Assembly: GCA_022181065.1 (NCBI GenBank)
Contig: BQMY01000075.1
Span: 62,001-126,000, forward strand
Reading direction: 5' to 3'
Length of the DNA: 64,000 bases
From: Melioribacteraceae bacterium
GTDB taxonomy: Bacteria > Bacteroidota > Ignavibacteria > Ignavibacteriales > Melioribacteraceae
The notes under the pieces are model-generated. The model saw only the letters and a program-made list of their open reading frames with translations, was not told the DNA's origin and searched no databases. This document shows, piece after piece, positions 1 through 64,000 of the stretch; position 1 is the stretch's first letter, and the number at the start of each line of letters is the position of its first letter. The translations under genes and the position numbers were made by a program.

Positions 1-2738
1 CAGCCACAAATCAGAAATACCAAATTCTGCTCCTCGAAGATGATCATTCAGATGCTTTATTGATAAAAAATTTTTTATCAAAAGCTGAAGAAAATTTTTA
101 TGTAACTCATTTCTTCTCAATAGGGGAACTCCTGAAATCGGGAGCGGATCAATTTCATCTCATTTTGTTGGATCTCAATCTTCCCGATTATAAAGAGTTT
201 GCGGGGCTTGAGCTTATCCTCGAGAAATTCCCGTCAATACCGGTAGTTATATTAACTGCCGATAAAAATGAAAGCACAGCTATAAACGCGCTAAGACTTG
301 GTGCGCAGGATTTTCTTCATAAAGGAGATTTCGATTGGATTCGTTTAAAAGAGACAATCCTGTTCTCATTGGAACGTAAGAGAATTGAAAAGAACTTTAA
401 ACAGAAAGTGAACTTCATTTCTGAAGAGAAACTACTTAAAAATCTGATGGATAATATACCTGATTCAATCTACTTTAAAGATATCAGAAGCAAATTCATC
501 AAGGTTAATAATTCTACGCTTAAAAAGTTTGGCTTTGATAACGAATCCGAACTTTTGGGTAAATCCGATCTCGACCTCTTCGGGGAAGCCCATGGCGGCG
601 CGGCATACGGGGATGAGCAAAATATTATTCGAACAGGAAAGCCAATAATCGCGAAAGTAGAAAAAGAGGATTGGAAAGATGGTTCAATAACCTGGGTTTC
701 TACAACCAAATTACCACTTTACAATGAAAATGGTGAAATTACCGGTACCTTCGGGATTACGCGGGATATTACAAAACAGAAGCAGATTGAGGAAAATTAC
801 AAGCAGACCAGAGATTATAATGAACTACTGCTTAGAATTGTTCCAAGCGCAATCTTCACTGTTGACAAAAGCAAAAAGATCACTTCCTGGAATGACAAAG
901 CTGAAGAGATCACAGGATATAAAAGAGAAGAAATACTGGGAAAACCATGCAGTTTTTTCGCGAATGAACCGTGTATTTCAACATGCGGATTGTTTGATGG
1001 CAAAATTGTTGATTCCACTTCAACAAAAGAGTGTACCATAATCAGCAAATCAGGCAAAGAAAAAACCATACTCAAAAATATCGAGTTGATAAAAGACAAA
1101 GATGGTAATGCTAAATCCGGGGTGGAAACATTCATTGACATTACAGATCTGAAAGAAGCGGAAAAAAAGCTTTCCCAATCTGAAAAACAATTTCGCTCTG
1201 TTTGGGAACACGCAAACGAAGGTATGCGAATTACTGATGAGAATGGCATTATTCTGATGGTAAATGACGCCTACTGCAGAATGGTAAGGAAAACACCCGA
1301 GGAACTGACAGGTCAAAAGTTTAATGTGGTGTTTTCTAATGAAGACGAGGAGGCTGTTGAAAAATATATTCAGAAATTTAAACTTAACAGAATTGTACCC
1401 AGACTTGAAAAAGAGATTCAATTATGGGATAAATCGCGTTTCTGGTTCTCTATCTTTTCCAGTCATATAGAATTGAATGATAACAGAAAAGCGTTGCTCT
1501 CGGTTTTCAGGGACGTTACCGAAGCGAAAAAATCGGAGATTATTCAAAATGTAATTTTTGAAATAAATAACGCGATCTACGAGATATCGGATTTCGAAAA
1601 ACTTCTTGAAAAAATTCATAAAACCATTGGTAGGATAGTAAAGGCTGAATCCTTCTTTATCGCTCTGTATAACAAGGAAAATAATACAATTGATATTCCT
1701 TACAGCATTGACGAGGAAGGGAAGGAAAAAGATTTACCCATAGAAGGCACTTTTACAGGGTACGTTATCAAAACCAGAGAATCACTTCTTGTGGATGATG
1801 AAGAGTCGATGCAGATGGTGATTGAGGGAAAAACCAGAATTGTGGGTAAACCCTCGAAGATATGGCTGGGAGTACCTATTACTCTTAATGACGAAGTTTT
1901 TGGAGTTGTTGTAACTCAGGATTATAACAACAGAAATGCTATCGGAATTGAAGAGCAGGTGATGGTAGAGTATGTATCTGATCAGATAGGGCTTGCTCTT
2001 GAAAGAATAATCTCGAGAAGAAAATTAATTGCTTCCGAGAAGAAATTACGAGAAGCAAATGATGCAAAGGACAGGTTTTTCTCAATCATTTCTCACGATT
2101 TGCGTAATCCTTTTATTACACTCGACAGTTTCCTTAAAATGCTCTCGGAAGATTATGATCAATTTTCAGAAGATGAGAAAAAGGAATATCTGAACATCCT
2201 TCATAAAACCTCGCAGAGAACATTATCATTGCTCGATAATTTGCTAACATGGTCAAGATCTCAACGCGGTGTACTAAAAATTAACAAAGAACGCCAAAAC
2301 CTTAAAAAACTCTCCGAAGAAGCAATTTCGCCGCTTATAAATACTGCTGAAAAGAAAAAAATCGGGCTAATTATTCCTCTGGATGAACATATATATTTGG
2401 AAATCGATCGATTTATGCTGGAAACAGTCATCAGGAACCTGATCAGCAACGCCATTAAATTTACCGAGCCGGGCGGCACAATAACACTTTCAGCAGAACA
2501 AGATGAACAAAATACCAGGATCAGGATCAATGATACCGGGGTTGGTATGGATGAAAAAACTGTTTCCGAATTATTCCGCGTGGATGTGAGCCATACTTCA
2601 CTGGGTACTTCAAACGAAGAAGGTACCGGACTTGGTTTAATACTATGCAAAGAATTTGTCGAAAAAAATGGTGGCACCATTTCGGTGAACAGTGAAAAGG
2701 GAAAAGGTTCCACATTTACTTTAGTATTCCCCCTGTAA
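1..2738 (+). CDS. Receiver-PAS-GAF hybrid sensor histidine kinase (5' end outside window)
   Basis: The reading frame is open from base 3, and the residues before the TTG at 60 already form the ILLLEDD start of a receiver domain, so the true start lies upstream. Numbering from codon 60, the receiver has phospho-acceptor D38, T66 and K88. Three PAS domains follow (about 125-240, 255-365, 375-490), then a GAF domain (about 505-655), a HisKA domain with phospho-accepting H679 (SHDLRNP) and a C-terminal HATPase with N box (NLISNAIKF), DTGVGM and GTGLGL. There is no membrane segment, so it is probably a cytoplasmic sensor autophosphorylating on His. The second PAS carries Cys297, 305, 309 and 325. 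An N-terminal receiver suggests it is an intermediate in a phosphorelay with the regulators downstream. The architecture is clear; the signal is unknown. Confidence 0.93.
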   Translation, partial: ATNQKYQILLLEDDHSDALLIKNFLSKAEENFYVTHFFSIGELLKSGADQFHLILLDLNLPDYKEFAGLELILEKFPSIPVVILTADKNESTAINALRLGAQDFLHKGDFDWIRLKETILFSLERKRIEKNFKQKVNFISEEKLLKNLMDNIPDSIYFKDIRSKFIKVNNSTLKKFGFDNESELLGKSDLDLFGEAHGGAAYGDEQNIIRTGKPIIAKVEKEDWKDGSITWVSTTKLPLYNENGEITGTFGITRDITKQKQIEENYKQTRDYNELLLRIVPSAIFTVDKSKKITSWNDKAEEITGYKREEILGKPCSFFANEPCISTCGLFDGKIVDSTSTKECTIISKSGKEKTILKNIELIKDKDGNAKSGVETFIDITDLKEAEKKLSQSEKQFRSVWEHANEGMRITDENGIILMVNDAYCRMVRKTPEELTGQKFNVVFSNEDEEAVEKYIQKFKLNRIVPRLEKEIQLWDKSRFWFSIFSSHIELNDNRKALLSVFRDVTEAKKSEIIQNVIFEINNAIYEISDFEKLLEKIHKTIGRIVKAESFFIALYNKENNTIDIPYSIDEEGKEKDLPIEGTFTGYVIKTRESLLVDDEESMQMVIEGKTRIVGKPSKIWLGVPITLNDEVFGVVVTQDYNNRNAIGIEEQVMVEYVSDQIGLALERIISRRKLIASEKKLREANDAKDRFFSIISHDLRNPFITLDSFLKMLSEDYDQFSEDEKKEYLNILHKTSQRTLSLLDNLLTWSRSQRGVLKINKERQNLKKLSEEAISPLINTAEKKKIGLIIPLDEHIYLEIDRFMLETVIRNLISNAIKFTEPGGTITLSAEQDEQNTRIRINDTGVGMDEKTVSELFRVDVSHTSLGTSNEEGTGLGLILCKEFVEKNGGTISVNSEKGKGSTFTLVFPL

Positions 2739-2839
2739 ATTTAAATAGTTCTTATTGTAAATATGCTACTTGAAATTATCGGATATTTTTCGATTATACT
2801 TTATGTTTTGCATGATTTAGAAGATGATCAGTAATCGGA

Positions 2840-5800
2840 GTGGTTTTGAAAGATCTGTTTAATCCCGCGATTTTTAATACAAACTTCCCTCACATTTTGT
2901 TTGAAGACTCACCAATAGGAATATTTCTATTTGATCATGAAGGAATAATTCAGAACTGTAACGCAAAGTTCTGCGAAATTACCGGTTCAGATAAATCAAA
3001 GATAATTGGTCTAAATACACTGAAAGACATTAAAGATCAAGATGTTATATCCTCCGTGGAAGAATCACTTAAAACAGGATCAGCCAGAGTTGAAAAAAAT
3101 TACACATCCGTTACCGGAAATAAGACTACACCTGTCATTTTAGAATTAAAAGCTATTTATGATGAAGATTCCAATATATCGGGAGGTATTGGTTATGTTC
3201 AGGATGTAACCCCCAAGTATGAAATCAGTGATAAGTTTGACAGAGTAGAACTCAGTTTCAGAGGGGTACTCAATAATCTTCCAATGTTCGGTCTGGTATT
3301 AGCCCCGGATGGAAAGATACTGGAAATAAACAGCTATTTTCATAAATATTTTAAAGATTTGGAAATACCAATTGAGGGTCTTGACTTCTTCGAAACTTTC
3401 CTGCGCGAAAACGACAGAAAATTAGCTCGTAAGTACTTCTATTCTTGTGTTAAGGATGGAAGCAAATATTCTGATAATATATTTGAATTGATCAAAAATG
3501 AGAATGAATCCAAAATAGTTTCATGGGTCATAACGCCTCGATACAATCATAAGGATGAGCTGGAAGGTATTGTTTGTATCGGTGAGGATGTAACCGAAAG
3601 AGTAAAATATACTTTTGAAAAACTCGAAAATGAAAGACGGTTAAAACACGCGCTCAGCGGTAGTGGGCAGGGTGTTTGGGAAATAGATTTCATTGAGAAA
3701 AAATTATATCTCGATGAAACTTTTCTGCGACTCCTTGAACTTCCGATCTCGAATCCTGAATTTTCTCTCGCTGATATCAAATCCCTTATCCATGCGGATG
3801 ATATCCGCAATGTTATTGGACTCTTTAAAGAATTTCGTAGTGGTAAAAAGGACGTTTTCGAGATAGACCTCAGGGTTTATCAGGCCGGTTCCCGGAACTA
3901 TAAGTGGGCGATGCTAACGGGTAGTGTGATGGAAAGCGATCACCTGAACAGAGCTACCCGTGTGATTGGTACACAGGTAGATATTGACAGTAAAAAACTT
4001 GAAGGCAAATATCTTGAAATTGAGCGAGATTTCGCGCTATTCATTAACCAGTCAGTCTCTCTCGATAATCTATTAAAGCAATCTCTGCATTCTATCCTCA
4101 AGCTTGCAGATACTGTCTCGGGCGGAATATATCTGCGAAACGAAGATAACAGTTTGAGTCTTAAATATCATGCGGGATTAAATGAAAAGTTTATTGAGAA
4201 TGTGAAATTCTATGCCGCGAATGAGACTCAAGCTCAGTTGGTGAATAAAGGCGATGTGGTGTTTAAAGCCTTTGATGTTCCGCCGGAAGTATATGAGTCA
4301 GAAAAAATTATTGGAGTAGCTGTTTTCCCACTCGTAAAAGATGGTGTAGCTTACGGCGCGATAAATCTGGGTTTTAAATCGCTCAAAAAATATGAAATGG
4401 CGAATAGAACTCGCCTGGAAAACTTTGCTTTAGTTATTACAGGTGCTATTAGCAAGGTTGTTGCTGAGGAAAAACTTACCAGGAGTGAGGAGAAATACAA
4501 AAACTTTATACGTCAAACCACAGACGCAATAGTTTGTATTGAATTTAACCCGGAGGTTTCTAAATCGAGAGATGTTAATGAACAACTTTCTAAATTGTGT
4601 TCCGGAAAGCTTGTTGATGTTAATGAGGCGTTTCTAAATATTTTTCAGTTCCGAAGCAGGGATTCAGTTTTAGGAAAAGATGTAAAGGATGTTTTTCCGG
4701 CGACAAGTTCTCACTGTGATATTCTCTTCAGGGAGTTTATTTACAGAAATTATAAACTAACCGACTATGAATATAGCTTTCAGACAGATGAATCTGATGA
4801 AATACACACTATTGTTAATTTTGATTGTTTTTCCAGGGAAGATAAACTTTATCAATTATGGATTACATTTAAGGATATTACAAGAATTAAAAGCGCGGAA
4901 CTTGCTCTTGTCGCGAGTGAAAACAAGTATTCCACAGTTGTTGAAAACGCTTCCGAGATAATCCTGGTTCATATAAACGGAGTGGTCAAATTTGTAAACA
5001 GAGCGGCGCTTCTGCATACCGGTTTCGAATTCGATGAAATAATTAACTCTAATATTCTTGATTTTGTTCATCCCGATGACCATGATATAGTCTTGAAAAA
5101 TATTGCTGATCGTCAAGGGAATAAAATTACGGTAAACCCTTATGTTGTAAGATTGCTAAAAAAAGAGGGTGGTTGGTTTTTTGGTGAAATTTTCGGAAGA
5201 ATTATTGAATACGAAAAACGACCGGCATTTTTGGTCTTTATCCAGGATGTAACCAAAAAAATTGAAAATGAGCGCAAACTGAAAGAGAGTGAAGAAAATT
5301 ATCGTCTTTTGACCGAAACTTCATATGACGGGATTGCAAAAGTTAACCGTAAGGGAATTTTTACATTTACTAATAAATCAAATGCCGATATTTCCGGCTA
5401 CAGAGTAGATGAGATATTGGGTAAAAATATACTTGATTTAATTCCTGAAGAAGAACGTGAAGCGAACTTGAGAATTTTAAACATAGTTTTTGCCGGCAGT
5501 TCTTTTAATGGCGAAGGCTCCATCCTGACCAAAACAGGGGATATTGTACCGGTCAGTTTTTCGATGGCCCCAATTACTAAAGGGCATTCCGGAATTGATG
5601 ACGCGGTGATAATCGTAAGAGATATCACCAAAAGAAAAAAATACGAAATTGAATTAAAAGAAAATGAAGCCAGATTGAGGAAATTGTTTGAGCAGATTCC
5701 GGCAATAGTCTGGACGACAGATTCCAGGGGAATTCTTACTTCGGTCGCAGGCTCAGCTCTTAACAAGAATGAAATAGATACTCACTCTATTCTGCAAAAT

Positions 5801-7519
5801 GAGTTCAGTCAAGCAATAGAAAATTATGTGGGGGAAGATCAATACTCGAAGTATGCTGAAACATTAGCCTCGGGCAAAACCTATTCCAGAGAAGAAAGTA
5901 TTCAGGGACGTGTATTTGATATAGTTGCTGATCCGCTAAAAGATGAACAGGGAACTATAATCGGTGCAATTGGTATTGCCCTCGATGTTACCGAGAGAAG
6001 GAAAGCTGAAGAAAAGTTAAACCAACTTTCCGCGGCTGTGGAACAAAGCGCTACCTCAATAGTTATTACTGATCTGGATGGTAAAATTGAGTATGTTAAT
6101 AATAAGTTTGTTGAGGTAACCGGATATTCAAAGCAGGAGGTATTATCTAAAAATCCGAATGTTTTAAAATCTGGTGAAATGAGTAGTGAAAATTATGCCA
6201 GGCTTTGGGCTAAAATCTCAAATGGTGAAGAATGGAACGGAGAGTTCCACAACAAACGTAAAAATGGGGAAATGTTCTGGGAGAGGGCTGTTATATCACC
6301 AATCAAAAACAAGACTGGTGAAATAACCCATTATTTGGCAGTTAAAGAAGATATTACACAATTCAAAAAAGTTCAGGAAGAACTTGCCAATTACAGAAAT
6401 CATCTTGAAGACCTTGTCGCGGAGAGAACTTCACTTTTAAGACTTACAGAAGAGCGATTCAGAAAATTAGCGGAGTATTCCAAAGATATAATTTTAAGAT
6501 TTACGTTAACCGGTGACATTATCTACTATAATCCGGCACTTTCGGGTTTTATTGCTGAATCTGAGACGATTGTGATAAACCACATCAGAGATTTAACTCT
6601 TTCTGAGAAGCTGCAAAAGGAATTTGATACTGCAATATCAGATGTTGCTGATATTAAAACTCAATTAGTAAAAGAAATGAATTTCCCTGCTGATTATTGG
6701 TTTGAATGGACTTTTATACCCGAACTTGATGATGAAAAAAATGTTGAAAATGTGATAGCGTTTGCTCATGATATCACTGAAAGAATGAAAGTTGAAGAAA
6801 AAATGCGAAAAGCACTTTCAGCAGAGAAAGAGTTGAATAAACTCAAATCCAATTTTATTTCAATGGCATCGCATGAATTTAGAACACCTCTTACGGCAAT
6901 TCTTGCATCTGCCGATTTACTGGAGATGTTTGGCAGATCATGGGATGAAAATAAATTTGCTGAACACACTGCTAAAATTCAAAACGCCGTAGAAGAAATG
7001 ACAGTTTTATTAGATGAAGTATTGACACTCAGCAGGTACGAAAGTGGAAAAACTATGTTTAATCCATCTGAAGCTGATATTATCAAGTTTACAGAAGATG
7101 TTATTGAAACTGCCAGGTTGAGCGATTTGTGTGATCACAATATTTCTACAAAGTTTGATCTGGAGACTAAATATCATAAATTTGATTCCAGGTTACTCAC
7201 CCAAATTATGACCAACCTCCTTACGAACGCGTTTAAGTATTCAGAAAGGAATACAAATGTGTTTATTGAACTATCCGAAAGTGATGAAAACCTTATATTT
7301 AAGGTCAAAGATGAGGGACTTGGTATTCCTTTTGAAGAGCAAAAGCATATTTTTGATCCGTTTTTCAGGGGAACTGATGTTCAGGAAATAGTCGGTACAG
7401 GCCTGGGTTTGAGTATTGTCTCTGAATCAGTTAAACAGCACAATGGATTTATCAAGTTTCACAGTGAATTGGGTGCAGGCTCGGAATTTATAGTTTATTT
7501 GTTGAAAAGTTATGAGTAA
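2840..7519 (+). CDS. Multi-PAS/GAF sensor histidine kinase
   Basis: A 1559-residue protein with about nine PAS domains (starting near residues 20, 140, 268, 553, 696, 820, 947, 1064 and 1206) and one GAF domain (about 400-535) between the third and fourth. The kinase core follows: HisKA with H1345 (SHEFRTP) and HATPase with NLLTNAFKY, DEGLGIP and GTGLGLS. No transmembrane segment is seen, so it should be cytoplasmic and integrate several signals. The start is uncertain: GTG at 2840 opens the frame, but GGAG at 2837-2840 would sit at a good distance from a TTG at 2846. The 3' end overlaps the next gene, a lone receiver, by 8 bases, which suggests translational coupling and a cognate kinase-regulator pair. 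Confidence 0.93.
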   Translation: MVLKDLFNPAIFNTNFPHILFEDSPIGIFLFDHEGIIQNCNAKFCEITGSDKSKIIGLNTLKDIKDQDVISSVEESLKTGSARVEKNYTSVTGNKTTPVILELKAIYDEDSNISGGIGYVQDVTPKYEISDKFDRVELSFRGVLNNLPMFGLVLAPDGKILEINSYFHKYFKDLEIPIEGLDFFETFLRENDRKLARKYFYSCVKDGSKYSDNIFELIKNENESKIVSWVITPRYNHKDELEGIVCIGEDVTERVKYTFEKLENERRLKHALSGSGQGVWEIDFIEKKLYLDETFLRLLELPISNPEFSLADIKSLIHADDIRNVIGLFKEFRSGKKDVFEIDLRVYQAGSRNYKWAMLTGSVMESDHLNRATRVIGTQVDIDSKKLEGKYLEIERDFALFINQSVSLDNLLKQSLHSILKLADTVSGGIYLRNEDNSLSLKYHAGLNEKFIENVKFYAANETQAQLVNKGDVVFKAFDVPPEVYESEKIIGVAVFPLVKDGVAYGAINLGFKSLKKYEMANRTRLENFALVITGAISKVVAEEKLTRSEEKYKNFIRQTTDAIVCIEFNPEVSKSRDVNEQLSKLCSGKLVDVNEAFLNIFQFRSRDSVLGKDVKDVFPATSSHCDILFREFIYRNYKLTDYEYSFQTDESDEIHTIVNFDCFSREDKLYQLWITFKDITRIKSAELALVASENKYSTVVENASEIILVHINGVVKFVNRAALLHTGFEFDEIINSNILDFVHPDDHDIVLKNIADRQGNKITVNPYVVRLLKKEGGWFFGEIFGRIIEYEKRPAFLVFIQDVTKKIENERKLKESEENYRLLTETSYDGIAKVNRKGIFTFTNKSNADISGYRVDEILGKNILDLIPEEEREANLRILNIVFAGSSFNGEGSILTKTGDIVPVSFSMAPITKGHSGIDDAVIIVRDITKRKKYEIELKENEARLRKLFEQIPAIVWTTDSRGILTSVAGSALNKNEIDTHSILQNEFSQAIENYVGEDQYSKYAETLASGKTYSREESIQGRVFDIVADPLKDEQGTIIGAIGIALDVTERRKAEEKLNQLSAAVEQSATSIVITDLDGKIEYVNNKFVEVTGYSKQEVLSKNPNVLKSGEMSSENYARLWAKISNGEEWNGEFHNKRKNGEMFWERAVISPIKNKTGEITHYLAVKEDITQFKKVQEELANYRNHLEDLVAERTSLLRLTEERFRKLAEYSKDIILRFTLTGDIIYYNPALSGFIAESETIVINHIRDLTLSEKLQKEFDTAISDVADIKTQLVKEMNFPADYWFEWTFIPELDDEKNVENVIAFAHDITERMKVEEKMRKALSAEKELNKLKSNFISMASHEFRTPLTAILASADLLEMFGRSWDENKFAEHTAKIQNAVEEMTVLLDEVLTLSRYESGKTMFNPSEADIIKFTEDVIETARLSDLCDHNISTKFDLETKYHKFDSRLLTQIMTNLLTNAFKYSERNTNVFIELSESDENLIFKVKDEGLGIPFEEQKHIFDPFFRGTDVQEIVGTGLGLSIVSESVKQHNGFIKFHSELGAGSEFIVYLLKSYE

Positions 7520-7880
7520 TATTCTTATAATAGAAGATTCGGTTGATGTTGGCGAATTACTGCGTGAATTGATGGAGATCAATGGATATAATACCCGATT
7601 ACTCCTGAATTCAGATAAGATAGCTTCCACTCTTGAAGAAGAAGTACCCGATTTAATTATTTGTGATGTGGTAATGCCTTCCATGAGCGGTTATCAGATA
7701 ATTCAATTTCTAAAGCAGCACAAGTTTTACAAAGATATACCCCTGATATTTATTTCGGCAAGAGTTGAAGAAGAAGATATCAGGAAGGGGCTAAATTACG
7801 GTGCTCAGGCATACATCAAAAAACCTTATAAGTCTAAAGAATTATTAACAACAGTGAGGGAAATTCTTGGAGAAAAATAA
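7512..7880 (+). CDS. Single-domain response regulator
   Basis: A 122-residue CheY-like receiver with nothing attached. The acidic pocket (IIEDS), phospho-acceptor D52 (CDVVMP), S82 and K104 (KKPY) are all present. With no output domain it most likely passes phosphate on or acts by protein binding, as CheY and Spo0F do. It overlaps the upstream PAS kinase by 8 bases and the downstream LytTR regulator by 14, so the three should be translated together. Confidence 0.93.
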   Translation: MSNILIIEDSVDVGELLRELMEINGYNTRLLLNSDKIASTLEEEVPDLIICDVVMPSMSGYQIIQFLKQHKFYKDIPLIFISARVEEEDIRKGLNYGAQAYIKKPYKSKELLTTVREILGEK

Positions 7881-8640
7881 GCCGGAAAAAATATTGATAA
7901 TTGAAGATGAAGATCCTGTAAGAAGTAGTATCAAGGATATTTTTGAAATGAGCGGTTACAAAGTTTTTACTGCCGAAGATGGGCAAAGCGGTATTAACCT
8001 GGCGCTTGAAATTATTCCTGATCTGATAATTTGTGATGTAAATATGCCGGGCAAGACAGGATTTGATGTAGCCGAAGAACTCAATATCGCAAAATGCGAT
8101 TTGGCAATACCTTTTATTTTCCTTACCGCCAGAACAAATATAAATGATCTGAGGAAAGGTATGAGTCTCGGTGCGGATGAATATATATTCAAGCCGTTCA
8201 GAGCAAAAGAATTGCTTGGTATAGTGGAATTAAGACTTGAAAGAATCAAAAAATTCAGGAGTGAGGCGGCTGAAAAATCGGTAGAAGTTGAATCAAGTCT
8301 GACGGTTAATGACAGAATAATACTGGAATATAAAGGAAAGAAGGAACTGATTAATATAAAAGATATTTTATGTGTTGAAGCTGAAAGTGAGTATTCATAC
8401 GTATTTGTTTTAAATAAAAAACCGGTGCTGGTAAGACGCCTTCTCAAAGAATGGGATGATATTTTACCGAATGATATATTCGTGAGGGTACATCGCTCCG
8501 CCATAATTAATCTGGAAAAAGTTACCAGTATAGACAAAGGTTTTAAGAAAAATTTGTTCTTAAAACTTGAGGGTGTTGACAAGGTAATTACAGTAAGTCA
8601 GCGATATAAGGCAGTTTTAAAGAATAAATTCAAACTGTAG
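7867..8640 (+). CDS. LytTR-family DNA-binding response regulator
   Basis: A 257-residue protein with an N-terminal receiver (D57, T87, K109) and a C-terminal LytTR DNA-binding domain (about 150-255; VEAESEYSYVF and VRVHRSAIINL are typical). LytTR proteins bind pairs of direct repeats about two helical turns apart. The start is a TTG inside the end of the preceding receiver gene. This is the only obvious DNA-binding output in the signalling cluster, so it is the probable transcriptional end of the relay. Its targets are unknown; a repeat pair just downstream (8649-8678) is a candidate. Confidence 0.93.
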   Translation: MEKNKPEKILIIEDEDPVRSSIKDIFEMSGYKVFTAEDGQSGINLALEIIPDLIICDVNMPGKTGFDVAEELNIAKCDLAIPFIFLTARTNINDLRKGMSLGADEYIFKPFRAKELLGIVELRLERIKKFRSEAAEKSVEVESSLTVNDRIILEYKGKKELINIKDILCVEAESEYSYVFVLNKKPVLVRRLLKEWDDILPNDIFVRVHRSAIINLEKVTSIDKGFKKNLFLKLEGVDKVITVSQRYKAVLKNKFKL

Positions 8641-8648
8641 TTTAGTTT

Positions 8649-8740
8649 TTACTGCAAAATTTCCGCGCTTACTGCAAATCTGTAACGTTTATTACATTTA
8701 GATTCACTTATTCCCCTTAACAGCGATAATTTACTGTCGA
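8649..8740. promoter_or_regulatory. Candidate LytTR operator: phased TTACTGCAAA repeats
   Basis: TTACTGCAAA occurs at 8649-8658 and again at 8669-8678, exactly 20 bases apart. A partial third copy (TTACTG) starts at 8731, 62 bases after the second and so again near a whole number of helical turns. The array lies in the gap between the LytTR gene and the receiver-kinase gene. The spacing fits how LytTR dimers bind, but the match to known LytTR consensus sequences is weak, so this is inference. Confidence 0.3.
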
Positions 8741-8769
8741 AACTAATGTTTCTTTTTCGGGGTAAATTT

Positions 8770-9843
8770 ATGAAAATTATGGTTGTTGAGGATGATGAAA
8801 TGGTACGCGGCAGTCTGGTCGATATACTGGAGACCGCGGACTATGAAGTATTAAGCGCATGCAACGGCGCGATCGCGCTTCGGCAGCTATCCGATGAGTA
8901 TCCTGATTTGATAATTTCTGATATTATGATGCCGGAGATGGATGGGTATTCACTCTACAAGCACATAAGAGAAATGGATCAGGGGAGCGATATACCTTTC
9001 ATTTTTCTTTCCGCAAAAGCCGACTTTAAAGATATACGTCACGGGATGAACATTGGAGCTGATGATTATCTCACGAAACCCTTCAAAGTAAAAGACTTAC
9101 TCCAGGCGATAAATATACGTCTCGACAAAAAAATAAAACAGAAGGAAAAGCTTGACGAGCTTACTGTTTCTTTAGCCAAGTATGTTCCTCACGAATTGCG
9201 TACCCCACTGGTATCAATTCTGGGTTATACGGACTGTATATTAAGTGATTACGACTCTTTCAGCAAGGGAGAGATTCTCACAATGATCTCCCAGATCAAA
9301 AATTCCGGGGATAGATTATTAGACAGAATTCAGAAGTTCATTACTTATGCTGATCTGCAGTCGTTTGAGATAAATTCAGAAATAGAAAGACCGAAGAATC
9401 AAATAGTAGATATAAAAAAACTTATAGATAGACTTGCGGAAAAATATTTTCACAAATATCCGGATGTGAATTATATCTGTAATTTGGAAGCAAGGGAGGT
9501 TAAGGGAGAGGAATATTTACTCGAATATTTGTTTGTAGAATTGATCGAAAACGCGTTCAAATTTTCATCACCTGATTGTGATGAGCCTGTTACTATATCA
9601 AGCAAGCATTCAAACGAAGAAATAACAGTAACTATTTCAAACTGTTCAACTTTCAAAATTCCTTTCCGGTCGATTGAATCGATCCCTGCATTCAAACAAT
9701 TTGATCGCGATATTAACCAGCAAATAGGGAATGGAGTTGGATTAAGTATTGCAGGAAAAGTTTGTGAATTATGTGGTATAAAGTCAAAAATTGTTTCTGA
9801 TAATGAGAAAATTTCTATCTCATTGACATTAAGCGTCAATTAA
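8770..9843 (+). CDS. Receiver-histidine kinase with degenerate ATP lid
   Basis: A 357-residue protein starting at the ATG at 8770 ([10 protein letters not shown]); an in-frame ATG at 8746 would add eight residues not expected before a receiver. The receiver has D51, S81 and K103. A kinase core follows with H141 (HELRTP) and an ATPase domain containing an N box (ELIENAFKF) and a G2 box (GNGVGLSI). The G1 box, normally DxGxG, is replaced by SNCSTFKIP and lacks the Asp that binds adenine. It may bind ATP poorly, act as a phosphotransfer or allosteric partner, or use a changed lid. It lacks a sensor domain, so the receiver is probably its input. Confidence 0.88.
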
Positions 9844-9860
9844 AAAATGGTGAAGTTGTT

Positions 9861-11945
9861 ATGAATTGGTTAAAAAATCAAAAAATAGGTGTAAGATTAG
9901 GAATTGGATTTGCTGTAGCATTGGTGGGATTATTGGTGTCTGTCTTTCTGGGAATAAATAGTCTTGGTTCACTCAACCAGGATGTTGAGGACCTTGCACA
10001 CGATAAATTTCCGAAAACTGTTTGGGCGAACAATATTATTGACGCGATATATGATGCTTCGAGAGCGACACGAAATATTATGTTGGCGAAAGATGCTTCC
10101 GTAATTCAACAGCAGCGCGACAGATTGGCTTCTGCTACAGTTCTGTTCGAAGAGAATTTTGCAAATTTGGAAAGAACTATTAAAAGTGAGAGAGGGATTA
10201 AGCTGATAAACGAGCTCGTAAGAGTAAGAAAGGAAGTTTACTATCCCGTTCGGACAAGAATGTATCAATATATAGATTCGGGCAACATTGATGAAGCAAC
10301 AACGATATTATTTGGAGAAATGCGCGAAGCTCAAAACAAATATTTTGGGGCGATAACAGCATTAATTGATTACCAGAACGAACTTGTAAATGCCGCTGCG
10401 GAACATGCGGATGAAACTTACAGCAGCGCACAGACAAACCTGTGGCTCCTCGGTATTTTTGTTTTCTTGTTTGTGAGCATGTTTGGATGGTTTATTACGA
10501 AAGGTATTACTCAGCCTATCGAAATTGTTGGTGACAGGGTCGCGCAGCTTGAAAGGGTGTGTATCACCAATCTCGGTAATGGTTTATTGGCGATGTCAAG
10601 AGGTGATTTAAATGCGAAAGTTGAAAAAGCCACGAAACACCTGAACTTCGAGATGAAGGATGAAATAGGCGATATGGCCCAAACTGTGGATAATATGATC
10701 ACAAAAGCTCAGGGTGGTATTGACGCTTACGAAGAAGTAAGAGCCAGAATTGGTGAATTGAGCAAAGAAGCTGATAAACTTATAAATGACGCAAAAGAAG
10801 GAAAACTTGACAACAGAGGTAATGATTCAAAATTCCTTGGTTCCTATAAAGATATAATTAAAGGTTTTAACGATGTGTTAGATGCGGTAATTCTCCCCGT
10901 GCAAGATGGTGCAAAAGCTTTGGAGACTATGGCGACTGGTGATTTGAGTGTACGGGTTACCGCAGATTATAAGGGGCAGCATGCAAAAATCAAAAATAGT
11001 ATCAATCAACTTGGTGACTCTCTTGAAAATCTTGTAGTTCAGCTTACTGATGCTGTTGAGGCTACAGCGAGCGCCAGCGCGCAAATATCTTCCAGTTCTG
11101 AAGAAATGGCGGCAGGTGCTCAGGAACAGTCTGTACAGAGTAATGAAGTTGCTAGTGCTGTTGAACAGATGACTACTACAATCCTGCAGACTACCAAAAA
11201 CGCCGGTGGAGCTGCGGATAACGCTAAAAACGCGGGAGGCATTGCAAAATCAGGTGGTCAGGTTGTAGAAAAAACCATTCATGGAATGATCAGAATTGCT
11301 GAAGTAGTTAATAGCGCTGCTGAAATAGTTGAAAAACTTGGTAAAAACAGCGATCAGATAGGTGAGATAATTCAGGTTATTGATGAAATTGCTGACCAGA
11401 CAAATCTGTTAGCTCTTAACGCGGCGATTGAGGCTGCAAGAGCTGGTGAGCATGGACGCGGTTTTGCAGTTGTTGCGGATGAAGTAAGAAAACTTGCCGA
11501 AAGAACTACCAAGGCAACGAAAGAAATCGCGTCAATGATCAAACAAATTCAGACAGATACAACCGGAGCGGTAACTTCAATCAAAGTGGGTAATGAAGAA
11601 GTTGACAAAGGAAGATCGCTGGCGCAGGAAGCCGGTTCATCTCTTGAAGAGATTATTACAGCTTCCGAAAAAGTGGTTGATGATATAACCCAGGTAGCAA
11701 CAGCCAGTGAAGAGCAATCTTCTACCGCAGAGCAGATAAGTAAGAGTATAGAAGGTATAAGCAGTGTCACACATCAGAATGCTTCAACTACGCAGCAAAT
11801 AGCTCGCGCTGCTGAAGACCTTAATAATCTTACAGTAAATCTGCAGGAAATTATTAGCAGATTCAAAGTCTCCAATGGTAAAAAGCAGAAAGGTTCACTT
11901 TCAGGATACGAAGTTCGCGAAAATGGTCATTTATTAGGAGCATAG
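9861..11945 (+). CDS. Methyl-accepting chemotaxis protein, 4HB type
   Basis: A 694-residue transmembrane chemoreceptor. It has TM1 at about 11-33, a helical periplasmic four-helix-bundle-like sensor (about 35-190), TM2 at about 193-215, HAMP-like segments (about 216-390) and a cytoplasmic signalling domain (about 400-680). The hairpin tip [20 protein letters not shown] is canonical. Glu/Gln-rich helices on either side fit the methylation region. There is no C-terminal CheR/CheB tether pentapeptide. It is followed after 8 bases by cheW, so receptor and coupling protein are probably made together. The ligand is unknown. Confidence 0.95.
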
Positions 11946-11953
11946 GAGTTGAT

Positions 11954-12409
11954 ATGAAGACAGGTGATAAAGCAATGACGGATTTGCAGATTGTCAGTTT
12001 TATGATTGGTAAAGAGTGTTATGGTCTTAATATTCTTAATGTAAAAGAGATTATTAAAATGGTAAATATAACATCTTTACCCAATGTACCGGATTATGTT
12101 GAAGGAATAATAAATTTAAGGGAATCAGTTATCCCGGTCATTGATTTGAGAAAACTTCTCGGTGTGAAGAATACCGAACTAACACTCAAAACAAGGATAA
12201 TTGTTCTCGAAGACCACGGTAAAAGTAACGGCTTTATTGTTGATGAGGTATCAGAGGTTTTAAGGCTTGATGAGATGCTCCTTGAAGACCCTCCGGCATC
12301 AACTGTTGACGGCAGCAAAGAATATATCAAGCAAATTGCAAAACTTGATGATAAAATGGTCATACTCCTCGACTTGGATAGATTGCTCTTCTATGTTAAG
12401 GCAGCTTAG
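11954..12409 (+). CDS. cheW: Chemotaxis coupling protein CheW
   Basis: A 151-residue CheW domain that links chemoreceptors to the kinase CheA. Family hallmarks are visible: YGLNILNVKEII, the LPNVPDYVEGIINLRESVIPVIDLR core and the FIVDEVSEVLRL segment. GGAG upstream of the ATG at 11954 supports that start over the internal ATG eight codons later. It sits between two chemoreceptor genes and is followed by a strong terminator. No cheA, cheR or cheB is in the window, so it must pair with a CheA encoded elsewhere. Confidence 0.95.
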   Translation: MKTGDKAMTDLQIVSFMIGKECYGLNILNVKEIIKMVNITSLPNVPDYVEGIINLRESVIPVIDLRKLLGVKNTELTLKTRIIVLEDHGKSNGFIVDEVSEVLRLDEMLLEDPPASTVDGSKEYIKQIAKLDDKMVILLDLDRLLFYVKAA

Positions 12410-12412
12410 GTA

Positions 12413-12438
12413 AAGACCGGGAGGGGTCCCGGTCTTTT
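12413..12438 (+). terminator. Rho-independent terminator after cheW
   Basis: A perfect 10-bp stem (AAGACCGGGA / TCCCGGTCTT) with a GGGG loop, followed by TT and an AT-rich tract, three bases after the cheW stop. Confidence 0.9.
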
Positions 12439-12521
12439 ATTTATTTTAGAGGTTAAAGTAATTTTTTATATTTTAAAGGCGACACTTTCAACCTTTATTT
12501 AAAAATTAGCAAGGATAAGCT

Positions 12522-13520
12522 ATGAAGAAATTATCAATACTTTTTGTAATCTTTTTTTCTGTTTCCCTTTTGGGTCAATCCAATGAATTGATTTCTAATG
12601 TAAAACATCAGTTTTGGGGTCAGGTTCAGTATGTAAATAGTGAAACAACAGGCGATGTGCAGACATTTCAGATGAAACGATTTCGTATCGGCGCCAAGGG
12701 TGATATGCTTAAAAATTTGAAATTCGCGTTCTTGTTTGAAATGGCTAACAATCCTTTCTTGCTGCAGGGATGGCTGGATTATGTAATCAGACCGGAAGTT
12801 AACATCCGTATCGGTATGTTCAAATACCCGTTCGGTATAGAAAACTACACATCTGCAACAGTCTGGGATTTAATCAACCCCAGTTATGTATCCTCGGGTA
12901 TTACATACAAACTTGGTTCTGAAGGCGGGAAGTTAAGAGATATAGGTCTTCAGGCATCGGGTAAATTCAGTTTGGGTGAAAAAGCGGGTCTTACTTACTA
13001 CGCCATGCTTATGAACGGTAACGGTATAAATACTAAAGATAATAACAAGCAAAAAGATATTGTTGGCAGGGTGAAATTTAACTTTGACAAAATGCTTCAA
13101 ATCGGTGCCTCTTATTTCACAGGAACTACCGATGTACCCAATACAACAACACAGGTTAATGAGAACGCCTTCGGTGTTGATGTGATATTTAACAGTAAAA
13201 TAGCTAACAGAAGACTAAAAGTTCAGGGTGAGTATATTACCGCTACTTACGAAGTTGTTGGTGGTGAAGTAAAGCCGGGTGGTTTTTACGCACATGCTTT
13301 ATATTGCCTGATACCCGCAACACTTGAGGCGGTTGTTCGTTATGACAGCTACTCGAACGACACTAATACCGATCTTAAAAAGAACAGAACTACACTTGGT
13401 GTAGCGTATTATCTGGCAAAAAAACAACGAATCAGCGCAAACTATGAACTGATAAGTGATGATTATAATGTTAATACGGGAAATCTTTTCACACTTCAGT
13501 TCCAGTATGCTTTACAATAA
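12522..13520 (+). CDS. Porin-like outer-membrane beta-barrel protein
   Basis: A 332-residue protein with a signal peptide (MKKLSILFVIFFSVSLLGQ) and alternating hydrophobic/polar strands throughout. It ends in an aromatic-containing strand (LFTLQFQYALQ), typical of outer-membrane barrels. The pattern FKMRRFRIGAKGD-like / FEMANNP / WLDYVIRPEVNIRIGMFKYPFG resembles phosphate-selective porin O/P or related porins. It is expected in the outer membrane as a diffusion channel; substrate unknown. It lies between cheW and a chemoreceptor with only 21 bases to the latter, so the porin and receptor may be co-expressed. Confidence 0.75.
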   Translation: MKKLSILFVIFFSVSLLGQSNELISNVKHQFWGQVQYVNSETTGDVQTFQMKRFRIGAKGDMLKNLKFAFLFEMANNPFLLQGWLDYVIRPEVNIRIGMFKYPFGIENYTSATVWDLINPSYVSSGITYKLGSEGGKLRDIGLQASGKFSLGEKAGLTYYAMLMNGNGINTKDNNKQKDIVGRVKFNFDKMLQIGASYFTGTTDVPNTTTQVNENAFGVDVIFNSKIANRRLKVQGEYITATYEVVGGEVKPGGFYAHALYCLIPATLEAVVRYDSYSNDTNTDLKKNRTTLGVAYYLAKKQRISANYELISDDYNVNTGNLFTLQFQYALQ

Positions 13521-13541
13521 ATAAATTGAAGCGAGGCTACT

Positions 13542-16046
13542 ATGAAAGAAAGATGGAAATCTCTTAAATTCAGATTGCCGTTATTATCGATTGCCGGGAT
13601 GCTGGTGATTTCGGTTATACTTCTTGTGATTTTTTATTCCGTACAGATGGATAAAATGAGAAGCGAAGTTGAGGGTAATTATAGCAGATTTGCTCATCTA
13701 TTCGACGAACAGCTGGAGATAAACAAGCAAAACCTGAGTATGTCTATGGAATTGCTGTTAAACGATAAAAGAGTTGTAGAAATGTTCAGGGATCAAGATA
13801 GAGAAGGATTAACATCTCTGCTGCTTCCGATATTTGAACACAAATTGAAAAAAGAATTTGATGTTGCGCAATTTCAATTTCATACACCTCCGGCTACTTC
13901 GTTTTTAAGACTTCATAAGCCCTCAAAATTTGATGATGATTTATCCTCTTTCCGGTCGACCGTCTTGCAGGTTAACAAGAACCATCAACCGGTTGCCGGA
14001 ATTGAGGTAGGCCGTGGTGGTCCGGGTTTACGCATAGTATATCCGGTAACCTTCGAAGGTGTTCATCTCGGATCAGTTGAATTCGGGGGGAGCATCAATA
14101 GTCTTTTGCAAATTGCGGATGCAATAAATAGTGATTTTGCAATAGGTATAAAAAAAGATGTGTTCGAAAAAGCGAGAAGATTTACAGATGAAACAAATGA
14201 TGTAGTTCTCGGAGACCTCGTATTTTACAAGTTTTCAAAACCTGATGTTAAAGATTTAATGAGCGCGGCTGAATTTGATGATGATGTTGTTGAATTCGAA
14301 TACAATGATAAAAGTTATTCCGCAGGAATATTCCCGCTGAAAGATTATAGCGGGAATACTGTAGGTGAAATTAAACTCTTTAAAGATATTACAGAAGCCA
14401 GAGCAGCTGTTACGTCATCTACTATTAATAGCTCACTGCTTGTTTTGGGAATCGCAGCGGTAATCGCTCTCTTTTTCTACAGCCAATTTCGTAAAGTATT
14501 TTTGTTACCGTTAGGTAAAATTGTAAAATTTGTTGAGGAAAGGCAGAAAGGTATAACAAATCAATTTCTTGATGTTGATGAAAATGAAGAATTTATCTAT
14601 CTGGCAGACTCTCTTAACAATATGGCTGAAAAGATAAATCAGCAGTTAGGTTATCTCGATGAACTTCCTGCTCCGGTGATGTTTATTGATACCGATTATA
14701 ATATACAATACATGAACAAGGCGGGCGCAAAACTCCTTAGCACAACCAATGAAAAATTATTTGGTTCGAAATGTTATGACAGCTTCAAAACAGAACATTG
14801 TCAGACCGAGAATTGTGCCTGCTTTAAAAGTATGAAGTTTAACGATAATTTTACTGAAGAAACAGTATCACGAGCTACCGGCGATGATATCAGCATCCAG
14901 TACAGCGCTATACCAATTAAAGACCGTCACGGTAACATTACCGGTGCTTTGGAATTTGTCGCTGATATTTCCAAAATTAAAAACATCGAAAATTATCTGA
15001 ACAGATCAACCAAAAACATTTTGAAAGAGATGAGTAAATTTTCGGAGGGGGATCTTTCTGTATTTGCAAAATCTGAAAAAACCGGTGATGATGTATCGGC
15101 ACTTTTTGAGGGATTTAATAACTCCGTCTCTAATATACGGGCAATGATCGAACAACTAAAAATTGTTATAAATGATACAGCGGTTTCCTCAAACCAGATT
15201 TCATCAAGTACCGAAGAAATGGCAGCCGGAGCTCAGGAGCAAAATATGCAGGCTCAGGAAGTCGCCAAAGCAGTTGACGAAATGACCAAATCAATTATCG
15301 AAACTTCCCAAAGCGCCACGAAAGCCAGAGAAATGGCAGAAGTAGCCGGTAAAATTGCAGAAGAAGGCGGTATTGTAGTTCGTGAAACTGTCTCAGGCAT
15401 TGATAGCATTGCAAAAGTTATCTCGGAAACTTCAGAAACAGTAAAAACCCTCGGTCAACGAAGTAATGAGATTGGCGAAATTGTAGAAGTAATTGAAGAG
15501 ATCGCCGATCAGACAAATCTGCTTGCGTTAAATGCCGCGATTGAAGCTGCCAGAGCCGGTGAGCAGGGAAGAGGTTTTGCGGTGGTAGCTGATGAGGTAA
15601 GAAAACTCGCCGAACGTACCGGGAAAGCTACTAAAGAGATTGCGACAATGATTAAAAATATTCAGGGTGAAGCCCACATTACAGTTGCATCAATTGAAAA
15701 GGGCAACTCTGAAATGAGCAAGGGACGTGAGTTGGCGCAGAGAGCCGGTAACTCCCTCGAAGAGATTATTGTACATTCCAAAGATGTGGTTGACGCTATT
15801 ATACAAGTTGCTAGCGCGAGTGAGCAACAATCAAAAGCTGCTGAACAAATTTCTCTTAATATTGATGGAATTACTCAGGTAACGCATGAATCATCAGCAG
15901 GAATTCAGCAAATCGCCCGCGCGTCTGAAAACCTGAACAATTTGACAAACAATCTCCAGCAAATGGTCAGCCAATTCCACAACGGAAATGGGAGTACTGA
16001 AACGCGGAGATTATCTGATAAAGAAAAAATTGCCCTCCCCCTTTAA
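13542..16046 (+). CDS. Methyl-accepting chemotaxis protein with Cache and PAS sensors
   Basis: An 834-residue chemoreceptor. TM1 is at about 14-33 and a large periplasmic double-Cache-like domain at about 36-285; the run [15 protein letters not shown] followed by [12 protein letters not shown] fits the dCache_3 type. TM2 is at about 295-314, followed by a HAMP-like linker, a cytoplasmic PAS (about 370-480), another HAMP-like segment and the signalling domain (about 540-815) with the same hairpin tip as the receptor at 9861. The PAS carries a Cys cluster (C411, C420, C425, C427), possibly a cofactor or redox site. So it may sense one ligand outside and one inside the cell. Confidence 0.94.
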
Positions 16047-16076
16047 CAAATGCCGAACAACCCGTAAACCCCTCTA

Positions 16077-16112
16077 AAAGCCGGTACTGCCAATGCCGGC
16101 TTTTCTTTTTTA
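16077..16112. terminator. Bidirectional terminator between convergent genes
   Basis: AAAAGCCGG at 16077-16085 pairs with CCGGCTTTT at 16097-16105 around an 11-base loop and is followed by CTTTTTT. The A-rich left flank gives a shorter T tract on the minus strand. It lies between the chemoreceptor and the convergent DUF5916 gene and could serve both. Confidence 0.85.
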
Positions 16113-18290
16113 AAAGTAGTAGAGGTACTTTACTTTAAGAACAGCAGCGCGATCCGTTACATGAAGTTTTGCAGGTAATATGTTGTTATTTGCATCGTAT
16201 TCCTCACTTCTGTCGCGGAATTCATTAAAAGCAAGATAAATCCAGCTCTTGGGTGAGAAGTTATACGCAAAAAAGAAGCCCACTATCAGCCGCTCAAGTT
16301 TATCGGATGAACTGACATAAACATTATCGACATACATTTTTATGTTCAGGTTATTAACCGGAGTTAATGAAAAATATGGACGCGCGTTATAGATAACTTC
16401 TTCAACATTGTAATCGGGATCGCCTTCAATGTAAACATCCACAGAAGTACCAATTTCAAGATATGTGCTGATGGGAGAAGAGACTGAGGTACCTGCCCAG
16501 GAATAAAATGAAAGATAATCCCTGGAAAAATTGTAAGTCTTTTGGTAGCCGCCCCATAAATTACCGCTAAATTTTGCGGATGGATTAAACCAGGAGCTGA
16601 AATTAGCGGAAAATGATGAGTAGTTTATATCAGAATCTTTCGCGTCCGAGAGATCAAGGTTGATTTCAAATCCCCAATTATCTCTGAACTGCATATTAAA
16701 CCCGAACAATCCACCAAGATCGGTATATAAATCGGCATCCTCGTAGTTCACAATTCCACCGGCATACATTAGTATTTGGCGTATGTATCCGGTATCGAAA
16801 TACCATCTCGGACCGGAAAGTGTAACAACTTGAGAATTACCGCGCCAGGGCACAAAACCAATCTGATCGATATCAAAATCCGCGCCTATAAGTCTGGTTT
16901 TTACGTAAGTGATCCACCCGTCGGAAACAGATGTAAGTCCCGCTGAAAATGCGTAATCACCTTCATTATTTTTAAATGAACGGGCTAATTGATACGCGAG
17001 CTGCCAGTTGCTACCCCGGAAAGCACCATCAATATCCAGTACACCGTAGTCATTGTTTTGATCAAACTTTCCAACATAAAGAACACCAACGGACGAATTG
17101 TCAAATATCTGTTTTTTTACTCTGGCGGAAGCAAAGTAAGCAGATTCTTCAGTGAGTTGAGCGTCGCCATCCTTAAAATCCTGTGAACCGGTACCGGCTA
17201 TAAAACTGCCATATTCGGTATCCCCGAACCTGCCGAACGCTTTCGCGCCAAAAACAAGTGGTACTTCGGAACCATCCGGTAGTTTTTTACCAATTCTTCT
17301 GGAATAAAATAATTCGAGCGGTCTGTAGAATCCGGTGTTACGCTGCCTTCCCGCAGGCATAAAAATTTCATTTCCTTGTGTAAAGAATGGTCTTCTTTCT
17401 GAAAAATAGCTTTCATACCTGCTAATGTTAAAATCGTATGGGTCTGCTTCGATCTGCGCAAAATCCGGATTCGCTGTTGCCTGAAGTGTAAGTCGGGGTG
17501 AAGGATTATAAAAGAAGTCGATTCCCGCGTCAGGCTCAACTTTGTATTTGTTATCACCAAGATAGGACATTTTGCCGATTGCGACCGGAAATATTTCCAG
17601 GTTCAGCCCGGACTCGACAGGATAAAAGTTCTCAAAAACCATTTGCCCGAATTTGGATATTCTTTGTCCTTCATTTTCCTCGTAAGCACACCAGTATATG
17701 TCTTCTGTGAGATTTGGTATCCATCTGTCAAAGTCGATACCCCAATGTTCAGCAGATTCATTGTATTGAATCGATTTGTAGGGAATTTCAATTTCAACTG
17801 CAAATCCCCAATTGTAACGTTTGGTCTCGGCGAACCAGATACCGTCCCATGAATAATCGCGATTCCTTGCGTCATCAAGTAGTCGGGCATCACTCCTGAA
17901 TCCCGATGAAGCAACCGCGAACTTATAGGCTGTTCGTTTATCATTGAAGGTATCTATCATAAAAGAAACAATATCACCCCCGAAATCATCAAGAATACCG
18001 GTCTGGTATTCTGTAACTCCACGGTCGTCATAACATTTGATCAGGCAGTATAACGATTCATCCGACGTTAAAACCTTCGCGACAGTTTTTAAGCTTGGTT
18101 TTTCTGACCAGTAAGGCTGGTGTTGTGTAAAATCGGTGACCGAATCAGCCAGAGCCCATACATTATCTATCTCACCATCTATTATTACATGATTATCAAT
18201 TTTTCTGAGTGATATTTTTTTGGAGTAATTTTGTGGTACGATCAGAGTTGAAAAAAGAACTAAAAGTAAAAATGATAGTAATATTCTCAT
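16110..18290 (-). CDS. CBM9-like / DUF5916 outer-membrane protein
   Basis: A protein of about 726 residues with a signal peptide (MRILLSFLLLVLFSTLIVPQ). The N-terminal third is a family 9 carbohydrate-binding-module-like domain (KIDNHVIIDGEIDNVWALAD at the start). The rest is a DUF5916 barrel-like region, including the signature NPDFAQIEADPYDFN and ERRPFFTQGNEIF. It is probably exposed at or anchored in the outer membrane; the function is not established for the family. In-frame ATGs lie at 18305, 18296 and 18290; AAGGG sits six bases before the one at 18290 and the signal peptide begins there, so I chose it. Confidence 0.85.
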   Translation of the reverse strand: MRILLSFLLLVLFSTLIVPQNYSKKISLRKIDNHVIIDGEIDNVWALADSVTDFTQHQPYWSEKPSLKTVAKVLTSDESLYCLIKCYDDRGVTEYQTGILDDFGGDIVSFMIDTFNDKRTAYKFAVASSGFRSDARLLDDARNRDYSWDGIWFAETKRYNWGFAVEIEIPYKSIQYNESAEHWGIDFDRWIPNLTEDIYWCAYEENEGQRISKFGQMVFENFYPVESGLNLEIFPVAIGKMSYLGDNKYKVEPDAGIDFFYNPSPRLTLQATANPDFAQIEADPYDFNISRYESYFSERRPFFTQGNEIFMPAGRQRNTGFYRPLELFYSRRIGKKLPDGSEVPLVFGAKAFGRFGDTEYGSFIAGTGSQDFKDGDAQLTEESAYFASARVKKQIFDNSSVGVLYVGKFDQNNDYGVLDIDGAFRGSNWQLAYQLARSFKNNEGDYAFSAGLTSVSDGWITYVKTRLIGADFDIDQIGFVPWRGNSQVVTLSGPRWYFDTGYIRQILMYAGGIVNYEDADLYTDLGGLFGFNMQFRDNWGFEINLDLSDAKDSDINYSSFSANFSSWFNPSAKFSGNLWGGYQKTYNFSRDYLSFYSWAGTSVSSPISTYLEIGTSVDVYIEGDPDYNVEEVIYNARPYFSLTPVNNLNIKMYVDNVYVSSSDKLERLIVGFFFAYNFSPKSWIYLAFNEFRDRSEEYDANNNILPAKLHVTDRAAVLKVKYLYYF

Positions 18291-18480
18291 AGTCATCCCT
18301 TGCATGGCGTAATTAATATTTAGACTTACGAAGCCTCAAATAGTTATGGTGAATACAAAAATAAAACTAAAATAGGGCAAATGCCTAATAGCAAATAGGG
18401 CTTTTGTTCGGTAATGTAACATTAAAATTAAAACAGATATGTGGACTACTTTTTTGTCTAATAATAATTAAGGATGGGTC

Positions 18481-20631
18481 ATGCGAAAACTAACATACTA
18501 TATTTTATTTTTAATTCTTTTTTCAGGTTCGATGTTTGGTCAGTGGGAGCAAATGTACGGTCCGAGAGGTACAGCAAAAATCATGTATATGGATGATGAT
18601 GTAGCTTATGTTTTAACCGATTCGGCACGAATCGCTAAAAAAGCAGCAGCGGATGATATTTGGAGTTACACATATACCGGCATCCCTGATGGTGTGATCA
18701 TAGAAGGAATTGAAGCCGAGGAGGCTGTCATAGTTGCGGCCGGGCAATCTGGAGGTGCAGAGAAAGGTGTATTCAGGAGCAGAGATGGTGGAAATTCCTG
18801 GATAGAAGTTCCCGGCTTGCCCGATATTAATTTTTACAGGATAAATGTAGTTTCGGATGTATGGTTTGCCGGAGGAATTGATTTTAGCGGGCCACCGCTT
18901 TTCTATTCTACAAATCAGGGTGCGAATTTCGATGCGTGCGTCGGTCTGGATGCAGCAAGTCAGACAGGTGCTATGACAGAGTTTAACGGTAAAATATTTG
19001 TATCCACTTCAGACGGAGTATATATTTCAACCGATTCAGGTGTGAATTTCACAAAAGCTACCGGAAATGGTTTACCACAGTTTGAAACTCTTGATTATAT
19101 GTTTGAAAGTTCAGGCACCCTGAGAGCATTCTATTTTTCATTCTCGGAAAGTAAATTACTCGAATCTACTGATGAAGGTGAAAACTGGACGGAAGTGCAG
19201 ATGAGTGGTATCGAAGAAAATTGGGTGCTAAAAGGAGCAAGTCATTTTAACGGTGAATTTTACGCGATTGCGGCAACCGATGCTTCTCTTGATCTGCCGA
19301 GGATTTATCATTCAACTGATGACGGAAACAACTGGTCACAAATTGGAAGTGATCTGCCGTTCCCAATACTTGAGAATGAAGAAGCGATTGCCGCGAATTC
19401 TTCAGAAATATTGGTCGCTACATACTCCGGTTTATTCAGCACTACAGATAACGGAACTACATGGGAAGACGCGAGTGAAGGTTTAAGGTATAACGGTAGT
19501 ATTCTTGCACAGGCATTTGTACAGGGTAACTGGGTCATAAGCACCAATACCGGTTTATATAAATCAACCACCTATCCATCGGAATGGGAGGAGATGAACA
19601 GACCGGATCCTACAAGAAATATTTCACAACTCCACTCCCTGGGCAACACTTTGTTTTCGTTCGATTTTTCAACACTTTACAAATCAGACGATCTTGGAGA
19701 AAACTGGCAAGATCTTGTTACAGGTTTACCCACAGGATTTTCCATCGGTAATATTTTAACTTCCGGTACAAAATTATATTTATCCGGAACAAATGCTTCA
19801 GGTCATCAACTACTTGTTTCAGAAGATCAGGGAGAAACCTGGACAGTCAAAAATTCAGAAACAGGATATATTGCTTTGTTGAGCGGAACCACCGATAAGT
19901 TATTGATTGCCGCAGGTAGCGAAGTTTTTGAATCAAAAGATGAGGGTGATTCCTGGACAGCTTATCAGAATAATGGATTGCCTGCAAATTCGAACTTTTT
20001 TAACATAGTTCCGATCGGCGACAGAGCCGTTGTCTGGGCGGGTGATTTTAACGAAGCTAAAATGTATTACACCGATGATATGGGTGCTAACTGGATAGAA
20101 GCTCAGGAAGCTGAGGCTGTTGGACAGGTTGAACAGTTCCTTTATGTTGATGGAGTATTACTTGCGGCTTCAAGAAATGGAATCTATAATTCTTTCAATG
20201 ACGGCGAAACCTGGAACCATTATTATGAAGGATATGGTCAGAGGAACGCGACAGGTTTGCTTGCGAGCGGGAAATATCTTCTTGCCGCCACACGGACGGA
20301 TGCTTCATGGTTCAGACCTCAAAGCCAGCTAACCTCTGTTAAAGAAATTGCCAATGAAGAGATTCCTTCCAATTTTGAGCTAAAACAAAATTATCCCAAT
20401 CCATTTAATCCTGTTACAAAAATATCATTTAGTCTTCAGGAAGCGGGTAGCGTTTTGTTAAATGTTTATTCAGTATCGGGTGAAAAAGTAGCTACTTTGA
20501 TCAATCAAAGTTTAAGTGCTGGAACCTATGAAGCTGAATTCGATGCAACACAGCTCTCTTCAGGTGTATATTTCTACAAACTGGAAGCGGGCAACTTTGT
20601 GTCGGTTAAAAAGATGATGCTGCTTAAATAG
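18481..20631 (+). CDS. Secreted Asp-box repeat protein with T9SS sorting domain
   Basis: A 716-residue secreted protein. The signal peptide (MRKLTYYILFLILFSGSMFG) is followed by many BNR/Asp-box-like repeats of the form S-x-D-x-G-x-x-W (SRDGGNSW, STDEGENW, STDDGNNW, SEDQGETW, SKDEGDSW and others), expected to fold as a sortilin/photosystem-stability-like beta-propeller. The last 85 or so residues are a type IX sorting domain (NYPNPFNPVTKISFSL, ending KKMMLLK). It should cross the outer membrane through SprA and be processed at the cell surface. No catalytic residues are recognised; the role is unknown, perhaps binding or adhesion. Confidence 0.88.
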   Translation: MRKLTYYILFLILFSGSMFGQWEQMYGPRGTAKIMYMDDDVAYVLTDSARIAKKAAADDIWSYTYTGIPDGVIIEGIEAEEAVIVAAGQSGGAEKGVFRSRDGGNSWIEVPGLPDINFYRINVVSDVWFAGGIDFSGPPLFYSTNQGANFDACVGLDAASQTGAMTEFNGKIFVSTSDGVYISTDSGVNFTKATGNGLPQFETLDYMFESSGTLRAFYFSFSESKLLESTDEGENWTEVQMSGIEENWVLKGASHFNGEFYAIAATDASLDLPRIYHSTDDGNNWSQIGSDLPFPILENEEAIAANSSEILVATYSGLFSTTDNGTTWEDASEGLRYNGSILAQAFVQGNWVISTNTGLYKSTTYPSEWEEMNRPDPTRNISQLHSLGNTLFSFDFSTLYKSDDLGENWQDLVTGLPTGFSIGNILTSGTKLYLSGTNASGHQLLVSEDQGETWTVKNSETGYIALLSGTTDKLLIAAGSEVFESKDEGDSWTAYQNNGLPANSNFFNIVPIGDRAVVWAGDFNEAKMYYTDDMGANWIEAQEAEAVGQVEQFLYVDGVLLAASRNGIYNSFNDGETWNHYYEGYGQRNATGLLASGKYLLAATRTDASWFRPQSQLTSVKEIANEEIPSNFELKQNYPNPFNPVTKISFSLQEAGSVLLNVYSVSGEKVATLINQSLSAGTYEAEFDATQLSSGVYFYKLEAGNFVSVKKMMLLK

Positions 20632-20644
20632 TCTTCAGTCATTA

Positions 20645-20680
20645 GTCAGTCAAAAGCCCCCTCATTTTGGGGGCACTGAC
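20645..20680 (+). terminator. Nested hairpin after the Asp-box protein gene
   Basis: GTCAGT (20645-20650) pairs with ACTGAC (20675-20680) and GCCCCC (20656-20661) with GGGGGC (20669-20674), with a CAAAA bulge and a TCATTTT loop. No T tract follows, so it may stabilise the 3' end or terminate weakly instead of being a standard intrinsic terminator. Confidence 0.5.
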
Positions 20681-20819
20681 CTTCAGAAGAATATTGGCTA
20701 TACAAGTGTTAAACATATCATCTAAAAAATTTAATGTTGAATTATTAAAAGAAAATTAAAATAGATTGATTTTAGTAAAATGCTATGTTATATTATCGCA
20801 GGTGCATTATGGGATGAAA

Positions 20820-20838
20820 TGTCCTTGAAAAAAGGACA
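20820..20838 (+). other. Leader hairpin upstream of the T9SS repeat protein
   Basis: A perfect 7-bp stem TGTCCTT / AAGGACA with a GAAAA loop, 67 bases before the ATG at 20906. It matches no riboswitch that I recognise. It could be a 5'-UTR structure affecting stability or translation; the case rests on the perfect pairing alone. Confidence 0.3.
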
Positions 20839-20905
20839 ATTTGTATTAATGTAGAAAGATGTTTCAGGGCTTAAGAAGAAAATCATAAAACATAGAAGGT
20901 CTGCT

Positions 20906-23900
20906 ATGAAGAAAATTAAACTGTTTATTTTAACTTTGCTGATATCTGCGGGATTTTTGTCAGGTCAGACACCAACCCCCTCAAATGGGGCGGCGAACGT
21001 CTTGCAAACCACAGCCAGTATAAGCTGGACAGCATTTGACGATGGGAACGGAGATGGTCCGTATAACGTTGAATTCGACGATGATGCCGGTTTCGGTTCG
21101 GTTGACGCGTCTGCCAGCGGTACAGCATTACTCTCTCTTGCGCTTCCCGCTTTGACATATGGTCAAACTTATCACTGGAGAGTTGCGGATGCCGATACCA
21201 ATGGTTCGGGTGCTCAAGGTCCGTGGCATACATTTTCATTCACAGTTGTTACTCAGTTGGTTCCGGGTGCTATTACAACTCCAACGGGAACCCCTTATAA
21301 TCATAGCTTGACACCAACAATTACCTGGAATGCCGCTTCCGACGGTATTGCTCCTTACAGCTATACCGCAAACATTTATTCCAACGCCGGACTCACTTCA
21401 CTTGTGCATTCATCTGGTGCTCAGGCAGGCACCTCTTATAATGTACCTGCGGCGGTTCTGGCAAACAACACAATTTATTATGTTAGAATTTCTGTTACGG
21501 ATCAATCAACCCAGAGTGGAAACTCTGGTTCAGAGGCTTTTGTGACGTTGTTGGCAACACCAACACTTGTAAGTCCGATCGGCGGAGTTGAAACTGCAAC
21601 TACATCTCCTCTATTAGATTGGTCAATGGTAGGTAACACCTCAAATGTTGAATATGAAGTTTTTGTCTCTTCGGATGGTGGTTCGAATTATACCTCACTT
21701 GCCAGTGGGTTAAGCTCTACTTCTTACAATTCAAATCTTGAATCGAGTACGGAGTATACCTGGTATGTAACTGCTTCTGTTACTTCGGGTTCGAATACAG
21801 CGAAAGACGCTTCACCCGATGCCTTTAAAACTCCACTAGGTTTGATCACACCATATAATGGGCTTACCGGTGTATCAGTTGAACCTATCCTTAAATGGGA
21901 AAACGCAAATTATGACGCGGGTGGATATACTGTCAAGATTTCAAGAGATGGAGCAAATCAAGCGGCATTTGACGCTAATGTTTATGCTACACAAACAACC
22001 GCTCAGGATGATACATCATTCAAGTTTATCGAAACTCATTCCAGTAATAATATACCGCTGGTCAATGATACATTATTCTATTGGCAGGTAATTGCAAATG
22101 ATGGTGTTGATGATCATTATTCCGAAATTTATCACTTCACTACGGTTGATGATGTGCCAACAACATTAAGCTGGCCTGCCGACAGCGCAACCGTTTATAC
22201 AGATACTACATCTCTATTCTGGTCAATTAATCAACCTGTGGGAACAATGCAGTTTGTTGTGCAGGTAAAAGCCCAATCCGGTGAACCAACTCCGGTTGAG
22301 TGGGTTACAGCTGAATTTGTGGATACAACAACTAACACCAACACTAATTTTGATTTAATCGGTGGTGACAGTTACTGGTGGAGAGTTGTGGTTCTTAATC
22401 AAGATGATCTGGTTATTGATTATTCCGATGCCTGGTATTTCCAGACAGACGGTGGTGCGATAGTGCCTAATCCGTCATGGCCTTCCGGCGGATATGATGT
22501 TTATACCAATCAACCTACTTTTTACTGGTATCTTAATTCACCGGGAACAGATTTATCTTATAAAATGAGATACTCAACTGACAGTACTTTTGCGACATAC
22601 ACAGAAAGTGATACAGTAACCGCAATGTACTGGGAAGTACCTTCAGATTTAGCCGCCGGAACAGTTTATTACTGGCAGGTGAAATCTTATTACTTACTTG
22701 GAACAGCGGATGAGGATTCTTCTGACTGGAGTGCCAAGGCTAATTTCAGAACTCGTGGTTCGGGAACGCTCGTTGTGCCTGTACCTTCATATCCGGCTGA
22801 CAGTGTGATTGTCTATACAAGTTCACCAACTCTTTACTGGTACCTCAATGATTGGGGTGATGGTCTGGTTTACGACATAGACTACGCAACATCACTTGCC
22901 GGTCTTGGTGGGGCGCTTGAAGTTGATGATGCAGATTCACTTTATCACACAATAAGCGGACTTAACGCCGGACAAATTTACTACTGGAGAGTCCGTTCAG
23001 ATAATGGAATTAGTACAAGCGCATGGTCTGATACAGCTTATTTTGTAGTTGATGCCGGTTTACAACCCGGAGATCCAGTTGCTTCATGGCCTGTTGGAAA
23101 TCCAACTTTATACACCAGTCAACCTACGCTCAACTGGTACATGGACGGTTCAACAACCGGTTTATCATATTTTACTGTAAGATGGAAAGTCGATAATCCT
23201 TCTGCAAACTGGAATATCGATTATTCCGGTGAAATGGATGTGAACACAGATACAACATATTACACCATGGCTTCCGCTCTGCAGTATGGGAAAACCTATC
23301 ATTGGGCTGTCGCGGCATATGATGGAAGCAGTTACGGTCCATGGTCAGCGGATACTTTCACGATCGTTGGCGGTGCCAGCGCCGGAGCGCCTGTATCCAG
23401 TTATCCAATCGGCGGAGAAAGCGTCTGGTCAGAAGACGTAACATTATTATGGTACATGAATGCCAGTTCTACGGGTATTCAAGGTTATCAGGTTGTGTAC
23501 AGCCAGTCCGATGTATTTGCTAATCCTGTTACTGTGACCGTTGGTCCTTCAGGACAAACTACTCAGTCGCTTGCGCTAACTGATCTTGTTCCGGGCGCAA
23601 TTTACTTCTGGAGAGTAAGAGCATGGTACGGCGGATCAACTTATACAGGATGGTCAAATCCTGAATCATTTATGATCATGCCGGGTGCGGGTCCAAATCA
23701 ACCTATCGTTGGTGGCCCGACAAATAATGTTCTGATTGGTACAAACTCACCTATGATTTCATGGGTAGTTGCCGGACAGACAAGTGGAATTACTTACGAG
23801 TTGGTTCTGTCAGAAGACCCGACGTTCACAAACGCGACTGTTATTGAAAACCTGACATCAAAGCGTGCTTCAATACCTGATCTTAACAAAGGTAGCCAGT

Positions 23901-24295
23901 ATTTCTGGAAAGTCAGGTCAAAAGATTCTGATGGTAATTATTCATATTACTCCGGTAAGGGTAATTTCAGAATCGCCAGCGTAACCGATGTTAAACCTGA
24001 AGTTACTGTAATCCCTGATGAATATTCTTTATCCCAGAACTATCCTAACCCGTTCAACCCGAGCACAAATATTAAATACGCGCTTCCGGTTGAAGGTATG
24101 GTAAGCGTTAAGGTTTACAACATGCTTGGTCAGGAAGTTAAAACACTTGTTAATGAAGTTAAAAACGCCGGTACTTACAATCTGAACTGGAATGGAACTG
24201 ATAACTTCGGCAGTTCAATTGCCAGTGGTGTTTACATTGTAAGAATTCAGGCAAACGATTTCGTAATGTCACGCAAAATGGTATTACTGAAATAA
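20906..24295 (+). CDS. Large secreted repeat protein with T9SS sorting domain
   Basis: An 1129-residue secreted protein with a signal peptide (MKKIKLFILTLLISAGFLSG), then fibronectin-III-like beta-sandwich repeats. The first part has less regular repeats. From about residue 430 there are six tandem units of about 102 residues, each opening like VYTSSPTLYWYLN and closing with a YYWRV segment. The end is a type IX sorting domain (NYPNPFNPSTNIKYALP, ending SRKMVLLK). It is expected to be exported by the T9SS and anchored or released at the surface. No enzyme domain is seen, so an adhesive or structural surface fibre is plausible. Confidence 0.88.
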   Translation: MKKIKLFILTLLISAGFLSGQTPTPSNGAANVLQTTASISWTAFDDGNGDGPYNVEFDDDAGFGSVDASASGTALLSLALPALTYGQTYHWRVADADTNGSGAQGPWHTFSFTVVTQLVPGAITTPTGTPYNHSLTPTITWNAASDGIAPYSYTANIYSNAGLTSLVHSSGAQAGTSYNVPAAVLANNTIYYVRISVTDQSTQSGNSGSEAFVTLLATPTLVSPIGGVETATTSPLLDWSMVGNTSNVEYEVFVSSDGGSNYTSLASGLSSTSYNSNLESSTEYTWYVTASVTSGSNTAKDASPDAFKTPLGLITPYNGLTGVSVEPILKWENANYDAGGYTVKISRDGANQAAFDANVYATQTTAQDDTSFKFIETHSSNNIPLVNDTLFYWQVIANDGVDDHYSEIYHFTTVDDVPTTLSWPADSATVYTDTTSLFWSINQPVGTMQFVVQVKAQSGEPTPVEWVTAEFVDTTTNTNTNFDLIGGDSYWWRVVVLNQDDLVIDYSDAWYFQTDGGAIVPNPSWPSGGYDVYTNQPTFYWYLNSPGTDLSYKMRYSTDSTFATYTESDTVTAMYWEVPSDLAAGTVYYWQVKSYYLLGTADEDSSDWSAKANFRTRGSGTLVVPVPSYPADSVIVYTSSPTLYWYLNDWGDGLVYDIDYATSLAGLGGALEVDDADSLYHTISGLNAGQIYYWRVRSDNGISTSAWSDTAYFVVDAGLQPGDPVASWPVGNPTLYTSQPTLNWYMDGSTTGLSYFTVRWKVDNPSANWNIDYSGEMDVNTDTTYYTMASALQYGKTYHWAVAAYDGSSYGPWSADTFTIVGGASAGAPVSSYPIGGESVWSEDVTLLWYMNASSTGIQGYQVVYSQSDVFANPVTVTVGPSGQTTQSLALTDLVPGAIYFWRVRAWYGGSTYTGWSNPESFMIMPGAGPNQPIVGGPTNNVLIGTNSPMISWVVAGQTSGITYELVLSEDPTFTNATVIENLTSKRASIPDLNKGSQYFWKVRSKDSDGNYSYYSGKGNFRIASVTDVKPEVTVIPDEYSLSQNYPNPFNPSTNIKYALPVEGMVSVKVYNMLGQEVKTLVNEVKNAGTYNLNWNGTDNFGSSIASGVYIVRIQANDFVMSRKMVLLK

Positions 24296-24319
24296 TCAAT
24301 TTTATCACTCTTTTTTCAG

Positions 24320-24350
24320 ATGCCTCGCTTTTGCGGGGCATTTTTATTTT
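24320..24350 (+). terminator. Rho-independent terminator
   Basis: ATGCCTCGC / GCGGGGCAT (9 bp with one G-T pair), TTTT loop, followed by TTTTATTTT. It lies 24 bases after the stop of the T9SS repeat protein. Confidence 0.9.
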
Positions 24351-24411
24351 AAAGAGTGCTATTTGAAGTGCAATATGTATAAGTTTGTATTCAGACTTCA
24401 GGAGGTAAAAT

Positions 24412-24861
24412 TTGAGTAAATCTGAAATGGCTGTATCACTGATGAAAGAAGGTTCAAGCTGTTCGCAGGCAGTACTTACTGTATTTGCGGATGAGTTGGG
24501 TCTGAAAAAAACTGACGCTCATAAAATAATGACTGCGTTTGGCGGGGGATTTGGAAGGAAACAACTGGTTTGTGGCGCGTTGAGTGGTGGTGTGGCGGCT
24601 TTAAATATGCGATATGGTAGTGAAGAGGGTTCTGACGCAGATGGAAAAACACTCGCCTATGACAAAGTGAATTTATTTTTGTCCACGATGGAAACGAAAT
24701 GGGGTAAGACAGATTGCAGAAGTCTCCTGGGTTACGATTTTTCGGACAAAGATGCGGCACAAAAAGCGAAAGATGAAAATCTAAGCGCTAAAGTTTGCCA
24801 TAATTTGGTCAAGGATGTGGTTCAATATATTGAATCGGATTTTATAAGTGAAAATAACTGA
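24412..24861 (+). CDS. C_GCAxxG_C_C family protein
   Basis: A 149-residue protein with the conserved Cys pattern of the C_GCAxxG_C_C family: GSSCSQAV, VCGALSGG, DCRSLLG and KVCHNLV. Members are small redox- or metal-associated proteins of unsettled function. The start is a TTG at 24412; an AGGAGG at 24400-24405 six bases earlier makes it convincing. It sits alone between a terminator and a decayed kinase remnant. Confidence 0.88.
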   Translation: MSKSEMAVSLMKEGSSCSQAVLTVFADELGLKKTDAHKIMTAFGGGFGRKQLVCGALSGGVAALNMRYGSEEGSDADGKTLAYDKVNLFLSTMETKWGKTDCRSLLGYDFSDKDAAQKAKDENLSAKVCHNLVKDVVQYIESDFISENN

Positions 24862-25085
24862 AACATGTAATTTCCAGTACCTTTGTGAAAAGCACCTTGA
24901 ACTGCGTGCCTTCATTTTTTTCAGATTCGAATAAAATTTCAGCACCTATAATTGCGGCGTATTTTCCACAAGCGCGAGCCCGAGACCGTTACCCGTGAAT
25001 TTTCTTGTGTATCCTTCATGCGCGTGAGTAAAAGGATGGTGCATTTACTTACCAAAAGCTTCCTTCAAATCACTGCTGATATTGT
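24862..25085 (-). pseudogene. Remnant of a histidine kinase C-terminus
   Basis: Read on the minus strand, this gap contains the end of a HATPase domain: HEGYTRKFTGNGLGLALVE, then KYAAIIGAEILFESEKNEGT and QFKVLF. The two halves are in different frames because one A is missing in an A run (GAAAAT where GAAAAAT would keep the frame), near 24955. A TAA also interrupts the segment just before the MHHPFTHAHEG part (about 25050). No HisKA or sensor part survives and I find no start. This is the decayed 3' end of a sensor kinase. Confidence 0.8.
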
Positions 25086-25260
25086 CTTCAGATTTATCAG
25101 TTAGGCACTAACATAAAAATAATATAATAAATTAAATTCCAAATAAATTCAGACGTGCTTGTTAACTGAAAATTAAGTTTGGGGAGTATAACCTTTTATG
25201 TTGCGTAAATTCCTAAAAGTTATAATATTTCATTGAGAATTTATTTTATAAGAGGAGAAG

Positions 25261-25413
25261 ATGATTCCCGAAGGATTTGACAACGAGTATGATGACCTGA
25301 ATGATGATTTTGAGGAACAGGTCGAAAAGATATTCGATCAATATGATGATGATGAGCTTGAAGATGAATGGGACGAGTTTGACGAAGAAGAATTCCCGGA
25401 TGAGGAAGATTAA
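25261..25413 (+). CDS. Very acidic 50-residue protein, unknown function
   Basis: ATG at 25261 to TAA at 25413 encodes 50 residues, about half Asp or Glu, with only one Lys and no Arg (starts MIPEGFDNEYDD, ends EEFPDEED). AGAGGAG lies just upstream at a good distance, which is the main reason to believe it is translated. No known domain is recognised. The negative charge could suit a DNA mimic, a protein-binding tail or metal binding, but none of these is shown. It stands alone, with the kinase remnant upstream and a convergent gene downstream. Confidence 0.65.
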   Translation: MIPEGFDNEYDDLNDDFEEQVEKIFDQYDDDELEDEWDEFDEEEFPDEED

Positions 25414-25445
25414 CTGAAAATTTATTAGAATTGATTATTTTGATG

Positions 25446-25477
25446 TATAAAAAGGAACCCGATTATTTTCGGGCTCC
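25446..25477 (-). terminator. Terminator of the UPF0316-like gene
   Basis: On the minus strand GGAGCCCGA (25477-25469) pairs with TCGGGTTCC (25462-25454), one mismatch, followed by TTTTT. The left arm is also the last codons and part of the stop region of the gene ending at 25463, so the terminator overlaps the coding end. Confidence 0.8.
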
Positions 25478-25981
25478 ATGAATAAATCCTCTGTAAGGAC
25501 GTGAATGCTGCACCGTAATAAATGCATCCTGATCGATTGAATTGATCAGCTTAATTACGTTTTTTGCGTCGCGTCTTCTCAAGATCATAAGAATAATATT
25601 TACACCGCCAAATTTACCCTCGGCAGGAAGCATAGTTACTCCGTATTTCGATTCCCGTAAAGTTTCAGCTATTTGAACCGACAGCTTTTTTGAAATTACG
25701 TTCAGCTGCACATAACCGAGAGCAACTTTCTCTTCGAGTGTGATACCGAGCAGATTACCTATACCAAATCCTGCAGCGTATCCAAGAAGATTTAGCGTAT
25801 CGTCCATATTCTGGACAATATATCGCATCGCGAAGATCCAGATAAGTACTTCAAAAAATCCAACTGTTGCCGCAGGATATTTTTTACCCTGAACTACGAG
25901 GATTGTGCGGAATGTGCCCAAAGAAACGTCTGCGATTCGCATTCCCATTATTACAAGGGCACCCAATATAACGTCGATCAT
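25463..25981 (-). CDS. UPF0316 / DUF2179 family membrane protein
   Basis: A 172-residue protein with three hydrophobic segments in the first 95 residues (MIDVILGALVIMGMRIADVS; FFEVLIWIFAMRYI; AAGFGIGNLLG) and a C-terminal cytoplasmic DUF2179 domain (about 105-170). The pattern RIADVSLGTFRTILVVQGKK is typical of the YebE-like UPF0316 family, inner-membrane proteins of unknown function. It is divergent from pcm with 77 bases between them. Confidence 0.88.
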   Translation of the reverse strand: MIDVILGALVIMGMRIADVSLGTFRTILVVQGKKYPAATVGFFEVLIWIFAMRYIVQNMDDTLNLLGYAAGFGIGNLLGITLEEKVALGYVQLNVISKKLSVQIAETLRESKYGVTMLPAEGKFGGVNIILMILRRRDAKNVIKLINSIDQDAFITVQHSRPYRGFIHGARK

Positions 25982-26058
25982 TTTACCTTAATAATTTGTT
26001 TATCATACCAAAAATTAATAAAATAAATCTTATAATTGGAAGGTAAAATTATCAGGAA

Positions 26059-26700
26059 ATGATGTACAATCAAAAAAAGAATAATCTCGCCAATGAGCTC
26101 GCACTTAAAGGTATAAAAAATGAAAGACTCATTGATGTATTCAGAAATTTGGATCGACATCTTTTCGTTCCTGAGTATAACAGAGAGGATGCCTATGTCG
26201 ATCAGGCGCTTTCTATAGGTGAAGGACAAACGATTTCACAGCCATATACTGTCGCCGTGATGACTGAGTTGCTTGAAGTTTCCACGGGGGATAAAGTCCT
26301 CGAGATAGGAACAGGTTCAGGGTATCAGGCTGCTATTCTCGCGCGATTGGGTTGTGACGTTTTTTCCATTGAGAGAATAAAAAGTTTACGCGATAAGGCT
26401 GGAGAGGTTTTCAATCTTTTGAATTTGGAGATAAGACAATTTATGGGGGATGGTTCACTCGGTTTACCGGAGGAAGCGCCGTTTGACAGAATTATCGTAA
26501 CAGCAGGAACTCCATCTATACCCGAAACGCTGAAGAAGCAGCTGAAAAATAATGGGAAAATTGTTGCGCCCGTGGGCACTCTGGATCGACAGGCGCTCGT
26601 TCAGTTCACGAAGGTTAGTGATACCAGATTTGAAGTGAAAGAATTACCCGGTTTTGTTTTTGTACCACTTATCGGAAAAGAGGCGTGGAAAGAAAAGTAA
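26059..26700 (+). CDS. pcm: Protein-L-isoaspartate O-methyltransferase
   Basis: A 213-residue SAM-dependent methyltransferase that methylates isoaspartyl residues so that damaged proteins can be repaired. Visible family features are GEGQTISQPY before the SAM site, motif I VLEIGTGSGYQ, and DRIIVTAGTPSIPE. Length is normal. The end overlaps the start of miaA by 16 bases. Confidence 0.95.
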   Translation: MMYNQKKNNLANELALKGIKNERLIDVFRNLDRHLFVPEYNREDAYVDQALSIGEGQTISQPYTVAVMTELLEVSTGDKVLEIGTGSGYQAAILARLGCDVFSIERIKSLRDKAGEVFNLLNLEIRQFMGDGSLGLPEEAPFDRIIVTAGTPSIPETLKKQLKNNGKIVAPVGTLDRQALVQFTKVSDTRFEVKELPGFVFVPLIGKEAWKEK

Positions 26701-27614
26701 TTATTATTTGTGGTCCAACAGCAAGCGGAAAAACCGCCATTTCACTAAATCTTGCGAAAAAGCTGGAAACAGAGATCATTTCCGCGGATAGTCGCCAGTT
26801 ATACAAACATCTTGATATCGGAACCGCAAAGCCCGATAAAGGTGAGCTGGAAGAGGTAAAACACCACCTGATTAATAATCTGATGCCGGAAGAAGATTAT
26901 TCCGCGAGTAAGTTTGAGAAGGATGCCGAAAGGATAATCGACTCCCTGCACAGAGCAGGTAAAATCCCCGTGGTTGTTGGTGGTACAGGTCTCTATATTG
27001 AAGCGCTGATGCGAGGACTAATTGACGCACCGGGCGAAGATGAAGAATACAGAGAACTTATCAAATCGTATCGGGAGTTGTACGGGAATGAATATGTTTA
27101 TAATATGCTTGCAAAATCTGATCCGGTGAGTGCGGCTAAAATGCTGCCTCAAAACTGGAAACGTGTCATGCGTGCCCTTGAAGTCTTCTACGTAACCGGA
27201 GAACCAATCTGGAAACATCACGAAAAGGAGATCGCGGAGAAGAGATACCGGTTTTTTATGTACGCCCCACAATGGGAGCGGAGTAAACTTTACAAAATTA
27301 TTGAGACTCGGGTTGATCAAATGATCAATGACGGACTTGTAGAAGAGGTGAAATCGGTGTTGGATAAGGGGTACAGTTCCGGGTTAAATTCTCTCAATAC
27401 CGTTGGATATAAAGAAATTATTATGTACCTCAATAATGAAATATCACTCGAACGAGCCATTGAGCTAATCAAAAGAAATACCCGCCGTTACGCGAAGAGG
27501 CAGATCACATGGTTCAAGCGTTATGAAAATCTGCAATGGAAAAACATCAATTCCGCGGAAGATGTAAAAAAAATAGCGGGTGAAATAAAACTCGATATCC
27601 TTAATAGTTTGTAG
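26685..27614 (+). CDS. miaA: tRNA dimethylallyltransferase
   Basis: A 309-residue enzyme that transfers a dimethylallyl group to N6 of A37 in tRNAs reading UNN codons. It has the P-loop GPTASGKT and the family signature ISADSRQLYKHLDIGTAKP, plus GGTGLYIEAL. The start is a GTG at 26685 inside the end of pcm; the P-loop begins at residue 10, so no later start is possible. Confidence 0.96.
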   Translation: MERKVIIICGPTASGKTAISLNLAKKLETEIISADSRQLYKHLDIGTAKPDKGELEEVKHHLINNLMPEEDYSASKFEKDAERIIDSLHRAGKIPVVVGGTGLYIEALMRGLIDAPGEDEEYRELIKSYRELYGNEYVYNMLAKSDPVSAAKMLPQNWKRVMRALEVFYVTGEPIWKHHEKEIAEKRYRFFMYAPQWERSKLYKIIETRVDQMINDGLVEEVKSVLDKGYSSGLNSLNTVGYKEIIMYLNNEISLERAIELIKRNTRRYAKRQITWFKRYENLQWKNINSAEDVKKIAGEIKLDILNSL

Positions 27615-27671
27615 TTAACCGCTCCATTCGATATATTATAATCACTATTCCAAATTGAAAACAGGTGATAA

Positions 27672-29039
27672 ATGAGAGAAAAAATAAGGATCGCGTCAGG
27701 ACAAGGGTTCTGGGGTGACCTGATTGATGCCCCATACCAGCAGGTAACAGCGGGTAATATAGATTATCTCGTTATGGATTATTTGGCTGAAGTAACGATG
27801 TCCATTTTGCAGAAACAAAAAAACAAAAATTCCAACCTCGGCTACGCAAAAGATATACCACCGCTGATGCACAGAATTCTACCCGTCTGTAAAGAGAAAA
27901 ATATCAAAGTAATTACTAATGGTGGTGGTGTAAGTCCGTTAGCATGCGCTGAGGCAGTTATGGAAATTGCGAGAGACCTCAATTTGGAAGACCTGAAAAT
28001 CGCGGTCGTTTCGGGGGATAATATCCTTACCCGACTCGATGAAATATTTGATTCAGGTTGTGATCTTAACAATATGGAAACAGGTGAGCCACTTCAGCCG
28101 CTCAAGGATAAAGTTTTAAGCGCGAATGTTTATTTTGGTGCAAAACCAATTGTTGACGCACTTGCTGCCGGCGCTGATATTGTCATCACGGGTAGAACTA
28201 CTGATACCGGGTTAACCCTCGCTCCGATGATCCATGAGTTTGGATGGAGTATGGAAGATAATGACCTCACGTCGGCGGGAACTGTTGCAGGACATATACT
28301 CGAATGCGGCGGACAGGCATCGGGTGGCAACCTGCTCGCTAACTGGGAAGATGTTGATAATCTCGCTGAAATAGGATTCCCGATCGTTGAGGCTTCCCCC
28401 GACGGTACTTTTGTTGTTACTAAACATGAGAAGCTCGGAGGAAAAGTGAGTTACGAAACTGTCGCGGAACAGCTTGTGTATGAAATTGGTAACCCCAAAG
28501 ATTACATAACTCCCGATTGTATCGCGGATTTTACATCAATCCAGCTTGAAGATGAGGGAAATAATCGTGTGAAGGTTCACGGTATTACAGGATTTGAAAA
28601 GACAGAATTCTACAAGGTTTCGTGTTCATTTGAGGATGGTTATTCGGCAGTTGGTTCACTTACATATTCCTGGCCGGACGCGCTTAAAAAAGCAAAAGCT
28701 GCTGATAAAATTTTGCGGAAAAGAATGGAAAACCTCGGGCTGCGGTTTGATGAGATAAATACGGAATATGTTGGTTATAATTCATGCCACGGTCCGCTTT
28801 CCAAACAAATTCCGGAAGATGATCTAAATGAGGTAATGCTGAGAATTGCTGTTCGGGGTCAGAACTATAAAGACATCGACAGATTTGGAAAAGAGTTAGC
28901 TCCGCTTATACTTACAGGTCCGCCAAGTGTTACCGGCTTTGCGGGTGGAAGACCGCGTCCGAGTGATGTCGTCGCATATTGGCCGGCACTGATACCTAAA
29001 AAATTAGTTGAACCTGAACTGAAAATATTGGAGCTTTAG
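27672..29039 (+). CDS. AtuA-like (DUF1446) protein
   Basis: A 455-residue acyclic-terpene-utilisation AtuA family (DUF1446) protein. Typical motifs are GQGFWGDLIDAPYQ near the N-terminus, NGGGVSPLACAEA, VITGRTTDTGL, GHILECGGQASGGN and GGRPRPSDV near the end. The family occurs in terpene and branched-acid catabolism, but the reaction has not been settled. It forms a pair with the small AtuA-related gene three bases downstream. Confidence 0.88.
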   Translation: MREKIRIASGQGFWGDLIDAPYQQVTAGNIDYLVMDYLAEVTMSILQKQKNKNSNLGYAKDIPPLMHRILPVCKEKNIKVITNGGGVSPLACAEAVMEIARDLNLEDLKIAVVSGDNILTRLDEIFDSGCDLNNMETGEPLQPLKDKVLSANVYFGAKPIVDALAAGADIVITGRTTDTGLTLAPMIHEFGWSMEDNDLTSAGTVAGHILECGGQASGGNLLANWEDVDNLAEIGFPIVEASPDGTFVVTKHEKLGGKVSYETVAEQLVYEIGNPKDYITPDCIADFTSIQLEDEGNNRVKVHGITGFEKTEFYKVSCSFEDGYSAVGSLTYSWPDALKKAKAADKILRKRMENLGLRFDEINTEYVGYNSCHGPLSKQIPEDDLNEVMLRIAVRGQNYKDIDRFGKELAPLILTGPPSVTGFAGGRPRPSDVVAYWPALIPKKLVEPELKILEL

Positions 29040-29042
29040 CAG

Positions 29043-29360
29043 ATGAAAATTTTACTTAAAGATATAGCGCACGGCAGAAGCGGTGATAAAGGTGATGCCG
29101 CGAATATCGGCTTGATAGCTTACGACGATAAAAGTTTTGAGATAATCAGCAAATATGTAACTACTGAAAGAGTAAAGAAACACTTTGAAGGTATCTGTAA
29201 AGGTGATGTGGAAAGATACGAACTCCCGAATATCAGGGCGTTGAATTTTCTCCTTCACAATACTCTCGGCGGGGGTGGTACAGTATCCCTGAAACATGAC
29301 GCACAGGGTAAAACATTAGCCGCGGCGCTTCTCAGAATGGAATTAAATACTGAAGAATAA
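29043..29360 (+). CDS. Small AtuA-related protein
   Basis: A 105-residue protein matching the C-terminal AtuA-like domain, fused to the main domain in some species (IAHGRSGDKGDAANIGLIAY; ALNFLLHNTLGGGGT). Here it is a separate gene following the large subunit after three bases, so the two probably act as one complex or enzyme. Confidence 0.85.
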   Translation: MKILLKDIAHGRSGDKGDAANIGLIAYDDKSFEIISKYVTTERVKKHFEGICKGDVERYELPNIRALNFLLHNTLGGGGTVSLKHDAQGKTLAAALLRMELNTEE

Positions 29361-29386
29361 TATATACTGTTTTTACGGAGGATTTT

Positions 29387-30488
29387 ATGTTCGATGATCA
29401 ATTGAAAAAGCTTAAAGATTATACCCTTAATCTCGACAAATTACGAGGTTATCTTTAAGGTAGATGAAAAAGAAGCGAAGATTTATGATTTAAAGAAAAA
29501 GACAGAAGACCCGAAATTCTGGGATGATCAGCAGAACGCTCAGAAAATTCTGCAGGAAATTAAAGGGCTTGAGGATTGGGTAAACGCATGGCAGGATGTA
29601 AAAGATTTCAGGGATGAGATCGACGAACATATTCAATTGGCAGAACTTGAGGAAGATGATTCCCAAGGTTCCGTTATTGATGAGATGCTCGAGAAACTTG
29701 AAGGTAATATTGGAGACCTAGAGTTAAGAAGTATGCTCAGCGGAAGGGATGATAACAGGAATTGTATCCTTACTATTCACTCCGGTGCCGGTGGAACTGA
29801 AGCGCAGGATTGGGCGGATATGATCTTGAGAATGTATCTGCGATGGGGTGAACAAAACGATTACAAGATGACTATGATGGATATGCTGGAAGGTGACGGC
29901 GCCGGCATAAAATCGGCTACGGTAGAGGTATCGGGCGATTTTGCTTACGGTTATCTTAAAGCTGAAAATGGTGTGCACCGACTTGTACGTATCTCCCCAT
30001 TCGATTCGAATAAAAGGCGACACACTTCTTTCGCCTCGGTGTTTGTAATTCCCGAGATTGATGATTCTATTGAGATAGATATTAATCCCGCGGATTTACG
30101 TACCGATACGTTCAGATCAGGTGGAAAAGGTGGTCAGAATGTAAATAAGGTCGAAACAGCAGTAAGAATTACGCATATACCGACGGGTATCGCGGTTGCG
30201 TGCCAGACTGAACGTTCTCAGCTTCAAAATAAAAACAACGCGATGAAACTGCTTAAATCGAAGCTATATCAACTCGAAATTGAGAAGCAGGAAGCCGAGC
30301 AGGATGAAGTTGAAAAAAATAAAATGAAAATAGAGTGGGGGAGTCAGATCCGCTCATATGTTTTCCACCCTTACAATATGGTTAAGGATCACCGAACCGA
30401 TGTTGAAACATCTGATACTCAGGGCGTAATGGATGGTAAACTGAACAATTTTATTAAAGCCTTTTTGCTCAAGTTTTCCAATAACTAG
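29387..30488 (+). CDS. prfB: Peptide chain release factor 2 (programmed +1 frameshift)
   Basis: Translation starts at ATG 29387 (GGAGG upstream), runs 23 codons to LRGYL and meets TAA at 29456-29458. Shifting +1 there (CTT then AAG) joins the frame that runs to 30488, giving 366 residues, the normal RF2 length. The GGQ motif ([13 protein letters not shown]) that triggers peptide release and the SPF anticodon-like tripeptide ([12 protein letters not shown]) identify RF2, which ends translation at UGA and UAA. The shift allows RF2 level to control its own synthesis. The stop at the site is TAA in place of the usual TGA. Confidence 0.95.
29444..29459 (+). promoter_or_regulatory. prfB: prfB +1 frameshift site, UAA type
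   Basis: CGA GGT TAT CTT TAA G. The Shine-Dalgarno-like GAGG lies just before the slippery CTT, as in E. coli (AGG GGG TAT CTT TGA C). The codons before the stop still read R-G-Y-L. The next base is G, where the familiar site has C. Confidence 0.9.
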
Positions 30489-30497
30489 GGAATTGAT

Positions 30498-30878
30498 ATG
30501 AAATTTTACAAAAAAGGTGAGATTATCGCCGAAGATGGCCGCAAGGAGAAAGAACTTTTTATTCTTATGCGAGGCGCTGTTGCAATTTACAAGGGTGATG
30601 TTAAAATCGCCGAGTTTAATGAAACAGGAACAATCATAGGCGAAATGAGTCTGATTCTTGAAACCGAAAGAACCGCTACGATAGTCGCTCTTGAGGATTC
30701 GGAGGTAGTTAATCTGAAAATCAGTCTCGATCTACTTATTGAAAAATTTCCCGGAATCGCTAAAAGTATTATGAAAACCATGGCGGAAAGATTGGCGAAT
30801 CTTACAGATAATTATTGGAAACTAACGTCAAAGACAAGAGAGAAGGATCTTCAGGAGTTTGATGAAGAAGAAAAATAA
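30498..30878 (+). CDS. Stand-alone cyclic-nucleotide-binding domain protein
   Basis: A 126-residue protein that is essentially one cNMP-binding (CRP-like) beta-roll: LFILMRGAVAIYKGD, FNETGTIIGEMSLI and ERTATIVALEDSEV, followed by a helix. The phosphate-binding cassette has GEMSLI and ERTATI, close to the usual GE...RTA pattern. No DNA-binding helix-turn-helix follows, so it is not a normal Crp/Fnr regulator; it may act by binding a partner. It lies 9 bases after prfB and overlaps the MGMT-family gene. Confidence 0.85.
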   Translation: MKFYKKGEIIAEDGRKEKELFILMRGAVAIYKGDVKIAEFNETGTIIGEMSLILETERTATIVALEDSEVVNLKISLDLLIEKFPGIAKSIMKTMAERLANLTDNYWKLTSKTREKDLQEFDEEEK

Positions 30879-31200
30879 CTCTGAGAGGAGTGATTTTTTC
30901 GATAAAGTTTACGAAGTGGTTGCCCGTATTCCATATGGACGGGTGACCACTTACGGAGCTATTGCGGAGTTTTGTGGTGTTAAATCTGCCGCCCGAACTG
31001 TGGGCTGGGCACTAAATGGCGCGAAAGAAACAGGATTGCCTTGTCACAGGGTGGTGAACAGATTTGGCGCCTTAACCGGCAAACAACATTTTGGAGCTCC
31101 GGAGTTAATGCGCGATTTACTGAAATCGGAAGGTGTTGAATTTGATTCCGACAATAATGTTATCATGAAAGAGTATTTGTGGCACCCTGATGAGGATTAA
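30862..31200 (+). CDS. MGMT-family DNA alkyltransferase-like protein
   Basis: A 112-residue protein consisting of the DNA-binding/active-site domain of O6-alkylguanine-DNA alkyltransferase (IPYGRVTTYGAIAEFCG; LPCHRVV; GKQHFGAPE). It has no N-terminal ribonuclease-like domain. The active-site Cys is kept (PCHRV), unlike alkyltransferase-like (ATL) proteins with Trp or Ala there, so it may still accept an alkyl group. ATG 30862 is preferred over TTG 30859 because AGGAG sits four bases before it. It overlaps the preceding gene. Its TAA interlocks with the stop of the convergent PAP2 gene. Confidence 0.88.
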   Translation: MKKKNNSERSDFFDKVYEVVARIPYGRVTTYGAIAEFCGVKSAARTVGWALNGAKETGLPCHRVVNRFGALTGKQHFGAPELMRDLLKSEGVEFDSDNNVIMKEYLWHPDED

Positions 31201-31961
31201 AATCCGATAGAGATATTAAGAATCGGGTTGTGTGTCGCGATGCCCATTTCTTTTTTGTCATGCGTTTCATGCACCCATCTTGCTATAAAATAACCGGTTA
31301 CACCCCCCAGAAACACATCGCTTGTCCAGTGTTTATTATGATAGATCCTTGAAATCCCTGTAATTACCGCCGGAATGTATAAAAGTACCTTGTAGATGGT
31401 CTTTTCCTGATTGGCGGCGAGAATAGTTGACATTGAAAAAGCGAGTGAAGTATGTCCCGAAAAAAATGAAAACCTGTCGGGATACCCGAAACTAAACGGT
31501 TGAAATTCAAATTGTCCTTCATCCATATAAGGACGCGCCCTTCCAAAAGCTACTTTTACAATACCTGTTGTGAATAAAGTATATGAAAACGACTGAAGTA
31601 ACTCAAAACCGATGCGTTTGTTATGTTCGTTGTTTCCTGTATTACCCGCAATCAGGAATGCGCTTCCTATTATCATAGAAGTATATGGCTCGCCATAGAG
31701 TGTGCCGAATTTCATTGGAGCTGATTCCCCGTATCCACGGTTCATGAGGGCTATGGTTTTCACATCCCGGTCATATTGCATTATAAGATAGGTCGCGGCA
31801 GAAAATCCTGCGAGAAGCCCATAATCAGTCGCATTCCACTCAAGCGGTAGAGAAAAAAAATCGCTTGTTTCATCGCCGTACTGTTTAAAACTGTAATCAT
31901 TCTGAGCTGATATTAAAAATGAGGCAATAAGGAATATCGCAAGGAAATATATTTTTGTCAT
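31197..31961 (-). CDS. PAP2-family phosphatase
   Basis: A 254-residue protein with a signal peptide or anchor (MTKIYFLAIFLIASFLISAQ) and the three PAP2 motifs: KVAFGRARPY, FFSGHTS and SRIYHNKHWTSD. Members dephosphorylate lipid phosphates such as undecaprenyl diphosphate or phosphatidate at the periplasmic face. Substrate cannot be told from sequence. Its ATG overlaps the stop of the DUF190 gene, so it is the last gene of the crcB operon. Confidence 0.9.
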   Translation of the reverse strand: MTKIYFLAIFLIASFLISAQNDYSFKQYGDETSDFFSLPLEWNATDYGLLAGFSAATYLIMQYDRDVKTIALMNRGYGESAPMKFGTLYGEPYTSMIIGSAFLIAGNTGNNEHNKRIGFELLQSFSYTLFTTGIVKVAFGRARPYMDEGQFEFQPFSFGYPDRFSFFSGHTSLAFSMSTILAANQEKTIYKVLLYIPAVITGISRIYHNKHWTSDVFLGGVTGYFIARWVHETHDKKEMGIATHNPILNISIGF

Positions 31962-32314
31962 GAATTATCTTTCCGTGAAGTATAGTGGATTATTTCAGCC
32001 TTCTCGATTGTTATTAAACCACCGCAATCAGCTTCTTCGAAAATGGTTTTAACGAGCGGGATAAAATCATCAATTTTCTGAACGCTGTCAACAATTTCGA
32101 TTACGACAGGTAAATCGGTAGAAAGGGCAAAAAGTTTGGAAGTTCTGATCACGCTTGTTTTCCCGAAGCCCATCATACCTTTGTATGCGGTAGCGCCGGC
32201 AAGCCCTGCCTTTCTTGCTTCCAGTACAATTCGTTCATGTACATTTATCGCACCTGATTTATCACTCTCGCCGAGGAAAATTCTTAATAGTTTTGCATCA
32301 CCTTCAATTTTCAT
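31958..32314 (-). CDS. DUF190 family protein
   Basis: A 118-residue DUF190 protein (LLRIFLGESDKSG; LEARKAGLAGATAYKGMMGFG; VVIEIVDSVQKI), a PII-like small ferredoxin-fold family. It lies two bases after crcB, a frequent pairing, and probably modulates fluoride channel function; the mechanism is not established. Confidence 0.9.
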   Translation of the reverse strand: MKIEGDAKLLRIFLGESDKSGAINVHERIVLEARKAGLAGATAYKGMMGFGKTSVIRTSKLFALSTDLPVVIEIVDSVQKIDDFIPLVKTIFEEADCGGLITIEKAEIIHYTSRKDNS

Positions 32315-32316
32315 AT

Positions 32317-32685
32317 TTACCTCGTTAATAGATAGGCAATATAAACACCCGCAATAGTAAATAAAATGTTAAAAATAATGTTGCCAGAACCGAGCAGCAT
32401 TTCACCGGAACGGAAAAGGTTGACCGTTTCGAGTGAAAAAGTTGAAAAAGTTGTGAAACCACCGCAAAACCCGGTACCAATAAGAAGTTTGGTGTTTTGT
32501 GAGAGTCCGGCTTTATCTTCGTAAGTAAAAAAGAGCATACCAAGAATAAAACTTCCCAATATATTAACAGCCAATGTACCGAAAGGAAAATAAGCAGGAA
32601 GATGTTTGGAGATTTCGGTAGATATCCACCACCTTGCTCCACCGCCGAAACCGGCTCCGATAAAAACCCAGATAAAATTAAGCAT
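32317..32685 (-). CDS. crcB: Fluoride channel CrcB/Fluc
   Basis: A 122-residue protein with four membrane helices and the Fluc signature: GAGFGGGARWW, the FGTLAVNILGSFILG helix and GFCGGFTTFSTFS. It forms a dual-topology dimer that exports fluoride across the inner membrane. It is first in the operon crcB-DUF190-PAP2. I see no fluoride riboswitch in the 98 bases upstream. Confidence 0.96.
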   Translation of the reverse strand: MLNFIWVFIGAGFGGGARWWISTEISKHLPAYFPFGTLAVNILGSFILGMLFFTYEDKAGLSQNTKLLIGTGFCGGFTTFSTFSLETVNLFRSGEMLLGSGNIIFNILFTIAGVYIAYLLTR

Positions 32686-32783
32686 CAGAATAAATTTTTA
32701 TGTTAATACAACTATTTTAACTTTTGTAAGTCTAAAGTATAAAATAGAGAAAACTTTTATAAATATTTAACGAGGGGAGCTAT

Positions 32784-33683
32784 ATGAACAAAAAAATATT
32801 AACAATTTCGGTGCTGCTGATTTTAGGATTTACTTTCTCGGTTTATGCGGGCGGCATAAAAGTTCTGCATGAAAAGACTTTCAGCGTGGAAAAAGGTGAA
32901 TTGCTGGAGTTATTCGCTTCTACGGGTAATGTTAAAATTACCACATGGGAGAATGATGAAGTATATGTAAAGGTATTCGGGAACAGCAGAGCTGAAGAGA
33001 AAGTTGAATTCAGTTTTGATGAAACGAGTCGAGGTGTAAAAATAAAAGCTGAAAAAAGGGGATCCAATTGGTTCAACTGGGGAAGCGGGATTAAGTTGAA
33101 TTTTGAAATCAGGGTACCATCACGATTTGATACCGAAATTAAAACCGCCGGCGGTGATATCTTCGTTGCTGATCTCGAAGGAGAAAATGAATTAAAAACT
33201 TCAGGTGGTGATTTGACTCTCTTCAACCTGAAAGGCGCTCTGGAAGCTAAAACATCGGGGGGCAAGATAGAGCTTGAAGGGCATGAAGGCAAGGCATACC
33301 TTGGAACAAGTGGCGGCGACATTGATGTTAAAGGACAGGATGGTGATATCGAAGCCAAAACTTCCGGTGGCGACATTGAAATGAACGTGAAATCGGGGAG
33401 AGTTCGCGGAAGTACTTCCGGTGGTGACGTAAGACTGGTTTATAGCGGCGAGAATGAAGGTATTGCACTAAGCACCAGCGGTGGTGACATCAGAATGAGA
33501 TTACCTTCAAATATTAAGGCAGAGATTGATTGTACTACATCGGGTGGTAGGGTAAGAAATAATCTCAACACAACTAAAATTTACAGAGATAAAAAAACAT
33601 CACTTGAAGCTGAACTAAACGGAGGCGGAGCGCTGATCAAAGCCAGAACTTCCGGTGGTGATGTAACATTAGATTCTTTTTAG
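32784..33683 (+). CDS. Secreted DUF4097-type beta-repeat protein
   Basis: A 299-residue protein with a signal peptide (MNKKILTISVLLILGFTFS) and a C-terminal two-thirds built of short TSGGD(I/V/L) repeats of about 18-25 residues, matching DUF4097 (beta-strand repeat) proteins. They should fold as a right-handed beta-helix or solenoid. It lacks any catalytic motif and its role is unknown. It is probably periplasmic or surface-exposed; there is no T9SS sorting domain. Confidence 0.85.
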   Translation: MNKKILTISVLLILGFTFSVYAGGIKVLHEKTFSVEKGELLELFASTGNVKITTWENDEVYVKVFGNSRAEEKVEFSFDETSRGVKIKAEKRGSNWFNWGSGIKLNFEIRVPSRFDTEIKTAGGDIFVADLEGENELKTSGGDLTLFNLKGALEAKTSGGKIELEGHEGKAYLGTSGGDIDVKGQDGDIEAKTSGGDIEMNVKSGRVRGSTSGGDVRLVYSGENEGIALSTSGGDIRMRLPSNIKAEIDCTTSGGRVRNNLNTTKIYRDKKTSLEAELNGGGALIKARTSGGDVTLDSF

Positions 33684-33700
33684 ATAGCAATCCCTCTAAG

Positions 33701-33733
33701 CCGGCTCTTGGGTAAAACCAGGGTCGGTATTTA
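33701..33733 (+). terminator. Probable terminator after the DUF4097 gene
   Basis: CCGGCTCTTGG (33701-33711) pairs with CCAGGGTCGG (33718-33727) with two G-T pairs and one bulged T, followed by TATTTATT. The stem is imperfect. Confidence 0.5.
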
Positions 33734-33837
33734 TTCCTCCCATTTAATTCCGGTCAATTATTTCCCCATATTTTGAATAAAGAGTAAAAATAATTAATTT
33801 TATTTTTGCACACTAAAACTACACTTCAGGAGGGAAA

Positions 33838-35052
33838 TTGACTTACAAGGCAGTCATGTTTTTACTTATTCTGATTTCTGGTATATCGGCGCAGCCAACT
33901 GTCAGGAGTCTGCAAATAAATGGTGGTTCAGGCATACCTGTATTGACCAGAGTTTCAGACGGATATTCGGGAAGGATTAATATCAGCTTTGATGTGGAAA
34001 GTGAACAAATCCCGAATATGGATATAATATTTCGTTTCTGCGATAAAAACTGGAAGCCGTATTCCGCACTCGAGTTTCAGAACAGATTAAATAATATCGA
34101 CCGCAATCTTGCATTTGAAAGTCTTCCGGCAGGAGTAGCCGGCGCGGATTACTATTTTAACGGATATTACCCTTCAAGCGAAGTGACCTTTCCATTTTCA
34201 GGGCATTACATTTTTGAGATTGTAAATACATACAATCATAACGAAGTTTATGAATATGGCAAATTTTTTGTAGTTGACCAGATTGTTGAACTAAGTGTTG
34301 AAATTATGGACGAAAGATTTGACGATCGGAATTCTTTCCCATTCAAACTTGATGAAGTTCATAAAATCACTACAGCTTTCAGTCTGCCCGATGGATATTT
34401 TAACAATCAGATAGAAGAAGTAAGGATATATCAGAACAAAGTGTTGGAAGAACCCTACGTTATCCGAAGAGATGATTATGGCCGGAACCGATACTTTGAG
34501 TGGGATGGCGCAAACAGGATGAAGTTTATCGCAAAAGATGTAATTCCGGGGAATGAGTACAGACAAATTGATATACGTAAAGCGTCCAAATATCCAGCGC
34601 CGGATGCAAAAGCTCATTTTGGCGGATTTGACCAATCCCGGTTTTATTCCCGTGCAAAACGCGACAATAACGGAGGATTTACACTCATTTCACCAAAAAA
34701 CGCTGAGGGTGATTACTTAAATGTGAAGTTCGAATTGCAACTTCCCAAACCGATAGATGAAGATATTTTTTTAACAGGCTCATTTAATTTCTGGGAGTTG
34801 TGGCCGATTTACAAAATGGAGAAGAAGGATGATTTCTATTCCATCGAAATTCCTCTTAAGAGAGGAGTTTATGATTATCAGTATGTGACAGGATACTTGC
34901 GCGATGATGAGATTATTAATCCAGACAGAGTTGCCATCGAGGGAAATTTTTGGGAAACTAATAATGAATATTCCGTATTTTTGTATTATCGGACTACGGA
35001 GTTGGGTGGTTACGACAAAATAATTGGATTTGAAAGAAAAACGAATAACTAA
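33838..35052 (+). CDS. T9SS plug protein (DUF5103 family)
   Basis: A 404-residue DUF5103-type protein with a signal peptide (from MTYKAVMFLLILISG). Family motifs are VRSLQINGGSGIPVL, FRFCDKNWKPY, and a C-terminal immunoglobulin-like domain with FLTGSFNFWELWP. In Flavobacterium the Plug protein of this family closes the periplasmic end of the SprA pore when no substrate is loaded. The start is TTG at 33838, with AGGAGGG right before it. SprA is encoded 20 kb away in this window, so the two can work together although not in one operon. Confidence 0.85.
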   Translation: MTYKAVMFLLILISGISAQPTVRSLQINGGSGIPVLTRVSDGYSGRINISFDVESEQIPNMDIIFRFCDKNWKPYSALEFQNRLNNIDRNLAFESLPAGVAGADYYFNGYYPSSEVTFPFSGHYIFEIVNTYNHNEVYEYGKFFVVDQIVELSVEIMDERFDDRNSFPFKLDEVHKITTAFSLPDGYFNNQIEEVRIYQNKVLEEPYVIRRDDYGRNRYFEWDGANRMKFIAKDVIPGNEYRQIDIRKASKYPAPDAKAHFGGFDQSRFYSRAKRDNNGGFTLISPKNAEGDYLNVKFELQLPKPIDEDIFLTGSFNFWELWPIYKMEKKDDFYSIEIPLKRGVYDYQYVTGYLRDDEIINPDRVAIEGNFWETNNEYSVFLYYRTTELGGYDKIIGFERKTNN

Positions 35053-35053
35053 T

Positions 35054-36043
35054 ATGAATGATGTAAAAATTGGTGTGATTGGTACGGGGCATCTCGGAAA
35101 TCTCCACACAAAATTGTTTAAACAAGTTTCAAACTGTTCTATTTCCGGTATTTACGATGTAGATATTGAAAAAGCAAAACAGGTAGCGGCTGATCATGAT
35201 GTGAAATATTTTGAAAATCTTGATTTGCTCTTTGACGCATCCGACGCGGTTTCCATTGTTGCGTCAACAAGCGCCCATTATGAACTAGCAAAAAGAGCCC
35301 TTGAAAAAGGTAAACATATTTTCCTCGAAAAACCGATCACCGCTACTATTGAACAGGGTGAGGAAATTGTAAAATTTGCCCGTGAAAATAACTTGCTCGT
35401 CCAGGTTGGACATATTGAAAGATTTAACCCCGCGCTGCTATCGCTCGAAAAATATAAACTCGACCCCAAATTTATTCAGACAGACAGACTCGCTCAGTTT
35501 AACCCTCGTGGAACAGATGTAGCTGTTGTGCTCGATTTGATGATCCATGATATCGATATCATTCTTTCACTTATTAAAAGCAAAGTAAAACATATCAGCG
35601 CGAGTGGTGTTCCGGTAGTTTCTGATACTATTGATATAGCAAACGCCCGCCTTGAATTTGAAAACGGTTCGGTCGCGAATGTTACCGCAAGCAGGATTTC
35701 ACAAAAGAAAATGCGCAAAATGAGAATGTTCCAGCGGGATACATATATTTCAGTCGATTTTGGCACCGGCGTCAGTGAAGTATTCCGTCTTGAAGCACCT
35801 GAAAATATGGGCGAAGCAATGATGAGTTTTGGTGAAATTGGTGTTGGCGACAGAAAGAAATTGGTCGTTTATGAGCAGCCTGAACTTAAACAGGTCAACG
35901 CGCTCCAGCATGAATTGCAGCTTTTTGTCGATGCGGTTAAAAATGGAACAGAACCTGTTGTAACGGGTGAAGATGGTTTAAGAGCTTTAAAGATCGCTGA
36001 AATTATCATCAAAAAAATTGAAGAATCATCAAAAGGAGTATAA
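35054..36043 (+). CDS. Gfo/Idh/MocA family oxidoreductase
   Basis: A 329-residue NAD(P)-dependent oxidoreductase. The N-terminal Rossmann fold starts IGVIGTGHLGNLH and continues to the EKPIT motif (KHIFLEKPITAT), whose Lys is the conserved catalytic or binding residue; the C-terminal half is the GFO/IDH/MocA substrate domain. The substrate is unknown. I start it at ATG 35054, directly after the stop of the plug gene, because the upstream in-frame extension would add only a short non-conserved tail. It overlaps the next gene by one base. Confidence 0.9.
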   Translation: MNDVKIGVIGTGHLGNLHTKLFKQVSNCSISGIYDVDIEKAKQVAADHDVKYFENLDLLFDASDAVSIVASTSAHYELAKRALEKGKHIFLEKPITATIEQGEEIVKFARENNLLVQVGHIERFNPALLSLEKYKLDPKFIQTDRLAQFNPRGTDVAVVLDLMIHDIDIILSLIKSKVKHISASGVPVVSDTIDIANARLEFENGSVANVTASRISQKKMRKMRMFQRDTYISVDFGTGVSEVFRLEAPENMGEAMMSFGEIGVGDRKKLVVYEQPELKQVNALQHELQLFVDAVKNGTEPVVTGEDGLRALKIAEIIIKKIEESSKGV

Positions 36044-36636
36044 TGAAAAAATTAGCAGTGATCTTTCTAATATTTTTTATTACCGGGTGCAGCAGTTTTA
36101 ATCTGACTGATTCGATCAAAAAGGTAAAGTTCAACCTCGTTGAAGTTAAATCTATCAAATTCTGCGATGTTGATTTTAAGGATAAAAAGAAGCTTAAAGA
36201 CTTTTCCCTTGGAGAAATAGCCAAAATTTCAGCTTCTGTTATTCAGGGAAAATTCCCCGGTAAAGTTACTTTCGAGGTGAAAGCTGTTAATAATTCAGAT
36301 AAACCGGATGCGTTTTCATTTGCTGATGTTGGAATTAAATCATTCCCTTACACTCTTTATCTGTATGATAAGCAAGTTGTTACGGGTAATATCAATAATC
36401 CGGTAAACTTCCCTGCGCCGGGGAGCAGTTCTACATTTGAGATAAATGCCGATTTCGATATGGTGAACATGTTCAGGGAACTTGGATACGAAAAACTTAT
36501 TGAAACTGTGTTGGCAATCAGGGCGGGTGATTTTGCCGATATAAGCGCTAAAATTACTTCCCGTCCGATTTTGAATGTTCCGTGGGGTGAATATGAATTC
36601 CCGGAAGAGATAAAGTTGGAAAACAAAATTGATTGA
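36043..36636 (+). CDS. LEA14-like lipoprotein
   Basis: A 197-residue protein with a lipoprotein signal ending in the lipobox ITGC (Cys16), so it is probably anchored in the outer or inner membrane. The rest is a LEA14-like (water-stress and hypersensitive response type) beta-sandwich pattern: VKAVNNSDKPDAF and YLYDKQVVTGN. Function is unknown. It overlaps the preceding oxidoreductase gene by one base. Confidence 0.75.
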   Translation: MKKLAVIFLIFFITGCSSFNLTDSIKKVKFNLVEVKSIKFCDVDFKDKKKLKDFSLGEIAKISASVIQGKFPGKVTFEVKAVNNSDKPDAFSFADVGIKSFPYTLYLYDKQVVTGNINNPVNFPAPGSSSTFEINADFDMVNMFRELGYEKLIETVLAIRAGDFADISAKITSRPILNVPWGEYEFPEEIKLENKID

Positions 36637-36650
36637 TTTTCGGAGAAACG

Positions 36651-37610
36651 ATGAGCCAGACTAAGTACGCGATTGGTGTTGATTTAGGTGGTACTACCGT
36701 AAAGCTCGGTATTGTAAGTGACAAAGGAAAGATTGTACAAAAAATAGCCCTTGATACATGCGCTTTGGATGGTCCTGAAAAGGTTGTTAAGCAGATCAAA
36801 AAGGGAATAAAAGAGCTTCTCGGTAACAATAAACGTAAGATAGAAGGTATTGGTGTTGGAGCTCCCGGACTTGTAATACTAAAAAAAGGGACTGTGGAAA
36901 ACCCGCCAAATTTACCGGGATGGGGACGTGTTCAGCTTGGTAAAAGACTCGAGAAGGAGTTTAATTATCCCGTATTTGTCGAAAATGACGCAAACGCTGC
37001 TGCTGTTGGTGAAATGATTTTTGGCGCCGGGAAAAAACACGATAACTTTATTATGGTTACTCTCGGTACCGGTGTTGGCGGCGGTTTAATACTTAATAAA
37101 AAGGTTTATCGTGGTGAAACCGGTGCTGCCGGTGAGATCGGACATGTTTCGATAAACAGGGAAGGCAGGCTTTGTAATTGTGGTATGCCAGGCTGTATTG
37201 AGGCATATGCCGGAAATAATCATCTTGTAAATATAGTTAATGAACAGCTCCCGGAGAGAACCGATTCGCTTTTATATAAATGGATAAATGACGAAGAAAA
37301 AGTACTCGATCCTAAACTTATACACGAAGCTGCACAGCAGGATGACAAATTTGCGTGTGAAGTTATTACTGAATTCGCGTGTAATCTGGGCTCCGGTCTT
37401 GCGTCAATTATAAATCTGCTTGATGTCAGCACGGTTATTATCGGAGGTGGTGTTGCAGGTTTTGGGGACAGACTTTTTGATGCTGTAAAAGATAAAATTA
37501 AAGAAAGAGTGCTTAAACCGATTGCTCCGCGAATAAAAGTTAAAGCGGCACGTCTTAAAAATGAAGCGGGAATAAAAGGCGCCTCTTCACTCGTCTTTTT
37601 GAGAGGGTAG
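36651..37610 (+). CDS. ROK-family sugar kinase
   Basis: A 319-residue ROK kinase, likely a glucokinase or N-acetyl-sugar kinase. ATP-binding GVDLGGTTVKLG, catalytic ENDANAAAVGE and the zinc-binding CNCGMPGCIEAY (CxCGxxGCxE) are all present. There is no N-terminal helix-turn-helix, so it is an enzyme and not a ROK repressor. ATG 36651 is chosen because GGAG lies at the right distance and the ATP motif starts soon after. Confidence 0.92.
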   Translation: MSQTKYAIGVDLGGTTVKLGIVSDKGKIVQKIALDTCALDGPEKVVKQIKKGIKELLGNNKRKIEGIGVGAPGLVILKKGTVENPPNLPGWGRVQLGKRLEKEFNYPVFVENDANAAAVGEMIFGAGKKHDNFIMVTLGTGVGGGLILNKKVYRGETGAAGEIGHVSINREGRLCNCGMPGCIEAYAGNNHLVNIVNEQLPERTDSLLYKWINDEEKVLDPKLIHEAAQQDDKFACEVITEFACNLGSGLASIINLLDVSTVIIGGGVAGFGDRLFDAVKDKIKERVLKPIAPRIKVKAARLKNEAGIKGASSLVFLRG

Positions 37611-37670
37611 TGTAAGCGCGACTTTCCGATTTGTAATTATTGCAGTATCTCGACAATACTATAATTCTGG

Positions 37671-37702
37671 ATTCCCTCCGCCTGAGGCGGATGCGAGGGA
37701 AT
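37671..37702. repeat. Short palindromic repeat (TCCGCC-type)
   Basis: Nested inverted repeats: ATTCCCTC (37671-37678) with GAGGGAAT (37695-37702), inside which TCCGCC pairs with GGCGGA. A similar TCCGCC/GGCGGA hairpin lies at 46515-46529. REP-like, unassigned. Confidence 0.6.
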
Positions 37703-37720
37703 GACAAGTTAATAGTTTTC

Positions 37721-37808
37721 AAGTCCTCCTTTTGAAGGAGGTGGATTTCGACGATGGTCGAAAGACGGAGGATGATTCATTGGGTATTTAGACTTTTTGG
37801 TCATCCCC
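37721..37808 (+). repeat. Dispersed palindromic repeat, copy A
   Basis: An 88-bp unit made of paired motifs: CCTCCTT/AAGGAGG, TTTCGAC/GTCGAAA, and an outer CCTCC/GGAGG. It ends GACTTTTTGGTCATCCCC. The same unit recurs at 46585-46668 (close to identical over about 80 bases) and in inverted form at 44486-44542. It fills the gap between the ROK kinase and the NYN gene. It could be a REP- or MITE-type element. No transposase is present. Confidence 0.8.
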
Positions 37809-37905
37809 TATCCAGTTTCGAAATATTAACCAAAGGTGCAGATGTATTTTTATTTTACTGATTCTCATGTCCAGATAAAAGTAGGATGGTAAAATAGGCA
37901 GGATA

Positions 37906-38361
37906 TTATAACCCGAACAGCTTTTTTATCTCATCATTGTCGATATTTTTTATCTTCTCGGTCTCTTCGTTAACCCGATTAGCTGCTTCCATTTCAGCAA
38001 AAAACTCTTCACTTGTTTTCACAAAACATGCGTTTTTTTGCGCGAATTGTTTTACAGAAAAATCTGAGCTGATAACACATAAAACTTTGGGGTTTTTAGC
38101 GTGTGAAATCTCATCCTTGATGTTATCATCAGCGGTGCGGTTTTCGGAATATTGTATCTTACATTTGGATGCGCGAACTCCACCTTCGGCAGGAAAACCA
38201 TCAAAATGGAGTGAAATTTTCTGCTTCTTGCCGCGAAAATAATCGTCGAGCATCCTTGCCAGTTTCACGCGTGATCCATTCCCATCGGTTTTCATTAACT
38301 TGAAAAGTTCGGGAATTTTTCCCATCAGGTTATTTCCATCGATGATATAAGTTTTGATCAT
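37906..38361 (-). CDS. NYN-domain protein (YacP-like nuclease)
   Basis: A 151-residue NYN (PIN-like) protein: YIIDGNNLMGK at the start, FDGFP, ADDNIKDEI and VISSDFSV supply the acidic residues (D8, D53, D76-77, D100) expected of a metal-dependent RNase. Members such as Rae1/YacP cut mRNA in ribosomes in some bacteria. It is 2 bases downstream of lptD in one operon. Confidence 0.85.
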   Translation of the reverse strand: MIKTYIIDGNNLMGKIPELFKLMKTDGNGSRVKLARMLDDYFRGKKQKISLHFDGFPAEGGVRASKCKIQYSENRTADDNIKDEISHAKNPKVLCVISSDFSVKQFAQKNACFVKTSEEFFAEMEAANRVNEETEKIKNIDNDEIKKLFGL

Positions 38362-38363
38362 GA

Positions 38364-40961
38364 CTATAACCCCGAGTATTGACCCGATTTTCTTTCTACT
38401 TTAATATCCTGAAGCTGAGGCGCTTTAAGTCTGATTTCAAAATTGAAACCCCGATAGGTACCAAGTGGCTGCCACCTGAAATTCATTTCCCAGCAGTGAA
38501 GGTCACGATAAATACTGATTGAGGGGGAAGTTATTTGTTTTCGATCGAAATCATAATTGGCTCGTGCGGTAATTTTCCAGTTTTCGGTAAGATTAAGACC
38601 GAGGGTTGCTCCAAGTCCCTGATTTTCTGTGTGGCTGTCGGGAGTAGGTTTGCTGAAGTTGTAGCTATAGTAAAGACTCAGGTTCCAGGGAATAGAAAAA
38701 TTCGGTTTAATCTCCTCATTGCCTACCACATAGTTGTAGGATCGATCCTCTTCTTCAATTTCATCCTCTCCCGTACGGTCTTCCCCGGAAATTTTATCAC
38801 CACTTAATTGAGTAGAGACCGATAAATTAAATGAGGTCAACCGGAATAACCCGCCACCTTTGGAGGCAAGGTATTCATTGATTTTTCGACCACCCTGAAA
38901 ATCATAAAAAGTATAATTGGAAGAGCCGTTGAGTGATATCCATTGCCCTATGCTTGTATTATAGCTTACACGCAGGTCTGAAAGTTGTAGTGAATCAGCG
39001 GCAAAATTGTATCCTGTTGATAAAGAGACGTTCATCAGTTTGATTTTATCCTGAGTACTCGATGTATCAGTAGGGTCTTTCATCGTTTTCATTTCAAAAA
39101 GGTTACCGATACTAAGATTGATACTCTGACTCTCACCCGAGGACGCTCCACCAAATACTTGTCCGGAGTACTTGTCGTAACGTATTTCATTTCCGCTTGA
39201 ATCGGTGTATGTATCGAAGTAACCCCATTGATCTTTAGAAAAATCGGGACGATAATTGTACGATATGCTTGGCGAAATTGTATGACGAACTGCGTCAATT
39301 CCGGCGAACTGGGGCTGTGCAATACCATATAATTTTGTAGAAGCGCGCAGACTAAAACTGAAAGTTCTCACAAAACCGAGTTTATGCTGCTCATCTGTTA
39401 CCAGGTTTTCGGTTGTAACATTTTGGTAAGTGGTATCGCCATTTTCTACGACTGCCACCTGCTCGGTAATATACTCAAGGTAGCGCGTTTCATATTTGTT
39501 ATACCACTTTTCGTTATAGCTGACACTTGGTGATATAGTGAAATATCCCAGTTTGGGCTGAGCGCTCACCGCAAGGTTATGATTAAACCCGCCATTTATT
39601 TTCAGATTGCCATCTATTTTGTTTCGCTGATTTTTGAACTGGGTATTGTAGTTCATTCCGATATACTCATACCATGCCTGATTGGTGGGAGTTGAGTTTT
39701 TATGCTTGAACGGATAAAACTGTGATAGTGAAAATGACGCGCTTGGGAGAGTTTCTCTGATATCACCGTCAGTTAGCGATTGAGTACGGCTGTAACTGAT
39801 GTTCAGGTTACCACCTATATTTTCAAATCGTTTGTTAAATGTAGCGTTTGAAATGATATCCTGTTGAAGTAATTCATCATAATTTACCGAGGTATTTTTA
39901 TAGTAGTTACTCGATTGAAATTGCAGATTGGCGTTTAACGATGTGGTGGGATTAAATCTCTGGTTATGGCGAAAATAAACACGATAATTTTCCTGCTCAG
40001 CTCGACCCGGGTCACCTACCTCGCCTGTAGTCTGATTTGCGTAGTTTGCGGTCAACTCGCCATCAAATTCGTAACGCTTTTTATATCGCACACGATTGTT
40101 GATTCCATACCCGCCTTTGAAATAATAATCACCTGTTAATGTATAGTCGTAATAATCGCTTAGGGCAAAAAAGTATCCGAAATTCCTGAAATAAAATCCA
40201 CGTGCCGCATCCTGACCATATGAGGGAATAATAATTCCGGAACGCCTCCCTGTCTCATTCGGGAAGACAGCGAAGGGGAGTGGAATAGGCAATGGAACTC
40301 CCGCTATGTGCATGAATATCCATTTAGCGACTATTTTATCCTTCTGGATAACCTTCATTTCAGAGGCACTGAAGTGGGTATGTGGGGTATCGGCATCGCA
40401 AGTGGTGTAAATACCATCCTCTATGAAATAAGTATTTTTATCAACCTTTTTAACTTTGGAGCCGGTATAGGTCGCGCCTTCTTCTTCATTTTTCGCCAGG
40501 GAGATAAAACCGCGTTGAGTTTTGAAATTGTATCTTAAAGAGGTCCCTTCGTAAACTTCACCTGCCTCAGAGAGCACGGGGGTTTGGACCAGGTTTTTAC
40601 CTGTGCTGTCAGCGGTATCGATTACTCCCTGAGCTTCCATCTCATTTGAAGAAAAATTGGATACTATTTGTCCGGCTTTAAGTTCCGACTCTTTATACTT
40701 TACTTCACCTGTTCCGTAGATGAACATTTTTTTGTTCCGCACATCAAAAATGAGGGAATCAGAGCCGCTTGCGAACACAATCGCGTCAATATCACTTCCT
40801 TCTTCCACGGTATCAGCTACAGTAGCAGAATCCGGGATAAGATTTGTGGTATCGCTAACGAGAGAATCAGTCGCAAGAAACGCGGAAGAATCAGCATTCT
40901 GTGCGCCAATGGTGCTCGTACAGAGGAAAAATAATATTAACAGTAATAAATTTCGCATCAA
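38364..40961 (-). CDS. lptD: Outer-membrane LPS-assembly protein LptD (Bacteroidota type)
   Basis: An 865-residue protein with a signal peptide (MMRNLLLLILFFLCTSTIGAQ), an LptA/OstA-like beta-jellyroll (about 60-200; ATGS.. GKMFIYGTGEVKYKESELKAG-type strands), and a large C-terminal barrel. The family cue is the segment VPLPIPLPFAVFPNETGRRSGI. It inserts lipopolysaccharide into the outer membrane. Cysteine pairing as in E. coli is not conserved. Assigned from pattern; the distinction from other OstA-barrel proteins is not absolute. Confidence 0.85.
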   Translation of the reverse strand: MMRNLLLLILFFLCTSTIGAQNADSSAFLATDSLVSDTTNLIPDSATVADTVEEGSDIDAIVFASGSDSLIFDVRNKKMFIYGTGEVKYKESELKAGQIVSNFSSNEMEAQGVIDTADSTGKNLVQTPVLSEAGEVYEGTSLRYNFKTQRGFISLAKNEEEGATYTGSKVKKVDKNTYFIEDGIYTTCDADTPHTHFSASEMKVIQKDKIVAKWIFMHIAGVPLPIPLPFAVFPNETGRRSGIIIPSYGQDAARGFYFRNFGYFFALSDYYDYTLTGDYYFKGGYGINNRVRYKKRYEFDGELTANYANQTTGEVGDPGRAEQENYRVYFRHNQRFNPTTSLNANLQFQSSNYYKNTSVNYDELLQQDIISNATFNKRFENIGGNLNISYSRTQSLTDGDIRETLPSASFSLSQFYPFKHKNSTPTNQAWYEYIGMNYNTQFKNQRNKIDGNLKINGGFNHNLAVSAQPKLGYFTISPSVSYNEKWYNKYETRYLEYITEQVAVVENGDTTYQNVTTENLVTDEQHKLGFVRTFSFSLRASTKLYGIAQPQFAGIDAVRHTISPSISYNYRPDFSKDQWGYFDTYTDSSGNEIRYDKYSGQVFGGASSGESQSINLSIGNLFEMKTMKDPTDTSSTQDKIKLMNVSLSTGYNFAADSLQLSDLRVSYNTSIGQWISLNGSSNYTFYDFQGGRKINEYLASKGGGLFRLTSFNLSVSTQLSGDKISGEDRTGEDEIEEEDRSYNYVVGNEEIKPNFSIPWNLSLYYSYNFSKPTPDSHTENQGLGATLGLNLTENWKITARANYDFDRKQITSPSISIYRDLHCWEMNFRWQPLGTYRGFNFEIRLKAPQLQDIKVERKSGQYSGL

Positions 40962-41137
40962 CGGGTAATTATTTGTAAGAATCAGGCATATAAATATAAA
41001 GAATTAGTATTACAATCCTTATAAAGAATTAAAGTGCTTCCGGTTTCATGTTTTGAAAAAAAATAACCGAAGGTTAAAGGGCGAGCCATTTTAATTTTTG
41101 TTATTTTTGGTCAACCGACAAAATGCTGGAGTGCGAA

Positions 41138-41677
41138 ATGAATGTTCAAAAGAATTATTTATTCACGGGAGATTCAATAACAGAGTGGTTTGACACTAAA
41201 GGATTGCTCTCTGAATTTAAAATAAAGAACAGGGGAGTGGCGGGAGATAGCTCGGTTGAACTGCTTGCGCGAATTGATCCTGAATGGTTTGATCCTGCGC
41301 CAGATTACATATTTTTATGTATCGGAACAAACGATCTTGCAAGAAAGAGATCACCAGAACAAATTTTGGGTATTATCGAAAATATCTGTGAGAAATTTCT
41401 TGAGCATTCACCAACTTCTACAATTGTGCTTACTTCCATATTTCCCGTAAGGAATAATCCCGACCGTCTGATGCAGGATATTAAAAAGTGTAACAAACTT
41501 ATTAAAGGAGTTACTCGTATCGGTGGTTACTTCTATTTTAATCTATTCCCTCACTTTAATGATGGTGCAGGAATGCTTAAAGAGGAATTTACCGAAGATG
41601 GTTTGCACTTGTCAGCAGCTGCGTATCACAAATGGAGTGAATTATTTAGAGAGTTTATCAAGGAGATTGAAGCATGA
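41138..41677 (+). CDS. SGNH/GDSL-family hydrolase
   Basis: A 179-residue serine hydrolase. The four conserved blocks are visible: TGDSITEW (Ser), VAGDSS (Gly), IGTNDLA (Asn) and EDGLHLS (Asp/His). It probably acts as an esterase on acyl or acetyl groups of lipids or polysaccharides. ATG 41138 is chosen over 41123 because GGAG lies six bases before it. Its stop overlaps the next gene's ATG. Confidence 0.9.
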   Translation: MNVQKNYLFTGDSITEWFDTKGLLSEFKIKNRGVAGDSSVELLARIDPEWFDPAPDYIFLCIGTNDLARKRSPEQILGIIENICEKFLEHSPTSTIVLTSIFPVRNNPDRLMQDIKKCNKLIKGVTRIGGYFYFNLFPHFNDGAGMLKEEFTEDGLHLSAAAYHKWSELFREFIKEIEA

Positions 41678-43041
41678 AAAAATTGTTGTTGTTTTTGCTC
41701 TTGTCATGTTCATTAAATTTTGCTCAGAACTTGGTTAAGGAGAAGGAAATTGGTCCAGGTGTAAACTACCGGATATACATTGATAGCGAAAAGCCCCTTT
41801 ACTATTGCGTAATCGAAGCTGATTTGAACAACCCCAAAGTAAAAATAGGTGTGGGTCTGGCAAATGATAGAATTGGATTTGGAGGTGAAGGTACTTCACA
41901 ATTCTCAAAAAGAAGACTTGAATCAGGGGAGTATATCCTTGGAGCGGTAAACGGCGATTTTTTCGGTGGTGACCCTTGGCAAGCCGAAAACTCAAGTGCA
42001 TCTGATGGTGAGATTTTTAAAGGGATATCCCACAGAAATCGTTCTCTTTTTGGTATCGATGAGAATGGTCAACCTTTTTCGGGGGTTTTGAAGTATAGCG
42101 GATTTTTGTTTGAAGGTAGTGATACGTTATTTCTTAATTCATTTAATTATAACAAGGAAGCAGGTGTGGGACTTTTTTACTATCTCTGCACACCAGTTAC
42201 AAAAGTTGACAGCGGTTATACAGGTTATGTGCTGAACAAAAAAACGGAAAACCGGTTAGTTGTCGGGAATGAACTCCCGGCCGGACAAGAAATTCTCCTT
42301 ACAGAAGACAGATACCTTTTACGAGTACCGGAAGGGACAGCAATCCCGTTTGAATCGTGGGATAAAGTAACTCTGGAACACCGGTTTAATGATAACTTGA
42401 CAAATATCCAAACCCTTATAGGAGGATTGCCATACCTGATAAGAAATGGTGAGATTCCAAAAACATATATCGGACTTGAAGGTTTAAGCAGCGAGCGGTT
42501 TGTTGATGTAAATCCCAGAACTGCCGTAGGTTTTAATAAAGAGAGAAATAAAGTTTATATAGTAGCTGTAGATGGTCGAAATGTAAATATAAGTGCGGGA
42601 ATTCCGCTTCTTGATTTAGCGGCTTTTATGAAAGGTCTGGGATGCTATGAAGCTGTGAACCTCGATGGTGGCGGATCAACTACAATGACAGTGAGAGATG
42701 AGATTGTCAATCACCCTTCTGATGCGACTGGTGAAAGACCTGTGCACAATTTTTTATATGTAGCGGCGAATGACGCGCAGAAAAATTATCTGAAGGAAAT
42801 TAAATTCACACAGGATACATTACATGTTAAAAAGGGTGAGTTCTTTAACCCTGATTTTGTGTTTTATGACATGTGGGGTTTTGAATTATTGGATACATCT
42901 TTTGTAGTAGATTTCCATGTGAGTGATGAAATTCAGGAAACGGAAAAGGGACTCGTCATTTATGAAGAAGGAATTTACGAATTGCCGGCAAGCTCCGGGA
43001 CATTGACAGATACTCTGGTTATTTCTGTTAAAGGAGAATAA
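41674..43041 (+). CDS. Phosphodiester glycosidase (NAGPA family)
   Basis: A 455-residue secreted protein with a signal peptide (MKKLLLFLLLSCSLNFAQ) and the phosphodiester glycosidase domain: GAVNGDFF and NPRTAVGF in the middle and CYEAVNLDGGGSTTM toward the C-terminus, where the catalytic Asp/Gly-rich motif lies. Family members remove GlcNAc from phosphodiesters, so a role in trimming cell-surface or exogenous phosphoglycans is likely. Start overlaps the preceding hydrolase, implying coordinated expression. Confidence 0.88.
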   Translation: MKKLLLFLLLSCSLNFAQNLVKEKEIGPGVNYRIYIDSEKPLYYCVIEADLNNPKVKIGVGLANDRIGFGGEGTSQFSKRRLESGEYILGAVNGDFFGGDPWQAENSSASDGEIFKGISHRNRSLFGIDENGQPFSGVLKYSGFLFEGSDTLFLNSFNYNKEAGVGLFYYLCTPVTKVDSGYTGYVLNKKTENRLVVGNELPAGQEILLTEDRYLLRVPEGTAIPFESWDKVTLEHRFNDNLTNIQTLIGGLPYLIRNGEIPKTYIGLEGLSSERFVDVNPRTAVGFNKERNKVYIVAVDGRNVNISAGIPLLDLAAFMKGLGCYEAVNLDGGGSTTMTVRDEIVNHPSDATGERPVHNFLYVAANDAQKNYLKEIKFTQDTLHVKKGEFFNPDFVFYDMWGFELLDTSFVVDFHVSDEIQETEKGLVIYEEGIYELPASSGTLTDTLVISVKGE

Positions 43042-43116
43042 TTTCTCGAATAGTGAACTCTGAACTTTCAGATTCCGTTTTGTTTATGAATGTGAAATAA
43101 GAGAGTCCGTCCTAAA

Positions 43117-44370
43117 ATGAATAAAAAGAAAGTTATTATTGTTGGCGGGGGATTTGGCGGTCTTAGAGCAGCTAAATCCCTTAAAAATGCCGATGTAGAA
43201 ATTTTACTCATAGACAAAACCAACCACCATCTTTTCCAGCCTTTATTGTATCAGGTAGCAACCGCAGCGCTATCTCCGGGAGATATTGCCGTGCCTATCC
43301 GCGCCGAGTTAAAGGATCAGCAAAACTGCACCGTAATAATGGGTGAAGTAATAAAAATTGATCGCGAAAACAAAATCGTTTACCTCACTGATCAGCAGTT
43401 TGAGTTTGATTATCTCATACTCGCGATTGGTGCGCGACACTCCTATTTCGGCAATGATGAGTGGGAGAAATTCGCACCGGGGTTAAAAACTATTGGCGAC
43501 GCGCTTTCGATCAGGGAAAAAATCCTTTTATCATTCGAAAAAGCAGAGAGATATTATGAATCTTCCGAGCGTGAAAAATATCTTACATTTGTGATTGTCG
43601 GGGGCGGTCCCACAGGCGTTGAAATGGCGGGTGCCATTGCGGAAATTGCCAAAAAAACATTATTAAAAGATTTCAGAAGAATACACCCCGAAGAAGCAAA
43701 AATTATTCTCGTTGAGGGACAAGAAAGAATATTAACTCCCTACGACAAATCTCTCAGTGATAAGGCGGAAGCTACTATCAGGAGGATGGGGGTCGATCTC
43801 AGGTTAAATTCTTTCGTCAAAAATATAACTGAAGATGGTGCCTACATTGGCGATGAGCTGATCAAAACTGAAAATATCATCTGGGCAGCGGGAAACCACG
43901 CGTCGAAAATAACAAAAACTCTGAATACAGAAACTGACAGGGCAGGCAGAGTAAAAGTAAAGAGCGACTGTTCCGTTAAGGAAGACCCGGATATATTTGT
44001 CATTGGGGACGCGGCGTTATTTATTGATGATAATGGAAATCCTATGCCCGGTGTGGCGCCCGTAGCTGAGCAGCAGGGACGTTATGTAGCGAATATCATA
44101 AAAAAAGGAATACCCGCAGAGCAAAGGAATAAATTTTCCTATTTCGATAAAGGTAGCATGGCAACCATCGGGCGAGCCAAGGCAATCATGCAGGTTGGTA
44201 ATTTCAAGGCATCCGGTTTGTTCGCGTGGCTGGCATGGTCACTCGTACATATCGCTTTGCTTATCAACTTCAGGAAACGCTACAAAGTTATGATTGAGTG
44301 GATATATTATTACTTGTCGTTTAGAAATGGTATCAGACTTATCTGGAAGAATGACGGCTTGAGGAAGTAG
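43117..44370 (+). CDS. Type II NADH dehydrogenase (NDH-2) family
   Basis: A 417-residue flavoprotein. FAD-binding VGGGFGGLRAAKSL, NAD-binding VIVGGGPTGVEMAG and the VIGDAA motif near 305 fit NDH-2. A C-terminal amphipathic/hydrophobic tail (FAWLAWSLVHIALLINF) should anchor it to the inner membrane. It would transfer electrons from NADH to quinone without pumping protons. Related sulfide:quinone oxidoreductases differ; I see no conserved SQR cysteines. Confidence 0.9.
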   Translation: MNKKKVIIVGGGFGGLRAAKSLKNADVEILLIDKTNHHLFQPLLYQVATAALSPGDIAVPIRAELKDQQNCTVIMGEVIKIDRENKIVYLTDQQFEFDYLILAIGARHSYFGNDEWEKFAPGLKTIGDALSIREKILLSFEKAERYYESSEREKYLTFVIVGGGPTGVEMAGAIAEIAKKTLLKDFRRIHPEEAKIILVEGQERILTPYDKSLSDKAEATIRRMGVDLRLNSFVKNITEDGAYIGDELIKTENIIWAAGNHASKITKTLNTETDRAGRVKVKSDCSVKEDPDIFVIGDAALFIDDNGNPMPGVAPVAEQQGRYVANIIKKGIPAEQRNKFSYFDKGSMATIGRAKAIMQVGNFKASGLFAWLAWSLVHIALLINFRKRYKVMIEWIYYYLSFRNGIRLIWKNDGLRK

Positions 44371-44485
44371 AACAAACCATCAAGACGGAATAGATTCAGA
44401 ACCAGGGTGACACTTTTTGCAAACAATTAGTATTTAATTGTCCTCTTTATGGTGGCAGATAAGCACAAGTAACGAAATAATACAA

Positions 44486-44542
44486 AATCATCCTCCGTCT
44501 CTCGACTGGCTTCGAAATCCACCTCCTTCCGAAGGAAGACCT
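44486..44542 (-). repeat. Dispersed palindromic repeat, copy C (inverted, partial)
   Basis: On the minus strand it reads AGGTCTTCCTTCGGAAGGAGG, then GTGGATTTCGA...TCGAGAGACGGAGGATGATT, matching copies A (37721) and B (46585). The TGACCAAAAAG end is missing. It sits just upstream of the higBA toxin-antitoxin promoter. Confidence 0.7.
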
Positions 44543-44642
44543 AATAACGAAAAGCGACTGTAAAGAGTCTAACATGATTGAATTTGAGGTTAAAGCAGGT
44601 GTTATACCGCACAACAAATAGAAATAAATAATCACTAATTCC

Positions 44643-44671
44643 TTGACAAGCATCTCATTATGAGATATATT
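44643..44671 (+). promoter_or_regulatory. Promoter with operator for higBA
   Basis: TTGACA (44643-44648), a 17-base spacer and TATATT (44666-44671) form a strong sigma70-type promoter. The spacer contains a palindrome ATCTCAT-T-ATGAGAT (44652-44666), so an antitoxin bound there would block RNA polymerase. The higB ATG begins at 44677, six bases after the -10, so the mRNA is predicted leaderless. Confidence 0.7.
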
Positions 44672-44676
44672 TATTC

Positions 44677-44964
44677 ATGCATATTATTACTCGAAAAAGA
44701 TTACTGGAATTCAGTAAAAACCATCCAGATTCTGTTGAACCATTAGATAGATGGTATCGCATTGTAAAACAAAGTAATTTTAATTCATTCGCTGAGTTAA
44801 GGAAAACATTTCCCAAGGCTGATCAAGTAGGGCGATTTACTGTGTTTGATATTGGAGGTAATAAATATCGATTGATTGCATTTATAGTTTATCCGGTGAA
44901 ACGAATTTATATTCGTCATATTTTGACTCATCCGGAATATGATAAAGGAAAATGGAAGGAATAA
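44677..44964 (+). CDS. higB: HigB-family toxin (mRNA interferase)
   Basis: A 95-residue HigB_toxin (RelE-fold) protein: HIITRKRLLEFSKNHPDS, the F.VFDIGGNKYRLI core and KRIYIRHILTHPEYDKG. Such toxins cut mRNA at the ribosome. It comes before its antitoxin, the usual higBA order, and they are separated by one base. The start codon lies too close to the -10 for a ribosome-binding site. Confidence 0.93.
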   Translation: MHIITRKRLLEFSKNHPDSVEPLDRWYRIVKQSNFNSFAELRKTFPKADQVGRFTVFDIGGNKYRLIAFIVYPVKRIYIRHILTHPEYDKGKWKE

Positions 44965-44965
44965 A

Positions 44966-45385
44966 ATGATTAAAGAAAAAAATGAAATAAAAAGAGCTGT
45001 AAAAGTTTGGCCCACAGTTTCAAAGGTCGTATCTACAATTCATTCAGAACGACAATATAAAAGGGCAGTGAAAATGCTTGATCAATTAATAGATGATGTC
45101 AATGAAAAAAGTGATCCGGTTAAAGAGTCATTAATTGATACACTTGGTACTTTAATTAAAGATTACGAAGATAGAAATATTGAGGAACCGAAAGGTGATC
45201 CAATTGGTGTATTAAAATATTTATTAGAAGAACACGGATTAACACAAAATGATTTGAAGGAGATTGGTAGTCAAGGAGTTGTGTCAGAAATCTTAAACAG
45301 AAAAAGGCAACTCAACTTAAGGCAAGTAGTTGCGCTAAGTAAAAGGTTTTCTGTTTCTCCATCGGTCTTCATTGGAAATGTATAA
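44966..45385 (+). CDS. higA: HigA-type antitoxin (helix-turn-helix)
   Basis: A 139-residue protein with an N-terminal helical extension and a C-terminal Xre-like helix-turn-helix (LTQNDLKEIGSQGVVSEILNRKRQLNL). ATG 44966 follows the toxin stop by one base; an earlier in-frame codon lies inside the toxin. It should neutralise HigB and bind the palindrome in the promoter. Confidence 0.88.
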   Translation: MIKEKNEIKRAVKVWPTVSKVVSTIHSERQYKRAVKMLDQLIDDVNEKSDPVKESLIDTLGTLIKDYEDRNIEEPKGDPIGVLKYLLEEHGLTQNDLKEIGSQGVVSEILNRKRQLNLRQVVALSKRFSVSPSVFIGNV

Positions 45386-45603
45386 GTTTGTAAAAAGTTA
45401 GCGGTATAACAACCACGTCAACTTGAACTCGCCCTGCGAGTGCGCCGTAGTTATCAACATTTTAGCCTTCTCCAGGCAGTCGTTTTAATCTTCCCTGCGT
45501 TGGACAAGTCCAGTTAGGTATTTATGGTCACAGTCAGATTTATATTGAAAGTTAGCTCCATGAAGTTTATATTACGAAGTGTATATTATATGAAGGAGCA
45601 AAC
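45386..45603. other. Spacer between the two toxin-antitoxin pairs
   Basis: No gene is seen. It holds a small hairpin ACTCGC-CCT-GCGAGT (45427-45441) enclosed by ATAAC (45406-45410) and GTTAT (45450-45454), and integron-core-like GTTRRRY strings GTTGGAC (45499) and GTTAGGT (45513). The long arms do not pair, so it is not a convincing attC site. Upstream of the antitoxin, GTTTATATTA and GTGTATATTA form a near-direct repeat before GAAGGAG, a plausible control region. Confidence 0.3.
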
Positions 45604-45843
45604 ATGTATTCAACGGCAAAAGAGTTACGATTTCACACAAAAGCGCTACTTGATTCAGTCAAAAGGGGTGAAGAAGTTATAATTACTTATCGTGGTAAAC
45701 CTGCTGCGAAGTTGGTTCCCGTAGACGAAAACGTCAAGGTTGAGAATGAATCTTCAGATTTATTCGGTATATGGGCTGATAAAGAAGAAGTAAGTGACGT
45801 GGAAAATTATATCCGCAGGATTCGAAAGGGAAGATTCTCATGA
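45604..45843 (+). CDS. Phd/YefM-type antitoxin
   Basis: A 79-residue antitoxin: STAKELRFHTKALLDSVKRGEE and IITYRGKPAAKLVPV are the DNA-binding Phd/YefM fold; the acidic C-terminal tail (about 50-79) should block the toxin. A good AAGGAG precedes the ATG. The last codons overlap the PIN toxin start by four bases. Confidence 0.93.
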   Translation: MYSTAKELRFHTKALLDSVKRGEEVIITYRGKPAAKLVPVDENVKVENESSDLFGIWADKEEVSDVENYIRRIRKGRFS

Positions 45844-46220
45844 CACTGGTTGATACTGATGTTCTTATCTGGTATATGTATGGAAATGAAAATGCTAAAA
45901 ATAAAATTGAGAGCATAAACGGTTTTTATATTTCTGCGGTAACCTACATGGAGTTGGTTCAGGGTATGCGGAATAAAAAAGAGTTAACCACACTGCGAAG
46001 CGCGTTACGACAATGGGGTGTGGAGAGTATCTTTATCAATGAGGATATCTCCGCAAAAGCTATGTTTATGGTAGAACAGCATTACTTGAGTAGTTCAGTA
46101 GAAATGGCAGATGCATTAATTGCAGCGACTGCTGTGACAAAAGGATTGAGTTTGTTAACAGGAAATACAAAACACTACAAGGTAATTAGTAATCTTGAGT
46201 TATCAGAATTCAGACCATAA
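45840..46220 (+). CDS. vapC: VapC-type PIN-domain toxin
   Basis: A 126-residue PIN RNase. The acidic pocket residues are D5 and D7 (LVDTDVLIW), E37 (TYMELVQG), and D88 region (SVEMADALIAATA), with TGNTKHYK at the end of the core. It should cut RNA (often tRNA) with Mg2+ and be inhibited by the antitoxin encoded just upstream. Confidence 0.93.
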   Translation: MTLVDTDVLIWYMYGNENAKNKIESINGFYISAVTYMELVQGMRNKKELTTLRSALRQWGVESIFINEDISAKAMFMVEQHYLSSSVEMADALIAATAVTKGLSLLTGNTKHYKVISNLELSEFRP

Positions 46221-46321
46221 TTATTAATTCTGCTTGATGTAATATTGATGAACACCGCTTGTTATTCTCAATTTAAAAATCCGAAATGAATCCGATATGG
46301 TTTACTCGTTCTGACCTTTTA

Positions 46322-46667
46322 GAGGCTGACTAAAAAGAGAGCAGTCCCTTGCAAACAGTTTTTGTTTTTCGTTTTTAACTTAAAATTTACAATCATAGAT
46401 TAACGACCATAATAGGCGGGTGAGCCCTTCGACGAGCTCAGGACAACGTCTCTCGCTTGTCCCGCAAGGCGGGGAACCCCCGGAAAAAGCATGATATTAA
46501 ACGAACCCATCCTATCCGCCTGGGGCGGACTTCCCTTTATTAAAGGGAAGGACTTTTGACCTTTGGCAAATCTGCTAGTTTTAAAAGTCCTCCTTCGAAG
46601 GTGGATTTCGACGATAGTCGAAAGACGGAGGATGATTCATTGGGTTTTAGACTTTTTGGTCAGCCCC
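46322..46667. mobile_element. MITE-like element, 346 bp with terminal inverted repeats
   Basis: GAGGCTGACTAAAAAG (46322-46337) and CTTTTTGGTCAGCCCC (46652-46667) are inverted copies matching at 14 of 16 positions. Between them are a run of smaller palindromes and repeat copy B, but no open reading frame of protein-coding type. The structure fits a non-autonomous transposable element. There is no clear target duplication beyond one or two bases. Confidence 0.5.
46515..46550. repeat. Paired palindromes inside the MITE-like element
   Basis: TCCGCC-TGG-GGCGGA (46515-46529) is followed directly by the 21-base palindrome CTTCCCTTTA-T-TAAAGGGAAG (46530-46550). CCCGC-AAG-GCGGG (46461-46473) lies nearby. 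The 21-base palindrome recurs with one change at 46780-46800. Confidence 0.65.
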
Positions 46668-46668
46668 A
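46585..46668 (+). repeat. Dispersed palindromic repeat, copy B
   Basis: Close match to copy A (37721-37808), with a shorter first arm, and it ends at the right terminal repeat of the MITE-like element (CTTTTTGGTCAGCC). The repeat may therefore be the mobile element's end. Confidence 0.8.
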
Positions 46669-46698
46669 TAATACTTCCTGGCGCCAGCGGTAATTCCA

Positions 46699-46714
46699 CA
46701 CGACTAAAGTCGTG
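46699..46714. repeat. IS200/IS605-like hairpin
   Basis: CACGACT-AA-AGTCGTG, followed by GGTTAATG. Such CACGACTNNAGTCGTGGGTTA hairpins are typical of IS200/IS605-type ends and REP elements. No transposase gene is near. Confidence 0.5.
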
Positions 46715-46779
46715 GGTTAATGATTGAAGAACAAGATTAGAAGAATTTTAACAAAACGATTGGAAAATTATTGTTAGTC

Positions 46780-46800
46780 CTTCCCTGTATTAAAGGGAAG
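46780..46800. repeat. Second copy of the CTTCCC palindrome
   Basis: CTTCCCTGTA-T-TAAAGGGAAG repeats 46530-46550 with one base changed. It lies 88 bases before the end of the nitrilase gene. Otherwise 46715-46887 shows nothing recognisable. Confidence 0.7.
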
Positions 46801-46887
46801 GTGATAAGATGGGTTTAATAATTTGTCATTCACTAAACATATCGTATGTTTTTATGAGTGCGGTTGAGCTCATAAGTATTTCTCACT

Positions 46888-47646
46888 TTAAATCAATTTC
46901 ATATCGGCGAGGAAGGGGAGTTTTTCGCGAATTTCTTTTACCTTGTCGATATTAATCTCCACGGTCTTAACAGCCTCTTCGTCCACAATCGAGACGAGCT
47001 CTTCACCGAGTGGATCGTAAACCCCGCTATGTCCGCTGTAATCGTTAAAAGGGTCTTTACCACATCTGTTTACACCAACCATGTAGCATTGGTTCTCAAT
47101 TGCTCTTGCCTTTAGTAGTGTACTCCAATGGATTACTCTTTTAGTCGGCCAGTTTGCTATATTTATTAGAATATCAATTCCTTCTTTCGCGTATTTACGG
47201 TAGAGTTCGGGGAAACGTAAATCGTAACATACGGTCAGACCTATCCTGATATTATCAATTTTTGTGACAACAAGGTCTTTCCCCGCAGAGTAAAACTTGT
47301 CTTCATCAGCGAATGAAAACGGATGGATTTTTCTGTAACGTGCTGTTATTAGTCCGTTTTTATCAAAATGAACAAGATTATTATAAAACCGGTCGCCATC
47401 CCGTTCAATCAATCCGGCAAAGAGGTGTTTTCTCAATCTGGCGGCAAGAGAGATAAAATATTTTGTAGAGACACCATCTTCTTCTTCACCGTACTTATCA
47501 GATGCCATGGTGAAACCGGTAAGTGTGAGTTCCGGTAAGACTATCGCATCGGTTTCGGGCAGGTTTTTCAGTATAGAGTCGATTTTCTGTATATTTTCGG
47601 CTGGATTTTCCCATACAGGGTCGTATTGTACTATAGATATTTTCAT
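46888..47646 (-). CDS. Carbon-nitrogen hydrolase (nitrilase family, omega-amidase-like)
   Basis: A 252-residue enzyme. The catalytic triad E39 (LPELTLTG), K106 (RKIHPF) and C140 (GLTVCYDLRFPELYR) is intact. The closest family is omega-amidase/YafV-like, which removes ammonia from alpha-ketoglutaramate or similar amides, but the substrate is uncertain. It is read on the minus strand, away from the downstream SpmA-SpmB gene. Confidence 0.9.
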   Translation of the reverse strand: MKISIVQYDPVWENPAENIQKIDSILKNLPETDAIVLPELTLTGFTMASDKYGEEEDGVSTKYFISLAARLRKHLFAGLIERDGDRFYNNLVHFDKNGLITARYRKIHPFSFADEDKFYSAGKDLVVTKIDNIRIGLTVCYDLRFPELYRKYAKEGIDILINIANWPTKRVIHWSTLLKARAIENQCYMVGVNRCGKDPFNDYSGHSGVYDPLGEELVSIVDEEAVKTVEINIDKVKEIREKLPFLADMKLI

Positions 47647-47803
47647 CTTCTTTTCACATCAATTCTAAAATCGATACCAAATTAAAAAAGAAGATAACAT
47701 TTATCCATAATAATTTTTAACTTTGATATTAACACAGAATTAATAAGATATTTAAGTTCACTTAGAGTATATACAGACCGACCAAAAACAGGAGTAATAG
47801 TTA

Positions 47804-49435
47804 ATGTTAAATTATGTGTGGATGGCACTTCTCGCACTGGGTATAGGTGCCGCTATTGTAACAGACATTTACGAAAAAAGTGACAACAAATACCGGAATG
47901 ACGATCCACTGGGTGTTGTTCTGGTCATGGAAGAAAAGCCTGATCTTAAAAAGCAGGGTTCTTATCAAGCTGAAATGAAAGTAAACGGGCAAAAGTTTTC
48001 ATCATTTTATTCAGTTGGTGAAACAGAAGATTTTTCGCAGGAAGTAAGAGTAACTGTTAATCCTGAAAAAGAGAGAGTCTTGCTCTTTTTCAAAGTTAAC
48101 GAAAACACCCCGAAATTCTGGAAGGAGATGGCATCCATTTCCGGCAAAGATGATGATCTGGTTGGAGAAGTCAAACTTGGAGGAATGAGTGGTCCGGGAA
48201 TGATAAACGCGAAGATAACCCTCGAAGAGATTTCATTCGCCAAAATGAAGGATGTTACAAACTCGGCTCTTGATTCAGCAGGAACAGCAGTAAATATTGC
48301 CCTCGGATTGATTGGTATCATGGCATTATGGCTTGGAGTTATGAAAGTTGCAGAGGAAGCGGGACTTATAAAAATTATCGCGCGCGCTGTTCGTCCGATT
48401 ACCAGATTTTTATTCCCCGATGTACCTTCCGATCATCCTGCGATGGGTTCGATGATCATGAATATATCGGCTAACATGCTTGGTCTCGGTAACGCGGCGA
48501 CACCTTTCGGGTTGAAAGCAATGGAGGAACTCGACAAGCTTAATCCTGAAAAGGGTACCGCAACCAACGCTATGATTACGTTTCTTGCAGTTAATACCGC
48601 CGGACTTACACTTATACCTGCAACAGCGATCGCGATAAGAGCTGCCGCGGGAAGCAGTGACCCCGCTATAATTATTGGAACAGCAATTTTCGGTGCAATT
48701 TGTGCTACCACAGTTGGTATTACCGCAACCAAGGTAATGGAAAAATTCCCGTTGAAAAAAGGTGATGTTTCTGGATGGGTTAAAAGTAATACAAAAGGTT
48801 TGGGTATTTTCAGCGCGCTAATAGTAGTGGGTGTTATACTTGGTGTGACCGGAGTATTGACCGCGATATTTTCAGCGCTCAACTTTATCAACCCGGAACT
48901 ATTTAAAAGTATAATTCAGATAATCTCAATTCTCGCAATCCCGGCGTTGATCTTTATATTTATTGGCTATGGCGCTCTCAAGAAAGTCAAGGTTTATGAA
49001 ACATTTGTCGAAGGCGCGAAAGAAGGCTTTGATGTTGCGGTAAGGATCATTCCTTATCTGGTGGCAATGCTTGTTGCTATCGGAATATTTCGTGCCGGTG
49101 GCGCTATGGAGGTGTTGATTGCAATAATGACACCTGTAACAGATTTTATCGGTATGCCTGCCGAAGCGCTTCCAATGGCTATAATGAGACCACTATCAGG
49201 CTCAGGATCACTAGGGATCATGGCGGAAATTATTAATACTCACGGCGCGGACTCGTTTATCGGAATTCTTGTATCTACATTTTTTGGTAGTACAGAAACC
49301 ACATTTTATGTGCTCGCGGTATATTTTGGTTCAGTAAATATCAGGAATACACGTCATGCACTACCTGCGGGTCTGTTGGCTGATATCGCCGGAATACTTG
49401 GTGCGGTATTTATTGTTAATCTGTTGTTCGGATAA
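47804..49435 (+). CDS. SpmA-SpmB-like membrane protein with inserted domain
   Basis: A 543-residue protein in which two nucleoside-recognition (Gate) domains are fused: the SpmA-like half (about 165-320; LGLIGIMALWLGVMKVAEEAGL, SANMLGLGNAATPFGLKAM) and the SpmB-like half (about 400-540; PYLVAMLVAIGIFRAGGAME, SGSGSLGIMAEI). One membrane helix is at the N-terminus. About 130 residues between it and the next helix form an extra polar, strand-rich segment (30-160), longer than the short loop of most homologues I know. The role in non-sporulating bacteria is unsettled. The next gene starts two bases after its stop. Confidence 0.85.
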   Translation: MLNYVWMALLALGIGAAIVTDIYEKSDNKYRNDDPLGVVLVMEEKPDLKKQGSYQAEMKVNGQKFSSFYSVGETEDFSQEVRVTVNPEKERVLLFFKVNENTPKFWKEMASISGKDDDLVGEVKLGGMSGPGMINAKITLEEISFAKMKDVTNSALDSAGTAVNIALGLIGIMALWLGVMKVAEEAGLIKIIARAVRPITRFLFPDVPSDHPAMGSMIMNISANMLGLGNAATPFGLKAMEELDKLNPEKGTATNAMITFLAVNTAGLTLIPATAIAIRAAAGSSDPAIIIGTAIFGAICATTVGITATKVMEKFPLKKGDVSGWVKSNTKGLGIFSALIVVGVILGVTGVLTAIFSALNFINPELFKSIIQIISILAIPALIFIFIGYGALKKVKVYETFVEGAKEGFDVAVRIIPYLVAMLVAIGIFRAGGAMEVLIAIMTPVTDFIGMPAEALPMAIMRPLSGSGSLGIMAEIINTHGADSFIGILVSTFFGSTETTFYVLAVYFGSVNIRNTRHALPAGLLADIAGILGAVFIVNLLFG

Positions 49436-49437
49436 TT

Positions 49438-50388
49438 ATGAAAATATTCATCACGAGAAAAATACCAAATGCCGGCATTAAAAAGTTAAAAAATGCCGGT
49501 TACACTGTTGATGTTTTTGAAGAAGACAGGTCTATTACAAACGATGAAATTTTAAGCAGGGGAGCTTCAGCTGATGCTCTCCTCACTTTACTTACGGATA
49601 AAATCACTCCTGAAATAATTGACTCACTCCCGAATCTGAAAATAATCTCTAATTATGCGGTCGGGTTTAATAACATTGATGTAGCTCATGCGAAACACAA
49701 AAATGTTGTTGTCACTAACACACCTGACATCCTCACTTACGCAACTGCTGAATTAGCTGTTTCCCTTGTGCTGGCGTGCGCGAGAAAAGTGATTCCGGCT
49801 GAGCGATATACACGTGAAGGAAAATTTGACGGATGGAAACCGGAGCTATTTCTCGGAATGGAGCTTTTCGGTAAAACGGTTGGAATTGTTGGTGCCGGTA
49901 GAATTGGATTTCATACCGCCAGAATATTAAAAGCTTTCGGAACTGAAATTCTATATTTTAGCAGAAATCCAAAGTCATACTTTGAAAAAAAGTTAAGCGC
50001 GACAAAAGTGAGTCTGGAAGACCTTGTGGCAAAATCTGATATTATTTCGCTACATGTGCCACTGAATGATTCTACTTTCCACCTTCTGAACAGAGAAATA
50101 CTGGCAAAAGTTAAACAAGGTGCGATAATTGTAAATACTGCGCGTGGTGAGGTAATTGACGAAATTGCTCTGATTGAAAAACTGAATTCCGGCGAGATAT
50201 CCGCTGCCGGACTTGATGTATTCGAAAATGAACCTGATATCAGACCAGAATTATTTACCGCTCCTAATGTGGTAATGCTTCCGCATATAGGAAGTGCCAC
50301 TACTGAGGCAAGAAGTAATATGGCTGAACTATGCGCGGATAATATTATCGCTGTTCTTTCAGGTAAATCACCATTAACTCCGGTTTAA
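49438..50388 (+). CDS. D-2-hydroxyacid dehydrogenase
   Basis: A 316-residue NAD-dependent oxidoreductase, closest to glycerate/glyoxylate reductases. NAD motif GIVGAGRIGFHTARIL, catalytic Arg in NTARGEVID, the Glu in FENEPDI and His in LPHIGSAT are present. It should interconvert a 2-oxo acid and a D-hydroxy acid. Confidence 0.9.
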   Translation: MKIFITRKIPNAGIKKLKNAGYTVDVFEEDRSITNDEILSRGASADALLTLLTDKITPEIIDSLPNLKIISNYAVGFNNIDVAHAKHKNVVVTNTPDILTYATAELAVSLVLACARKVIPAERYTREGKFDGWKPELFLGMELFGKTVGIVGAGRIGFHTARILKAFGTEILYFSRNPKSYFEKKLSATKVSLEDLVAKSDIISLHVPLNDSTFHLLNREILAKVKQGAIIVNTARGEVIDEIALIEKLNSGEISAAGLDVFENEPDIRPELFTAPNVVMLPHIGSATTEARSNMAELCADNIIAVLSGKSPLTPV

Positions 50389-50400
50389 CAGGGAAGATTG

Positions 50401-51039
50401 ATGAAAGAAAAAATTGTTGTTATTGGTGGTGGCGGACACGCGAAAGTAATTACTTCCATGATTAAGCGAGCCGGGATTTTTGAGCCAGTCGGGTTTACCG
50501 ATCCGGAAGAAAAACCGCAACTGTTGGGAATCCCGTATCTTGGTACCGATGATAAATTACCGGAACTATTTGCCTGCGGAGTGAGGCACGCGGTTATCGG
50601 TCTTGGACAGATCAAATCTTCCCGAATCAGGCGCAAACTTGTGCAAATGGCAGATGATATCGGATTTGAATTACCGGAGATAATCGCTCCCGGCGCAATA
50701 ATAAATGAAGAAGTTTCCATTGGCAGGGGAACAGTTGTGATGGATGGTGTTGTGATCAATAGCGGCACTACCATAGGTGAGTTTTCTATATTTAACACAA
50801 ACGCATCGGTTGACCACGATTGCGAAATCGGATCATTCACACACATAGCTCCCGGCGTAACCTTTTCGGGGAGTGTAATTGCCGGTGATGATGTTCTGAT
50901 CGGGACGGGCGCAAGTGTTATTCAGGAGTTGACAATTGTTTCAGGTACAATTCTCGCGGCCGGAAGTTCACTACAGAGATCGGTTATAAAACCTGGAATC
51001 TTCAGAGGTGTACCGGCGAAAATGATCAAACCCCTTTGA
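50401..51039 (+). CDS. NeuD/PglD-type sugar O- or N-acetyltransferase
   Basis: A 212-residue protein: an N-terminal Rossmann-like sugar-nucleotide domain (VVIGGGGHAKVI) and a C-terminal left-handed beta-helix of hexapeptide repeats (VSIGRGTVVMDGVVINSGTT onward, including VDHDCEIGSFTHIAPG with the likely catalytic His). It would acetylate a sugar used in surface glycans. No other glycan genes are adjacent. ATG 50401 follows the TTG at 50398 that also opens the frame; the ATG is preferred. Confidence 0.88.
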   Translation: MKEKIVVIGGGGHAKVITSMIKRAGIFEPVGFTDPEEKPQLLGIPYLGTDDKLPELFACGVRHAVIGLGQIKSSRIRRKLVQMADDIGFELPEIIAPGAIINEEVSIGRGTVVMDGVVINSGTTIGEFSIFNTNASVDHDCEIGSFTHIAPGVTFSGSVIAGDDVLIGTGASVIQELTIVSGTILAAGSSLQRSVIKPGIFRGVPAKMIKPL

Positions 51040-51401
51040 CCCGGAAAATTAAAATTGTAAATAATCTTTACAAAATTACGATATTACCTCTTCTTAATTC
51101 CGACCTATATCTTCCTATTATTAAAATTGAGAATATTAAAGAATTAAAGTTGTATGCAAATTTGAAAATTATTCTCTATTTGGCATTTATTTTTACTTAA
51201 TCAATCGCAGAGCAGAATAATCCTTATCGGTATGATATTTGTTTTATGTACTTTTTCAACGATATGAAGATATAAACCCATAGAATCGGAATTATTCCAA
51301 AAAAAGAGACAATCAAGTAACGCTATTAAGCGCCGGAAATATTGAATCTCAAAACTTTAATAACTATTTTTTCCTAACATTATTAACAGATAGAAAATAG
51401 A
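51040..51401. other. AT-rich gap before ald
   Basis: No gene, repeat or RNA is recognised. On the minus strand around 51236-51325 a frame reads a short hydrophobic run (IVSFFGIIPILWVYIFISL) between stop codons; it may be a gene remnant or chance. The remainder probably carries the promoter of ald. Confidence 0.3.
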
Positions 51402-52523
51402 ATGAGAATAGGAATACCAAAAGAAACAAATCTTGAAGAAAAAAGAGTTGCAATTGCACCTGCCGGGGTGGATGCTTTGGTTCAGGCTGGTCATACCGTT
51501 TATATAGAAACCAATGCCGGCGCGGAGAGTCATTTCAGTGATGAGGATTACAGACATGTGGGTGCTCACGTTGTTTACTCGGCCGAGGAAGTTTACCAGC
51601 GTGCTGAACTTGTTGCCAAAATTGCTCCTTTGACAGAAAATGAAGCTAAAATGCTTCAGGATGAACAGATATTGTTCTCATTTTTGCATTTGGCTCTCAG
51701 CAAAAAAAATATTCTTGAACATCTTCTGCAAAAGAAAATTACCGCAGTCAGCTACGAACTGATTGAAAAAAATGACAGATTACCCGTTTTACAATCGATG
51801 AGTGAAATCGCGGGACAACTTGCAGTGCAGATGGGCGAACGATTTATGGGTAGTGATTATCCTCAGAGTCGTGGAATCCTTATGGGCGGTATAACCGGTG
51901 TAGCTCCCGCGGCAGTTGTGATACTGGGAGCGGGTGTGGTTGGAATGAACGCCGCGCGCGCTGCTTTAGGCAGAGGCGCTCAGGTAATTATGCTTGATCG
52001 TGATCTCGACCGTCTGAGAAGAGTAGAAGATATTCTTCATAAAAATGTAACGACGGTTGTCGCTAATCCTTATACCATAGAACGTGGTGTAAGATTTGCC
52101 GATCTGTTCATTGGCGCGGTTCATGTGCGTGGTGAAAAAGCACGACATATCGTGACCGAGGATATGATAAAATCGATGAAACCGGGCGCTGTAGTTGTTG
52201 ATATTTCGATTGATGAAGGCGGATGTATTGAAACCAGCCGTCCAACAACAATTAGTGACCCTGTCTTTACAATGCATGATGTTATCCATTTTTGTGTACC
52301 AAATATACCTGCTTATGTTTCGCGAACAGCAAGTTATGGTTTAACAAATGCCGCTATTGAATATATTCAGAATATTGCTGATTCGGGTTTGAAGAGTGCT
52401 CTTATGTCAGATGGCGGTCTTGCAAAAGGTGTTTGTACTCATAACGGATTCTGCTCAAATGAGACCATAGCTGAAACTTTTAATGTGGAGTACAGACGCT
52501 TACACATTTTTTCAACAAATTGA
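51402..52523 (+). CDS. ald: Alanine dehydrogenase
   Basis: A 373-residue enzyme that converts alanine to pyruvate and ammonia with NAD. Typical features are MRIGIPKETNLEEKRVA at the start, the pyruvate-binding Arg/Lys region, PVLQSMSEIAGQLAVQ, and the NAD motif VILGAGVVGMNAARAA. Length is normal. The CoA-transferase gene follows after 11 bases. Confidence 0.95.
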   Translation: MRIGIPKETNLEEKRVAIAPAGVDALVQAGHTVYIETNAGAESHFSDEDYRHVGAHVVYSAEEVYQRAELVAKIAPLTENEAKMLQDEQILFSFLHLALSKKNILEHLLQKKITAVSYELIEKNDRLPVLQSMSEIAGQLAVQMGERFMGSDYPQSRGILMGGITGVAPAAVVILGAGVVGMNAARAALGRGAQVIMLDRDLDRLRRVEDILHKNVTTVVANPYTIERGVRFADLFIGAVHVRGEKARHIVTEDMIKSMKPGAVVVDISIDEGGCIETSRPTTISDPVFTMHDVIHFCVPNIPAYVSRTASYGLTNAAIEYIQNIADSGLKSALMSDGGLAKGVCTHNGFCSNETIAETFNVEYRRLHIFSTN

Positions 52524-52534
52524 GTTAAAAGAGA

Positions 52535-53890
52535 ATGATGACGGTGGACGATAAAAAAATAAGAAAACCATTAAACGCGGGTTGGATTCAGAAGTACAAT
52601 TCTAAAACTGTTTCCGCGGAAAAAGCCCTTGAAGTATTGAAATCGGGTGATAAAGTGATTATTCAGCCAGGGTGTGCGGCTCCTTTCGAGCTGATTAAAG
52701 CGATGGTTGCGAAAAAAGATGAGTTGCAGGATGTTATTGTTTATCATATTCTGGTTGTGGGCGATCTTCCATATTTGCAGCCGGGAATGGAAAAACATTT
52801 CAAACATAAAGCCTTTTTTATTGGTGGAAACGCCAGAAAAGCTGTTAATGAAGGACGTTCGGAGTTTATCCCGATTTTCCTTTCGGAGGTTACGATGTTA
52901 TTTAAAAAGAATATCATTGTGCCTGATATCGCTTTAATTCAGGTATCACCTCCCGATGAGCATGGCTTCTGCAGTTACGGTATTGATGTAGGTAATATTA
53001 AAACTCCGGCGGAAAAAGCCAAAGTTGTGATTGCGCAGGTAAACCCCGAGATGCCCCGTGGTTTAGGTAACAGTTTTATACATGTCAACAAACTCGATTA
53101 TATTGTTGAACATGAAGCTCCGCTGCTTGAGCTGCCTCAGGTTGATCCTGACAGCACGCCTGAAATGCTAAAAATTTACGATAAAATAGGTCAGTATATT
53201 GCCGAAATGATTGAAGATGGTTCAACTTTGCAGATGGGTATCGGCGCGATTCCCGATTCTGTTCTGAAATATCTTCACAATCACAAGGATCTGGGTATCC
53301 ATACGGAGATGTTCAGCGATGGTATCGTTGAGCTTGTGGAAGAAGGCATCATTAACGGCGAGAAAAAAACTTTACATCCCGGAAAAATTATTGCCGGTTT
53401 CTGTCTCGGTACAAAAAAATCTTACGATTTTATTGATAATAACCCGGTGATAGAATTCCATCCTCAGGAATATGTGAATGATCCTTTTATTATCTCGAAA
53501 AATAACAAAATGGTAGCGATCAATTCCGCGATAGAAATTGATCTCACCGGTCAGGTATGTTCCGATTCTATTGGTACCAGGTTTTACAGCGGCATAGGTG
53601 GACAGGTAGATTTTATTCGTGGTGCCGCTCATTCTGAAGGTGGTAAACCAATTATCGCTCTTCCTGCCGCAACCAAAGATGGAAAAATATCCCGTATTGT
53701 ACCAACTCTCAAGCCGGGCGCCGGTGTTGTGACATCGCGGGGTGACGTGCACTACGTAGTAACAGAATACGGTGTTGCCGAACTTTACGGTAAAACGGTT
53801 CAGGAAAGAGCTAAAGCGCTTATCGGTGTCGCACATCCCAAATTCAGGGATGAGTTAAATGAATATGCACGTGAAGTATTGCATATATAA
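52535..53890 (+). CDS. Acetyl-CoA hydrolase/CoA-transferase family
   Basis: A 451-residue family I CoA-transferase. The catalytic Glu lies in GIHTEMFSDG, with QMGIGAIPDSVL before it and FIRGAAHSEGGKPIIALPA later. Closest are 4-hydroxybutyrate or acetate CoA-transferases. It might move CoA between acetate, butyrate or 4-hydroxybutyrate; substrate is not clear. With ald just upstream it suggests alanine or amino-acid fermentation to acyl-CoAs. Confidence 0.88.
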   Translation: MMTVDDKKIRKPLNAGWIQKYNSKTVSAEKALEVLKSGDKVIIQPGCAAPFELIKAMVAKKDELQDVIVYHILVVGDLPYLQPGMEKHFKHKAFFIGGNARKAVNEGRSEFIPIFLSEVTMLFKKNIIVPDIALIQVSPPDEHGFCSYGIDVGNIKTPAEKAKVVIAQVNPEMPRGLGNSFIHVNKLDYIVEHEAPLLELPQVDPDSTPEMLKIYDKIGQYIAEMIEDGSTLQMGIGAIPDSVLKYLHNHKDLGIHTEMFSDGIVELVEEGIINGEKKTLHPGKIIAGFCLGTKKSYDFIDNNPVIEFHPQEYVNDPFIISKNNKMVAINSAIEIDLTGQVCSDSIGTRFYSGIGGQVDFIRGAAHSEGGKPIIALPAATKDGKISRIVPTLKPGAGVVTSRGDVHYVVTEYGVAELYGKTVQERAKALIGVAHPKFRDELNEYAREVLHI

Positions 53891-53893
53891 TTT

Positions 53894-54583
53894 ATGATTG
53901 GTGTTATTGGTGATATACACGGGTGTTATTATACTCTGATCGAGTTATACAACAAGATCGTCAAAAAATATGATGAAATAGAGATATACGCGGTTGGCGA
54001 TCTTGTTGACAGGGGAAATCACAGTGCTGATGTAATCGACTTCATAATAGACGAACGAATCAAATTTACGGCTGGAAATCATGACCTGATGTTCAGCCAT
54101 TTTTTTACAAATCCGCACACCTTGTTTGCACGTTCCTGGTCACTAAACGGAAATGAGACCACATTGAAATCTTATGAGGGGCGTGAATCGGATATCAGGG
54201 AGCATCTTGAATTGATCAATGAGGCAGCTTTATTTATTGATACACCGGATGCTTTTATTAGTCATGCGGGTATAAGCGAAAAATACGCGAAAATGGTCTC
54301 CGACGAATTTGAATATATATTGGATCGGATAGAAGTACTGGTTGAAGAAGATTACATGACTGACAGGGGTGTACTTTGGACTCGTGATAAATTGCTAAAT
54401 CTGGGTAAATTACAAATAGTAGGGCACACTAAACAGGAAGAGGTTACTTTTGATGCCAACTCAAACGTTCTCTATATAGATACAGGCGCTTGTGTGGGGA
54501 ACAAATTAAGTTGTGTAGTGGTAAACGATGGGGAACTTATTGAAACAATCTCTGAAAGTACTCATCTTAATGATATTATCTGA
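53894..54583 (+). CDS. Metallophosphoesterase (PPP-type phosphatase)
   Basis: A 229-residue calcineurin-like phosphatase. Metal ligands are in GDIHG (residue 6), GDLVDRG (about 36), GNHD (about 56) and the later His residues (SHAG and VGHTKQ). It resembles bacterial Ser/Thr or Ap4A-type phosphatases; a substrate cannot be named. Confidence 0.9.
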   Translation: MIGVIGDIHGCYYTLIELYNKIVKKYDEIEIYAVGDLVDRGNHSADVIDFIIDERIKFTAGNHDLMFSHFFTNPHTLFARSWSLNGNETTLKSYEGRESDIREHLELINEAALFIDTPDAFISHAGISEKYAKMVSDEFEYILDRIEVLVEEDYMTDRGVLWTRDKLLNLGKLQIVGHTKQEEVTFDANSNVLYIDTGACVGNKLSCVVVNDGELIETISESTHLNDII

Positions 54584-54754
54584 TTATTAGGCAATTATTC
54601 AGTTCCATACAAAAATAGTTTGAATTTCAGAAAAGAAATAAATAAGTTTTTATCAGTAATTTTTAATCAACTGAGAGGATTTATAGGGGAAATTTTACTA
54701 TAATTTGCATTTTAATTTTACAGGTTTCCTATTACTGAGTTAAACAAAAAAAAA

Positions 54755-57700
54755 TTGCGACCCAAGTTGAGAAAATTACAATTATTGTTGCCGGGCATTG
54801 CTCTGTTTTTACTTACCGGATTTACACTTGTTAGTGATATCGACACTAACTCCGGTTTTAATAACAGAAAACAAGATGCCATTCAGAAAAATTCCCAAAA
54901 TTTAGATAACTCAGCTTTGTCAGAGGGTGGAGCACCGGAAAGAGCATACTTACCGGCCAGATGGAGTCCGTTCGCTGATAGTACTGAAAATTCACCGGGA
55001 GATTCACTTTCACAGGCTGATAGCCTGATGAGTGATTCACTCGCTATCGATTCTTTGGCGATTGATTCTCTTGCGTTAGATTCAATGTCACTCGATTCTA
55101 CCGCACGAATCAAGTTTTTCAAACATCAAAGAAAGCCATCCAGAGCTGTTCCTTTCAGAGAGAAGAAAAAATCTTCATTTTACGTTTATCCTTCTAACCA
55201 GTATGTTAAGAGAAAAGTTGAACTCGATTCTACCGGAACGAATGTAATTATTCAGGAAGAGATAAACGGCAAGGAATTTAAAACTCCAATCATATTGCCT
55301 CTTGACGAGTACATCGCGCAAAATATGGAGGCAATTAACCGAAAAAATTGGGAAGATCTGGGTTATAAATATGAACTTAAAGCCAGCACGAAAGACCTTA
55401 GTCAGTTATTAACAGATATTACGAATATTCAGATACCATTACCAAGTACTTCATTCCTGAGTATATTTGGTCCGCCCGAAATTAACCTTCGTATCAGTGG
55501 AGCTGTTGATATTCATGGCGCGTGGCGAAGTGAAACCACTGAGGGTATTGCGTCTTCCCGTTTGGGAAATACCCGTAACGAACCCGATTTCAAGCAGCAG
55601 GTACAGATTAATGTAAACGGTACTATCGGTGACAAACTTACTATTAATGCCGACTGGAATACTGAACGTACCTTTGAGTATGAAAACCAGTTGAAAATTA
55701 AATATACAGGCTACGAAGATGAAATAGTCCAGAGTGTTGAAGCAGGAAACGTATCCCTGCAGACATCCTCTCTGGTAGGTGGTAGTGAAGCGCTGTTTGG
55801 TGTTAAAGCAAAATTCCAGCTCGGACCATTTTCGCTCACTGCCCTTGCTTCTCAGAAAAAAGGTGAAGTGGAGGAAGTAAGTGTTACAGGCGGTAGTGAA
55901 ACACAGGAATTTGAAATACACGCCTACGAATATTCGCAAAACCACTTTTTTATTGATCAGATTTACGCCGACCCTAATCGCGATTTATTCTTTCGATATT
56001 ATGGAAACGCGGTTCCCGATATTGAGTCAGAATTCCAGATTAAGGATATCGAAGTTTGGAAAACCGCGTCCGGTATTGTGCAATCTGACAAGGAACGCGA
56101 AATTACGGCAATGATTGACCTTCCAGAAAGGGCGCAAGGTGAAAATTTTCTTTATGATGATTTAAGAAATACTTCTGAAGATGAAAATGGACGTACAGTC
56201 GCGAAAGGTCGTTTTATTCAGCTTACCGAAGGTGTGGATTACGAAATAAATGAATATGTAGGTGTAATCAGTTTTAAAACAAGTCTCCAGGCGGAAGACG
56301 CGATAGCTGTTTCGTATCGTCAGGAAGGTCCGAGCGCTGCAACAGCAGACGATGACGTTTATTATGGTGAATTTGTTCGTGAAATAGGACTTGAAGACTC
56401 CACTAAAACTCTCGTCATGAAACTGGTCAAACCACCGAACCTGCAGCCGCAGTTCAGGGACGCATGGCAACTACAGCTTAAAAATATATACCCGATCAAA
56501 GGACGTGATGTAAAAGAAGAAGGTTTTGTACTTGATGTTAACTACATCATCGAAGGGCAGGATCCGGTTACTGAGCTTGGCGGGCAAAAGCTTATTCAGG
56601 CTTTCGGACTTGATAACACAGACGCGAGTCAGCAGGGCGGTCCCGATGGTGCGTTCGATTTTATTCCAGGAAGGACTATTATACCTTCAACCGGTGAGAT
56701 TATTTTCCCCGTGCTCCAGCCATTTGGTGATAATTTCCCTGAAAACCTGAGTGATTCACTGCGATACAACGCGGTTTATGATACTACTGTTACTTTTGCC
56801 AAGCAGGATAGGGCAAAAGACAAGTTTATAATTACCGGTGAATATTCCGCGTCGGTAACATCGGTTTACAACATCGGGTTTAACGTGGTTGAAAACTCCG
56901 CCAAAGTTTATCTAAACGGTAACGAACTCCGTGAAGGAAGTGACTACTCCGTTGACTATAACATTGGTCAGATTACAATCCGTAATGACGCGGCTCTCGT
57001 TCCAGGTGCTGATTTGAAAATCACCTACGAGAAAAATGATCTTTTCGCTTTAGCTTCGAAAACCCTTATCGGTTTCCGTGGGCTGTATGAGTTTAATAAA
57101 GATACCAGATTAGGTTTCTCTTATCTTAACCTGAATCAGCAGACACTTTCCGACAAAGTAAGAATTGGTGAAGAACCTTTGAATAACTCCATATTCGGGT
57201 TGGACTTCGCCACCGCGGTGGAATTACCATTCGTTACAAAAGCTCTTGATAATGTGATCTCAACCAAGACAATGTCACGCATGACTCTGAAAGGTGAATA
57301 TGCTTACATGGATCCCGAACCCAACACCAAGTCGAGTACCATCGAGAGTGACGGAGGGAAATCAATAGCGTATATCGATGATTTTGAAGGATCCAAGAGA
57401 ATTATTCCTATTGGAATTGCCGATCGCGGATGGAAAGACTTGTCGCCGCCGTTATCACTTGTTCCGGCAGGTGACGGACCAGCGGATATCATGCGCTACA
57501 AAGCCAAAAGTTACTGGTTTAATATCATCCCCTCAGAAACGCGAATTCAGGATATCTGGGGTGACAGAAAGCAGGTTTCTCGCGAGGATGAACAGGTTAC
57601 CGTACTTGATTATGTTTTTGAACCAACTGAGCGTGGTACTTACAACCTCAATCCTGAAATTGAGAACCCGATGCAGAACTGGGGTGGTATGATGAAAATA

Positions 57701-60700
57701 CTTTCTTCAACCGCTAATAACCTTGTTGAAGAAAATGTTGAATTTATTGAATTTTGGCTCAACATATCCAACGCTCCCGAAGGCGCTAAACTTAATATTG
57801 ATTTGGGACAGATAAGTGAAGACGTAATCCCTAACAATCAGCTCGATACGGAGGATAAAAACCAGAATGACCTTGAAGAAGAAGGTGAAGATACCGGTAT
57901 TGACGGTCTCTTCAACGAACAGGAAGAAGGTTATGATCCTGTAAACAATCCTGATCCTGCTGGTGATGACTTTTCAGTTAATATTCAGGCAGTTGACTAT
58001 AGAAATGTAAATGGCACGGAAAATAACGCCGAATACAGAAACGCGGGTATTAAACTACCGGATAGTGAGGATCTTAATCGTAACTTTACACTTAACATAG
58101 TGAATAGTTACTTTCGCTATGAACTTGAACTCGATACAAACAGTCTTTCGAATCCGTTTATTTCCGGGGAAGGCGAAAATGGCTGGTATCAGTTCAGAAT
58201 TCCTCTGAAAGACTGGAAGGAAAAAATCGGTGATCCTTCGTTTTCTGTTGTAGAATTTATCAGAGTTTGGTTTAGTGAAGTAAATAGTTCGGTTCACCTG
58301 CGGTTTGCAGAGTTTAACCTTGTCGGTAACCAGTGGCAGAAGCAGCTAACCACAACTGTTACAGAAGATGATGAAGTTCTCACACTTGGTACAATAAACG
58401 TTGAGGATAATCCGACTTATGTTAGTCCTCCCGGAGTAAACCGAGAACGAGATCGCTCAAAACCTGATGAAGAAGTTTATAAAAATGAACAATCTTTACA
58501 GTTAATTATTAATGATCTCGAAGATGGTGACTATCGTGAGGTTGTGAAATATCTCTACAGACCTCTTGACGTTTTTAACTACAAAGAGATGAAGCTTTTC
58601 ATACATGGTGATGAGGCGGCTATTCCCGGTGATGTTTCCTACTTCATGAATGATGATGATTATGGAAGTGAAGTTTATTTCAGGTTTGGTTCCGATAGTT
58701 TGAACTTCTATGAATACAGGCAGCCGGTAAAACCTGACTGGAATGAAATCCGGATGGTATTTAAAGAGTTGACCGCTATCAAGCAGGCGAGAACAAGGGT
58801 TGATTCAATTTATACTCAGGAAGTGCCGGGTGAACCGGGGCACAGTTATGGTATTAAAGGTAATCCGAGTTTGACGAAAGTTACTTTCTTCACCGTGGGG
58901 ATTATCAACCCGAAAAATAAAGGTGAAGCCGGGCGACAGGTTTCAGGTGAGTTGTGGATAAATGAACTTCGTGTTCTCGACGCTGAAAATACTCCCGGTT
59001 GGGCATATAGCGCATCTACTTCTTTCCAGATGGCTGATTTTATTACCTTTAATTTTAATATGAGTCAGACAGACCCATATTTCCATCGCTTGAGTGAAAG
59101 ATTCGGTTCAAGAATCGATAGACGTTCGTGGGGTGGCGGTTTTGATATGGATGTGCTCAAGCTAATTCCCGGTAATTTACAGGGAAGTAACCTTCGTGTA
59201 AATTATTCGAGAACAGAATCTGTTTCCAAACCGCAGTTCCTTCCCGGAACAGATATCGAGGTTAATTCCGCTGTGGAACAGGAGCAGATCAAGCTCGTAA
59301 ATCAGGGTGTTGAACAGGAGGAAGCTCAACGTCTGGCGAATGAGGTGCGTGACAGGACTTACACGATAAATGTTTCAGATTCATGGTCGCTTTCAAATAT
59401 CAAATTTAAGATACCTTCAAACGCCTGGTATATCCGCGATACATTTAACAGTCTGAGTTTTAATTTTAACTTCAATAAAACTTACAGCCGTAACCCTAAC
59501 ACATTAAACAGTAACAGCTGGGTTTGGAACGCGAGCGCAAAATACGCGATAAACCTGAGCAAGGATTATTTCTTCTATCCCGCGAACATTCCAATTTTGG
59601 GATACGTGTTTGGTATATTTGAAGATTACCGCAACGTAAAAGTTTATTATACTCCCGCAAACTTCAGTAGTGGTTTGTCAGCAAAAAGGAACTATTCATT
59701 TACTCAGACAAGAAGCACACAATCAGCGCCAAGTATTCAGCGAGATTTTACATCTACACGTAATTTCAGTTTTAACTGGATATTCACAGAAGGCGGATTT
59801 TTAAATCTCGGATTAGATTACAATGCCGATTTTCAATCGTCACTTGCATACTTACTCACACGTGAACTTAGTGAGGATAATCTTATTCCGAGAACCGAAA
59901 GTGAAATCTGGGCAGATATATTTGGTGGCGCCTACTTTGGTAAGGATTACAATTTCCGCCAGGCGTTTAACTTGAAAGCCAATCCAAAACTACCAACTTT
60001 GTGGGATTTGAATAAATTTTTCCAGATTACAATGGGATATTCCGCCAATTACAACTGGCAGTTCAATTTCCAGCAGGAGGAGCTGGGGCGTTCCGCGGGG
60101 TATTCCAACCGAATTAACGCGGGATTGACACTACGACTAAAATCATTGTTTGAACCTCTGTTTGAGTCTGGTCCTTCTACCAAAAACCCTACCATCAATC
60201 CGCCAAAAAATCAAAGGGGAAGAGGTAGAGGAAGAACAGGTACGCAGGATGAAACAAATGAAGAAGATGATATTAACCGCGAAGTAGCAGATACAACAAG
60301 CGGGAAACCTTCGGCATTGATGCGCGCATTGAATGCGCTGACGGCCGGCGCACACTATTTCTTGTTCAACTACGACCAGATATCCGCTAACTTTACGCAG
60401 ACAAATTCTCTATCCGGTTCAGGTATTGCGGCGGAAGGAACAGGTTTTAATAATTTCTGGGGATTCACGCAGAAAGATCAAAATGGTCCTTCCCGCGCGT
60501 TTATGCTCGGTTTTGATAATGAGCTCGGTCCACGTGCTGCAGGTGGTAATTTATCGAATAATTTTAGTCAGAAAAATACACTCGATTTCAAAACTTCACG
60601 ACCTCTCTGGGAAGGCGCGAATATCGACTTGAACTGGCGTGTGGCGTGGGGTATTAATAAAACAACAAAAATCCAGACAGATTCACTTGGTAACGCTCTG

Positions 60701-61567
60701 ATCACCGGTGTAAACTCAACGGGAAATATTGACAGAACATTTCTTTCATTCCCGCCGTCATTCTTCCTTTCTGTTTTCAACAGTGGAATAGTGAGAGTGA
60801 ATGAACTTTACGATCCTGAAGCGGAAGACCCCGCCAGGAATCTCTCAGACGCGTTTGTGCAGGGATTTGAAAGTTTACCGATCTTCTCGAAAATACCGTT
60901 CCTCGCTGATTTCGCGAGATTTATGCCTCGTCCTAACTGGCGTTTCAGATGGTCGGGATTAGAGAAGTTCTCCTTCTTCAAAAGTTTCGCGAAACGTGTG
61001 TCAATCAACCACGGATATTCATCCAGCTTTACAGAAGGGTGGAAAATTGACCCTGATGGTAACGAAGTTATTCAGACACAAAAAATCAATTATGGCTTTT
61101 CACCATTACTCGGGCTCGATGTTACCTTTGAATCGCTCTGGGGCGGAGACCTTACCGCCGGTGTGAAGTTTAATACAAAAACGTCATACGATTTGCAGAT
61201 ATCAACCAGAAACATTACCGAGTCATTCTCAAAAGATATAAATATCACGGCAAGTTACTCGAAACGTGGCTTTAATATTCCGCTATTCGGTATCTCATTG
61301 CAGAACGACCTTGAATTTTCATTCTCTTACACGAGTGGTAATAACTCGGTACTGATTTTTGAAATGGATAACTTCAAGGAGGAAGGAAAACCGCAGGATG
61401 GTACGATAAGAACGACCATTGAGCCTCGTGTGAAATATGTGATGAGCCAGAGAGTAACTTTATCACTCTTCTACAAAATGACAACGGTTGAGCCTGAAGG
61501 TGCCGCGCGAATTCCTCCAACCTCCACAAACGAAGCGGGTCTGGACGTACATATTTCAATTCAATAG
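54755..61567 (+). CDS. sprA: SprA/Sov, type IX secretion outer-membrane translocon
   Basis: A 2270-residue protein, in the usual size range of SprA, the giant 36-strand barrel through which T9SS clients cross the outer membrane. After a signal-like hydrophobic segment (LLLPGIALFLLTGFTL) come a Ser/Asp-rich linker with five DSLAID-like repeats (about 85-115), SprA-type N-terminal domains, and long barrel-type strands to the end (IPPTSTNEAGLDVHISIQ). The start is TTG at 54755; no ATG with a ribosome-binding site was found, so a nearby TTG (54767) is possible. porX follows after 9 bases. Confidence 0.93.
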   Translation: MRPKLRKLQLLLPGIALFLLTGFTLVSDIDTNSGFNNRKQDAIQKNSQNLDNSALSEGGAPERAYLPARWSPFADSTENSPGDSLSQADSLMSDSLAIDSLAIDSLALDSMSLDSTARIKFFKHQRKPSRAVPFREKKKSSFYVYPSNQYVKRKVELDSTGTNVIIQEEINGKEFKTPIILPLDEYIAQNMEAINRKNWEDLGYKYELKASTKDLSQLLTDITNIQIPLPSTSFLSIFGPPEINLRISGAVDIHGAWRSETTEGIASSRLGNTRNEPDFKQQVQINVNGTIGDKLTINADWNTERTFEYENQLKIKYTGYEDEIVQSVEAGNVSLQTSSLVGGSEALFGVKAKFQLGPFSLTALASQKKGEVEEVSVTGGSETQEFEIHAYEYSQNHFFIDQIYADPNRDLFFRYYGNAVPDIESEFQIKDIEVWKTASGIVQSDKEREITAMIDLPERAQGENFLYDDLRNTSEDENGRTVAKGRFIQLTEGVDYEINEYVGVISFKTSLQAEDAIAVSYRQEGPSAATADDDVYYGEFVREIGLEDSTKTLVMKLVKPPNLQPQFRDAWQLQLKNIYPIKGRDVKEEGFVLDVNYIIEGQDPVTELGGQKLIQAFGLDNTDASQQGGPDGAFDFIPGRTIIPSTGEIIFPVLQPFGDNFPENLSDSLRYNAVYDTTVTFAKQDRAKDKFIITGEYSASVTSVYNIGFNVVENSAKVYLNGNELREGSDYSVDYNIGQITIRNDAALVPGADLKITYEKNDLFALASKTLIGFRGLYEFNKDTRLGFSYLNLNQQTLSDKVRIGEEPLNNSIFGLDFATAVELPFVTKALDNVISTKTMSRMTLKGEYAYMDPEPNTKSSTIESDGGKSIAYIDDFEGSKRIIPIGIADRGWKDLSPPLSLVPAGDGPADIMRYKAKSYWFNIIPSETRIQDIWGDRKQVSREDEQVTVLDYVFEPTERGTYNLNPEIENPMQNWGGMMKILSSTANNLVEENVEFIEFWLNISNAPEGAKLNIDLGQISEDVIPNNQLDTEDKNQNDLEEEGEDTGIDGLFNEQEEGYDPVNNPDPAGDDFSVNIQAVDYRNVNGTENNAEYRNAGIKLPDSEDLNRNFTLNIVNSYFRYELELDTNSLSNPFISGEGENGWYQFRIPLKDWKEKIGDPSFSVVEFIRVWFSEVNSSVHLRFAEFNLVGNQWQKQLTTTVTEDDEVLTLGTINVEDNPTYVSPPGVNRERDRSKPDEEVYKNEQSLQLIINDLEDGDYREVVKYLYRPLDVFNYKEMKLFIHGDEAAIPGDVSYFMNDDDYGSEVYFRFGSDSLNFYEYRQPVKPDWNEIRMVFKELTAIKQARTRVDSIYTQEVPGEPGHSYGIKGNPSLTKVTFFTVGIINPKNKGEAGRQVSGELWINELRVLDAENTPGWAYSASTSFQMADFITFNFNMSQTDPYFHRLSERFGSRIDRRSWGGGFDMDVLKLIPGNLQGSNLRVNYSRTESVSKPQFLPGTDIEVNSAVEQEQIKLVNQGVEQEEAQRLANEVRDRTYTINVSDSWSLSNIKFKIPSNAWYIRDTFNSLSFNFNFNKTYSRNPNTLNSNSWVWNASAKYAINLSKDYFFYPANIPILGYVFGIFEDYRNVKVYYTPANFSSGLSAKRNYSFTQTRSTQSAPSIQRDFTSTRNFSFNWIFTEGGFLNLGLDYNADFQSSLAYLLTRELSEDNLIPRTESEIWADIFGGAYFGKDYNFRQAFNLKANPKLPTLWDLNKFFQITMGYSANYNWQFNFQQEELGRSAGYSNRINAGLTLRLKSLFEPLFESGPSTKNPTINPPKNQRGRGRGRTGTQDETNEEDDINREVADTTSGKPSALMRALNALTAGAHYFLFNYDQISANFTQTNSLSGSGIAAEGTGFNNFWGFTQKDQNGPSRAFMLGFDNELGPRAAGGNLSNNFSQKNTLDFKTSRPLWEGANIDLNWRVAWGINKTTKIQTDSLGNALITGVNSTGNIDRTFLSFPPSFFLSVFNSGIVRVNELYDPEAEDPARNLSDAFVQGFESLPIFSKIPFLADFARFMPRPNWRFRWSGLEKFSFFKSFAKRVSINHGYSSSFTEGWKIDPDGNEVIQTQKINYGFSPLLGLDVTFESLWGGDLTAGVKFNTKTSYDLQISTRNITESFSKDINITASYSKRGFNIPLFGISLQNDLEFSFSYTSGNNSVLIFEMDNFKEEGKPQDGTIRTTIEPRVKYVMSQRVTLSLFYKMTTVEPEGAARIPPTSTNEAGLDVHISIQ

Positions 61568-61576
61568 AGATTTTAT

Positions 61577-63148
61577 ATGAGAAAACCTCAAATTTTATGG
61601 GTCGATGATGAAATCGACCTTTTGCGTTCGCATATTATATTTTTAACCGAAAAAGATTACGATGTTGATACCGTTACCAACGGTGAGGACGCGATCAACA
61701 TGGTAACTGAAAAAAATTATGACCTGATTTTCCTCGATGAAATGATGGCAGGTATGGGCGGACTTGAAACTCTGGCGCGTATCAAGGAGTTGAAACCAAA
61801 CATTCCGGTTGTGATGGTAACAAAAAGTGAGGAAGAATCACTTATGAATGACGCGATCGGGAGTAAAATTGATGACTATCTTATCAAACCGGTCGTTCCT
61901 TCTCAAATTTTACTTACCTGTAAAAAGAACATTGATAAACAAAAAATTACCGGAGAATATGTCGCCAAGGATTATCTGCAGACGTTTAATGATATTAGCC
62001 GGAAACTTATGATGGGTCCCGACTTTGAGGAGTGGATTGAGATATATCTCAAGCTTGTAAATTCCGAGTTGGAGCTTGATACTCATCCGGAAGTTGATTT
62101 AAGGCAGACCATAATAGACCAGAAGAAGGAATGTAATCAGGAGTTCAGCAAGTTTGTTGAAAAAAATTATAAAAATTGGCTTGATAGTGAAGACGATCCC
62201 TATTCTCCGGAGCTTACACCCGCAATTGTAAAAAATCATGTTTTCCCTGAACTGGAAAAAGCACCTGGACCCGTGTTTTTATTTGTCCTTGATTGTTTAA
62301 GACTCGATCAATGGCTCATAATGGAAAAAACTTTACTCGAAATTTTTGATATTGAGAAGAAGTATTACTATTCCATTCTGCCAACCGCAACACCTTACGC
62401 GAGAAATTCATTGTTTGCGGGAGCATATCCCAGCGAAATTGAAAAATATTTCCCTGATCTATGGAGCAATAACAAGGATGACGAGAAGAGTCAGAACAAG
62501 CACGAAAAACAGCTATTGCAAAGATTGATCGTTAGAGAACGTGTTAAATTGCGTAATGATTTAAAGTATATGAAGATTATCGATCCTGATGTCGGGCGAA
62601 ATTTTGAACAAAACATTCTTTCTCACAAAAAGACACACTTCATGGCGGTTGTTGTGAATTTCCTTGATATGATCGCGCATGGCAGATCAGATTCCGATAT
62701 TCTCAAGGAAATCGCCCCTGATGAACCCGCATACAGATCACTTACCGCAAGTTGGTTCAGGCATTCATCGTTGCTTGGTACATTCAAACAGATTGCCTCG
62801 ATGAAAAACGCAACGATAATTGTAACTACAGATCATGGCAGTATCCGCACTCTTCGTGGAGCAAAAGTATTGGGGGATAAAGAAGCCTCTACCAATCTGC
62901 GATTCAAGTTCGGGCGCAACCTCAAGGTGGATGACAAGCATGCCCTGTTTATAAAAAATCCCGCGGAATATAAACTTCCAAAACGAGGTTTAACGGTCAG
63001 CTACATTATCTCAAAAGAGGATTATTATTTTGTTTATCCGACAGACTATCACAAATATCTGAGCCATTACAAAGATACGTTCCAGCATGGTGGTATTTCG
63101 ATGGAAGAGATGATTTTGCCTGTAATTAAAATGACCAATAAAGCGTAG
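61577..63148 (+). CDS. porX: PorX, T9SS response regulator with PglZ phosphatase domain
   Basis: A 523-residue protein with an N-terminal receiver (VDDEIDLLRSH; phospho-acceptor in LIFLDEMM; KPVVP) and a large C-terminal PglZ (alkaline-phosphatase-like) domain (about 180-500; LDCLRLDQW, TTDHGS). PorX in Porphyromonas controls T9SS gene expression with the kinase PorY and sigma factor SigP. Here it follows sprA by 9 bases, so the regulator and translocon are in one unit. No PorY-type kinase is adjacent. Confidence 0.93.
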   Translation: MRKPQILWVDDEIDLLRSHIIFLTEKDYDVDTVTNGEDAINMVTEKNYDLIFLDEMMAGMGGLETLARIKELKPNIPVVMVTKSEEESLMNDAIGSKIDDYLIKPVVPSQILLTCKKNIDKQKITGEYVAKDYLQTFNDISRKLMMGPDFEEWIEIYLKLVNSELELDTHPEVDLRQTIIDQKKECNQEFSKFVEKNYKNWLDSEDDPYSPELTPAIVKNHVFPELEKAPGPVFLFVLDCLRLDQWLIMEKTLLEIFDIEKKYYYSILPTATPYARNSLFAGAYPSEIEKYFPDLWSNNKDDEKSQNKHEKQLLQRLIVRERVKLRNDLKYMKIIDPDVGRNFEQNILSHKKTHFMAVVVNFLDMIAHGRSDSDILKEIAPDEPAYRSLTASWFRHSSLLGTFKQIASMKNATIIVTTDHGSIRTLRGAKVLGDKEASTNLRFKFGRNLKVDDKHALFIKNPAEYKLPKRGLTVSYIISKEDYYFVYPTDYHKYLSHYKDTFQHGGISMEEMILPVIKMTNKA

Positions 63149-63149
63149 T

Positions 63150-63581
63150 ATGGCATTCCCGCTAAAATTTGTCAGCACCAGTGAAGAGGATACCGCTAAC
63201 GCAGCGAAAGCCTTTGCCGGAATCGTAAAACCGGGAAATATTGTGCTTTTCGAAGGTGATCTGGGAGTCGGTAAAACATTCTTTATTAAAAAACTTGTTG
63301 AAATATTTGGTGTTAAAGACGCTTCAAGTCCATCATTTTCAATAGTGAATGAGTATTACGGGAAGGTAAACTTTTATCATTTCGATTTTTACAGAATCAA
63401 AAAAGAAGTTGAGTTGTATGATATAGGTATTGAGGAATATCTTTCAGACCCCGATTCGATCAAGCTGGTTGAATGGGCAGAGCTATTCCCGAATGTTTTT
63501 GAAATGGTTGATTATAAGGTTAAAATTACTATGTTAGGTGCTGATAAAAGGGAGATTCTGATTGAAGGATTTAATAACTGA
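63150..63581 (+). CDS. tsaE: tRNA threonylcarbamoyladenosine synthesis ATPase TsaE
   Basis: A 143-residue ATPase. The Walker A motif GDLGVGKTFFIKK, the FSIVNEYYG and HFDFYRIKK segments, and VEWAE fit TsaE. It acts with TsaB and TsaD to make t6A37 in tRNA. It starts one base after the porX stop. Confidence 0.95.
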   Translation: MAFPLKFVSTSEEDTANAAKAFAGIVKPGNIVLFEGDLGVGKTFFIKKLVEIFGVKDASSPSFSIVNEYYGKVNFYHFDFYRIKKEVELYDIGIEEYLSDPDSIKLVEWAELFPNVFEMVDYKVKITMLGADKREILIEGFNN

Positions 63582-64000
63582 GTTACCTGTTCTCGGCATC
63601 GAAACTTCGGGTGAGTTGTGCGGGGTTTCATTATTCAAGTCACCCGGGGAGATATACTCCGCGGAAATAAGAAAAAAGAATATACATTCCGAAAAATTGC
63701 TCGAACTTGTTGACCAGACTTTAAAATCTGCCGCACTAAATATTAGAGAGGTCGGTTCGATTGCTGTATCCGTTGGACCGGGCTCATTCACGGGGTTAAG
63801 AATAGGGCTATCCGCGGCGAAAGGATTGGCGATGGGAGCTGAACTACCCATAATTCCGGTTCCGACATTCAGCGCGATGGCATTGCAAATGGCCTCTTAT
63901 CTACCTTTAGAAAGTGATTTCGTAATCGCTAACAGTGTTAATATCACTGAGCTTTATGTTGCCAGATACAAAAGGGAAAATGAATACTTCACAGAATTAG
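63562..64000 (+). CDS. tsaB: TsaB, t6A biosynthesis protein (partial, 3' end outside window)
   Basis: The frame from TTG 63562 is open to the end of the window. It reads LPVLGIETSGELCGVSL, HSEKLLELVDQTL and SVGPGSFTGLRIGLSAAKG, the TsaB signature of an ASKHA-like partner of TsaD. GGGAG lies seven bases before the TTG, and it overlaps tsaE by 20 bases. Confidence 0.93.
   Translation, partial: MKDLITELPVLGIETSGELCGVSLFKSPGEIYSAEIRKKNIHSEKLLELVDQTLKSAALNIREVGSIAVSVGPGSFTGLRIGLSAAKGLAMGAELPIIPVPTFSAMALQMASYLPLESDFVIANSVNITELYVARYKRENEYFTEL

Follow-up and report, generated by a model that had tools for sequence, protein, structure and literature searches.

A hyperacidic 50-residue open reading frame in a Melioribacteraceae genome is a candidate lineage-restricted protein

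The delta subunit of Bacillus RNA polymerase (RpoE) ends in an acidic tail, dense in Asp and Glu and with scattered aromatic residues, which is the tail of a folded protein. LysW, the amino-group carrier, is a small acidic chromosomal protein that is also found in the Melioribacteraceae; the lysW gene of a relative (genome G008, L139:9236-9403, minus strand) is the most acidic small open reading frame (ORF) in a 400-kb sample, with 29% Asp plus Glu (D+E). Phage T7 gp5.9, a DNA mimic that inhibits RecBCD, is reported to be a small acidic protein of pI 4.0 that forms a parallel coiled-coil dimer, with residues 1-49 modelled, and to block the DNA site of RecBCD (PMC9836394).

We analyzed a 64,000-nucleotide stretch of a Melioribacteraceae bacterium (hereafter the window), in which a hyperacidic ORF is surrounded by the following features.

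24863-25044, minus strand: degraded stretch, with a frameshift and stops, in which the last part of a histidine-kinase ATPase domain is weakly recognisable
25221-25226, plus strand: TATAAT hexamer, a possible -10 element, spotted by eye and absent from the list of the promoter scan
25253-25257, plus strand: AGGAG, a Shine-Dalgarno (SD)-like site, 3 nt before the ATG
25261-25413, plus strand: hyperacidic ORF, stop codon included; 50 aa with 14 Asp, 14 Glu and 1 Lys
25454-25477, minus strand: terminator-like hairpin with a T-run; one such site against 0.5 expected in shuffled sequences
25463-25981, minus strand: convergent gene for a DUF5698/DUF2179 protein (Pfam) downstream of the acidic ORF, used as the syntenic anchor of the conservation test

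The original prediction of a very acidic 50-residue protein, with charged residues almost all Asp or Glu, was exact in coordinates, strand and composition. The frame runs from an ATG through 50 codons to a TAA, and 28 of the 50 residues (56%) are acidic, with a single Lys and no Arg or His. The product would have a pI of 4.05 and a net charge of ∼-27 at pH 7, as computed. An in-frame TAA lies four codons 5′ of the ATG, so that the open frame spans 53 codons; the three codons in between hold no possible start, and a longer version of the ORF is therefore impossible.

The acidic protein and gp5.9 are alike in being small and exceptionally acidic; gp5.9 is described as helical with an acidic outer surface (PMC9836394), whereas the helices of the acidic protein come from a low-confidence model. 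Unlike gp5.9, the acidic ORF is chromosomal, and the Pfam names of the scanned neighbours are not those of phage genes. It also differs in having no match among phage records or viral structures and a best PHROGs match, to an HTH family, at E 0.13. As judged from these sequence searches, no relation was found and the acidic protein is not shown to belong to the gp5.9 family. LysW is a zinc-ribbon protein (PF21344) with a match to TIGR01206; the acidic protein is devoid of Cys and has no family match, and the identity of a LysW/ArgW carrier was rejected on the lack of Cys pairs or a zinc ribbon and of a TIGR01206 match. The resemblance to the RpoE tail lies in Asp/Glu density and scattered aromatic residues, but the acidic ORF is free-standing.

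We then compared the acidic ORF with what chance would yield. In samples from this genome and two relatives, the 6,661 other small ORFs (30-130 aa) all stayed below 30% D+E. Contig 75 contributed 1,446 ORFs in 200 kb, among which the acidic ORF alone reached at least 30%, and the further samples comprised 688 and 2,751 ORFs of G008, 601 of G035 and 1,176 from 20 other contigs of the same genome; the own-genome count covers ∼379 kb of a 4.9-Mb genome (164 contigs). Dinucleotide shuffling of the 153 nt, repeated 2,000 times, never yielded 30 or more open codons in a row with a D+E content of 56% or higher (maximum 47%). A simple-repeat origin by recent expansion of GAN triplets was rejected, as the acidic ORF contains no tandem repeat. 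Asp is encoded by GAT at 10 of 14 positions and Glu by GAA at 9 of 14, compared with fractions of 0.75 and 0.73 in the long ORFs of the contig.

The hydrophobic residues fall on one face of a helix. The best 22-residue helical moment was 0.586, against a mean of 0.346 for shuffles (P 0.006), and an 18-residue window gave P 0.014 against shuffles of the same residues. Residues 6-28 gave P 0.0002, a value for a segment that was picked after looking. Neither the chain as a whole (100 degrees; P 0.20) nor the second helix by itself (P 0.06) was significantly amphipathic. A single-sequence AlphaFold model placed helices at residues 7-27 and 30-44 with low confidence (mean pLDDT 67), so that the computed helices are a weak prediction. 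The model had no match in a Foldseek search of a viral structure library. Searched by sequence, solved structures gave a single match, to a designed maquette at E 9.1.

Expression signals around the ORF are mixed. The AGGAG motif is complementary to the 3′ end of the genome's own 16S rRNA (GGATCACCTCCTTTCT), and to this extent the ribosome-binding site of the original prediction is a good one; to call it strong is a little generous, since the 3-nt spacer is slightly short when compared with the 4-9 nt (n = 8) found in contig ORFs of at least 250 aa with AGGAG or GGAGG within 20 nt of the start. Of 97 long ORFs, 31 have an SD-like motif ahead of them, a count that is probably too low because the first possible start was taken in each, vs. 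11% of shuffled upstream stretches; this excess indicates that SD sites are informative to some degree in this genome. The promoter scan of the region returned two promoter-like sites, neither at 25221-25226, against a shuffle mean of 2.5. The hairpin at 25454-25477 lies on the minus strand and would thus terminate the convergent gene rather than the acidic ORF.

Homologues were sought at several depths. At E 0.01 no match was found in 57 other genomes of relatives; at E 10, 12 of 115 others had matches (best 0.124), none of them taken as a homologue: 11 lie inside frames of at least 164 codons, and the twelfth (G113) lies in a frame of 70 codons that is cut by the start of its contig and has 16 acidic residues among 45. 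At E 0.3, matches were obtained in 14 of 394 other genomes of the phylum sample (best 0.040) and in 24 of 390 of the class sample (best 0.0104). In the 30 phylum and class loci inspected (L099-L128), every ORF of 30-130 aa had less than 30% D+E; five class-sample matches came without a locus, of which one (G380) is locus L110 of the phylum sample and four stayed uninspected. Pattern searches returned 58 stretches in GTDB contigs, none confirmed at E 1e-3, and nine in viral contigs, none confirmed. Neither 50,697 phage records nor plasmids gave a match at E 10, in searches in which the BLAST low-complexity filter may mask the query, which makes the phage comparison a weak one. A degenerate DNA pattern for residues 29-45, with up to three mismatches, was found in the own genome and in none of 78 other family genomes; among these 79 genomes, that of the window is the sole member of its genus.

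Synteny gave a similar picture. No acidic frame was present beside any of 36 distinct DUF2179 gene copies (maximum 23% D+E), when frames of at least 25 codons were considered over a 3′ flank of at most 1,500 nt; at least 800 nt were available for 31 of the copies, and the 36 are those with a locus at hand rather than every match found. The closest DUF2179 copies lie in GTDB records titled Melioribacter roseus, Melioribacteraceae, Stygiobacter electus, Ignavibacteria or Ignavibacteriales, and Bacteroidetes. For the acidic protein, no Pfam family was found at E 0.1, NCBIfam at E 1 returned only TIGR03112 (E 0.24; 11.7 bits, cut-off 69.35), and three Rfam matches (E 0.37-0.68) all fell under the gathering score. 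Literature searches returned no title on the acidic protein. A frame conserved in relatives, which the original prediction had set as a check, was thus not found in the family, order, class and phylum samples, with same-genus genomes lying outside them. A low-complexity query of 50 aa is hard to detect after divergence. As no homologue was found, selection on the acidic protein is not demonstrated, and from these searches we read the ORF as a lineage-restricted orphan.

Upstream of the acidic ORF lie an Fn3/Ig protein of the secreted type that bears a Por secretion tail, a C_GCAxxG_C_C protein and then the degraded stretch. By its motif, the latter reads like the closing part of a histidine-kinase ATPase domain; one of its two stop-free pieces had no Pfam match and the other matched HATPase_c below threshold (E 0.065, 14.1 bits vs. 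a cut-off of 26.4). The kinase remnant noted in the original prediction is therefore a plausible reading across the frameshift that has weak backing in one of the two pieces. Past the DUF2179 gene, Pfam identifies PCMT, followed by genes that presumably are miaA, a DUF1446-like gene and prfB; DUF2179, PCMT and miaA adjoin each other in 12 of 14 relatives compared. The neighbours named by Pfam (the C_GCAxxG_C_C protein, DUF2179, PCMT and two secreted-type proteins) do not name a partner.

A search for an association with defence gave no lead: among ten window proteins scanned with padloc, which did not include the immediate neighbours of the acidic ORF, only that at 8746-9840 gave matches (best PD-T4-6, E 4.5e-06), and by Pfam it is a response-regulator/histidine-kinase hybrid. 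Elsewhere the window encodes a 79-aa Phd/YefM-type antitoxin (PF02604; 45604-45843, plus strand) and a protein of 2,270 aa that carries an SprA_N domain (motility/secretion; 54755-61567, plus strand) and internally reaches 36% D+E in 50 residues. A dispersed DNA repeat of ∼130 bp was also observed: a 250-bp query matched 14 other pieces at 75-99% identity in 379 kb of the own genome (copies include L168:10258-10388, L166:8893-9022 and L083:8542-8667), matches of L083 and L082 lie near window positions 37713-37808, 44486-44540 and 46542-46667, and short frames inside the repeat read VDFDDSRKTEDD-like.

That the acidic ORF arose by chance or is decaying, within variable intergenic DNA, and is untranslated or functionless, has about one chance in three. 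The lack of an acidic frame at the syntenic place of all 36 gene copies and of a homologue elsewhere fits this explanation, as do the adjoining pseudogene-like DNA, the short SD spacing and a promoter signal not above chance; a 53-codon open frame alone is not rare, given the number of small ORFs on the contig. Composition, codon choice and amphipathicity oppose it, and the ATG and SD motif are intact. The antisense strand offers another product, a hydrophobic 31-aa peptide of the type-I-toxin sort (25246-25341, minus strand), and the frame is indeed open and very hydrophobic. Its hydrophobicity, however, follows automatically from the in-frame Asp and Glu codons opposite, as GAN reads NTC, and it would begin at a TTG with no AGGA, GGAG or GAGG in the preceding 20 nt, which makes a functional antisense peptide very improbable.

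The ORF might instead be a translated orphan whose product is a disordered polyanion that buffers cations (Mg2+, metal ions) or solubilises basic proteins with no specific mimicry. We consider this possible, at low confidence: the composition data suit it equally and the mean pLDDT is compatible with it, but a disordered polyanion has no need of a regular helical hydrophobic stripe. EF-hand loops carry the motif DxDxDG, which was not seen by eye, and Cys and His are both missing, further points against this explanation. Together, the outlier composition, the absence of a tandem repeat, the genome-like Asp and Glu codons and the helical stripe favour a real protein. These data suggest that (i) the short, very acidic gene is probably real, as originally predicted, with backing from composition, codon choice and amphipathicity; (ii) it rather likely encodes a real protein of a narrow lineage; and (iii) it is probably translated, into a free protein of 50 aa. 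The DNA mimicry, chaperoning and metal binding that had been put forward as roles cannot be separated, since there is no homologue, domain, informative neighbour or confident fold.

Because T7 gp5.9 is the closest working analogue known to us, we commit, with low confidence, to a helical polyanion that would occupy the basic nucleic-acid-binding surface of a partner in the manner of gp5.9, a tentative proposal by analogy. Residues 6-28 would make up an amphipathic helix whose hydrophobic stripe comprises F6, Y10, L13, F17, V21, I24 and Y28, the other residues being mostly acidic, and a second short helix (30-44) would bear L33, W37 and F40. Either two chains or the two helices may pack along the stripe, which would expose a dense negative surface; this surface could then occupy the basic surface of the partner and compete with DNA or RNA. 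Self-association, partner and mimicry are all putative. We regard the helical polyanion, the disordered polyanion and a non-functional frame as about equally likely. An improbable, more specific version is that a young genus- or species-specific gene, born in degenerating DNA between genes, encodes a free-standing coiled-coil polyanion which, by mimicking nucleic acid, controls a DNA- or RNA-binding protein of the host.

Gene finders readily overlook small hyperacidic proteins, as do sequence searches with low-complexity masking. If the frame is not translated, it is just another unconserved open frame. If it is translated and its product binds a nucleic-acid-binding protein, the acidic ORF would be a chromosomal counterpart to the DNA mimics of phages and would exemplify a small gene specific to one lineage.
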